From a virus, in IMG/VR virus record IMGVR_UViG_3300005935_000064, positions 1 through 34,327 of that record: a stretch of DNA of 34,327 bases. One strand, written 5' to 3'. Below, piece after piece: positions 1 through 34,327 of the stretch. The notes under the pieces are model-generated. The model saw only the letters and a list, made by a program, of their open reading frames with translations. It did no database searches and was not told the origin of the DNA. Each line of letters opens with the position of its first letter. The stretch's first letter is position 1. A program made the position numbers and the translations under genes.

Positions 1-707
1 GGTACTCTTCTATAATCGAATCTGGTCTTTCCCCAATTACCAGTTGCTTTAGATTTAGTCGCGCCAACGTAAGCGAATGAACATAAACATCCGCTGGGTT
101 CAAAATCGAGAACCTTTTTTCCAGCATAAGAGTACCCAATTAACTGAGGACTTCTATTCGCTTCCATAATAACTTTAGCCAAATACCAACCAGTTGTTTT
201 GAAATCCCAAATCCAGTTGACGTTATCCATTCTGACGCCTAAATCTATTTTACCTGTAAATGTAATAGGCGGTAATCCAGTTAAAAGATTTGCTTCAACT
301 TGACTTTCAGGTTCTATAGGGCAGGAAAATTTTTGCTCCGTATGTAAAACTTCTATGTAATTACGATCATCACTGAAAAATTCGAGATACGCTTGAAATG
401 CTTCTACTGCGGTGTTGTAATTTCTATAGTCATCAATGAATGTTTTCTTCTCTGTTTCTTTATCCCATACTTCTTTGCCGAGTTCCAATCCGGCAGAGAG
501 TGCTTTGATGTGTGCATTCTGGTCTTCCGGCCAACCATTTTTAATAATATCTCTATGAAATCCTTCCTGAATACCATGCCAAGTAGAACCATATCGTAAT
601 GCTGTAGAGCCAAAGTCAGTTTGTAATCCCTTCTCATGTTGCAAAAAGAATTTCATCTGACATAAGCGATAAGTACTGCGTTTGGTATTATCTACGATTA
701 ATTCCAT
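1..707 (-). CDS. RecB-like PD-(D/E)XK nuclease, C-terminus cut by window edge
   Basis: The first 235 codons of a gene that runs off the left edge. ATG at 707 is preceded by AAGGAG. The nuclease core is visible: GKIDLG (residues 152-157, Asp155), WDFKTT (167-172, Asp168 and Lys170) and QLIGY (188-192, Gln/Tyr of the RecB/AddB motif). A family-typical N-terminus, STYRLCQMKFFLQHEKGL, spans 11-28. This D...DxK...QxxxY layout is that of RecB-family/Cas4-like exonucleases, which process DNA ends in recombination or replication. Cys16, Cys207 and Cys209 could belong to a Cas4/AddB-type Fe-S cluster, but the end of the protein is missing. The gene lies after a 358-nt leader with RNA-like structure. 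Confident in the fold, not in the exact role. Confidence 0.85.
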   Translation of the reverse strand, partial: MELIVDNTKRSTYRLCQMKFFLQHEKGLQTDFGSTALRYGSTWHGIQEGFHRDIIKNGWPEDQNAHIKALSAGLELGKEVWDKETEKKTFIDDYRNYNTAVEAFQAYLEFFSDDRNYIEVLHTEQKFSCPIEPESQVEANLLTGLPPITFTGKIDLGVRMDNVNWIWDFKTTGWYLAKVIMEANRSPQLIGYSYAGKKVLDFEPSGCLCSFAYVGATKSKATGNWGKTRFDYRRV

Positions 708-722
708 CTTTCACTCCTTAGT

Positions 723-756
723 ATAGGGGCAGAAGGTTGCTTTCTCCTGTCCCTAT
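723..756. other. Hairpin upstream of nuclease ribosome binding site
   Basis: The arms ATAGGGGCAG (723-732) and CTGTCCCTAT (747-756) pair over 10 positions. Pairing is complete, with one G-U, only in a + strand transcript; in the - strand transcript one A-C mismatch results. There is no U-tract, so it is not a classical terminator. It sits just upstream of the nuclease gene's AAGGAG. Confidence 0.35.
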
Positions 757-782
757 AAGTTAAATACATATGTGTTTAGTCG

Positions 783-854
783 CTAACTAACATTACTCTG
801 AGTGAAACTACCTGAAACTCTTACGAGCAATATGCCTTTTACTTCTTCACCCAT
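783..854 (-). CDS. Possible 23-codon leader ORF
   Basis: ATG at 854, preceded by AGGTG at 5 nt spacing, encodes MGEEVKGILLVRVSGSFTQS plus three residues, then TAG. A second 23-codon frame (847-918, no ribosome binding site) ends overlapping this start, in the manner of translational coupling. Both lie in the leader of the nuclease gene. They may be chance frames; I include them because the overlap style matches the real genes nearby. Confidence 0.2.
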   Translation of the reverse strand: MGEEVKGILLVRVSGSFTQSNVS

Positions 855-928
855 ATTCGCACCTGTCAAGTAGAGCAGTAACATCATGGTCTTGATCTGC
901 AAGCTCGCAGTTACACATATTAATTAAA

Positions 929-1024
929 TGAGGGGCAGGATTACTTTGCTCGATACTTAATAAGCGTACAAAAGCACGTCGAGTCGTTCTCAGTAATCAG
1001 GCCGTTAACCTTTTCCGCCCCTCA
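929..1024 (-). ncRNA. Candidate structured RNA in nuclease leader
   Basis: Nested perfect inverted repeats: TGAGGGGC/GCCCCTCA (929-936 with 1017-1024), GATTACT/AGTAATC (939-945 with 992-998) and CTCGA/TCGAG (949-953 with 979-983). An inner hairpin at 965-978 (CGTGC-TTTT-GTACG, - strand sense) needs a G-U pair that exists only in the - strand transcript. Four stacked helices in 96 nt, in the direction of transcription, suggest a folded leader or small RNA. It is not a tRNA: it has no T-arm or anticodon arm. I do not recognise a known class. Confidence 0.5.
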
Positions 1025-1065
1025 ATACAAGCCGGTACTAAGATACTATCTCAGTCGCCACTTGC

Positions 1066-1542
1066 TTACGCATTGGCCGGAAGAACCTGAAGTTTAATGA
1101 GCAGACCCTTGAAAATTTCCTTCTCAGCTCCCTCTTCCATCGCATTGTACGTAGACATAATGTCATTCTTACTGATCTTCGGTGATGCCGGAGCTCGAAC
1201 CGACCAGTTACCAGCGGCCAGACCATCATAAACTTTTTGAATAGCATCAACGGCATCTTTACCCTTCTTACCGGCAGCGGCATCGCCAAGTTTCTGAGTG
1301 AGACCATAAGGCATAAGATTAGCCTGAATCTCAGCCGGAAGAGCTGCCGCGTCAAACGTAAGAACCGTGCCCGTATCCGCTTCAGTAATCGTAAGAATAT
1401 TACCCTCAATAACCTTGGCAAGTTTACGTGTGCGTTTCGTAACCGGAATCTCGGGAACAGGAACAAGTTCCGTCTCAACTGCTGCATCAATTGCTGAATT
1501 GTCTGCGCCCATACCACTTGCAACTCTATTTCTTTTAGACAT
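1066..1542 (-). CDS. Conserved-looking phage protein of unknown function
   Basis: 158 residues, ATG at 1542 with AAAGGAG upstream, starting 3 nt after the stop of the ribbon-helix-helix gene; the two probably form one transcript from the promoter at 1806-1834. The first 35 residues are polar and likely disordered. A compact domain follows from about residue 38 (LAKVIEGNILTITEADTG) through NWSVRAPASPKISKNDI to the C-terminus. There is no transmembrane segment or recognisable catalytic motif. Base composition is less AT-rich than in neighbouring genes, which may reflect high expression or a different origin. I do not recognise the family with certainty. Confidence 0.8.
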   Translation of the reverse strand: MSKRNRVASGMGADNSAIDAAVETELVPVPEIPVTKRTRKLAKVIEGNILTITEADTGTVLTFDAAALPAEIQANLMPYGLTQKLGDAAAGKKGKDAVDAIQKVYDGLAAGNWSVRAPASPKISKNDIMSTYNAMEEGAEKEIFKGLLIKLQVLPANA

Positions 1543-1544
1543 AT

Positions 1545-1775
1545 TTAATTCTCCTTTAAATCGTTAATTGTTTCAATTAAGTTAGTAGTTAATTTAAGAT
1601 TACCCTTAGCTTCCTCCGAACTACCTCCTCCTTTCACTTCATTTTTTTCTAACATATCAATTGTATTCAGCACACTTTGCCGTAACAATTCTTCTAAGGT
1701 GACAGACAAGTCTATCGCCTTTTTTCTTATTCGTTTGTACTCTACGTCCGACACTCTGGCTTGAATGTGTTTCAT
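1545..1775 (-). CDS. Ribbon-helix-helix DNA-binding protein
   Basis: 76 residues, ATG at 1775 preceded by AAAGGGGCGGATC. Residues 1-40 (MKHIQARVSDVEYKRIRKKA, then a second helix ending LLRQSVLN) fit the ribbon-helix-helix fold: one beta strand of alternating residues, then two helices. The family (Arc, CopG, ParD types) binds DNA as dimers and usually represses its own promoter. The tail after residue 45 is Gly/Ser- and Lys-rich. The gene follows directly after a well-formed promoter, so autoregulation is a reasonable inference. It could instead be an antitoxin-like protein, but no toxin gene is adjacent. Confidence 0.75.
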   Translation of the reverse strand: MKHIQARVSDVEYKRIRKKAIDLSVTLEELLRQSVLNTIDMLEKNEVKGGGSSEEAKGNLKLTTNLIETINDLKEN

Positions 1776-1805
1776 GATCCGCCCCTTTCACAACGTCATA
1801 AATAC

Positions 1806-1834
1806 ACCATAACACAAACGAACGTAGGGTGCAA
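1806..1834 (-). promoter_or_regulatory. Promoter for the ribbon-helix-helix gene
   Basis: - strand TTGCAC (1834-1829), 17 nt spacer, TATGGT (1811-1806). Transcription would start near 1799, 24 nt before the ATG at 1775. The same TATGGT -10 box with a 17-nt spacer is used in the rightward promoter at 14,016. AACGT occurs on both sides (1784-1788 and 1820-1824) and could be an operator half-site. Confidence 0.65.
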
Positions 1835-1861
1835 GCTTTTTATTTTAGGAAATGAAATAAT

Positions 1862-2263
1862 TTAAGTAAAGAAATCAAGAATTTCATCACTGGTTAGGCC
1901 ATTCAGAGTGTCCTCGATCTCTTCTCTTTTCTTACCATCCTTCAACATAAGGCTAATCATTCGTTCCCGTTCGGGATCAATGGATACTGTTGAGAAGCCA
2001 CCATCCTGATCTCTAAAGAATGCTGTAAACGGAGCTCGAAATTTTCTTTCCAATACTACATATTGCTTAGAGTCTTTAAGAGTTTTATTGATAAAGATCT
2101 GACTTGCATGAACTGTATCAATACGAGAAAACTCTGTTCTTTCAGTCTCGAATTCGTTAGCCATAATTGTTTGTTCCTTCTTGTTAGCTACCCGGACAAA
2201 GATAGCCTGCCCTACCTCCAATTTCTTAGCTTGGTTGAACCAAACCTGTGCTATTTCACTCAA
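1862..2263 (-). CDS. Unknown protein, paralogue of the 5056-5421 product
   Basis: 133 residues starting with TTG at 2263, chosen because AAAGGAGG lies 8 nt upstream and no ATG follows closely; the start overlaps the stop of the previous gene (TTTTGA). The C-terminal third (a strand-rich segment ending FRDQDGG, then RERMISLMLKDGKKREEIED) resembles the 5056-5421 product (WIRDEEGN, then ETRMAELMRKDGMSEEDIEA), so the two are probably an old duplication. The closing helix-turn-helix-like region could bind nucleic acid, but there is no clear motif. Function unknown. Confidence 0.75.
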   Translation of the reverse strand: MSEIAQVWFNQAKKLEVGQAIFVRVANKKEQTIMANEFETERTEFSRIDTVHASQIFINKTLKDSKQYVVLERKFRAPFTAFFRDQDGGFSTVSIDPERERMISLMLKDGKKREEIEDTLNGLTSDEILDFFT

Positions 2264-2646
2264 AAGTGTATCCTCCTTTTAAAAGATTCACGCTGTATTT
2301 CATCGCGTACTGACTGTGGACCATCAACAGCATGACGATTTATCAACATGTTAATTAAAGTTTTCTTATTCATTTGACCTAAAACTATTTCACAATCCTT
2401 ACATACGCTGACCTTGGCATTTAAAACTTCATCATACTTCAATACATGGCTATTTTGCACTAACTCCTCATCCTTAGTCCATGTATTTCCTTGTTTCAAC
2501 AAGCTAAAATATTGAACTGTTCTTGTTCGACATAAGCCACACTGCACAGTTGATCTAAGTATTTTATACTCTGGTTCAACCACTTTTTGTATCTTAATCC
2601 CTAACTTTTTAATTATAGCTAATTCTGCGGAATTAAAATCTGCCAT
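2260..2646 (-). CDS. Putative zinc-binding protein, unknown function
   Basis: 128 residues, ATG at 2646, three bases after the stop of the interrupted gene upstream. Two cysteine pairs, CGLC (about residue 36) and CKDC (about residue 82), are spaced as in a treble-clef or zinc-ribbon domain. The N-terminus (FNSAELAIIKKLGIKIQKV) is helical and amphipathic. It overlaps the TTG-started gene downstream by 4 nt, suggesting coupled translation. I do not recognise the family. Confidence 0.75.
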   Translation of the reverse strand: MADFNSAELAIIKKLGIKIQKVVEPEYKILRSTVQCGLCRTRTVQYFSLLKQGNTWTKDEELVQNSHVLKYDEVLNAKVSVCKDCEIVLGQMNKKTLINMLINRHAVDGPQSVRDEIQRESFKRRIHF

Positions 2647-2648
2647 AG

Positions 2649-2900
2649 TTATACCTCTCTATCAGTAAAACCAAACACTTCATATCCTTCAAGATGAACT
2701 ATATGAGCATCCCAATTAATTCTCGTATCAAATCCATATGGTTCTATAGTAATATTTTGGCAGTTGTATCTATCGTTTATCCCAAACTAATCTATAGAAT
2801 TTTGCAAGTAATCTATTAAATCCTGCCTTGTGTCAAAAAGTTGTACTGTAAGCATAGAATCAACCAGTATTTCTTTATGATCTCGATACTTAAATGCCAT
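2649..2900 (-). pseudogene. Small gene interrupted by an in-frame amber codon
   Basis: ATG at 2900 has a good ribosome binding site (AAGGA, 7 nt) and overlaps the previous gene's end by 11 nt, as real genes here do. The frame reads 37 residues (MAFKYRDHKEILVDSM...), meets TAG at 2789-2787, then continues with 45 protein-like codons (FGINDRYNCQNITIEPYGF...) to TAA exactly 2 nt before the next gene's ATG. Spacing on both sides fits an 83-residue product. TAG is used as an ordinary stop elsewhere in the window (for example 28494-28496), so this is not a general code change. It is a nonsense mutation, a readthrough site or a sequencing error. Confidence 0.7.
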
Positions 2901-3129
2901 CACATTCCTTCTCAAATGAATTAAATCCTGTAATTTTAAATTGGGAAAGTAAGTTTATAGCTTTCCCTATCTTATTCAACCTTAGCATCTTCTTGACTTT
3001 CCGTACAATAAACTCTGAATCAATTGGGTAAGTGTACAGTTTACCATTGATAGCTACTTTGATTTCCCAGACACCAAAGCAATCTTTTACCTCTGAAACG
3101 ATTAGCATTTTTACTCTGCTTTTACTCAT
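2890..3129 (-). CDS. Unknown small protein
   Basis: 79 residues, ATG at 3129 overlapping the previous stop (ATGA). A beta-rich N-terminal half (VWEIKVAINGKLYTYPID, about 20-37) is followed by a basic helix (RKVKKMLRLNKIGKAINLL). There are no cysteine pairs and no membrane segment. Translation is probably coupled to the 3126-3497 gene. Function unknown. Confidence 0.7.
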   Translation of the reverse strand: MSKSRVKMLIVSEVKDCFGVWEIKVAINGKLYTYPIDSEFIVRKVKKMLRLNKIGKAINLLSQFKITGFNSFEKECDGI

Positions 3130-3497
3130 CGGAGTACATTTAGTGTGAGTATAAGTGGTCCACGAACTGTAGTCATAACTTGGTCTTGTAGTCTATATTT
3201 TACGTCGCTAGTAGTACTGCCTTTTCTAAATCCGAGAACAAGTTGTCCAGTATAAATGTCATATAAAATTAAAGTATCTTTATCCACTAATGCTTGTACC
3301 ATAACACCTGTACATGTACCTCGATCTTCCCACTGAAAGAACATTCCTGATTTAAGAAGATCTTTAAATGCATCAGGAAATAATTCCCTTAACACTTTAT
3401 CAGCTTCTTTACTCTCATCTGCTGCTGTCCTAATCTGTGCCGCTGTTGGGCATTCGATTGGGTTTTTTCCATACATCTCTTTATATTTCCTATCCAT
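3126..3497 (-). CDS. Unknown protein
   Basis: 123 residues, ATG at 3497 with AAGGAGGAAG upstream, 15 nt after the ligase stop. The N-terminal 45 residues are charged and helical; the remainder (GMFFQWEDRGTCTGVMVQAL, then DTLILYDIYTGQLVLGF) looks like a small beta-barrel or sandwich. Its position downstream of the DNA ligase suggests a DNA-metabolism role, but no motif supports this. Confidence 0.7.
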   Translation of the reverse strand: MDRKYKEMYGKNPIECPTAAQIRTAADESKEADKVLRELFPDAFKDLLKSGMFFQWEDRGTCTGVMVQALVDKDTLILYDIYTGQLVLGFRKGSTTSDVKYRLQDQVMTTVRGPLILTLNVLR

Positions 3498-3511
3498 AAG
3501 TTACTTCCTCC

Positions 3512-4414
3512 TTAATCTATAGCTAAATCCCAAGATGGTCTAATTTTAATAACACTGGGCATCCTTGGTTTATATCTGCTACCATACTTTTGGTACTTAA
3601 TCGTAGCTGTTTGTCCAATGTAACTAGTCCTGTTGTCCCAAATAAATTGTTTAGCTTTATCATTGAATCCCTTACCCGCAGCTGCACGAAATGGTTTCTT
3701 CCACAGTGGTGATTTAAGAACAAAGGCACCAAGAGTACCAGCTGGAAACATATTCTCTTTACAATAAGATCGTTTTGTTAAGCCCATCTCATTTATTACA
3801 GCTTCATTAAAGTTCATCATCTTTTCTTCCATACCAATAACAAGTACTTCAACTTCTACAAACGGTTTACGCTTAAAGATATTCTTTTCTCTAAATGTAC
3901 ATCTGCCTTCTTTATAACCTCCTTTAATATCCCTGATCATTACGCCTTCATAGCCACTTGCAAGCATTTCTGCCTCATAAAGAAGTACCTCGTCAGGGGA
4001 ATAAAGAAATCTCTGTTCAAGCGGTATTATCCTATTATACTGCATAGGCATTCGTTCAAGCCAGCGTTCTCTATAAGGTTTCTTAATAGAATAGTTATCA
4101 AAGACATAGAAGTGAAAGTTTGGCTGGCCGTTAAATCTCCTTAGTGGCCCGGAAGTATTGTGGAATGCATCAGGGTCTTTCGGGTTACCCACAACAATTT
4201 CGCCATCCAGTCCAGAGTACAACGGACTACTTAATTCAGCTCTAACAAAAGCATTCTGAAATGGTTTCATAGTTGATGTGTAAGGCTGATCGTATACAGT
4301 ACAACGGAAGCCATCTAACTTTGGGCTACCTGCTACAGGATATGCCAACTGTTCAAGCTCGAAATTTGTAATTACATCAGTTGGTGCTTTCATTGGTCGC
4401 TTAATATTATTCAT
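3512..4414 (-). CDS. ATP-dependent DNA ligase
   Basis: Seals nicks by forming a lysyl-AMP intermediate. Nucleotidyltransferase motifs are in order: KLDGFR (32-37, Lys32 the nucleophile), DGE (70-72), FYVFDN (102-107), EGVMIRD (156-162) and FKRKPF (180-185). An OB-fold domain follows from about 187 to the end of the 300-residue protein. ATG at 4414 is preferred over an upstream start at 4474: CCGGAGGG lies just before it and it overlaps the previous gene's stop as neighbours do. The length is typical of compact phage ligases. With the RecB-like nuclease it indicates that this arm encodes replication and repair. Confidence 0.93.
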   Translation of the reverse strand: MNNIKRPMKAPTDVITNFELEQLAYPVAGSPKLDGFRCTVYDQPYTSTMKPFQNAFVRAELSSPLYSGLDGEIVVGNPKDPDAFHNTSGPLRRFNGQPNFHFYVFDNYSIKKPYRERWLERMPMQYNRIIPLEQRFLYSPDEVLLYEAEMLASGYEGVMIRDIKGGYKEGRCTFREKNIFKRKPFVEVEVLVIGMEEKMMNFNEAVINEMGLTKRSYCKENMFPAGTLGAFVLKSPLWKKPFRAAAGKGFNDKAKQFIWDNRTSYIGQTATIKYQKYGSRYKPRMPSVIKIRPSWDLAID

Positions 4415-4634
4415 TGTCCCTCCGGTATAAGTCCCAAGAAGTCTCATTTTTGACTCTCCACCAGCCAAGCACAAAATTTATATGCCTTAAAGCTTCCCTT
4501 AAAGTGTTTCGTTCCGCATTCAGTGTTGTAGGATCATGGATTAATCCTGTTAATCGTGACTGTATAGAATGAAGCGAACCGTAGTTCAAGAACACTCTCT
4601 TTTGCTGCCACTTCTGCTTTAATGATCTAGCCAT
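4407..4634 (-). CDS. Unknown small basic protein
   Basis: 75 residues, ATG at 4634 overlapping the previous stop by 8 nt, with AGGAGG about 10 nt upstream. It is basic at the N-terminus (ARSLKQKWQQKR) and largely helical, with tryptophans near the end (FVLGWWRVKNETSWDLYRR). It ends overlapping the ligase start, so it is probably coupled to ligase translation. No family recognised. Confidence 0.65.
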   Translation of the reverse strand: MARSLKQKWQQKRVFLNYGSLHSIQSRLTGLIHDPTTLNAERNTLREALRHINFVLGWWRVKNETSWDLYRRDNE

Positions 4635-4911
4635 TCTTATTTTTCCTCCTTGCTTTTGCAGCGAGTTTATTCTTCTTTCTATTCTTACTCTTCTTCTTGA
4701 TCTGTACCATATTTGATTCTTTCAGTGCAATCCTATCAGTCTTACTACGCCGGACACAAACAAGTTCACCTGTGATATTATCAAGTGAAGCTACTTCATT
4801 CACAGGCTCTTCTTCAGCGCAAACTGTTACTATATCTGGAAAATCATTCTTAACTTTTTCATTAAGAATAGTACTAAGATATTCTGTTGCTGCCATTACA
4901 GTGCTACTCAT
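4627..4911 (-). CDS. Unknown protein with highly basic tail
   Basis: 94 residues, ATG at 4911. Residues 1-70 are mixed and acidic; the last 24 are almost all Lys/Arg/Asn (KKKSKNRKKNKLAAKARRKN), a disordered nucleic-acid-binding tail. The start overlaps the stop of the small membrane protein upstream (GATGAGTAG). Function unknown; nucleic-acid binding is inferred only from charge. Confidence 0.7.
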   Translation of the reverse strand: MSSTVMAATEYLSTILNEKVKNDFPDIVTVCAEEEPVNEVASLDNITGELVCVRRSKTDRIALKESNMVQIKKKSKNRKKNKLAAKARRKNKNG

Positions 4912-5005
4912 CGTACAAGTCCTTCGATCCGATTCTAATTAAAGTCCAAAGCCAAATAGCAAATATAGCTATCACTGCAAGGCATACGCATATACTTACT
5001 AACAT
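4904..5005 (-). CDS. Single-pass membrane micro-protein
   Basis: 33 residues, ATG at 5005 preceded by AAGGA at 8 nt spacing. Residues 1-23 (MLVSICVCLAVIAIFAIWLW and on) form one hydrophobic helix, followed by a short charged tail (RIGSKDLYDE). It overlaps the next gene's start, confirming the operon pattern. It starts 15 nt after a copy of the dispersed inverted repeat. Holin- or superinfection-type roles are possible for such proteins, but nothing here proves one. Confidence 0.65.
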   Translation of the reverse strand: MLVSICVCLAVIAIFAIWLWTLIRIGSKDLYDE

Positions 5006-5019
5006 TATACCATTCCTTC

Positions 5020-5050
5020 CAGGTAAAAAGTCAAATATTGACCTTTCTGA
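5020..5050 (-). repeat. Dispersed inverted repeat, copy 1
   Basis: In the transcribed direction it reads CAGAAAGGTCAATATTTGAC followed by TTTTTACCTGG. It begins 5 nt after the stop of the 5056-5421 gene and ends 15 nt before the micro-protein start. A 32-nt stretch (5019-5050) is identical to copy 6 at 28501-28532, on the opposite genomic strand but in the same orientation relative to transcription. Confidence 0.85.
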
Positions 5051-5055
5051 CGATA

Positions 5056-5421
5056 TCATCCATCTTCTTCTGTTGTTATTAATGCTTCTATATCCTCTTC
5101 AGACATACCATCCTTACGCATTAATTCCGCCATGCGTGTCTCTTCTTTACTACGACTTTTAGGTGCCGGCGTAAGATTTCCTTCCTCATCTCGTATCCAG
5201 CGATCTAAATTCGTTATATCCTTTTTATAGATTCTGACAAAATAATTACCATTTTCCTCCATCTTCTGAATCCCAACTAATTCAATTACAGAATCTGGCA
5301 GTCTCCGTTTATGGTTGAAGGCAGAAACACGCATGGATTCAGCATGCTTCTTATCTGTAGCATGGATGAATTCCTCTCCGCCTTCAATTGCTATTTTTTC
5401 AACAATATCTCTAAGTGACAT
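5056..5421 (-). CDS. Unknown protein, paralogue of the 1862-2263 product
   Basis: 121 residues, ATG at 5421 with AAGGAG upstream. It has strand-rich central segments (DSVIELVGIQKMEENGNYFV) and a C-terminal helical pair (ETRMAELMRKDGMSEEDIEA) that matches the end of the 1862-2263 product. The stop is followed after 5 nt by a dispersed repeat. Function unknown. Confidence 0.75.
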   Translation of the reverse strand: MSLRDIVEKIAIEGGEEFIHATDKKHAESMRVSAFNHKRRLPDSVIELVGIQKMEENGNYFVRIYKKDITNLDRWIRDEEGNLTPAPKSRSKEETRMAELMRKDGMSEEDIEALITTEEDG

Positions 5422-5430
5422 AATTACTCC

Positions 5431-5655
5431 TTAATCAATTAATTCATGAATACAACGCATACAAAGTTGACTGGCTGTAACAGCATACGGCATCAACGCC
5501 TTTGAGAACTTGCGTTTATATGCTAATGACTCATAACCAGAAATAACATCTTTGTCACAACGCTGACATCTAAAGAAAGCTGTACAATGTTTCTTTCCTC
5601 CGAACAAAGACATTTTAATGTTATCAAAATCATCTACATATATTATATAACTCAT
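5431..5655 (-). CDS. Small zinc-finger-like protein
   Basis: 74 residues, ATG at 5655 with AAGGAG upstream. CQRC (about residue 30) and CMRC (about residue 65) are spaced by about 32 residues and probably hold one zinc ion. The N-terminus is hydrophobic and acidic (YIIYVDDFDNIKM). Neighbours are equally small and unknown. No family recognised. Confidence 0.7.
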   Translation of the reverse strand: MSYIIYVDDFDNIKMSLFGGKKHCTAFFRCQRCDKDVISGYESLAYKRKFSKALMPYAVTASQLCMRCIHELID

Positions 5656-5657
5656 AA

Positions 5658-5858
5658 TTACTCCTTTGTTTTTGATACTTCAACAACTTCATACCCAAGC
5701 TTTTTACCTATAAGTTTAGTTACTCTTCCCTCAAATATGACTTTATCATGATAATTTAATAGCAGAAATTTCCACTCTTTAGCAGTTATGCGCTGGAAAT
5801 AATCTGCGTATACCCAGTGACCATCGTGCAAGATACTTTCTTTTGTCATTACTTCCAT
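5658..5858 (-). CDS. Unknown small protein
   Basis: 66 residues from ATG at 5858, overlapping the previous stop by 10 nt; an internal ATG at 5849 is an alternative start. Beta-rich sequence (WKFLLLNYHDKVIFEGRVTK, about 29-48) suggests a small barrel. It has no cysteine and no membrane segment. Confidence 0.6.
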   Translation of the reverse strand: MEVMTKESILHDGHWVYADYFQRITAKEWKFLLLNYHDKVIFEGRVTKLIGKKLGYEVVEVSKTKE

Positions 5859-6214
5859 GGATTCCAGCCCTTTGACCGCAGTAATTTATAGCTTAACTGG
5901 ATACCCTTAATAGATCTCCCATGCGCTGTAGCGGTATCTGCAATAAAAGTAGCGAATGCGGCCATTAGGAATCTCTCCTCTACTTTATTCCAGGGTTCTC
6001 CAAAACAAGGTTTTCGTACTACCTTATGTTTCAATTCAGTCATAAGTGAATCAAATTCTGCAACACCTTCATGTGTAATATCTCCAGAAGCAACCGTCCT
6101 TAAACTATCCTTACCTTTTTTATAAGCCTCTTTAAGGGCCAAGTTTATTCTTTCCTGAATATCTGTTCGATTTTCTTGCAGTATCTGACCTGCCTCTATA
6201 CTAAAATCCGCCAT
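5849..6214 (-). CDS. Unknown helical protein
   Basis: 121 residues from ATG at 6214, chosen because AAAGGGAGAG lies 7-8 nt upstream; an in-frame ATG at 6265 gives a 138-residue alternative. It is mostly helical (IQERINLALKEAYKKGKDSL; ERFLMAAFATFIADTATAHG). The end, GIQLSYKLLRSKGWNPWK, is basic and aromatic. No motif recognised. Confidence 0.65.
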   Translation of the reverse strand: MADFSIEAGQILQENRTDIQERINLALKEAYKKGKDSLRTVASGDITHEGVAEFDSLMTELKHKVVRKPCFGEPWNKVEERFLMAAFATFIADTATAHGRSIKGIQLSYKLLRSKGWNPWK

Positions 6215-6266
6215 AGTATCTCTCCCTTTAATTTTATTTATTATTAGCTCTTTAGTCGGCCACATT

Positions 6267-6428
6267 TTACTTACCTCGTGTAAACATAAATTCTTTATAC
6301 GCTTTACCTTTACCTCTTCTCCATTTACTTGCCTGTCGTGCTGTAGCAGGGATATGTGCAGCCTCACAAGCCTTGTTAAAGGTTACGCTGTCTTTAGAAA
6401 ATTCCTTATTCGTCAGTCTTACTTTCAT
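6267..6428 (-). CDS. Small basic protein
   Basis: 53 residues, ATG at 6428 with AAGGAG about 8 nt upstream; it overlaps the previous gene by 23 nt. Sequence MKVRLTNKEFSKDSVTFNKA continues into ARQASKWRRGKGKAYKEFMF. The pattern resembles a short helix-turn-helix with a basic arm and may bind nucleic acid. Function unknown. Confidence 0.65.
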   Translation of the reverse strand: MKVRLTNKEFSKDSVTFNKACEAAHIPATARQASKWRRGKGKAYKEFMFTRGK

Positions 6429-6570
6429 CCTTATACTCCTTTTTGCCGTTAAATGGGCAGTTAAAACAAAACGGTGTTGCTCCTACAGTTTGGCAATCAC
6501 CATTCTGATTGTACTTTGTTTTATACCTGTATGAATGACACTTTACATAGGTGAAATTTTCTTCTTTCAC
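6406..6570 (-). CDS. Small cysteine-containing protein, GTG start
   Basis: 54 residues starting with GTG at 6570, next to the stop of the previous gene, with GGGAGG about 7 nt upstream. Cysteines at about 11, 26, 35 and 38 (CxH, C, CFNC) suggest a zinc site. The C-terminus is charged. The reading frame overlaps the next gene. Confidence 0.6.
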   Translation of the reverse strand: MKEENFTYVKCHSYRYKTKYNQNGDCQTVGATPFCFNCPFNGKKEYKDESKTDE

Positions 6571-6912
6571 TTACCACCTCCCGTGACAATAAGCTACTTC
6601 ACCATTAAGTCTAATAAAGTGACTGAAATCACTGGCCACTAAAACATAGCCATGTTTACGTCTAATGGCTACTTGCCGGGAATACTCTGCGGTGTTCTTA
6701 TATCCTCCGCAACTACCCTTCCAGATATTATCCGAAGCTGCGATAGGTTTGAAAAAGAAGAGAACAGCAAAGACTACTAACGCTGCGACTAAAACAATGA
6801 TGTAAGACGTCCACAGTTGCTCTTTATACCTACGCTTTTCGTTCTTTTCTGCCAATCTGTCCACATTAGCTAAATACGCTTGGTACTCTGCACGTTCGTA
6901 CTGTTCTATCAT
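6571..6912 (-). CDS. Membrane protein, one transmembrane helix
   Basis: 113 residues. A charged cytoplasmic-type N-terminus (1-36) is followed by a strong hydrophobic helix (YIIVLVAALVVFAVLFFF, 37-54), then a roughly 59-residue domain with two cysteines (SCGGY and AYCHGRW) that could form a disulphide outside the cell. Positive charges before the helix favour the N-in orientation. The start overlaps the stop of 6909-7094 (ATGA). A role at the host envelope is likely; the function is unknown. Confidence 0.7.
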   Translation of the reverse strand: MIEQYERAEYQAYLANVDRLAEKNEKRRYKEQLWTSYIIVLVAALVVFAVLFFFKPIAASDNIWKGSCGGYKNTAEYSRQVAIRRKHGYVLVASDFSHFIRLNGEVAYCHGRW

Positions 6913-7094
6913 TTACTTATCGACCTAATTCGCTTTAAGTAATTTGAAAAAGTTCCTCTTGTAAAGTACCAGTCTGTATATACCTTTCCATGTTTTAGCC
7001 AAGAAATAAATGAAAAATCTGATCCAATTATTACTGCCTTAATAGCTACTAAGGCGCACATCCATAGACAAATCTCTTTTAGTATTTCATTCAT
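6909..7094 (-). CDS. Small membrane-associated protein
   Basis: 61 residues, ATG at 7094 with AAGGAAGGAA upstream. The N-terminal segment (EICLWMCALVAIKAVIIG, 7-24) is hydrophobic enough for a single membrane helix; the rest is basic and aromatic. It overlaps the membrane protein gene 6571-6912 by 4 nt, so the two products may work together. Confidence 0.6.
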   Translation of the reverse strand: MNEILKEICLWMCALVAIKAVIIGSDFSFISWLKHGKVYTDWYFTRGTFSNYLKRIRSISK

Positions 7095-7095
7095 T

Positions 7096-7281
7096 TTATT
7101 CCTTCCTTAAAAGGTGCTGGTCAAGAAGTTCTCCAGTTAATTTGATTATTCTTTCTTGTGCGTCTAAATAAGATGTAGGTAATAAAGTACTTGAACCATC
7201 GTACACAGTTATAGTGGATTTTTCTAATATAGCTTTAAGAGCTTCTATTCTCCACTTCCTCAACAATCTTTCACTAAGCAT
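7096..7281 (-). CDS. Unknown small helical protein
   Basis: 61 residues, ATG at 7281 with GGGAGG upstream and overlapping the previous gene by 8 nt. A basic N-terminal helix (ERLLRKWRIEALKAILEKS) and a C-terminal amphipathic helix (DAQERIIKLTGELLDQHLLR) flank a short strand. It could be an oligomerising adaptor; no family recognised. Confidence 0.6.
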   Translation of the reverse strand: MLSERLLRKWRIEALKAILEKSTITVYDGSSTLLPTSYLDAQERIIKLTGELLDQHLLRKE

Positions 7282-7627
7282 TTTTTACATCCTCCCAGTC
7301 ATTCAATAAATGTTCATGAATTTTCGTAATCTGATTTAGTCCTGTTTCTGTTCTGGCAGTAACAGTATTACCCACACTAATTTCCAGGTCGGTAAATTCA
7401 TCGAGGTTTAAGACAATTGGAAGCCATCTAAAACAACCACCTATAACTCTAAGTGGGCAGATTTTACGTTCGGGGCGGGAAGGTAGTAAAACTCTACAAC
7501 AATAGTTCCGGCAAAGAGGGCACTCAGGTCCATCTTCTTCATTCCTAGGATCAAACCTTTTAATCATTTGTTCATGCTCTTCAGCTTTCATTGTTACAGG
7601 AATTCCATCAAAGTATGCTCTTTTCAT
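7274..7627 (-). CDS. Cysteine-rich unknown protein
   Basis: 117 residues, ATG at 7627 with GGGAGG upstream. Six cysteines cluster in residues 36-65 (CPLCRNYCCRVLL, then KICPL and GGCFRW), enough for one or two zinc ions or an Fe-S cluster. A beta-rich C-terminal region follows (LEISVGNTVTARTETG). Function unknown. Confidence 0.7.
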   Translation of the reverse strand: MKRAYFDGIPVTMKAEEHEQMIKRFDPRNEEDGPECPLCRNYCCRVLLPSRPERKICPLRVIGGCFRWLPIVLNLDEFTDLEISVGNTVTARTETGLNQITKIHEHLLNDWEDVKNA

Positions 7628-7628
7628 T

Positions 7629-7874
7629 TTAATCCTCCCTATTCTCCGCTCTTTTATTAGGCACTACCTCTTCATATATACCTGTATGCTTAAACACAGT
7701 ACCCGGTCCCTCATCCCAATTCATTCGCCCTTCATTTCCTGGACAGTAACTTTTAGGAATAAACATATTATAGAAATCAGATTGATAATCCCCTCCGCAG
7801 TGTGAACCGAACGAAAGACCACAGTTTCCGCATATCTCGTGCATATTTTTATCTATATCGTTTTCATACTTCAT
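7629..7874 (-). CDS. Small cysteine-containing protein
   Basis: 81 residues, ATG at 7874 with GGGAGG upstream. CGNCG (15-19), HC (25-26) and a later CPGN give a possible zinc site in the first half. The second half is acidic and Gly-rich. It overlaps the upstream gene by 11 nt. No family recognised. Confidence 0.65.
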   Translation of the reverse strand: MKYENDIDKNMHEICGNCGLSFGSHCGGDYQSDFYNMFIPKSYCPGNEGRMNWDEGPGTVFKHTGIYEEVVPNKRAENRED

Positions 7875-8112
7875 CGTTACTTACCTCCCTAAGTTTTTTC
7901 AGTTTAACCATATAAAAGAAGAATGAACCTCTATATATTCCAGATGATTCGTCTAATATTATGTTACAGGCAATGTAAGCACCATTAGATACGTCGCCCA
8001 GTCTGCCAACTGTGCCAGTTTTACCAATAAGGTCTATTCCAGGATATGCTACATCGTGTGTACCAATAGCCACAATTGTTACCCTGTCGCCTCTTTTATA
8101 ATTCCTTTTCAT
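7864..8112 (-). CDS. SH3/KOW-like small beta protein
   Basis: 82 residues from ATG at 8112, chosen for AGGAG about 7 nt upstream; an ATG at 8130 lacks one. The sequence YKRGDRVTIV followed by GKTGTVGRL is the usual beginning of KOW or SH3-like barrels, in which a Gly-rich turn joins two strands; FYMVKLKKL ends the barrel. Such folds bind nucleic acid or partner proteins. The role here is unknown. Confidence 0.6.
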   Translation of the reverse strand: MKRNYKRGDRVTIVAIGTHDVAYPGIDLIGKTGTVGRLGDVSNGAYIACNIILDESSGIYRGSFFFYMVKLKKLREVSNDEV

Positions 8113-8290
8113 CACATATCTCCTGTCCATCTTTACAGATTATTCTAACTTTACCATTTGTTGGTTTCCTATGCTTAACTCGTCGATAAGCAGTCTTGTA
8201 TAAGAGTGACTTGACTGCACTTATCTCTGAGTAAAAGTGCATTCTTGTAGGAAATAACTCTTCGGCAATTGCTTTCAGCTTGTTATTCAT
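8096..8290 (-). CDS. Unknown small basic protein
   Basis: 64 residues from ATG at 8290. This start is preferred to one at 8323 because it overlaps the stop of the cysteine-containing frame 8283-8426 (GATGAATAA), the standard coupling pattern here. Basic middle (YKTAYRRVKHRKPTNGKVRI). Function unknown. Confidence 0.6.
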   Translation of the reverse strand: MNNKLKAIAEELFPTRMHFYSEISAVKSLLYKTAYRRVKHRKPTNGKVRIICKDGQEICDEKEL

Positions 8291-8426
8291 CTTCTTTTTC
8301 CACCCAATCTTTGGTAGGAGCATTAACCATTCTTGTTAAGATACTATCTGAACGTAAACGATTTATTCCACAGTCTTTGCAGAAAAATTTTATAACACGG
8401 AATTTTCCTTTCTTTTTTCTTTTTCT
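8283..8426 (-). CDS. Cys-containing reading frame with no standard start codon
   Basis: Open from 8426 to TAA at 8285-8283. The sequence looks coding: FRVIKFFCKDCGINRLRSDS, ending KDWVEKEDE, with one CxxC pair. Its stop overlaps the next gene's ATG. No ATG, GTG or TTG occurs in the first 32 codons. It begins in the -1 frame relative to the end of 8390-8791, just past an A-rich run (8408-8429). Options are a frameshift or transcript-slippage extension of that gene, a rare start codon, or a gene that lost its start. Confidence 0.45.
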   Translation of the reverse strand, partial: RKRKKKGKFRVIKFFCKDCGINRLRSDSILTRMVNAPTKDWVEKEDE

Positions 8427-8791
8427 TCATCTTCTGTTTCCTTTCCCCATTTCAAATCTCTAATGATTCTTGCGTAATACGAACGTTTTTTAGGGTTAGT
8501 GGCGTTGTCCCATTTACGGTACGGTGATCTTGCACTCTCACAAGTAAGTGCATGATTACCCCAATTTATTGGGCAAGTATCACAAGTGGCATCAGTTGTT
8601 GCCTTACAAGCAAAACAAGAACCATGCAGATTAGCCCACTCACCACCATTCATCTTCCATCCAGGCCAATCGAATTTTTCTCTTAATCGTGTAAACTTTT
8701 TATTTTTTACTATTATTATTTCTTCAGGATATCTATATAAATCATCCCACAACTCCATATGTCCTGCGTGATTGTTATTAACTGCTTCCAT
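8390..8791 (-). CDS. Cys-rich WPGWK/GGEW protein, copy A
   Basis: 133 residues, ATG at 8791 with GGGAGG upstream. Residues 41-75 contain WPGWKMNGGEW, then CFACK, CDTCPINW; these align with the 9353-9757 product (WPGWKRYGGEW, CFCCE, CSNCPVQW). Both also share a late YxxRIIxxLxW motif. The spacing suggests a zinc-binding fold. The tail is a run of Glu/Lys coded by an A-rich tract, beyond which another frame continues. The family is unknown to me. Confidence 0.75.
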   Translation of the reverse strand: MEAVNNNHAGHMELWDDLYRYPEEIIIVKNKKFTRLREKFDWPGWKMNGGEWANLHGSCFACKATTDATCDTCPINWGNHALTCESARSPYRKWDNATNPKKRSYYARIIRDLKWGKETEDEEKEKRKENSVL

Positions 8792-9007
8792 TTAATCCTC
8801 CCGTTTATGCAGATTTTCGTGATCTGTGGAATAAATCGTTTCGCATTCTTCTAATGAAATTGCCCTTAGTGAAAGTAAATAACTATCTGATTCAGGAAAG
8901 ACAAATTCGCTTCCCTGTCTTTGCTTCCACAGTTTCCATCTCCTACTTTTTTCTAATTCTTTCCGAGTTAAATCATTATGTACCATAAATACATCAACTG
9001 GTTGCAT
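8792..9007 (-). CDS. Unknown small protein
   Basis: 71 residues from ATG at 9007, preceded by AAGGAG at 7 nt; a TTG at 9013 is less likely. It is helical and basic in the first half (LTRKELEKSRRWKLWKQRQG) and acidic at the end. It lies between the metallopeptidase-like gene and the Cys-rich copy A, overlapping the former by 14 nt. Confidence 0.65.
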   Translation of the reverse strand: MQPVDVFMVHNDLTRKELEKSRRWKLWKQRQGSEFVFPESDSYLLSLRAISLEECETIYSTDHENLHKRED

Positions 9008-9356
9008 ACTCAAACTCCTTACCTCTAATTAATTCTACATATTGTTCATCTGTAAAAGTGTTTAAGTAAGTTTTTAGGCATTTGACTCCTTCAATTTCTA
9101 CAGCCTTCTTATCTTTTGCATTTTTCCAAGCCCACTGCCAAGCCTCTACTTCCATAGCAAATCGAGTTCTTTCAGAGTTGTTGTCTCCCTTATGCTGAAG
9201 AACACAATGACCTACTTCATGCAGTATTGTGGAGAGTATAACTGGGGCACTATAAAATATTGTCTCTGGTAAAGGAATCTGCCGTGCTGTGTAAATATCC
9301 GGGTCTTCAGAGAAATACGGTCTTTGGCAAAAATGAATACCTCCGGGTTTCGTCAT
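8994..9356 (-). CDS. HExxH zincin-like metalloprotein
   Basis: 120 residues from ATG at 9356 (AGGAGG about 7 nt upstream), overlapping the previous stop. ILHEVGHCVLQH contains HEVGH (46-50), the zinc-binding and catalytic motif of gluzincin/ImmA-type metallopeptidases. A downstream EVEAW (69-73) offers the third zinc ligand. At this length it is a minimal zincin. Phage members may cleave host or phage proteins; no substrate is suggested here. It is flanked by two paralogous Cys-rich proteins. Confidence 0.75.
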   Translation of the reverse strand: MTKPGGIHFCQRPYFSEDPDIYTARQIPLPETIFYSAPVILSTILHEVGHCVLQHKGDNNSERTRFAMEVEAWQWAWKNAKDKKAVEIEGVKCLKTYLNTFTDEQYVELIRGKEFEYATS

Positions 9357-9757
9357 TGCCAATCCTCCTGTCTAAATTGTGGGTACCGTTCAACTCTTAA
9401 ATCACTGAATATAAAAGTTTCTATCTCAAACTCTTCACCTTTCCAAGGAAGATTCTGAATAATTCTGCAATACAGTTTGTAATCATCCTTATCTACTGAA
9501 GTAAGCATTCTATGCCATGCTGATTCACTGCTAAGACAAGGAAGATAACTGTCATATTTACCTAATTCGGTCCATTGAACTGGACAGTTACTACAACTTC
9601 CTCTTGTAATTTCACAGCAAAAACAATCTGACTGGCATATAGTCCACTCACCACCATACCGTTTCCATCCGGGCCAGTAGTGTTTCGATTCGCCTGTTGT
9701 GCACATCCAGGCATACATTAACCGATGACCTATCTTTGCATTTTCACGGCTTATCAT
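9353..9757 (-). CDS. Cys-rich WPGWK/GGEW protein, copy B
   Basis: 134 residues, ATG at 9757 with AAGGGG upstream, overlapping the previous gene's TGA. It is homologous over its length to copy A (8390-8791): WPGWKRYGGEW, CFCCE, CSNCPVQW, then YCRIIQNLPW. It carries a distinct C-terminal extension (FIFSDLRVERYPQFRQEDWQ). The cysteine arrangement suggests one or two zinc ions. Function unknown. Confidence 0.75.
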   Translation of the reverse strand: MISRENAKIGHRLMYAWMCTTGESKHYWPGWKRYGGEWTICQSDCFCCEITRGSCSNCPVQWTELGKYDSYLPCLSSESAWHRMLTSVDKDDYKLYCRIIQNLPWKGEEFEIETFIFSDLRVERYPQFRQEDWQ

Positions 9758-9891
9758 AGTTTTACCCCTTGGCTTCGGTCATAGTCTAACTGAAGTTCTT
9801 TCATCCAGCGCATAAACTTTACTGTATGCATGAGACCTCGTGCCTTCTCTGCATTGTATGTTGCGAGAACTTGAATTTCGTATTCAGTCAT
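9754..9891 (-). CDS. Unknown small protein
   Basis: 45 residues, ATG at 9891 preceded by AAAGGAGG, stop overlapping the next ATG (ATGA). MTEYEIQVLATYNAEKARGL, then a helix with Met, Arg and Trp (MHTVKFMRWMKELQLDYDRS). Probably a single helical hairpin. Placement and ribosome binding site make it real; the function is unknown. Confidence 0.65.
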   Translation of the reverse strand: MTEYEIQVLATYNAEKARGLMHTVKFMRWMKELQLDYDRSQGVKL

Positions 9892-9893
9892 AT

Positions 9894-10091
9894 TTACGAC
9901 CTCCTTTGACGCTTGGTACCAGTTTGGTGTCTCTTTACCTTACGAGCTTTTCTTAGCTCTAATCGGCACCGCGCAGGTTTAGCTTGAATTCTGTTTGCCC
10001 GTCCTTTAAGGCACAGCCGATGAAATTCCCTATCATTTTCGGTACGGACAAATGCTATCAACATATTATAATCTGCAAATATATTACCCAT
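9894..10091 (-). CDS. Arginine/lysine-rich small protein
   Basis: 65 residues, ATG at 10091 overlapping the previous stop by 8 nt. It has about 20 Arg/Lys residues, mostly after residue 30 (CRLELRKARKVKRHQTGTKR), so nucleic-acid binding is likely by charge alone. No zinc pair or fold can be named. Confidence 0.55.
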   Translation of the reverse strand: MGNIFADYNMLIAFVRTENDREFHRLCLKGRANRIQAKPARCRLELRKARKVKRHQTGTKRQRRS

Positions 10092-10350
10092 TAGTTTTTA
10101 CCCAATCTTTACCCTGCTTTGTATACTCCTGGCCTATACCAAGACCTATTCCACGGCCCCAGATTGCATGGCATATTGGACACATGATAAGCCATGCACT
10201 ACCGGATTTAAGCCTACCATCGTAGAATACTTTATCAAGTAAACTGTCGCATATGTTACAATCAGTGACTTCACCGTACCAAACTATTGGCTTTTGAGAT
10301 CTTTCCTCTTCTATCATTTCTGCGTAATCCCTTTTTACAGTTTCATCCAT
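10084..10350 (-). CDS. Zinc-ribbon-like protein
   Basis: 88 residues from ATG at 10350; AAAGGTGG lies 5 nt upstream, and a GTG nine bases earlier overlaps that site, so ATG is preferred. CNIC (about 31-34) and CPIC (about 58-61), with a hydrophobic WLIM strand before the second pair, form a zinc-ribbon. A Gly-rich turn (GRGIGLGIG) follows. Function unknown. Confidence 0.7.
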   Translation of the reverse strand: MDETVKRDYAEMIEEERSQKPIVWYGEVTDCNICDSLLDKVFYDGRLKSGSAWLIMCPICHAIWGRGIGLGIGQEYTKQGKDWVKTNG

Positions 10351-10361
10351 TTCATCCACCT

Positions 10362-10514
10362 TTAAACAGTTAGTATATATCCATTACCTACACACATAGT
10401 TCCTAATTCCATACCAAGGATAACTAAGAACCACCAACCGTCTACCGTTAGGATACCATCCTGAGTTTGTGACAGAATATCCTCCCAGCAAGCTTCTTCA
10501 ACTTTGTTCTGCAT
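10362..10514 (-). CDS. Small hydrophobic protein
   Basis: 50 residues, ATG at 10514 with GGAGG at 5 nt spacing; GGAGG follows directly on the previous gene's TAA. MQNKVEEACWEDILSQTQDG is followed by a hydrophobic stretch (WWFLVILGMELGTMCVG) that may lie in or on a membrane. No family recognised. Confidence 0.6.
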   Translation of the reverse strand: MQNKVEEACWEDILSQTQDGILTVDGWWFLVILGMELGTMCVGNGYILTV

Positions 10515-10524
10515 CTTGCCTCCA

Positions 10525-10722
10525 TTATTTATAAAATACAAAGTGAATCAGGTTATTCTTGCGGATTACCGCTACAAAGTCACCGTGGCAGCAGAAGTCA
10601 TAAAAGATGATAACATTGAAAGACTCTTTATGACTGTTCACTAACCAATCAAACTTCCTTTCAGTAATTGTACCGCCGGGAATGTACTTAGCAACTAAAC
10701 TCTGTATTGATTTTAAATCCAT
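10525..10722 (-). CDS. Unknown small protein
   Basis: 65 residues, ATG at 10722. Amphipathic N-terminal helix (DLKSIQSLVAKYIPGG), then a beta-rich part with CCHGDF and FVAVIRKNNLIHFVFYK. A GGAAGGG element lies 12 nt upstream, rather far. A dispersed repeat copy ends 18 nt before the start codon. Function unknown. Confidence 0.6.
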   Translation of the reverse strand: MDLKSIQSLVAKYIPGGTITERKFDWLVNSHKESFNVIIFYDFCCHGDFVAVIRKNNLIHFVFYK

Positions 10723-10740
10723 TTATTTCTTTTTCCCTTC

Positions 10741-10765
10741 CAGAAAGGTCAAATATTGACTTTTT
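10741..10765 (-). repeat. Dispersed inverted repeat, copy 2
   Basis: - strand AAAAAGTCAATATTTGACCT plus TTCTG. It starts 2 nt after the TAG of the 10768-10926 gene. Relative to transcription its arms are in the opposite order to copies 1 and 6. Confidence 0.85.
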
Positions 10766-10767
10766 AT

Positions 10768-10926
10768 CTAACACCCACCGCCTTTACCTAAGCGTTTCAT
10801 TGAATAGTACTTATCGTATTCTACCCATTTCTTTCGGGCTAACTCAATTGCTTTAATTTCACTAAATTCTGCCTTCATATACCGTTTAGTTCTAAGGTCG
10901 ATAACTCGTAACCTTTCCATAAACAT
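10768..10926 (-). CDS. Small basic protein
   Basis: 52 residues, ATG at 10926 preceded by AAGGAAGGTG; an ATG at 10920 is the alternative start. MFMERLRVIDLRTKRYMKAE, then a helix (IKAIELARKKWVEYDKYYS) and a Gly-rich end. Its stop is followed 2 nt later by a dispersed repeat. Function unknown. Confidence 0.6.
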   Translation of the reverse strand: MFMERLRVIDLRTKRYMKAEFSEIKAIELARKKWVEYDKYYSMKRLGKGGGC

Positions 10927-10942
10927 AATTTCACCTTCCTTA

Positions 10943-11422
10943 TTACTTAATGTTAATTACTTCCTGCCCACAAATAGAACAGGCCCATTTATATTTCTCG
11001 AACGCTTCTTCCTCAATATCAAATGAACCAAGGTGTTTAACTTTACTATCTATCTTTATATGAGCAATCCATTTCTTAGTCAGCTTATGCCATGATACAC
11101 CGGGATACTTAGAAGAGTATTCTTTTCTTTTATGCTGAGTATTTTGCCGGTGCGTTACTAAGCGTAAATTGTTACCTTGGTTATTCAGTCCATTATAATC
11201 CATATGGTTTATAACATATCCTTTAGGAGGTTTAAATCCGACCACTGCCCAATGCATAAAGCAAGTGTAAATGGATTTATCCTGTTGTAATAACTCCGTA
11301 CTTGCGTAGTAAAGTCCTTTGGAACTACTTGAAACCAGATGCCAATTGAATTGATTCAACTGTTCAAATACATCATCATCAACTAAAGCAACTTTATCCT
11401 GCGTCAATTGTATTTCTTGCAT
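10943..11422 (-). CDS. HNH endonuclease with AP2 DNA-binding domain
   Basis: 159 residues from ATG at 11422, about 19 nt after the predicted transcription start; ATG at 11434 would leave almost no leader. The N-terminal strand MQEIQLTQDKVALVDDD is typical of this family. The HNH region is at about 57-90 (MHWAV; INHMDYNGLNNQGNNLRLVT). The AP2-type domain is at 106-144 (YPGVSWHKLTKKWIAHI, KHLGSFD). Such proteins are usually free-standing phage homing endonucleases. It is the first gene of the leftward transcript and lies next to the putative origin. Confidence 0.88.
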   Translation of the reverse strand: MQEIQLTQDKVALVDDDVFEQLNQFNWHLVSSSSKGLYYASTELLQQDKSIYTCFMHWAVVGFKPPKGYVINHMDYNGLNNQGNNLRLVTHRQNTQHKRKEYSSKYPGVSWHKLTKKWIAHIKIDSKVKHLGSFDIEEEAFEKYKWACSICGQEVINIK

Positions 11423-11447
11423 ACCCATTTCCATTCGTTTTATTTAT

Positions 11448-11476
11448 ATTATACACCCACTTTTTCCAGCCGTCAA
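11448..11476 (-). promoter_or_regulatory. Strong leftward promoter
   Basis: - strand TTGACG (11476-11471), exactly 17 nt, TATAAT (11453-11448). This is a near-consensus sigma-70-type promoter, with its start near 11441. It is the best candidate for driving the early gene block that extends to the left. Confidence 0.8.
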
Positions 11477-11510
11477 TAGTTTTTTTGTGCCTATGTAAGA
11501 TTGTTTCATT

Positions 11511-11797
11511 GGTAAACGGTAACCGGTATGCGGTAAGCGGTAATGTTTCTGTGGGTCCAGACATCTGCGGGGATATATATTTTAAAATTTTTGGTTTATT
11601 CAGGTAGTGTTTACTACTGTTAGTTATTATATTACTATATTAATTATAATATATTATTACTAATAGATATAAGAGTATACACAGAGAAGAGCAAACACTG
11701 ACAAGCCCTCCCACACTCACTGGGTAAAAGGTCAAACCGAAACCGCCCAAATGTAAGGACCCAAAGACATATTACCACTTACCGTTTACCGTTTACA
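11511..11797. other. Candidate replication origin with iterons
   Basis: The left array (11511-11545) is five tandem 7-mers: GGTAAAC, GGTAACC, GGTATGC, GGTAAGC, GGTAATG. The right array (11770-11797) has four inverted units: TATTACC, ACTTACC, GTTTACC, GTTTACA. Between them, 11571-11690 is extremely AT-rich and holds hairpins at 11604-11617 and 11636-11653 (TATATTA-ATTA-TAATATA). Initiator-binding iterons beside an AT-rich unwinding stretch is the standard theta-origin layout. No initiator gene is recognised in the window. Confidence 0.6.
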
Positions 11798-11820
11798 ATT
11801 TTACAATATTACAAGATTCG

Positions 11821-11846
11821 TAAAAGGTCAATAATTGACTTTTCTG
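11821..11846. repeat. Dispersed inverted repeat, copy 3
   Basis: TAAAAGGTCAATAATTGACT followed by TTTCTG. This is the only copy not next to a recognised gene's stop. A half-site with the same 11 bases (TAAAAGGTCAA) lies 96 nt to the left, at 11725-11735. Confidence 0.75.
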
Positions 11847-11858
11847 AAGAACGGAAAC

Positions 11859-12023
11859 TTACTGAATTCTCCAATCAACACAGTATTCTGTCACTGCTCC
11901 GAAGTTATTCAGCCATAACATATTGCCCTCTTTTCGATCATACTTGTCGCTCGGCTTGTTTAACCACCTAAGCCAGGAGGTTATGTTTAGTTTCCGTTTT
12001 ATTTCAGAGTTTAAATGTACGGG
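11859..12023 (-). pseudogene. Protein-like reading frame without a start codon
   Basis: 54 codons between TAG and TAA read like a real protein (EIKRKLNITSWLRWLNKPSD, then LWLNNFGAVTEYCVDWRIQ). The only ATG, at 11921, is preceded by GAGGG at 4 nt and would give just 20 residues. A 10-bp inverted repeat (11850-11859 with 11989-11998, AACGGAAACT) brackets most of it. It may be a 5'-truncated gene, a 20-residue peptide gene, or a structured RNA. Confidence 0.35.
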
Positions 12024-12038
12024 CTAAGTTAAGTTAGT

Positions 12039-12329
12039 TTAGCAAGTTTTTCGATTCATTCTTCTTAGGTATGAGTAGTTGATTGCCAGTGCTTCGAAGT
12101 TACCTGATTTGATAAGTTCATCTTTTACTGCTCGCTCAGTATCTTTGAGCTTCCACTGTATATCTCTTGCTTCCTGTTTTAGATCTTGCATCTTAGTGAC
12201 TAAGTCAAATATCTTACTGCTTGTTCCTAGTTGTGATATTTTACTCTGAAATTGTTCGCTCATTGGTGCTGACATATTGTACTCCATTCCAGCCCGCACA
12301 CTTAACCCTGAAATATTCATGCCCTTCAC
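12039..12329 (-). CDS. Unknown helical protein, GTG start
   Basis: 96 residues from GTG at 12329, with AAGGG 6 nt upstream; ATG at 12320 is an alternative but lacks proper spacing. A flexible N-terminus is followed by a coiled-coil-like helix (about 43-75: DLVTKMQDLKQEARDIQWKL). Its ribosome binding site and start lie wholly inside the right arm of a long inverted repeat shared with the leader of the upstream gene, so its translation could be controlled by RNA folding. Confidence 0.65.
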   Translation of the reverse strand: MKGMNISGLSVRAGMEYNMSAPMSEQFQSKISQLGTSSKIFDLVTKMQDLKQEARDIQWKLKDTERAVKDELIKSGNFEALAINYSYLRRMNRKTC

Positions 12330-12341
12330 AATGTACCCTTA
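12316..12341 (-). promoter_or_regulatory. RNA arm a' (3' side of gene 12357-12935)
   Basis: The transcript of this segment can pair with arm b' (12969-12994) over 26 positions: 22 Watson-Crick, 3 G-U and one U-U. It contains the AAGGG and GTG start of the downstream gene, so the helix would hide them. Confidence 0.6.
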
Positions 12342-12356
12342 GGTTAAGTTACTTAG

Positions 12357-12935
12357 TTACTTGCTTGCTTCGACTGCCGCCTGCATAAGTTCTTTCAACT
12401 TCTCTGCATCTTCGGTAGTGAATTCGGGCTGGCCAGGAATATTTGCCATTGCTTTCTTCATAACCAAACCTTCAAGGCTAACAACCTTAGAAGCTTCTCG
12501 AATTGCACTTGCGAGTGCTTTGGCCTCGGCATTTCCGGTGCTATTCGCTCTGACCTTACCAATGACACTTACTTTTCCGGTAGCGGTGAGTTCAAGTCCC
12601 ATCTTAGAAGCTTCATTGTAATTATCCTGCAATGCTTGTATCTTTTCCTTTTCGTCTTTTACCGCGCTTACCGAGTCCGATAACCATTGTTTACTTCCGT
12701 AATACTTCATAACCTGAGTGTCAAGGACTTTCAAGTCGAAGTATATCAGCTTACCGCAGGGGAAACTTGCTATGGCCATGTCACCGAGCTTTGACCATGA
12801 TACTTGCTTCTTTTCGTTCGCTTCGCCGTCTTTGACTTCTGCAATAACTTCGATAACTGTGGGAGCTTTAATACTCTCTTCATTGAAACCGTCGATAACT
12901 TCATTCATATCATTCATATTCTGATGTTCATTCAT
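12357..12935 (-). CDS. Unknown protein
   Basis: 192 residues from ATG at 12935, chosen because AAAGGGG lies 8 nt upstream; an ATG at 13022 would run through the leader repeats. The N-terminal 40 residues are acidic and probably disordered. The rest has a strand-rich core (LIYFDLKVLDTQVMKYYG) and an Ala-rich, helical C-terminal half (GNAEAKALASAIREASKVVS). There is no transmembrane or nuclease motif. The gene is bracketed by inverted repeats b' and a'. Function unknown. Confidence 0.7.
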   Translation of the reverse strand: MNEHQNMNDMNEVIDGFNEESIKAPTVIEVIAEVKDGEANEKKQVSWSKLGDMAIASFPCGKLIYFDLKVLDTQVMKYYGSKQWLSDSVSAVKDEKEKIQALQDNYNEASKMGLELTATGKVSVIGKVRANSTGNAEAKALASAIREASKVVSLEGLVMKKAMANIPGQPEFTTEDAEKLKELMQAAVEASK

Positions 12936-12968
12936 TTGTTGTACCCCTTTCAAGAGTCGGAATGATTG

Positions 12969-12994
12969 TAAGGGTACACAATGAAAGGCATGAA
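12969..12994 (-). promoter_or_regulatory. RNA arm b' (leader of gene 12357-12935)
   Basis: In the transcript, UUCAUGCCUUUCAUUGUGUA followed by CCCUUA. It pairs with arm a' after the gene. Its core AUGCCUUUCAUU also resembles arm c' (GUGCCUUUCAUU) only a few bases away, so alternative pairings are possible. Confidence 0.6.
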
Positions 12995-12997
12995 TTC

Positions 12998-13022
12998 GAG
13001 TTTGCACCTTAATGAAAGGCAC
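12998..13022 (-). promoter_or_regulatory. RNA arm c' (3' side of gene 13034-13234)
   Basis: In the transcript, GUGCCUUUCAUUAAGGUGCA followed by AACUC. It pairs with arm d (13256-13280) over all 25 positions with four G-U pairs, closing a helix around the 66-residue gene. Confidence 0.6.
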
Positions 13023-13033
13023 GAAAATTTAAT

Positions 13034-13234
13034 TTATTCTTTTACTTTAACTTGCCTGATTGTATAATCGGCACGTGTCATAATTGCTAAATCCAATGAT
13101 GAACGTACTTTAACCCATTCATTCGCGGGCGCATTGAGATATTTTAACCAAGCATCTCTTTCCTTAATTGCTCGTTCACGACTTATAAAAAGTCCAATCG
13201 GTTCACCGCATTCGTAAAGTTCCCATACATACAT
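13034..13234 (-). CDS. Unknown small protein
   Basis: 66 residues from ATG at 13234, with AAAGAGGTG about 6 nt upstream. MYVWELYECGEPIGLFISRE looks like the start of a small beta-alpha protein; the end is basic. The frame stays open upstream, and ATG at 13375 (GAAGGGA 7 nt before it) could give a 113-residue version, but those extra codons overlap the palindrome and arm d and look less protein-like. Function unknown. Confidence 0.65.
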   Translation of the reverse strand: MYVWELYECGEPIGLFISRERAIKERDAWLKYLNAPANEWVKVRSSLDLAIMTRADYTIRQVKVKE

Positions 13235-13255
13235 GTTTTTCACCTCTTTCAATTG

Positions 13256-13280
13256 GTGCCCTTCATTAAAGCACAAACTC
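13256..13280 (-). promoter_or_regulatory. RNA arm d (leader of gene 13034-13234)
   Basis: In the transcript, GAGUUUGUGCUUUAAUGAAG followed by GGCAC, ending just upstream of the AAAGAGGTG ribosome binding site. It is the partner of arm c'. Its UGAAGGGCA core also resembles arm a'. Confidence 0.6.
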
Positions 13281-13304
13281 GCTTGACAAGTCGTATCGTG
13301 CCGC

Positions 13305-13322
13305 AACTTATCCGAATAAGTT
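13305..13322. promoter_or_regulatory. Palindrome in the divergent control region
   Basis: AACTTATCCGAATAAGTT: 7-bp arms with a 4-base centre. Related CTTATGTC half-sites follow at 13617, 13688 and 13730. It could be an operator for a dimeric regulator, or a hairpin in the leftward leader. Confidence 0.45.
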
Positions 13323-13468
13323 GGAGACTTGCTCAAATGGTTCAGTTCGATGCTATGGCATATCTTAGGGTCCATTCGAATTCCCTTCAATCCATGCGTA
13401 AAAACCTTACCGATTTTAAAGAACCATTTTCAAGTCCCGGTTTCCGGGGTTGATCGCCTCCTTTCAGT

Positions 13469-13495
13469 ATTATAAGGTTGCAATGGGTGTGCCAA
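13469..13495 (-). promoter_or_regulatory. Possible leftward promoter
   Basis: - strand TATAAT (13474-13469) with TTGGCA at 15 nt spacing (13495-13490). The -10 box is perfect but the spacer is short. It would give the 12-13 kb genes a leader of about 230 nt containing arm d. Confidence 0.35.
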
Positions 13496-13938
13496 AGCCA
13501 GAATTTATTTTTTATACTTGTAAGTGTGCGGAATCATTGTGGAACTTAGAGTTGGTACTTTCCCGGTGGATTCGATCACCGCATCAATTCGACAAATCCT
13601 GCCGGATTGTTCGACACTTATGTCGAGTGCACATGTCGCACACCTCCGTGCTATCGTCGCACACCTTGAAGCAATCCGCCTTAATAAACTTATGTCACGC
13701 TATGCATAAGGTCATTCGGGTGTCCATGCTTATGTCAGCTGATGAATAAGTTCCGCATTATTTCACGAACTTTACCACAACCCCTGCCGCATCTTATTTT
13801 ATTCCGGTGGATTTGAGGTTATTATTTATTTTCTCAGGACAATCCAATGGGGGGTGCTCGGTCATTTGCAAAACTTTCGCGGGGACATAAAGACTCCAGA
13901 TTCCCCACAGAGAGAATTTCCAGAACCAAACTCTGACT

Positions 13939-13965
13939 TGCTTCGCAAGCACTGCTTCGCAAGCA
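13939..13965. repeat. Two tandem 13-bp palindromes
   Basis: TGCTTCGCAAGCA occurs twice, at 13939-13951 and 13953-13965, one base apart. Each is a perfect 5-bp inverted repeat around CGC. They lie 51 nt upstream of the -35 box of the rightward promoter, a position suited to a regulator of late transcription. Confidence 0.65.
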
Positions 13966-14015
13966 TTACATACCCAGGGGCCCCTTAATTAAAATCACCG
14001 CCTATAAAATAAAGC

Positions 14016-14044
14016 TTGACAACTATAAATAAGTATGTTATGGT
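14016..14044 (+). promoter_or_regulatory. Rightward (late) promoter
   Basis: Consensus TTGACA (14016-14021), 17-nt spacer, TATGGT (14039-14044). Start near 14051, 23 nt before the first gene of the structural operon. It has the same -10 as the promoter at 1806. Confidence 0.7.
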
Positions 14045-14073
14045 CTAGTAAAGAATAGCAAAAGGGCAAGCCA

Positions 14074-14316
14074 ATGGTAGAAACCTTATCACAGATATTA
14101 GACGAAACTCTAATCATGTACAATTCAGTTCTTGCCCAGCCCAAAGACTACAGAGTTCTCGTTGCATCATACCAATGCACAGCAGTAAAGGAGGACGAAC
14201 CAAACTGTAAAGGTTTCGTCTCTAATCAATCTGGACGTTGTTGCTACGCTAACTTAGAACATGGGCAGAAAACTTGTTTACAGATGGGATCATTCAATGG
14301 CATTAGGACGACCTAA
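14074..14316 (+). CDS. Unknown small protein, first gene of late operon
   Basis: 80 residues, ATG at 14074 with AAAAGGGC upstream. Helical N-terminus (LSQILDETLIMYNSVLAQ), then a cysteine-bearing part (YQCTAV, NCKGF, GRCCYAN, KTCLQ) that could bind zinc. It overlaps the small terminase start by 20 nt. Proteins of this size next to TerS may assist packaging, but there is no direct evidence. Confidence 0.65.
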   Translation: MVETLSQILDETLIMYNSVLAQPKDYRVLVASYQCTAVKEDEPNCKGFVSNQSGRCCYANLEHGQKTCLQMGSFNGIRTT

Positions 14317-14773
14317 GAAAGAAATCGATATGGAAATTGCAATAGATCTCCTTGAACGAGGGGAATCTGTGCCAGCCATATCGACCGAACTTGGGATCAG
14401 TCCGATAACTCTTCGCTCCAGAATTGCCGACATTCAGAAGAAACAGGGCATTCTGCTCCAATACCGATCAATCCAATCCCTCCAGTTAACCGAGCTTCAG
14501 GCGCGAGTGCTTGAGGCCATAACACCTGAAAAGATCGAAGAGGCTTCCCTACGAGATCTGGTCTCGTCCTACAAAATTCTCAAAGACAAAGAACTCGTAA
14601 CTGATGGTAAGCCCAGCGAAATCAAAGGACTGGTCGCTCACTTGATCTATATGGAAAAGCAAGAGACTGCGCTTGAGACTAAAACTCCTATTGACGATGA
14701 TTGTATGGAAGCCGACTACACTGATAAGACGCCCGAAGTAAAACTTTCGGATCTAGATAACCAGAACTTTTAA
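14297..14773 (+). CDS. Terminase small subunit (putative)
   Basis: 158 residues from ATG at 14297; an ATG at 14261 lacks a ribosome binding site. MALGRPKKEIDMEIAIDLLE is followed by a helix-turn-helix (about 24-46: SVPAISTELGISPITLRSRI), the usual DNA-recognition module of small terminases, and a helical oligomerisation region. TerS binds the packaging site and regulates TerL. Position before TerL supports the call, although an HNH gene and an RNA-like element lie between them. The acidic C-terminus could contact TerL. Confidence 0.7.
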   Translation: MALGRPKKEIDMEIAIDLLERGESVPAISTELGISPITLRSRIADIQKKQGILLQYRSIQSLQLTELQARVLEAITPEKIEEASLRDLVSSYKILKDKELVTDGKPSEIKGLVAHLIYMEKQETALETKTPIDDDCMEADYTDKTPEVKLSDLDNQNF

Positions 14774-14791
14774 CCATGTAAGGAGGCTAAC

Positions 14792-14944
14792 ATGAGTCGA
14801 ACAAGTAGGACTGTCGAAGAGGACGTAAAACTAATCATCATCCAGTTACTCGTGGGTCGTGGTGTACTTAATGACGTGGTGCAAACAGCAGAACCTATTG
14901 TTGCATACATTTTGAACGCGGAACCAACGTACATAAAGCAGTAA
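14792..14944 (+). CDS. Unknown small protein
   Basis: 50 residues, ATG at 14792 with AAGGAGG 5 nt upstream. MSRTSRTVEEDVKLIIIQLL, then GVLNDVVQTAEPIVAYILNA: two amphipathic helices. The stop is followed one base later by a dispersed repeat. The spacing and strong ribosome binding site make it a real gene; the function is unknown. Confidence 0.65.
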   Translation: MSRTSRTVEEDVKLIIIQLLVGRGVLNDVVQTAEPIVAYILNAEPTYIKQ

Positions 14945-14945
14945 A

Positions 14946-14970
14946 TAGGTCAATCTTTGACCTTTCTGAC
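14946..14970 (+). repeat. Dispersed inverted repeat, copy 4
   Basis: TAGGTCAATCTTTGACCTTT followed by CTGAC, one base after the stop at 14942-14944 and directly before the structured RNA candidate. Confidence 0.85.
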
Positions 14971-14971
14971 A

Positions 14972-15046
14972 CTACCGAAGCCGAGGGCGCATAGCGAGTA
15001 AACACTGGAGAGTGTCGCGGCCGAACAGGCTCTCTGGCTTCGGTAG
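14972..15046 (+). ncRNA. Candidate structured RNA, 75 nt, multi-helix
   Basis: Closed by a perfect 11-bp helix, CTACCGAAGCC (14972-14982) with GGCTTCGGTAG (15036-15046). Inside are three small hairpins: CGC-ATA-GCG, ACACT-GGAG-AGTGT and GCC-GAACA-GGC. This gives a four-way-junction layout. It is clearly GC-richer than its surroundings. It is not a tRNA: no seven-base anticodon loop or T-loop. It lies between TerS and TerL and could be a packaging-related RNA or DNA site, or an RNA processing element. Confidence 0.55.
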
Positions 15047-15083
15047 CCAATTTAGGTAATTCAGATGACTAACCGTATTGTTC

Positions 15084-15125
15084 GGCTAAACTCCACGAGA
15101 CTGGCGCCTTTGCGCCTAAGTAGCC
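15084..15125 (+). other. Second stem-loop before the HNH gene
   Basis: GGCTA (15084-15088) with TAGCC (15121-15125) encloses GGCGC-CTTT-GCGCC (15103-15116). CCGTACGG immediately follows and overlaps the HNH gene's ribosome binding site. It may be part of the same leader RNA as 14972-15046. Confidence 0.4.
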
Positions 15126-15139
15126 CGTACGGAGGTAGC

Positions 15140-15619
15140 ATGGCAAGAAAATCTGAGAAAACTAAAATCTCTGAGCAACTTACTAAAATGGTAGGTGCGT
15201 CTTTTGACAAGTTTGGTTCTCCATTTTCAGGTCAGTATGTTTGTATTAAATGTGGAGTTAAGAAAAAATCATGGAACGAGTTAACTGCACATCATGTTGT
15301 TTACGAACCTAGTTATACAAAGTACTTATGCAGACGTTGTCATGCTAGAATAACTTATTTAAATACTAAAGAAGCACGAATTGATTATAACAAATTAACT
15401 AACGAACAACGATTTGCAATTTGGTACACGTTCTTAGCAGAAGAAATTAATAATAAACTGTATGATAAAATTTTAGTCTGGTTTAATAAACAGTATGCTG
15501 TGCATAAGAAACGAAATCTGAAACCGAAACAAACTGGACATACCTTAAGTCCTGAGATGACAGCGGCATTAGCCCAGGTAGCTAAGATTATTAAAAAGGA
15601 GACGGTTAAAAATGGCTAA
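15140..15619 (+). CDS. HNH endonuclease
   Basis: 159 residues from ATG at 15140, with CGGAGG 4 nt upstream; a longer frame from 15065 runs through the stem-loops and is unlikely. CIKC (35-38) and CRRC (64-67) hold the zinc, and AHHVVY (50-55) carries the catalytic histidines; CHARITYLN closes the beta-beta-alpha-metal fold. The C-terminal half is basic and helical. HNH proteins beside terminase genes often assist genome packaging, but a homing role is also possible. It is AT-rich, unlike the RNA-like segment before it. Confidence 0.8.
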   Translation: MARKSEKTKISEQLTKMVGASFDKFGSPFSGQYVCIKCGVKKKSWNELTAHHVVYEPSYTKYLCRRCHARITYLNTKEARIDYNKLTNEQRFAIWYTFLAEEINNKLYDKILVWFNKQYAVHKKRNLKPKQTGHTLSPEMTAALAQVAKIIKKETVKNG

Positions 15620-15722
15620 AAGCGGACGCGGTAAAGGTGCATGTGGCGGTACGAGAAAGCAAGATGGTTCTGGTGGTGGTACAGGTAATAGAGGAACAAA
15701 ACAACAACCTAAAAAGAAATAA
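15612..15722 (+). CDS. Gly-rich small basic protein
   Basis: 36 residues, ATG at 15612 preceded by AAAGGAG and overlapping the HNH gene's end. MAKSGRGKGACGGTRKQDGS, then GGGTGNRGTKQQPKKK: repeated Gly-Arg/Lys motifs and no hydrophobic core. Short Gly-rich proteins of this kind occur in phages; the role is unknown. Likely disordered and nucleic-acid binding. Confidence 0.65.
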   Translation: MAKSGRGKGACGGTRKQDGSGGGTGNRGTKQQPKKK

Positions 15723-15728
15723 TTGTAT

Positions 15729-17207
15729 ATGAATTTAACTGAAGATATTAATATAGCAGTTGTTAAGCGATTAAGGGAGTGGAAAAATTCTGCGCTTCAA
15801 TTTGCTGTAGAAGCTTTACATGTTAAACCATCGAAACAGCAGATAGAATTATTGCAAGCTGTAAGTCATGAGAAACGTATTAGTGTTAGATCTGGTCATG
15901 GTGTCGGTAAAGATGCTTCAGCTTCTTGGATTGCGTTATGGTTTTTATGTACAAGACCTTATGCTCAGGTAGTTGTTACAGCTCCTACGAATCGTCAGTT
16001 ACGTGATATTTTTCTTTCTGAAATTTCTAAATGGTTACGTGGTTCACTTGTAGCTGATGAATTTGTTGTACGTAAGGATTCAATCCAGCATAAGGAAGCA
16101 CCTAAAGAATGGTGGCTTCGTTTAATTAGTCCTTCAGTTCGAGCTACTAAAGAAGATCAGGCTGAAACATTAGCTGGTTTACATGATGATCACATGCTCA
16201 TTATATGTGATGAAGCTTCTGGTATTCCTGATCCTACTTTTATTCCGCTTGAAGGTGCATTGACTCAACCAGATAATAAAGTTCTTTTAATTGGTAATAT
16301 GACAAAGAACTCTGGTTATTTTTATGATACACATTTTAACAGTGAAATTAAAAAGCAGTGGAAATTATTTCATTGGGATTCTAGAGAATCGTCTAATGTT
16401 GATCCGTCAATGCCTGAATATTTCGCTAAGAAGTACGGCGTTGATTCGAATGTTTTTAGAATTCGTGTTGAGGGTAATCCTCCTTTACAGGATGAGAATA
16501 CTCTTATTCCATTATGGACTGCGGAACAGTGTATTGGTAATGAATTTGAAGTAGCTGAAGATGAGCCTTTGTATCTTGGAGTTGATGTAGCTAGGTACGG
16601 AGATGATTCTTCTATTATACTTCCTCGACAAGGTCTACGTATTGATCCTTGGGAGACATTCAGAAAACTCAATACTATTGATCTTGGCGGATTTGTTTTA
16701 CAGACGTACCAAGAACTTAGTGCTTTAGGCTGTGCAATAGATGTTATCGGAGTTGGTGCCGGTGTTTCAGACTGGCTAGAAAAACATAACCTAAAAAATC
16801 TGTTCCAGGTTAATGTAACTCTTGCATCTAGTGATATTACGAAATTCCATAGACTTAGAGATGAGTTATGGTGCAGAGTTCGTGATAACTGTTTACTCGG
16901 AAAGTATTCATTTCCTGATGTTAAAGTGTTTGGGCAAACTGAGACTTTAGGTCAGCAACTTGCAAGTGAACTTGCTTCAGTTAGATACTCATTTAATGCT
17001 CATGGTGGCTACGTAATCGAGTCTAAGAAAGATTTAAAAGCTAGAGGTATTATGTCACCTAATATAGCTGATGCACTTTGTTTGACTGAATATTTTTCGA
17101 ATGAAGCAACTAAAGTATTTGCAGATAAAAAGACTGACAGTTATGAAATTGGTAGAAAGTATAGAGACATAACTCAATCAGCTGGAAGTTCCTGGTTAGG
17201 AAATTAA
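15729..17207 (+). CDS. terL: Terminase large subunit
   Basis: 492 residues from ATG at 15729. This is the packaging motor ATPase and nuclease. Walker A SGHGVGKDA (55-63, Lys61), Walker B LIICDEAS (157-164) and a coupling-type GNMTKNSG (189-196) are present. The C-terminal RNase H-like nuclease has the acidic triad Asp286 (YLGVDVARYGDD), Asp338 (AIDVIGVG) and Asp448 (SPNIADAL). The length is typical of full TerL proteins. No ribosome binding site is evident, so translation may be coupled to the small gene before it. The C-terminus ends SSWLGN. Confidence 0.95.
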   Translation: MNLTEDINIAVVKRLREWKNSALQFAVEALHVKPSKQQIELLQAVSHEKRISVRSGHGVGKDASASWIALWFLCTRPYAQVVVTAPTNRQLRDIFLSEISKWLRGSLVADEFVVRKDSIQHKEAPKEWWLRLISPSVRATKEDQAETLAGLHDDHMLIICDEASGIPDPTFIPLEGALTQPDNKVLLIGNMTKNSGYFYDTHFNSEIKKQWKLFHWDSRESSNVDPSMPEYFAKKYGVDSNVFRIRVEGNPPLQDENTLIPLWTAEQCIGNEFEVAEDEPLYLGVDVARYGDDSSIILPRQGLRIDPWETFRKLNTIDLGGFVLQTYQELSALGCAIDVIGVGAGVSDWLEKHNLKNLFQVNVTLASSDITKFHRLRDELWCRVRDNCLLGKYSFPDVKVFGQTETLGQQLASELASVRYSFNAHGGYVIESKKDLKARGIMSPNIADALCLTEYFSNEATKVFADKKTDSYEIGRKYRDITQSAGSSWLGN

Positions 17208-17405
17208 ATGAGCGCTACGCATGTTGATGATATTAAGTATGAGATAGAGAAAGAGGAGCTTACGATTAGATATGGTGGAGGGTCTACTTACATATATTCA
17301 CCTGTTACAAAACAGGATTATATTGATATATTTAAAGAGACTTCGTTTTCTAAAGGTGTGCATAAAATTATACGTAGGGGAAAAGTGGTCGGAGTTCGTC
17401 AATGA
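17208..17405 (+). CDS. KTSC-domain protein
   Basis: 65 residues, ATG directly after the TerL stop, using AGGAAAT inside TerL as its binding site. The pattern IKYEIEKEELTIRYGGGSTY, then IYSPV, a helix and FSKGVHKIIR fits the KTSC domain, a small strand-helix unit common in phages and often near lysyl-tRNA synthetase-like or packaging genes. Molecular function is unknown. It overlaps the portal start by 4 nt. Confidence 0.75.
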   Translation: MSATHVDDIKYEIEKEELTIRYGGGSTYIYSPVTKQDYIDIFKETSFSKGVHKIIRRGKVVGVRQ

Positions 17406-19360
17406 AAACAACGGAACCAATGACTGAGAAACAGAAAACACTGTTACGAAAAGCTCAAAAACAATTGAAGATAGATATAGCTGATGACAGTACTAATAGG
17501 GCATTGGCTAAAAACGATCTTGAGTTTGTTGCTATTGAGGGTGCGCAGTGGCCTGCCGGAATACGAAATGAACGCGAAGCTGAGAATCGGCCTTGTATTA
17601 CTATAAATAAAATGCCGACATTTATTGATCAGGTTGTTGGTGATCAAAGAATGAATCGACCTGCGATACAAGTTATCCCAGTTGATTCTCAGGCAGATCC
17701 TGAAATTGCGAAGATTCTCGGTGGTTGGATTAAACACGTTGAGCAGATCTCTCGCTCCGATGTAGCAATCGACCACGGTTTTGAACATGCAGTTGCCTGT
17801 GGCTACGGTGCTTGGCGAGTTATTACTAAATATGTTGAAGGTAGTTTCTCTGAACAGGAAGCTTATATTACTAAGATTGATAATGCTCTTTCAGTTTATT
17901 GGGGAAAACATTCTGAGTACGATTGTTCTGATGCTCAACATTGTTTTATTGTCTCCGATATGGATAGGGATGAATTTAAAGAGAAGTTTAATATTGACCC
18001 AATGCCTTTTAAGTCTGATGTTGATGAGTACTTGCAGCCTTGGGCAGGAGAAGATACTGTTCGTGTAGCGGAGTATTTCGTTAAAGAACCTAAGAATGAA
18101 ACGTTGTATTTACTTGCAGATGGTTCAACGACTACAAAACTTAAAAAGGGTGAAGTATCTATAGATAAAAGAAAAACAGATAGTTACACTATCATGTGGT
18201 ATCTTCTTTCTGGTGATAGCATACTCGCGTCTAAAGAATGGGTTGGCAAGAAGTACATTCCAATTGTTCCTATTTGGGGTAAAGAATTTAATGTTGCTGG
18301 TCAAAGAGTTCTGCGTAGTTTGATTAGAAATGCTAAAGACCCACAGAGACTGTATAACTATTGGCAATCAAGTGATACAGAGACTGTTGCAATACAACCT
18401 AAGTCACCTTATATTCTTACACCTAAACAAGTACAAGGACATGAACAACAGTGGAATCAAACCAATAAAAAGAATTATCCTTACTTACTTGTTAATCCTG
18501 ATAAGGATGCTCCTGGTTGGCCGCAACGACAGCCACCTCCGCAAGTTTCAAGTGCAATGGTGCAGAAACTTAGGGATAGTGATCAGGAAATTCGAGATAC
18601 TGTAGGAATTCAAAAGTCTTCTCTTGGTATGCAGGGCAACGAGCGAAGTGGTGCTGCAATTAGAGAGAATAAACGAGAAGGCGATGTAGGAACATTCTCG
18701 TTCATTGATAATTTATCTAGATCCTTAGAACATACGGGAAGAATTCTTGTTGATATAGCTCCAAGTCTTTTAGATACAGAGCGTATAGTTAGACTTGGGT
18801 TAGACAATGGTGGGTTTGAATTTACTAAAGTAAACGTCGAAGGAGAGAATGGAGAAATCTTTAATGACTTATCCATTGGAACTTACGATGTTGTTGTTAC
18901 TGTTGGACCTTCGTTTGAAACGCAGCGGACTGAAGCAAAGATATCTATTCAAGAATTTATTCAGTACTTTCCGCAAGCGGCACCTGTTATTGGTGATGTT
19001 TATGCTAAGATTATGGATTGGCCTGGTGCAGATGATCTTGCTGAGAGACTTAAATTTCTGCTTCCGCCAGAACTTAAAGCACAACTTGCTGCAGCGGCGG
19101 CGAAACGAGCAGGCGAGGAGGCTCCCCCTCCGGCCGAACCGCCTGCGCCGCCTCCCGATCCTGTTGCAGAGGCTAAACTGAAAGAAGCTGGAGTTAAATT
19201 AGAAGAGGCTAATGTAAAGTTAGAGCAGGAACGAGTGAAACTTAAAGAGGCTGAAGTTAAGTTAGAAATTTTAAAGGCTTCATCTAAAGAAGAATTACGC
19301 AGAGCAATTGAAGAAGTCTTAGCCGAGGGTGAAGGAGCTACTGATGAAAAAGGAATATGA
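17402..19360 (+). CDS. Portal protein, P22 type
   Basis: 652 residues, ATG at 17402. This is the dodecameric ring at the capsid vertex through which DNA passes. The N-terminus (RPCITINKMPTFIDQVVGDQ, about 63-82; then RMNRPAIQVIPV) and the wing region are characteristic of P22-like portals, as is the position between TerL and scaffold. The last 80 residues are unusual: an Ala/Pro run (APPPAEPPAPPPDP, about 574-587), coded by GC-rich DNA, leads to a Lys/Glu coiled coil built on a repeated VKLEEAN-like unit (about 598-625). This may replace the C-terminal barrel of P22 portal. Confidence 0.92.
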   Translation: MKTTEPMTEKQKTLLRKAQKQLKIDIADDSTNRALAKNDLEFVAIEGAQWPAGIRNEREAENRPCITINKMPTFIDQVVGDQRMNRPAIQVIPVDSQADPEIAKILGGWIKHVEQISRSDVAIDHGFEHAVACGYGAWRVITKYVEGSFSEQEAYITKIDNALSVYWGKHSEYDCSDAQHCFIVSDMDRDEFKEKFNIDPMPFKSDVDEYLQPWAGEDTVRVAEYFVKEPKNETLYLLADGSTTTKLKKGEVSIDKRKTDSYTIMWYLLSGDSILASKEWVGKKYIPIVPIWGKEFNVAGQRVLRSLIRNAKDPQRLYNYWQSSDTETVAIQPKSPYILTPKQVQGHEQQWNQTNKKNYPYLLVNPDKDAPGWPQRQPPPQVSSAMVQKLRDSDQEIRDTVGIQKSSLGMQGNERSGAAIRENKREGDVGTFSFIDNLSRSLEHTGRILVDIAPSLLDTERIVRLGLDNGGFEFTKVNVEGENGEIFNDLSIGTYDVVVTVGPSFETQRTEAKISIQEFIQYFPQAAPVIGDVYAKIMDWPGADDLAERLKFLLPPELKAQLAAAAAKRAGEEAPPPAEPPAPPPDPVAEAKLKEAGVKLEEANVKLEQERVKLKEAEVKLEILKASSKEELRRAIEEVLAEGEGATDEKGI

Positions 19361-19517
19361 TGTTTTAAATAAGTTGAGTCCTGCCGCAGGTAAGGGAAAA
19401 GTGAAAAAGAAAGAGAAGTCGAAGAAATACTCTGTACTAAATAAACTTAAAGCTATTACTGATGGGAAAGGTGGTAAGACTTTACAATCAATGGCTAAGA
19501 AACGGAGGGGTCGATGA
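19344..19517 (+). CDS. Unknown small protein with an internal duplication
   Basis: 57 residues from ATG at 19344 (AAGGAG 7 nt upstream), overlapping the portal gene by 17 nt. EYDVLNKLSPAAGKGK is repeated as KYSVLNKLKAITDGKGG, and the protein is very Lys-rich. It may be a capsid-associated or DNA-binding peptide. Function unknown. Confidence 0.65.
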   Translation: MKKEYDVLNKLSPAAGKGKVKKKEKSKKYSVLNKLKAITDGKGGKTLQSMAKKRRGR

Positions 19518-19518
19518 A

Positions 19519-19884
19519 ATGAAGTTAGTAAGTATGCAATTGCCTAAAGTGTCTAAAAAGGAGATGAAGGAAAGGTGTATGCCTTCTATCGAAGATGAGG
19601 ACAGGTGGCCATACGGTCTTGCAATTAGTTTCGATACTGAGCAGATAGATAAATTGCCGGCACTTAAAACATTTAAACTTGGGGATAAAATTCTGATTAT
19701 GGGCGAAGCAACTGTCACTGAACTTGAGATATCTGAACGTCAAGTTACAGGAGGAAAGGATAGGACTAGACGTCATATTAGAATGCAGATAGAACAGATT
19801 GGTTGCGAAGCTAAAGTTAAAAAGAAACCTGAAAAGATGAGTACTAAAGAATATCGAAATATGAGAGAAATGGAAGGTAAGTAA
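19519..19884 (+). CDS. Capsid-staple-like protein (putative)
   Basis: 121 residues from ATG at 19519, after GGAGGGG. The sequence has RWPYGLAISFDTEQIDKLPA, then a strand-rich part and HIRMQIEQIGCEA. This pattern (YPYGL, 'lxxGDK', 'Qixxi') resembles small proteins found next to coat genes in several phages and described as capsid staples. The C-terminus, KMSTKEYRNMREMEGK, shares MSTKEYR with the scaffold C-terminus encoded next door, implying a common docking site. Family call from memory, moderate certainty. Confidence 0.55.
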   Translation: MKLVSMQLPKVSKKEMKERCMPSIEDEDRWPYGLAISFDTEQIDKLPALKTFKLGDKILIMGEATVTELEISERQVTGGKDRTRRHIRMQIEQIGCEAKVKKKPEKMSTKEYRNMREMEGK

Positions 19885-19939
19885 TTATTAGTCCTTAACC
19901 CAGCGTAAATTCGCTGCATCAAGTCATAGGAGGCTTGCG

Positions 19940-20956
19940 ATGTTACAATCATTAGATGAAATAAAAAGTGCAGAATTATCAGTAAGTGGTGTGATTAACG
20001 GAGTTGATAACGCTAATTTGTTATCAGTAGATTCTACTGCACCAGTATCGTCACCAACAGATATTGCTGGTGCTGAAGTAATAGTAGATGATGATAAAAA
20101 GGAACTTACTGATACTGAAGTAAAGACAGAGACAGCGGAAGAAATCGCTGCTAAAGCTGCCGCAGAGGTCAAAGATGATGTGGTTGTCACTGATCCTGTG
20201 GTTAAGCCTGCTATTAAAAATGATCCGGCTAAACGTATAAGTAAACTTACGAAGAACTGGAGAACAGCGGAGCGCTCTAGAGATGCTGAAAAAGCAAGAC
20301 GAGAAGCTGCAGAAAAAGAATTGCGAGAACTTAAAGCAACTATTCCTACTTCTGAAAAGCCAAATAGAGAAGACTTTGAAGATGATATAGAGTTTATCGA
20401 AGCTCTTACTGATTGGAAAGTTGAGGATAAGTTACGGATTGCACAGGTAGAGAAGACCACGAGTGCGAACAACGAGGATACACAGCAAACTGCTGCAACT
20501 GTTGGACAAGAGATTGATGATGTTTTAGAACGAGGACGAGATAAGTACGATGACTATGATGAACTCGTTTTTGCTGAGGAACTTGTCCTCCAGCAAGATG
20601 TAATTGAAACAATACTTACATCAGATATTCCTGAAGAATTGTTTTACTACCTTGGTCAGAATCCTGAAATAGCTTCCGAGCTTGGCGAAATGTCAGCGTT
20701 CAAAGCTGCAAAAGAAATTGGAAAAATTGAAGCCGATCTATTAGTTACAATTCCCAAACCTAATGTCTCGACTGAAGGAGACATTCCGGCGGATGTTGTT
20801 ACTGATACTTCGAAAGTAACTGTGGTAAAACACAAGAAACTATCTAAAGCTCCGGCACCTATAGAACCCATTAAGACTGGCGACAGTTTAGAAGAAGATC
20901 CAAACCAAATGAGTACTAAGGAATACAGACGCTGGAGAGAACGAGTTAAGGAGTAA
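19940..20956 (+). CDS. Scaffolding protein
   Basis: 338 residues, ATG at 19940 with GGAGG upstream. It is acidic and Ala/Glu/Lys-rich with long helices (RDAEKARREAAEKELRELKA, about 114-133). The C-terminal basic helix, MSTKEYRRWRERVKE, is of the type that binds coat protein in P22. Position between portal and coat is as expected. Scaffolds direct procapsid assembly and then leave. A short hairpin (CAGCG-TAAATT-CGCTG, 19901-19916) lies in the gap before it. Confidence 0.85.
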   Translation: MLQSLDEIKSAELSVSGVINGVDNANLLSVDSTAPVSSPTDIAGAEVIVDDDKKELTDTEVKTETAEEIAAKAAAEVKDDVVVTDPVVKPAIKNDPAKRISKLTKNWRTAERSRDAEKARREAAEKELRELKATIPTSEKPNREDFEDDIEFIEALTDWKVEDKLRIAQVEKTTSANNEDTQQTAATVGQEIDDVLERGRDKYDDYDELVFAEELVLQQDVIETILTSDIPEELFYYLGQNPEIASELGEMSAFKAAKEIGKIEADLLVTIPKPNVSTEGDIPADVVTDTSKVTVVKHKKLSKAPAPIEPIKTGDSLEEDPNQMSTKEYRRWRERVKE

Positions 20957-20962
20957 ATTTAA

Positions 20963-22165
20963 ATGGCTACTGAAAATGATCTGTTAACCCCTACAATTAT
21001 TGCAAAGGAAGCATTGATGCAGCTTCTCAATCACCTTGCTATGTCTAGACACGTTTATCGAGCGTACAAGAATGAGTTTGCTAAAGTTGGGTCGACTATT
21101 ACTGTACGTAAACCGAATAAATTTAGGACTACGAAAGCTCAGGCTAGAGTGAACACGAATATCATTGAGCCGTCGACCTCGATCACCATGACGACTCAGG
21201 CTCACGTTTCTTGGGCTTTCAGTTCTGTTGATTTGACTACGACTATTGAAGACTACAGCAAACGGTATATTTCTCCTGCGTGTAATACGCTTGCTAATAC
21301 TGTTGACGCTGATCTTTGTGGCCTTTACACTGATGTTTACAATTACGCAGGTACGCCTGGAACTACGCCGAATGCATTCTCCATGCTTGGTGATGCTCAG
21401 GTCTGTCTTGATGATGAAGCAACTCCTGATGATACACGAGTTGGAATTCTGAATCCGACTGCAAATTGGTCACTGGCCGATGCGCTGAAAGGTACGTTTG
21501 CCTCGCAGGTTGCTAAAGATATTATGACTAAAGGCTTCCTTGGTAAAATTGCTAATCTGGATCTGTACTCCGATCAGAATATCGTTCGGCATACTACCGG
21601 AGAATTCTCTGGTGGAACTCCGTTAATGGATGGTGCTACTGTTACAGGTGCGGCAGTACTTGTTACTGATGGTTGGCATGCTTCAAATGACTCTGTTACT
21701 AAAGGTGATATTTTTACAGTCGCTGGTGTGTATGCGGTTAACCCCATGTCTGGTGTGAGTACTGGTGTTCTTCGTAGGTTTACTGTTACTGCTGATACTG
21801 ATTCTGTCAATGGCGCAATGACTATTCCGATTTCTCCTGCGATTATTTACGGCGCAACTAATCCTTATTCTAATGTTGATGCTCTTCCGCTTACTACGGC
21901 TGGACTGACTTTTGTTGGTACAGAAGGTACGGCGTATGCTCAGAATATGCTTTTCCATCCTAATGCATTCGCTCTTGTTACTGTTCCGATCGAGATGCCT
22001 TCGAATGTTTGGGGTGCTAGAGAGTCTGATCCTGATGCTGGGATTAGTATTAGAGTTGTGAAACAGTATGATATTGATGCTGATGAAGAGATTATCCGTC
22101 TGGATATTCTGTATGGGATGAAAACACTTTATCCTGAAATGGCAGTTCGCTTGTGGGGTAAATAA
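20963..22165 (+). CDS. Major capsid protein, P22 coat type
   Basis: 400 residues, ATG at 20963, 6 nt after the scaffold stop, with AAGGAG upstream. P22-like features are the N-terminal arm (DLLTPTIIAKEALMQLLNHL), the long helix region, an inserted domain around 215-300 and the ending IIRLDILYGMKTLYPEMAVR. P22 gp5 is about 430 residues, so this is slightly shorter. Composition is less AT-rich with regular codon use, as for a highly expressed gene. Confidence 0.92.
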   Translation: MATENDLLTPTIIAKEALMQLLNHLAMSRHVYRAYKNEFAKVGSTITVRKPNKFRTTKAQARVNTNIIEPSTSITMTTQAHVSWAFSSVDLTTTIEDYSKRYISPACNTLANTVDADLCGLYTDVYNYAGTPGTTPNAFSMLGDAQVCLDDEATPDDTRVGILNPTANWSLADALKGTFASQVAKDIMTKGFLGKIANLDLYSDQNIVRHTTGEFSGGTPLMDGATVTGAAVLVTDGWHASNDSVTKGDIFTVAGVYAVNPMSGVSTGVLRRFTVTADTDSVNGAMTIPISPAIIYGATNPYSNVDALPLTTAGLTFVGTEGTAYAQNMLFHPNAFALVTVPIEMPSNVWGARESDPDAGISIRVVKQYDIDADEEIIRLDILYGMKTLYPEMAVRLWGK

Positions 22166-22167
22166 TC

Positions 22168-23301
22168 ATGGCGTATCTGGGAAGAATTTTTGAGACTGAA
22201 GATGAGAATGTGACTATCCCTAATCCGCTTACTTTTAGCGGTGCAGTCGCATTTACAGGAAGTACATCTATAACGGCTACGGCTGTTGCGCCTGCGACTG
22301 ATGATGGTCAGGCGCTTGGTTCTACTATTTTGCGTTGGAGTGATGCATTCCTCGCAAGTGGTGGTGTTATTAACTGGGATGATGGCAATATTACTATCAC
22401 TCATTCCGCAGCATTGCTTACAGTTGCTGGTGGTCCTTTGGCTATTAGTGATGCCACTGAAGCTTCGGCTGATACTACTGCTGCGTTGTACGCGGCTGGT
22501 GGTATTAGTGCGGCTAAGAAAGTCAGAGTAGGTACTGACTTACTTATGGTCAGTGGAGACATTGATATGTCTGTTGCTGATACTGGTAACTACGGTATTC
22601 TTCTGAAAACTAACATAGCAGATGCACTTAGTATTCGAGATAGTGCAGCTGATATTATAGTCTTTGAGACGACTACTGGTGCTCCGACTGTTACCATTAC
22701 GCCGCCTACGACTATTACTGGAGAACTTACAGCAGGCGCACTTACTGCTTCTGGAGTGTTTACTTCTTCGGGCTCTCTTTCTACAGTTGAGAAAACTCCG
22801 GTAAATGCTATTGCGGCAGTTGGTACATTAACTAGCGATGCAACTGCACCTGCTGATGCTGATACTGTTACTCTTGATACTAAAGTATATACATTTAAAA
22901 CTACACTTACTCCGGTTGAAGGAGAGGTTTTAATCGGTGGGTCTGCTGCGATTGCACTAGATAATTTACTGTTTGCTGTTAACCATGCAGGTACTGCTGG
23001 TACTAACTATTCTTGTGCGGCTGAGCATCCTACTGTTATTGGTACGACTAATTCTGATACTACACAGTTGTTTGCTTCGAGGATTAGTGGTGTTGTCGGT
23101 AACGCTATTGCATTTGAGGAAACGTCGGATCACTTATCTGTTGACGCTGCTTTTCTTGGAACTACGACAGCCGGGGTAGACGGTACGGTTGGTGTAGCAA
23201 ATGAGATCTCGCAGGATGCTACTTATCTGTATATCTGCATTGCTACTAATACTATTGCTGATGATAACTGGCGCAGGACTACGTTAGGTTCTGCATACTA
23301 A
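22168..23301 (+). CDS. Head-fibre or decoration-like structural protein
   Basis: 377 residues, ATG at 22168, 2 nt after the coat stop. It is rich in Thr, Ala, Gly and Ser with repeated short beta motifs (residues 20-200), as in trimeric fibres or spikes. Residues 211-335 (GTLTSDATAPADADTVTLDT; HPTVIGTTNSDTTQ) form a domain seen in several phage structural proteins. It ends YLYICIATNTIADDNWRRTT, a typical fibre C-terminus. The location next to coat suggests the head surface rather than the tail. Confidence 0.7.
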   Translation: MAYLGRIFETEDENVTIPNPLTFSGAVAFTGSTSITATAVAPATDDGQALGSTILRWSDAFLASGGVINWDDGNITITHSAALLTVAGGPLAISDATEASADTTAALYAAGGISAAKKVRVGTDLLMVSGDIDMSVADTGNYGILLKTNIADALSIRDSAADIIVFETTTGAPTVTITPPTTITGELTAGALTASGVFTSSGSLSTVEKTPVNAIAAVGTLTSDATAPADADTVTLDTKVYTFKTTLTPVEGEVLIGGSAAIALDNLLFAVNHAGTAGTNYSCAAEHPTVIGTTNSDTTQLFASRISGVVGNAIAFEETSDHLSVDAAFLGTTTAGVDGTVGVANEISQDATYLYICIATNTIADDNWRRTTLGSAY

Positions 23302-23310
23302 ATTTAACTG

Positions 23311-23332
23311 GGGAGGGACTTAGGTCTCTCCC
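23311..23332 (+). terminator. Hairpin after the capsid/head-fibre genes
   Basis: GGGAGGGAC (23311-23319), TTAG loop, GTCTCTCCC (23324-23332): a 9-bp stem with one G-U pair, the strongest simple hairpin in the late operon. The downstream sequence is TATAAAC, not a U-run, so it may attenuate transcription or protect the mRNA end rather than fully terminate. Confidence 0.45.
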
Positions 23333-23351
23333 TATAAACAAGGGGGTTAAC

Positions 23352-23654
23352 ATGAAGTTACTTTTAGACCAGGAGTTAGTTAAACTCAATGGCGAAGTTA
23401 TTAAGGATGCAAAAAATGTGTCAGCAACTCTGCGAAGTACTGCTATTGGAGCGTTACTTGCTACATATAAAGGGGAAGAAAATCTTACTGGCGCAGAGAA
23501 ATTGAAACGATGGGAATTAGCTGTTAAACTTAATACTCTTTCTGACCCAGCAGATGTTACTGTGGATGAAGTTACGTTAGTTAAACAATTGATTGGTAAA
23601 GCTTACGGCCCATTAGTTGTTGGGCAAACATGGAAAATGTTGGAGGGTGAATAA
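23352..23654 (+). CDS. Unknown phage protein
   Basis: 100 residues, ATG at 23352 with AAGGGGG upstream. A short strand (MKLLLDQELVKLNGEVIKDA) is followed by helices (TLRSTAIGALLATYKGEEN; GAEKLKRWELAVKLNTL). Small helical proteins with this 'L-LNGEVI' opening recur in phage head-tail regions. Function unknown; perhaps a chaperone or connector. Confidence 0.7.
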   Translation: MKLLLDQELVKLNGEVIKDAKNVSATLRSTAIGALLATYKGEENLTGAEKLKRWELAVKLNTLSDPADVTVDEVTLVKQLIGKAYGPLVVGQTWKMLEGE

Positions 23655-23655
23655 C

Positions 23656-23994
23656 ATGGCGTCGAATAATAGTTTGCTTGGTTCAGGAAAATCTTATACC
23701 CCTGACAAAGAACCAGCTCCTAAAGGAGACTTCTTTGTTCCTAGGTGGATGTATCATAGAGATATTCCTGAAGGTGTTCTTGTTAGACTGGAAAGAGAAT
23801 TTAATAAACTTAGTGACGATTGGGTCGATCATCCTGGTAAATGTACTTTACTTCCAGGACATGAGAAGATATATCAAGAAGTCGAACCGGGTACTGTGGA
23901 CCCGGATGAAAAGACTGAAGATATGGATGCTCAAGAGACTTCTGCTTTTTCTACTGAAACAAAAAGTATCTTTGAAACTACCCCAGTTAAGTAA
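23656..23994 (+). CDS. Unknown protein
   Basis: 112 residues from ATG at 23656 with GGAGGG upstream. The central part (KGDFFVPRWMYHRDIPEGVL, about 24-43) is ordered; the last 35 residues are acidic and Ser/Thr-rich, likely disordered. The stop codon overlaps a dispersed repeat. No family recognised. Confidence 0.65.
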   Translation: MASNNSLLGSGKSYTPDKEPAPKGDFFVPRWMYHRDIPEGVLVRLEREFNKLSDDWVDHPGKCTLLPGHEKIYQEVEPGTVDPDEKTEDMDAQETSAFSTETKSIFETTPVK

Positions 23995-24015
23995 GTCAAC
24001 ATTTGACCTTTCTGC
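23993..24015 (+). repeat. Dispersed inverted repeat, copy 5
   Basis: AAGTCAACATTTGACCTTTC followed by TGC. It overlaps the stop codon of the previous gene and ends 15 nt before the gp4-like gene. Confidence 0.8.
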
Positions 24016-24030
24016 AAAGAGGTGCAGTAT

Positions 24031-24750
24031 ATGTTAGTATCAGAATTATTAAGTGCAAGCCTTAGAAAAATCGGTGCGTTAAGCAGTGGAGAAACTATTG
24101 AAACTGTAAGGCAATCCGAAGCCTTATCCGCACTTCAAAGTATGCTGCGTTCTTGGGGAGTAGTAAGTAATGCTATTTACGCTTCAATTAATGAATCAAT
24201 AACTCTTACTCCAGGTAAAGTTTCGTATACGTGGGGGTCTGGTGGTGATATTACAACCACTAGACCTAACCAAATTATCGGTGCGTATATTACTGATTTC
24301 GATGGAATGACACATGCAGTCGATGTTATATCGCAGACTAGGTATAGTAATATTACGTATAAAGATACAGTTAATCGACCTTATGCATTGTATTATTATC
24401 CTGCGTTCCCTTTAGCTACTGTTTATCTTTATCCTGTTCCTGATGCCGCAGAGTATTTATCTGTTAACAGTTACAAACCTTTTGTTGAAACAGGATCTTT
24501 TGGTTTGACTACTAATACGATAGTATTTCCAGGTTACTACGAAGAGCCATTGATATATAATCTAGCTATTCGACTGGCTCCAGAGTACGGTAAAACTGTA
24601 CTACCTGATGTTACTATTATTGCAGAGCGGTCACTCCGCGACTTAACCACACTTCATGCTGCTAACCGTGTCGAACCTATGTATATTGCAATTCCAGCCG
24701 GCAATGGTTATGGAGCTAGATATTCAATAAATTCAGATAGCTATAGATAG
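24031..24750 (+). CDS. Head-completion / tail accessory protein, P22 gp4-like
   Basis: 239 residues from ATG at 24031 (GAGGTG 6 nt upstream; a GTG at 24022 overlaps that site). LVSELLSASLRKIGALSSGE begins with the helix typical of gp4-like proteins. ALSALQSMLRSWG and a strand-rich middle follow. Gp4 binds under the portal and starts the tail. P22 gp4 is about 166 residues, so this version is longer. Its place after the capsid genes fits. Confidence 0.75.
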   Translation: MLVSELLSASLRKIGALSSGETIETVRQSEALSALQSMLRSWGVVSNAIYASINESITLTPGKVSYTWGSGGDITTTRPNQIIGAYITDFDGMTHAVDVISQTRYSNITYKDTVNRPYALYYYPAFPLATVYLYPVPDAAEYLSVNSYKPFVETGSFGLTTNTIVFPGYYEEPLIYNLAIRLAPEYGKTVLPDVTIIAERSLRDLTTLHAANRVEPMYIAIPAGNGYGARYSINSDSYR

Positions 24751-24758
24751 GAGGAATA

Positions 24759-25115
24759 ATGATTACTGAAGAAGAGAGAAATGAGATTATTACTGCTGCT
24801 GTGGAGAAAACATTGCTCGCTATCCCGGAGGTTATTGGAAATCTCATGGCTAATCATGCTGCTTTGCATAAAATTAACCATAAGTTCTATCAAGATCACC
24901 CTGAGTTTGCTGATCGAAAAGATATTGTTCAAAGTGTTGTAGAGATGATTGAGGGCAAAAATCCATTATTGAAGTACGAAGAGATTTTAGAGAAAGCTGT
25001 CCCGGAGATTCAACGCAGACGTATAATTGGAGATGATATTAACGTTACTGATATGCCAAAAGAAATTCCTAGGAACTATAAAGATACTGACTTTTCACCA
25101 AATGGAGAAGTTTAA
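24759..25115 (+). CDS. Unknown helical protein
   Basis: 118 residues, ATG at 24759 with TAGGAGG upstream. Almost entirely helical (EEERNEIITAAVEKTLLAIP; then FADRKDIVQSVVEMIEGKNP) with a polar tail. It overlaps the next gene by one base. It could be an assembly chaperone; no family recognised. Confidence 0.65.
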   Translation: MITEEERNEIITAAVEKTLLAIPEVIGNLMANHAALHKINHKFYQDHPEFADRKDIVQSVVEMIEGKNPLLKYEEILEKAVPEIQRRRIIGDDINVTDMPKEIPRNYKDTDFSPNGEV

Positions 25116-25657
25116 TGTCTAAACCTTTCGCACTTACAATTACAGCTGAGGATCTAACAAAAGGACTTAGATCATCTGCAAGATCACCCAGGAATAGCAA
25201 GTATCTTGTGGAGTCTAAAGGAGCTGTTGGTTGTGACGGTGTCTTAGCAGCGATTAATGAGTTAACAAGAATGGATACGTCAGGGATTACTGACGTTTTT
25301 CCTTTCCCTCAAATTTTTGTCTTTACGAATATGACTATTGTATGCAGTAGCACAAAGATTTATGAGTGGATAAATGATGCTTTAGTAGAGCAATTAGAGG
25401 TTACTGCCGGTTCCACTTGGTCCGCTGTCGATTTTTACGATTATGCTTATTTAAGTAATGGTAAAGTTGCTGTAATTAGGGACGCTGGGACAGGAGATTA
25501 TAGTATTACAACTGATCTTCCTGCGGTTAACTGCATGCTTAATTACAATGGTCAAGTTATCGTCGGTGCTCCTGAAGTAACTGTTATTGGAGCAAGTCTT
25601 TCCATCGTTGCAGATGTTCTTACTGCTACCTTAAGTCAGCATGGATCGTGGGTATAA
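25115..25657 (+). CDS. Tail-associated protein, unknown
   Basis: 180 residues, ATG at 25115. An N-terminal basic segment (LRSSARSPRNSKYLVESKGA) leads into beta-rich sequence with propeller-like turns (KIYEWINDALVEQL; YAYLSNGKVAVIRD). Its position before two propeller proteins suggests a tail hub or adaptor. The stop overlaps the next ATG. Confidence 0.55.
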   Translation: MSKPFALTITAEDLTKGLRSSARSPRNSKYLVESKGAVGCDGVLAAINELTRMDTSGITDVFPFPQIFVFTNMTIVCSSTKIYEWINDALVEQLEVTAGSTWSAVDFYDYAYLSNGKVAVIRDAGTGDYSITTDLPAVNCMLNYNGQVIVGAPEVTVIGASLSIVADVLTATLSQHGSWV

Positions 25658-26766
25658 TGACTGATTGGAAAACATACAAGGATCGAGTTCCTTGGAGTAA
25701 TATTCCTGTTGTAAATAAGAAATCCTACAACGAAGGTGATAGAATTACTACAATAGATAATTCTATATGGTCACCTCCTGGGCAAGGAAATACTCTAATC
25801 ACAACTCAGCATGCACCTTGTGGCTATTGGTCTAGAGATTATATTGCAACTCCTACCCCAGTCCCAGCATTTTGGGATCAAGTTGTTACTTTAGCTTATG
25901 GTCCTGATAACAGTATTACTTCAGTTGTAAATTTTGAAATGGCAATTTATGCCGGTAGTTTCAGCCACGGAAGACTTTATATGTGGGATACGGTAGACTC
26001 TTGGGTATTAAAAGCTGATCAAATTGGCAATAGTTTTTCTATTTACGAGCTTCTTGTATTTGATGGTTCTCTTTATGCTTGTTCTTTTGTCAGAACTCTT
26101 TTACGGTGGAATGGTACTGATGCATGGGTTGCAGTAGTCACTACCGCAACTAGTCCTTTTGTTATTTTTACTATATGCTCATTTAATTTAAACTTGTGGG
26201 GAGCAGGGCAAAGTGGCTACTTAGTTGAATGGGATGGAGCTAACTCCTGGACTATTAAAGCACAGACTTCGTATAGTATTGCACAATTAATTGTTTATAA
26301 CACTAAATTATACGCTATTAGTATTAGTAGTTCAACGATGTTCTTATCTGAATATAACGGTTCAGATACTTTAATTGTTAAAGCTTCAATTGCTAAAGAG
26401 GATTACCAAACTATTGGGCAAGGTTATTACAACGCTAAAAATATAACAGAATTTAATTCTTTGCTGTATATAATTCAACGTGTAGATACTACACTTACTT
26501 TATACGAATGGAATGGTAGTACTGCTTTTGTCGCTAAAGCAACTTACACTGTATCTTCAGCTCAATATAATTATAACTTGTACACAAACGGAACAAACTT
26601 ATATATTTTTATTGGGGCTGAATGTCTTGTATGGGACGGAGTAGATACCCTTTCTTTGCATAGTGAACAAGATACAGGCGAGGATTTTGAAGGCCCCTGG
26701 GTTACTTTTGGTTCATACGTTTACGCGCCTTTAAAAGAATTTAATTTAGTCCGCTATGGTTTTTAA
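25657..26766 (+). CDS. Tail propeller protein, six WNG repeats
   Basis: 369 residues from ATG at 25657, overlapping the previous stop. Residues 20-70 hold the module SYNEGDRITTIDNSIW, then PCGYWSRDYIATPTP, shared with the next gene. About six repeats follow of the form LxxWxGxxxWxxKA (YMWDTVDSWVLKA, LRWNGTDAWVAV, VEWDGANSWTIKA, SEYNGSDTLIVKA, YEWNGSTAFVAKA, VWDGVDTLSL), a Kelch-like beta-propeller. Probably part of the adsorption apparatus. Confidence 0.7.
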   Translation: MTDWKTYKDRVPWSNIPVVNKKSYNEGDRITTIDNSIWSPPGQGNTLITTQHAPCGYWSRDYIATPTPVPAFWDQVVTLAYGPDNSITSVVNFEMAIYAGSFSHGRLYMWDTVDSWVLKADQIGNSFSIYELLVFDGSLYACSFVRTLLRWNGTDAWVAVVTTATSPFVIFTICSFNLNLWGAGQSGYLVEWDGANSWTIKAQTSYSIAQLIVYNTKLYAISISSSTMFLSEYNGSDTLIVKASIAKEDYQTIGQGYYNAKNITEFNSLLYIIQRVDTTLTLYEWNGSTAFVAKATYTVSSAQYNYNLYTNGTNLYIFIGAECLVWDGVDTLSLHSEQDTGEDFEGPWVTFGSYVYAPLKEFNLVRYGF

Positions 26767-26780
26767 TACTGGAGATAGTT

Positions 26781-28049
26781 ATGTCTGAATGGGACGTTAC
26801 TAAAATTACATATAATGAAGGTGACAGGATTTCAAGTATCACTAATCCTATTTGGGATGAGAAGCATGAATTCAGTGGTGTTCCTATAGTTAACACTTAT
26901 ATTCCTTGTGGGTATTGGTCTAAGAATTATGTTTCAACTTCTACTCCTATAGTAATACCTACTTATACTGTATATGGTTGTGGCAGGAATTTGTCATCTG
27001 AACTTGGTAGCACTTCTTTAAACGGTTATCCTTACGCTTATACCATTCGACCTTTATTAGGTGTAGGACCAAGTTTAAAAGTAATTGCTGGAAGTAGTCG
27101 AAGTTTTAGCATTCAATCAACTGGCATGTTATGGGGAACAGGTCTAGGAACTGCTGGTCAATTAGGTATTGGAATTGATCAATCTGCTACTGAGTGGTAT
27201 CTAATTGATGTATCTATATGGTCAAATATTATTACTGGTGGGTCTTTTACTTTAGGTATTAAGGACGATAATACTTTATGGGGAACAGGTAGTAACGTAT
27301 ACGGGCGACTTGGTATGCTTGAAAGTGTTGCAGGTGTTGGAGAATTTACAGCTCTTTTGGGTGGTGCAGTTACAGTTGCTATGGCTAATGAATATGAGAC
27401 TCTTGCTAGTTCAGGTAGTACTTATGGAACTGGAAGAAATCAGTATGGAGATTTAGGTATTGGTAGTCAGTCTGCTTCATACGGGTTTGCTGAACTTCCC
27501 CATATATTTGTTCAAATGGCTGGAGGACTTCAGCATATTGTCGGAATAGATACTGATGGAAAACTCTGGGGTGCAGGAAGAAATAACGTGGGTGAATTAG
27601 GTTTAGGTCCTGTAGCGTATGATGAAAGTCCAGAGGGTTTTGATATAGAGAGAATTTACACTGAATTTGAGCAACTAAGTGCAGATACTTGGACAAAAGT
27701 ATATTGCGGAACTGGTTGCACTATGGCACTTAAATCTGATGGTACGCTTTGGGGTACAGGATACAATAGATGGGGTCAATTAGGATTAGGTCATGGAGAT
27801 CAAGTAAGTTATTTTACTCAAATGAGTCCGGCTACTTGGATTGATTTCTCTGCGGGATACGGTCATACTCTTGGAATTAAACCAGATGGGACTGTATGGG
27901 GAACAGGATTGAATAGTAACTATCAATTAGGTACAGGTTACGGTGATACAGATAACAGATTTTCATTTATTCAGTTAACGGATGGAACAGATTGGATCGG
28001 GGTTTCTGCCGGATTGAATCATTCATTATTTCATAGAACACTACAGTAA
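26781..28049 (+). CDS. RCC1-type seven-bladed propeller tail protein
   Basis: 422 residues, ATG at 26781 after CTGGAGATAG. Residues 8-56 repeat the module of the preceding protein (TYNEGDRISSITNPIW; PCGYWSKNYVSTSTP). Seven copies of the RCC1 signature GxGxNxxGxLGxG follow, at about 66, 119, 168, 216, 264, 325 and 374, the number needed for a closed RCC1 propeller. RCC1 repeats are best known in eukaryotic exchange factors but also occur in phage and bacterial surface proteins. A receptor-binding or tail-tip role is inferred from context. Confidence 0.85.
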   Translation: MSEWDVTKITYNEGDRISSITNPIWDEKHEFSGVPIVNTYIPCGYWSKNYVSTSTPIVIPTYTVYGCGRNLSSELGSTSLNGYPYAYTIRPLLGVGPSLKVIAGSSRSFSIQSTGMLWGTGLGTAGQLGIGIDQSATEWYLIDVSIWSNIITGGSFTLGIKDDNTLWGTGSNVYGRLGMLESVAGVGEFTALLGGAVTVAMANEYETLASSGSTYGTGRNQYGDLGIGSQSASYGFAELPHIFVQMAGGLQHIVGIDTDGKLWGAGRNNVGELGLGPVAYDESPEGFDIERIYTEFEQLSADTWTKVYCGTGCTMALKSDGTLWGTGYNRWGQLGLGHGDQVSYFTQMSPATWIDFSAGYGHTLGIKPDGTVWGTGLNSNYQLGTGYGDTDNRFSFIQLTDGTDWIGVSAGLNHSLFHRTLQ

Positions 28050-28061
28050 AGGAGAAATAAA

Positions 28062-28496
28062 ATGGCAAGTACGCTATCTAATAAAATAAAATTTTTACTG
28101 GCAAGTAAGGCTATCGATTTTGCAAATGATAGTTTTAAAATTATTCTAATGACTACAGGATTTGTCTTTGACCAAGATGCACATGAGAAGTATGCTGACA
28201 TTTCAGCTTCTGAACTTGCAACTGGTTATGGGTACACTCAAAATACAAAAGTACTTGCGAATGTTTCAGTTACTGAAGATGATACAAATGACAGGTGTTC
28301 AATTACCTGGGATAATGTGCAGTGGACAGCAAGTGGTGGTTCTATTGGTCCTTCACCTGGAGCAATGATTATTGACGATACTGTAACTAGCCCAATTGCA
28401 GATCCAGTTGTAGGTTATATAGACTTTGGTGGAGAGCAAACGCAGGTTGATGGTGGAATAGCAACAATAGCTAATCCTGAAGTTAGACTTACTTAG
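28062..28496 (+). CDS. Structural protein, duplicate A
   Basis: 144 residues, ATG at 28062 with AAAGGAG upstream. It shares its fold signature with the next gene: DSFKIILMTTGFVFDQDAHE against DTFKIILMKSGFVFNKDTHQ, WTASGGS, YIDFGGE. This family occurs widely in phage structural modules, with no experimentally clear function that I know of. Beta-rich. Tandem duplication separated only by a dispersed repeat. Confidence 0.75.
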   Translation: MASTLSNKIKFLLASKAIDFANDSFKIILMTTGFVFDQDAHEKYADISASELATGYGYTQNTKVLANVSVTEDDTNDRCSITWDNVQWTASGGSIGPSPGAMIIDDTVTSPIADPVVGYIDFGGEQTQVDGGIATIANPEVRLT

Positions 28497-28500
28497 TTCA

Positions 28501-28532
28501 TCAGAAAGGTCAATATTTGACTTTTTACCTGG
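28501..28532 (+). repeat. Dispersed inverted repeat, copy 6
   Basis: Begins 4 nt after the stop of duplicate A and ends 9 nt before the ATG of duplicate B. All 32 bases match copy 1 (5019-5050) in transcript orientation. Confidence 0.9.
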
Positions 28533-28541
28533 GGATATATT

Positions 28542-28982
28542 ATGGCAAATGAGATAGCAAATTACGCTAAAGGTATGCTGTTAAAAGGGCAAATTAGTTC
28601 TTCTGATACCTTTAAAATAATTCTAATGAAAAGTGGATTTGTTTTTAACAAGGATACACATCAAGATTATGCTGACGTCTTAGCAAATGAAATAGCCAAT
28701 GGTAGTGGATATATTACCGGAGGCGTAACTCTTTCTGGTGCCACAGTAACTGTTAGTATTACTTTAGATGCAGCAACTCTTTCGTGGAGTATTCCAATAT
28801 GGACTGCGAGTGGTGGATCGTTCGTTGCGTCAGGTGCTATTATTTACGACGATAGCACGGCTACAGGTGATGGTGATGACTATACAGATGCTATTGTATC
28901 ATATATAGATTTTGGTGGTGATATCACTACAGTTGCTGGGCAGCTTTTACAAATCACTAATACAAATATTACATTAACTTAA
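28542..28982 (+). CDS. Structural protein, duplicate B
   Basis: 146 residues, ATG at 28542. It is a paralogue of 28062-28496 over its full length: FKIILM, FVF, YAD, WTASGGSF, YIDFGGD, then a short strand-rich end. The two differ most in the middle. The ribosome binding site is weak (GGGGAT). Beta-rich virion component likely. Confidence 0.75.
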   Translation: MANEIANYAKGMLLKGQISSSDTFKIILMKSGFVFNKDTHQDYADVLANEIANGSGYITGGVTLSGATVTVSITLDAATLSWSIPIWTASGGSFVASGAIIYDDSTATGDGDDYTDAIVSYIDFGGDITTVAGQLLQITNTNITLT

Positions 28983-28993
28983 GGAGTAAATAG

Positions 28994-29428
28994 ATGAAAT
29001 TATCACTTGGAGTAAGAACGTCAAATGTGACAATTGCAAATGCTTGTTGGGAAATTAGAACTGGTTCAACTCCTGGAAGAGTTAAAGTATTTGAGATTGG
29101 CATTACTCTGGCTGCAGCAACTGCATCTACGTTTGGACTTGGGCGACCGGCAGCTATAGGAGTAACTCCTACTTCTCCTATAGATTTTCAAGTAGAAGAT
29201 CCTAATGACGTATTAGCTACTGGAGTTATTCAGTCGGCATTGGCTTGGGGTACTGGGCCAACGGTACCGGCTAATTACCTGAGGCGCTTCACGCTTCCTG
29301 CTACGGTAGGAACTGGTATCATATGGACATTTCCTGAAGGGCTTGTTATTCCTGTTAGTTCTAGTCTTATTATCTGGAATATATCTGCTACTGGCGTTGC
29401 TGATATGTATGCTGTTGTGGGGATATAA
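28994..29428 (+). CDS. Structural protein
   Basis: 144 residues, ATG at 28994 with AAGGAG upstream. It opens LSLGVRTSNVTIANACWEIR, then a Gly/Thr-rich beta sequence with GRVKVFEIGITLAAATAS and an ending LIIWNISATGVADMYAVVGI. Small beta-sandwich proteins of this kind are common next to phage tail genes. It may decorate the virion. Exact function unknown. Confidence 0.65.
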   Translation: MKLSLGVRTSNVTIANACWEIRTGSTPGRVKVFEIGITLAAATASTFGLGRPAAIGVTPTSPIDFQVEDPNDVLATGVIQSALAWGTGPTVPANYLRRFTLPATVGTGIIWTFPEGLVIPVSSSLIIWNISATGVADMYAVVGI

Positions 29429-29449
29429 CGTTAGTAGAGGGAGCCTTTC

Positions 29450-30685
29450 ATGTCTACCTTACTTAATTCGAATAAAATATTTCAGGGAAAACTAGCACCC
29501 TTACCCGCAGTACGTCCTCCGCAACTTATTGGAAGTACAATGGGCAATACAGTTTCCAACGGTAGTTGTTCACTAGTTGCTACGGGTAATGGTGTTTATA
29601 GTCTTACTACGCCTCGTGAACGCGACCCTCTTTTAGATATTACTTTTGACTGTGCAGGAACATCGGCGCAAGGAGTCGAAGCGCAGGGCAAATTAGTCTT
29701 TACTCTTTCTCAAGAGGGAATTTGGGCAGCGATAACAATTGATGCTTCGGCTGATATCCCAACCGCAACAATGTCCCTTCTTGGAGATTATACTACAGGC
29801 GTAGTTGTGAGCGGATTACTTTCCCTTTCTCTCTCTTTATTCCCTACGGGTATAATCCATTTTGCAACTTCAGTAAAATTTAACTGGGTTAAGTGGTCTA
29901 AAATTGGAAGTCTTGATTTTACTATAGATAGAAGTAATATTGCTGGCGAGCGCCCATTAGATTGGAAGGGTAGAGTTTATGCTTTATTACAATTGCAGAA
30001 TAAGATTGTTGCTTATGGGGAAAGTGGAGTTTCTTTTTTAATTCCTGTTAATAACATATTTAGTTTGGATACTATATATCGTATAGGTTTAAAGGGTAAG
30101 CATGCTGTAGCAGGTGATAAGCATAAACATTTCTTTATTAACTCATTTGGTCAGTTGTGGAAACTTTCTGATGGAATGAAATTACTTGATTACTCTGAAT
30201 ATTTGTCAGAACTGAATGCTAATGTTGTTCTGTCTTACGACAAATATAATAATTTGCTTTACATTTGTGATGGGTTAGTAGGATATGTTTATGATGTTGC
30301 CACTGGTAATCTTGGCAGGTGTCAACCAAACATTACTGGATTTGATTACCAATCTGGTATACAGTATGTTGCAGCATCGGATACAATCACTACTGACCCA
30401 TTTGAGATTTGCACTGATATCTATGACGCGGAAACTAGATCTGGTAAAACTGTGTACTCCTTAGAGTTTGGAACGAATTTACTAACTGGTTTGTATGCTT
30501 CTATAGATTACCGTAGAGCAAAATCAGATACGTTTTCTCAAACTCCCTGGTATTCTGTTTCTTCCTATGGGCGTGTGTTTATTACTGCTTGGGGCAGAGA
30601 ATTTCGTATCCGAGTTAAGACTTTAGTTTATGAAAGTTTTGATCTTGACTATATTATAGTGAATGGAGTTAATGATGCTTACTAA
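29450..30685 (+). CDS. Packaged-DNA stabilisation / tail hub protein, P22 gp10-like
   Basis: 411 residues, ATG at 29450 with GGGAG upstream. A mid-region WKGRVYALLQLQNKIVAYG and propeller-like strands (NLLYICDGLVGYVYDVATGN) match the style of P22 gp10, which forms the tail hub plugging the portal channel; P22 gp10 is 472 residues. Position after gp4-like and before ejection genes agrees. Sequence similarity is judged by eye only. Confidence 0.6.
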   Translation: MSTLLNSNKIFQGKLAPLPAVRPPQLIGSTMGNTVSNGSCSLVATGNGVYSLTTPRERDPLLDITFDCAGTSAQGVEAQGKLVFTLSQEGIWAAITIDASADIPTATMSLLGDYTTGVVVSGLLSLSLSLFPTGIIHFATSVKFNWVKWSKIGSLDFTIDRSNIAGERPLDWKGRVYALLQLQNKIVAYGESGVSFLIPVNNIFSLDTIYRIGLKGKHAVAGDKHKHFFINSFGQLWKLSDGMKLLDYSEYLSELNANVVLSYDKYNNLLYICDGLVGYVYDVATGNLGRCQPNITGFDYQSGIQYVAASDTITTDPFEICTDIYDAETRSGKTVYSLEFGTNLLTGLYASIDYRRAKSDTFSQTPWYSVSSYGRVFITAWGREFRIRVKTLVYESFDLDYIIVNGVNDAY

Positions 30686-31130
30686 TAATTTTGTCTATAA
30701 AGTTCTCGCAGCTCAGATACCTGCATTTTGGGACGCAATAAAGTATGCTTGTGTAAAGGCTGATGAAATTGCTGTAGTTGATATGCCGAATTACTTTAAT
30801 ACCTTACTGCAGGATCTTCTCGGTGATAAAGCGCAGTGTTTTATTATTCTTGATGATCAGCGTATTTTGCATGGAATTACTATTACAAGAATTATTATTG
30901 ATAAAGTAGTAGTAAAAAAATATTTAGACATTCAAGTTTTATACTCTATGCGCGAGATAACTAGTGATGAAACAACTAAATACTTTAAAATTTTACATGA
31001 ATTAGCTGTCAAAGAGCATTGTTTTGGAATTACTTTTAATACTAGAAACCAAAAGATTATGCAAATGGCTGAATGGGTTGGTTGTACTGAGCAATACAGA
31101 AAATTCATTTATAGGTTAGGAGGTAAGTAA
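30675..31130 (+). CDS. GNAT-like protein (putative)
   Basis: 151 residues from ATG at 30675 (GGAG 6 nt upstream), overlapping the previous gene's end by 11 nt. A helix-strand pattern with QCFIILDDQRILHGITITRI, then a strand and a long helix (KILHELAVKEHCFGITFNTR) and a final AEWVGCTEQYRKFIYRL resembles an N-acetyltransferase fold. The acetyl-CoA loop (Q/RxxGxG/A) is not visible, so it may be inactive or another fold. Confidence 0.5.
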   Translation: MLTNNFVYKVLAAQIPAFWDAIKYACVKADEIAVVDMPNYFNTLLQDLLGDKAQCFIILDDQRILHGITITRIIIDKVVVKKYLDIQVLYSMREITSDETTKYFKILHELAVKEHCFGITFNTRNQKIMQMAEWVGCTEQYRKFIYRLGGK

Positions 31131-31131
31131 T

Positions 31132-32067
31132 ATGGGTGGTGGTGGTGGAACAAATCCTAATACTACAACAAGAATTTATTATGCTTCTTATATTGAAACT
31201 AGGCACAAGAATTTTTTAGACACTGTTTATAGTTCTCGTGTTGCAGTAATTAATGATTCTCCTTTTGAAAATTATACTGATATTGAAGTTGACGATGCGT
31301 TTTTCGGTGCTGGATATACAATAGCTAGCTTTCCTTCGTTATATGATATGTACGGGAAGTTTATGGCTGGTCTTGATGTTGAAGCTTTATGGTCTCAGAT
31401 ATTTGAAGGTACTGTAAATTCTTCTGTTGTTTCTGACTTGATTGTGGCTGAAGGAGACTTGCTAGATGATGAGATTGAAGATATCTCAGTTCCAAAACTA
31501 CAAGTAGGTATGAGAGATGTTAATTCTGTAATGAGTAGTTCATTTGTTGTTGGCAAATCTCTTATTGAAGATAGTAGAACAAAATTAATTGCTAAGTTTT
31601 CAGCAGATTTAAAATATAGACTTATTCCTGTAGCGCAGGCAAGATGGGAAACGCATCTTAATTGGAATAAATTAGTTATTGGTACCTATGCTGAGATTAT
31701 GAAGTTATACTTTTCAGCTAAGACTGATGTAGATGAAATTAATTATTCAATGGCAGCAAAGCATAGACTTTGGCCGTTTACAGTTCTTGATTTTGAACGT
31801 GCTGCTTTAGGTGCATTGCAAGGAGCAATCAGTGAGAAGTCTGATGTTGCTGGTGCTTCTAGAACAGCAAAAGTTCTTTCTGGTGCGATGAGTGGTGCTG
31901 CTATGGGAGCTATGGTAGGTGGTAGTGTGAGTGGCACAGTAGGTTCATTTGGTGTTACAGGTGGAACAGCGGCTACAAGTACATCCGCAGCAACTGCTGG
32001 TTCGTACAGAGGTTCAGGTGCAATTGTTGGTGCTGGTCTTGGTGCCGCAGCAGCATATTATTATTAG
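31132..32067 (+). CDS. Putative ejection protein, paralogue A
   Basis: 311 residues, ATG at 31132 with GGAGG upstream. The body (15-225) is shared with the next gene (YIETRHKNFL, DMYGKFMAG, LNWNKLVIGTYAEIMKLYF, LWPFTVLDFERAALG). The C-terminal 65 residues are Gly/Ala/Ser-rich with glycine-zipper spacing (GAAMGAMVGGSVSGTVGSFG), able to insert in membranes. In P22 the ejection genes lie after gp10, so the position fits. Confidence 0.65.
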   Translation: MGGGGGTNPNTTTRIYYASYIETRHKNFLDTVYSSRVAVINDSPFENYTDIEVDDAFFGAGYTIASFPSLYDMYGKFMAGLDVEALWSQIFEGTVNSSVVSDLIVAEGDLLDDEIEDISVPKLQVGMRDVNSVMSSSFVVGKSLIEDSRTKLIAKFSADLKYRLIPVAQARWETHLNWNKLVIGTYAEIMKLYFSAKTDVDEINYSMAAKHRLWPFTVLDFERAALGALQGAISEKSDVAGASRTAKVLSGAMSGAAMGAMVGGSVSGTVGSFGVTGGTAATSTSAATAGSYRGSGAIVGAGLGAAAAYYY

Positions 32068-32075
32068 GAGTTGTT

Positions 32076-32921
32076 ATGGGAAATCAAACTCAACGAATTT
32101 TGTATGCTCCATATATTGAAGAGAGACATGAAAACTTACTAATTACAACTGCAAATATTAGAAAAGCTATTGTTAATGACAGGCCTGATTTTTTATACGA
32201 AGAACAAGAAACTAATAATGCTTTTCTAGGAATCGGATATGCGATTTCTGATTTTGCTGCTTTATATGCTATGTTTGGTAAATACATGTCAGGATTTAAT
32301 ATTGAAGTTTTATGGGACAGAGTTTTTAATCAGCAAATGCAATCTCCTGAAATTACCGGTACTATTAAAGCATCATTGGATATTAAAAATGATACAATTT
32401 TAAATGCTGAATCTAAGTATTCTTTAGATATGAGAAGTATTAATTCAGTTGCGTCAAGTTCTTATGTGATTGGTAAAGCTAAAATAGAACAAAATCGTAT
32501 TAAACAGTTGGCTACTATCAGTGCAGAATTAAAATTTAAACTACTTGAAGATAATAGTAAAGGTTTTAATGCTGTACTTAACTGGAATAAAAACTGCATA
32601 CAATCTTATGGCAAACTTATGCAGGTATACTACTTAACAACTTCTGCAGGAGATGAAAGGAATGACCATTTTAATATAGCCGATAAATTGTGGCCATTTA
32701 CTGTTTTAAAGTATGAACGTAAAGCTTTAGGAACAATGCAACCTCCAATACTTCCAAGGATAAAGCATAAAAGAAGTAGATCTACACTGTCTAAATATTT
32801 ATTAATTGCAAGTTATACGTGGCAGGGTGCTTATTTGGGTTCTTCTTTTGGGCCTTGGGGTACTGTTATTGGTGCTGTTATTGGTTTTGTGATTGGTGTT
32901 GCTATAGTAATGAATGAGTAA
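32076..32921 (+). CDS. Putative ejection protein, paralogue B
   Basis: 281 residues, ATG at 32076 with TAGGAG upstream. Homologous to paralogue A: YIEERHENLL, AMFGKYMSG, LNWNKNCIQSYGKLMQVYY, LWPFTVLKYERKALG. The C-terminus differs: a basic linker (KHKRSRSTLSKYL), then a hydrophobic hairpin (FGPWGTVIGAVIGFVIGVAI). It is likely co-packaged and delivered with paralogue A. Confidence 0.65.
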   Translation: MGNQTQRILYAPYIEERHENLLITTANIRKAIVNDRPDFLYEEQETNNAFLGIGYAISDFAALYAMFGKYMSGFNIEVLWDRVFNQQMQSPEITGTIKASLDIKNDTILNAESKYSLDMRSINSVASSSYVIGKAKIEQNRIKQLATISAELKFKLLEDNSKGFNAVLNWNKNCIQSYGKLMQVYYLTTSAGDERNDHFNIADKLWPFTVLKYERKALGTMQPPILPRIKHKRSRSTLSKYLLIASYTWQGAYLGSSFGPWGTVIGAVIGFVIGVAIVMNE

Positions 32922-32931
32922 GGAGAATATA

Positions 32932-34101
32932 ATGGCTATAAATTCTGTGCAAAATATGAATAATTTACGACCTAAAAAGATAAAGAAGGATCCAGATATA
33001 TTGGATTCTAATTGGCTACGCGCAATGACTCCTAGAAGTGATGCGAATATAAAACCAAAAGCATCTTTAGCACTGCCGTCACCTGTAACTCCAACTGTGG
33101 AGAGTCCTGCAAGTATACCTGCGGCTAGTGCAGATACTCCTCCTACTGTTGAATCTACTGCGCCTATTAAGCAAAGTAATGCTGTACCAATAACTAAAAC
33201 GCCTAAAAATTTGTTAGCCACTCCAGGTTATTGGGGACAAAAGGTCGGAAAAACTAACATACCGCTTGATAAATTTGTTCAACTAGCTGGCATGACTAGT
33301 CAGGCGCTTGCTCCTGATAGTTTTGGCGGAAGACTTGGTAAGCAACTAGCTGCTATGGGTAGTCAAGCTGTTGGTGAGCGATCAGCAAGAGCATATGCAG
33401 CAGAACAAGAGGCATCTACTCGTGAGTACGAGGCACCAAATAAATTACTGCAACAACAGTTATTAAAAGCTCAAATAAATAAAATAGAACAAGAACAACC
33501 TAGTAAATGGTCTGCGTATCTTGCTGATCCAGAAGTACAAAAGATGTCTGCATTGGATAAATTACGAGGTTTTACTGATGTAACTACAGTAAAGAAAGTA
33601 ACAGATGAAATACCGACTAAGTATAAAACATACTATAAAGGACAAAAAGCTTTAGGTAAAGAGGATGTTGAAATAGATAAAGGTTACTTTGATAGAGAAG
33701 TTAAGAAACAACTGCAAATAATTGAAGCAAAAGATGAGCCTACTACTACAGATATTGCAGAAGTAGAAGAAAATATTTTACGTTATAAAGATCAACCTGA
33801 AATGGCACCGCAAGTTGCTTTGTTTAATAAATACTCTAATGCTAATTATACTTATGAATCTGAGGACATTGCAAAACCAAAAACTCTATTCGGTATAGAT
33901 GTTCCTTTTACTGAAACAACTGACACACAGTGGGTTAAAGTTCCTAAGGGAGAAGAAACAGTTGCAGATAAAGGTGAAAAAGTAGTTCGTAAGAGGTTAG
34001 TTCCTGCGGGCGCAACTACTGGTACCTATGGTGGCGTTGCAGCATATACATTCGATCAGAAAACTTTTTATGACAGAAGTACTGGAGAGGTAATAAAATA
34101 A
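32932..34101 (+). CDS. Internal virion protein (putative)
   Basis: 389 residues from ATG at 32932 (AAGGAG 6 nt upstream). Residues 45-95 are Pro/Ser/Thr/Ala-rich and disordered; an Ala-rich helical part follows (LAAMGSQAVGERSARAYAAE), then charged helices. Its position after the ejection pair suggests another ejected protein. No family recognised. Confidence 0.55.
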   Translation: MAINSVQNMNNLRPKKIKKDPDILDSNWLRAMTPRSDANIKPKASLALPSPVTPTVESPASIPAASADTPPTVESTAPIKQSNAVPITKTPKNLLATPGYWGQKVGKTNIPLDKFVQLAGMTSQALAPDSFGGRLGKQLAAMGSQAVGERSARAYAAEQEASTREYEAPNKLLQQQLLKAQINKIEQEQPSKWSAYLADPEVQKMSALDKLRGFTDVTTVKKVTDEIPTKYKTYYKGQKALGKEDVEIDKGYFDREVKKQLQIIEAKDEPTTTDIAEVEENILRYKDQPEMAPQVALFNKYSNANYTYESEDIAKPKTLFGIDVPFTETTDTQWVKVPKGEETVADKGEKVVRKRLVPAGATTGTYGGVAAYTFDQKTFYDRSTGEVIK

Positions 34102-34327
34102 TGCGCGAGTGGATTCCAGACAAGGCACAAACTGAACAAGAGAGTCCTGCATGGATTCCTGATGAAGTGCAACCTACTGAGTTTGATACGATTGTACAAA
34201 CTCCTATGGCTACTGTTGCTCCTGTAACTACGGTGACGCCTACATCTGTAAGTACTCCTCTAGTTCAGACAGAGCGTGCACCGGCTTATCCGGAGACGAA
34301 AGAACTTGTTCGTAATATTTTATTCGG
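34101..34327 (+). CDS. Proline/threonine-rich virion protein, C-terminus cut by window edge
   Basis: The first 75 residues of a gene running off the right edge; ATG shares one base with the previous stop, and GGAGAGG lies about 10 nt upstream. MREWIPDKAQTEQESPAWIP contains a WIPD motif twice, then a Pro/Thr/Val-rich disordered segment. Large internal virion proteins often begin this way, but the catalytic part, if any, is outside the window. Confidence 0.6.
   Translation, partial: MREWIPDKAQTEQESPAWIPDEVQPTEFDTIVQTPMATVAPVTTVTPTSVSTPLVQTERAPAYPETKELVRNILF

Follow-up and report, generated by a model that had tools for sequence, protein, structure and literature searches.

The locus lies in a virus record of 34,327 bases, the whole of which is referred to here as the window. 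P22-like portal and terminase genes lie on the + strand, and the - strand holds a run of small genes that includes those for DNA ligase and an HNH endonuclease; the enclosed genes stand at the start of this run. We also note on the late strand (26781-28049) a 422-aa protein with RCC1-type beta-propeller repeats, which is unusual among phage structural genes. All parts of the arrangement are on the - strand and are given here in the order of transcription. Arm d (13256-13281) is the leader arm of gene 1, a 66-aa ORF (13034-13234), and is followed beyond that gene by its 3' arm, c' (12997-13022). Arm c' abuts arm b' (12969-12995), the 5' leader arm of gene 2, which encodes a 192-aa protein (12357-12935); its ribosome binding site (RBS) region at 12927-12950 comprises the Shine-Dalgarno (SD) sequence AAAGGGG (12950-12944) and the ATG (12935-12933). 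The 3'-UTR arm of gene 2, a' (12315-12341), abuts in turn the leader arm of gene 3 (12289-12314, best paired at 12305-12289). Gene 3 is a probable 78-aa ORF (12039-12275) followed by a 3' arm at 12001-12027, of which 12011-12027 was computed and the extension to 12001, with a bulge, was made by eye. In the original prediction this gene ran from 12329, with its RBS and GTG inside a'. This start is probably wrong, since the ATG at 12275 with GGAGT upstream is likelier from the sequence; the 3' arms of relatives also contain RBS-like letters but start no conserved ORF.

Gene 2 products range from 130 to 192 aa across homologs. Pfam and PHROG gave only weak hits for the protein, and a fold search with two models of gene 2 proteins returned no match; AlphaFold2 modelled the L036 homolog with a mean pLDDT of 81. 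By these searches the family has no known relative or fold.

The helix formed by d and c' (13281-13256 with 13022-12997) is paired at all 26 positions through 22 Watson-Crick and four G-U pairs. That formed by b' and a' (12995-12969 with 12341-12315) spans 27 nt, with 23 Watson-Crick pairs, three G-U pairs and a single U-U mismatch. Both are real and slightly longer than predicted, 26/26 in place of 25/25 and 26/27 in place of 25/26, with the same four and three G-U pairs. All seven transitions in the two helices are G-U in the - strand transcript, the only strand on which they had been claimed to keep pairing, and the scores of 56 (d/c') and 52.5 (b'/a') fall to 38-39 for the same arms on the + strand. 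Besides the two genes originally described as enclosed, gene 3 is enclosed as well, by a weaker helix of 17 bp (12305-12289 with 12027-12011; 13 Watson-Crick, four G-U). When the whole window was simulated 40 times with an order-1 Markov model, the best helix (span up to 1000) scored 42.5, with a median of about 35. Apart from a large palindrome at 11501-11814, d/c' and b'/a' are the strongest long-range - strand helices of the window, and both are present in the MFE fold of 12300-13300 (-). Arms c' and b' do resemble each other in sequence, as had been noted, and so do d and a'. No Rfam 15 family matched the window above its gathering score.

Used singly as protein queries, genes 2 and 3 recovered only a near-identical record, which differs at 3 positions in 12.6 kb, and no named phage. 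More distant homologs of gene 2 were sought with several baits, namely the portal, an alignment search, the small terminase and a broader gene-2 alignment, and then in a genome collection, which yielded a Desulfobacterales MAG contig. The small terminase, which adjoins the early region and stays the neighbour of gene 2 in syntenic loci, was the productive bait; relatives reached through the portal gave no information where their early-region DNA was missing. Seventeen further distinct homologs were obtained, giving 18 sequences with the window, and their protein identity to the window's gene 2 product extends from 62% down to about 21%. They come from phage contigs and from the Desulfobacterales MAG contig, the latter perhaps also of phage origin; the phage collection that was searched contains no record with a gene 2 homolog. 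Four loci (L049, L055, L060 and L063) were collected after the pattern had been noticed and by protein similarity only. The leader arm and the 3'-UTR arm of gene 2, b' and a' in the window, are termed arm5 and arm3 below.

In all 18 distinct sequences gene 2 is enclosed by a helix of 25-33 nt between leader and 3' UTR, including 4/4 of the later-found loci. Arm5 ends 17-41 nt before the ATG, with the exception of L049 (65 nt), and arm3 begins 6-30 nt after the stop codon in most loci, mostly within less than 20 nt (43 nt in L063). The automatic gap test missed the helix of L047 because an extra small gene precedes arm3; the helix is visible in the sequence (reverse complement of 1-1153) and encloses two genes. 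The arms of L032, L036, L037, L046 and L047 have hardly any or no sequence in common with the window's, and yet each matched pair forms a duplex of -33 to -43 kcal/mol. Over all loci, matched arm5 x arm3 duplexes reach -33 to -48 kcal/mol, against about -4 to -20 kcal/mol for arms that are clearly unrelated. Covariation among relatives had been proposed as a check, and compensatory changes, in which both sides are altered and the pair is kept, occur at 13 of 22 pairs among nine alignable arms. The homologs could have lacked the arms or changed them without compensation; the opposite is observed, and the b'/a'-type helix is a conserved RNA structure enclosing gene 2.

A second pairing, which the original prediction had not seen, involves arm5 and the RBS of its own gene. 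In most homologs arm5 has complementarity to the gene 2 SD and its start codon. The arm5 x RBS duplex amounts to -18.3 kcal/mol in the window (shuffle p 0.003), -23.1 in L017, -21.4 in L028 and -18.0 in L040, each with p <= 0.003 against shuffled arms. Since the duplex energy alone is not significant in every locus, e.g. G008, L046 and L047, a partition-function test was added. In local folds the RBS is less accessible with the native arm5 than with the mean of shuffled arms in 14/14 loci, with a Fisher p of about 1.5e-9 over 12 loci that is too small because the loci share ancestry, and the three held-out loci gave p values of 0.003, 0.003 and 0.09. The closure is weak in two loci, L032 and L036 (p about 0.15), and borderline in five, L037, L043, L046, L047 and L060. 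The ability of the leader arm to close the gene 2 RBS is well supported by these folding models.

The effect of arm3 was followed in folds of the whole message. Like the local folds, these use standard parameters at 37 C for RNA alone and leave out ribosomes, RNA chaperones and RNase III. In messages that end ahead of arm3, the RBS (-14 to +3) is mostly paired. When arm3 is present, RBS access rises in 17/17 loci (14/14 and 3/3 held-out), the smallest rise being that of L033 (0.39 to 0.40), and the gain is lost with shuffled arm3. A changed RBS access on adding the 3' arm is accordingly what the folds predict, with an access in the open state of only about 0.4-0.7. Arm3 resembles the RBS because both pair with the same leader arm.

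On the strength of these models, we somewhat favor the reading that the gene 2 mRNA is a bistable 5'-UTR/3'-UTR switch, in which the 3' arm frees the RBS and an RNase III cut possibly follows. In the nascent or 3'-truncated message, b' would act as an anti-RBS arm that folds onto the SD and start codon downstream (12927-12950) and keeps ribosomes off. Once the message is complete through its 3' UTR, a', an RBS mimic with an equivalent in 18/18 homologs, would capture b' and open the RBS, the b'/a'-type helix (about -33 to -48 kcal/mol) being longer and more stable than the local duplex (about -9 to -23 kcal/mol). The presence of the 3' end would thereby license translation of gene 2, and host RNase III, by cutting the long helix, could then lock the RBS open and release the cistron. 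That the 3' arm opens the RBS in vivo, so that only complete messages are translated, is an inference, as are the effect on protein output, the trigger that sets the timing and the RNase III cut. The purpose could be to time translation, to verify that the message is intact or to ready it for RNase III. The translational switch of the original prediction is thus supported for gene 12357-12935, by way of b' hiding the RBS of that gene; no support was found for a switch in which a' covers the start of the gene that follows, and for gene 13034-13234 and the third gene enclosure was found but no clear RBS-hiding arm.

It is also conceivable, if rather unlikely, that the helix is solely a stalk for processing or stability, i.e. 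an RNase III substrate or a 5'-3' clamp guarding the mRNA ends, with the RBS pairing being secondary. Pre-16S and pre-23S rRNA are flanked by processing stalks, long helices that are cut by RNase III, and the likeness extends to a long helix around a transcript unit, tandem units and adjacent arms. A nearly unbroken, G-U tolerant helix of two turns or more, as in such a stalk, surrounds the unit in 18/18 sequences. In L046 and L047 arm3 lies directly before a terminator-like hairpin and T run; together with the extra gene inside the L047 loop, this position also speaks for the switch, in which arm3 would mark where the transcript ends. Other genes are enclosed as well, by helices of 25-28 nt around gene 1 of the window, the first genes of G008 and L032 and a later gene of L040, and the abutting arms of such tandem genes show no clear hiding of the RBS: none was predicted for the leader arms of gene 1, gene 3 and L040 gene 4. 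RBS hiding as a trait of all enclosed genes was therefore unsupported when the leader arms of the neighbours were tested. Enclosure without RBS hiding suggests an additional general role of the helix, most simply processing or end protection, which is compatible with the switch. What the stalk alone leaves unexplained is the complementarity of the leader arm to its own SD and start in most homologs. The present case further differs from the rRNA stalks in that protein-coding genes are enclosed and the arms are predicted to affect RBS access.

The arms of neighbouring genes may also compete. The 3' arm of gene 2 shows complementarity to a further arm after gene 3 in five loci (L017, G008, L033, L040 and L045), so that the arms form a chain of alternatives. 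From this it could be argued that a' has a choice of partners, b' behind it or the arm following gene 3 ahead of it, and that translation of genes 2 and 3 is mutually tuned; in L017 the helix with the downstream arm even extends to the SD of gene 3. We regard this competition across cistrons as improbable, as several loci have no visible downstream arm, the downstream helices are shorter (9-21 bp) and L046 has a terminator in place of gene 3.

The arms could, in principle, be DNA-level inverted repeats, such as the terminal repeats that bound mobile cassettes, or sites for protein binding. Gene 1 and its pair of arms do look like a module placed between a conserved upstream motif and b', and arms of separate genes resemble each other. 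In L017, L040 and L043 the motif, GACACGATACGG, is found a short way ahead of the gene-2 leader arm; in the window its variant GGCACGATACGA (13291-13302) precedes gene 1 instead, a shift that suggests insertion of the enclosed gene 1 as one unit. A strand-symmetric search that scores G-U and A-C alike gave a G-U to A-C ratio of 37:6 on the mRNA strand of the gene-2 helices, and of 44:9 once the three held-out loci were added (17 loci), the counts coming from related loci and not being independent events. The large downstream palindromes in eight of the same genomes, by contrast, gave 28:23 with many transversions. The G-U bias is confined to the helices around genes and to their mRNA strand, unlike what strand-neutral terminal inverted repeats would give. 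The compensatory changes and the G-U excess over the palindromes argue for RNA structure, and the RNA-level enclosing helix originally predicted for gene 12357-12935 is upheld. Moreover, the arms diverge past recognition between loci while pairing is kept, and gene 2 stays beside the small terminase in syntenic loci. A DNA-level origin of the arms is, on this evidence, highly improbable, and chance complementarity is ruled out by scores above those of 40/40 simulated windows and by the conservation in 18/18 sequences.

Other repeats of the region were also recorded. The large palindrome of the window is imperfect (11501-11572 / 11743-11814), contains short tandem GGTAA-type repeats and lies after the enclosed genes; comparable palindromes occur downstream of gene 2 in G008, L035, L036, L037, L040, L049 and L055. 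Being without G-U bias, it is possibly a replication origin or another DNA-level element. A further palindrome, GGTCAAnnnnTTGAC, has seven matches at six sites in the window (5030, 10747, 11826, 14948, 23995 and 28508) against 0.16 expected, with similar sites in relatives, e.g. L017 at 5172 and 5518, and resembles an operator or a dispersed repeat.

Several known systems share parts of the anatomy of the proposed gene 2 switch. Messages that depend on RNase III include T7 gene 1.2, lambda N and adhE, in which translation may likewise depend on a helix and its cleavage; gene-enclosing arms with an RBS-mimic 3' arm are not known among them. In the order of events there is a resemblance to the hok and AapA/IsoA type I toxin mRNAs, in which an SD-hiding leader is followed by a long-distance 5'-3' helix. 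While an AapA mRNA is being transcribed, hairpins hide its SD; the 5'-3' helix then takes their place and silences the full-length mRNA until the 3' end is trimmed (PMC6733600). By folding, the gene 2 message likewise forms a long-distance 5'-3' helix at full length. The long-distance helix of hok and AapA, however, is the untranslatable form, activated by 3' trimming, whereas that of gene 2 is predicted to open the RBS, its full-length form being the more open one. Type I systems combine a small hydrophobic toxin with an antisense RNA antitoxin; the gene 2 product, of 130-192 aa, is no small peptide. In icaR of Staphylococcus aureus, the 3' UTR covers the SD, creates an RNase III site and represses (PMC3868564). 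Pairing of 5' and 3' UTRs within one mRNA is common to both, with control of translation predicted in the case of gene 2, as is, possibly, the RNase III substrate. The icaR 3' UTR pairs with the SD itself, whereas the partner of arm3 is the anti-RBS arm5, upstream of the SD. The gene 2 arrangement is therefore treated here as a variant of the 5'-3' UTR pairing switches, related in anatomy but not a member of the hok, AapA or icaR types. No description of such an arrangement in phages was found in the open-access literature text.

The bacterial 5'-3' UTR pairings compared here are all repressive; the pairing in the phage group has the opposite predicted polarity and is kept throughout the group with strong compensatory evolution. 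We tentatively suggest, at lower confidence than for gene 2 itself, a general phage device of 3'-end-licensed translation, in which genes are enclosed singly and an RBS-mimic 3' arm draws off the anti-RBS leader arm. The natural arms are ready-made for building such switches, and whether translation of a phage or bacterial message can be made to require its completeness becomes directly testable. If true, the arrangement would constitute an mRNA-integrity checkpoint.
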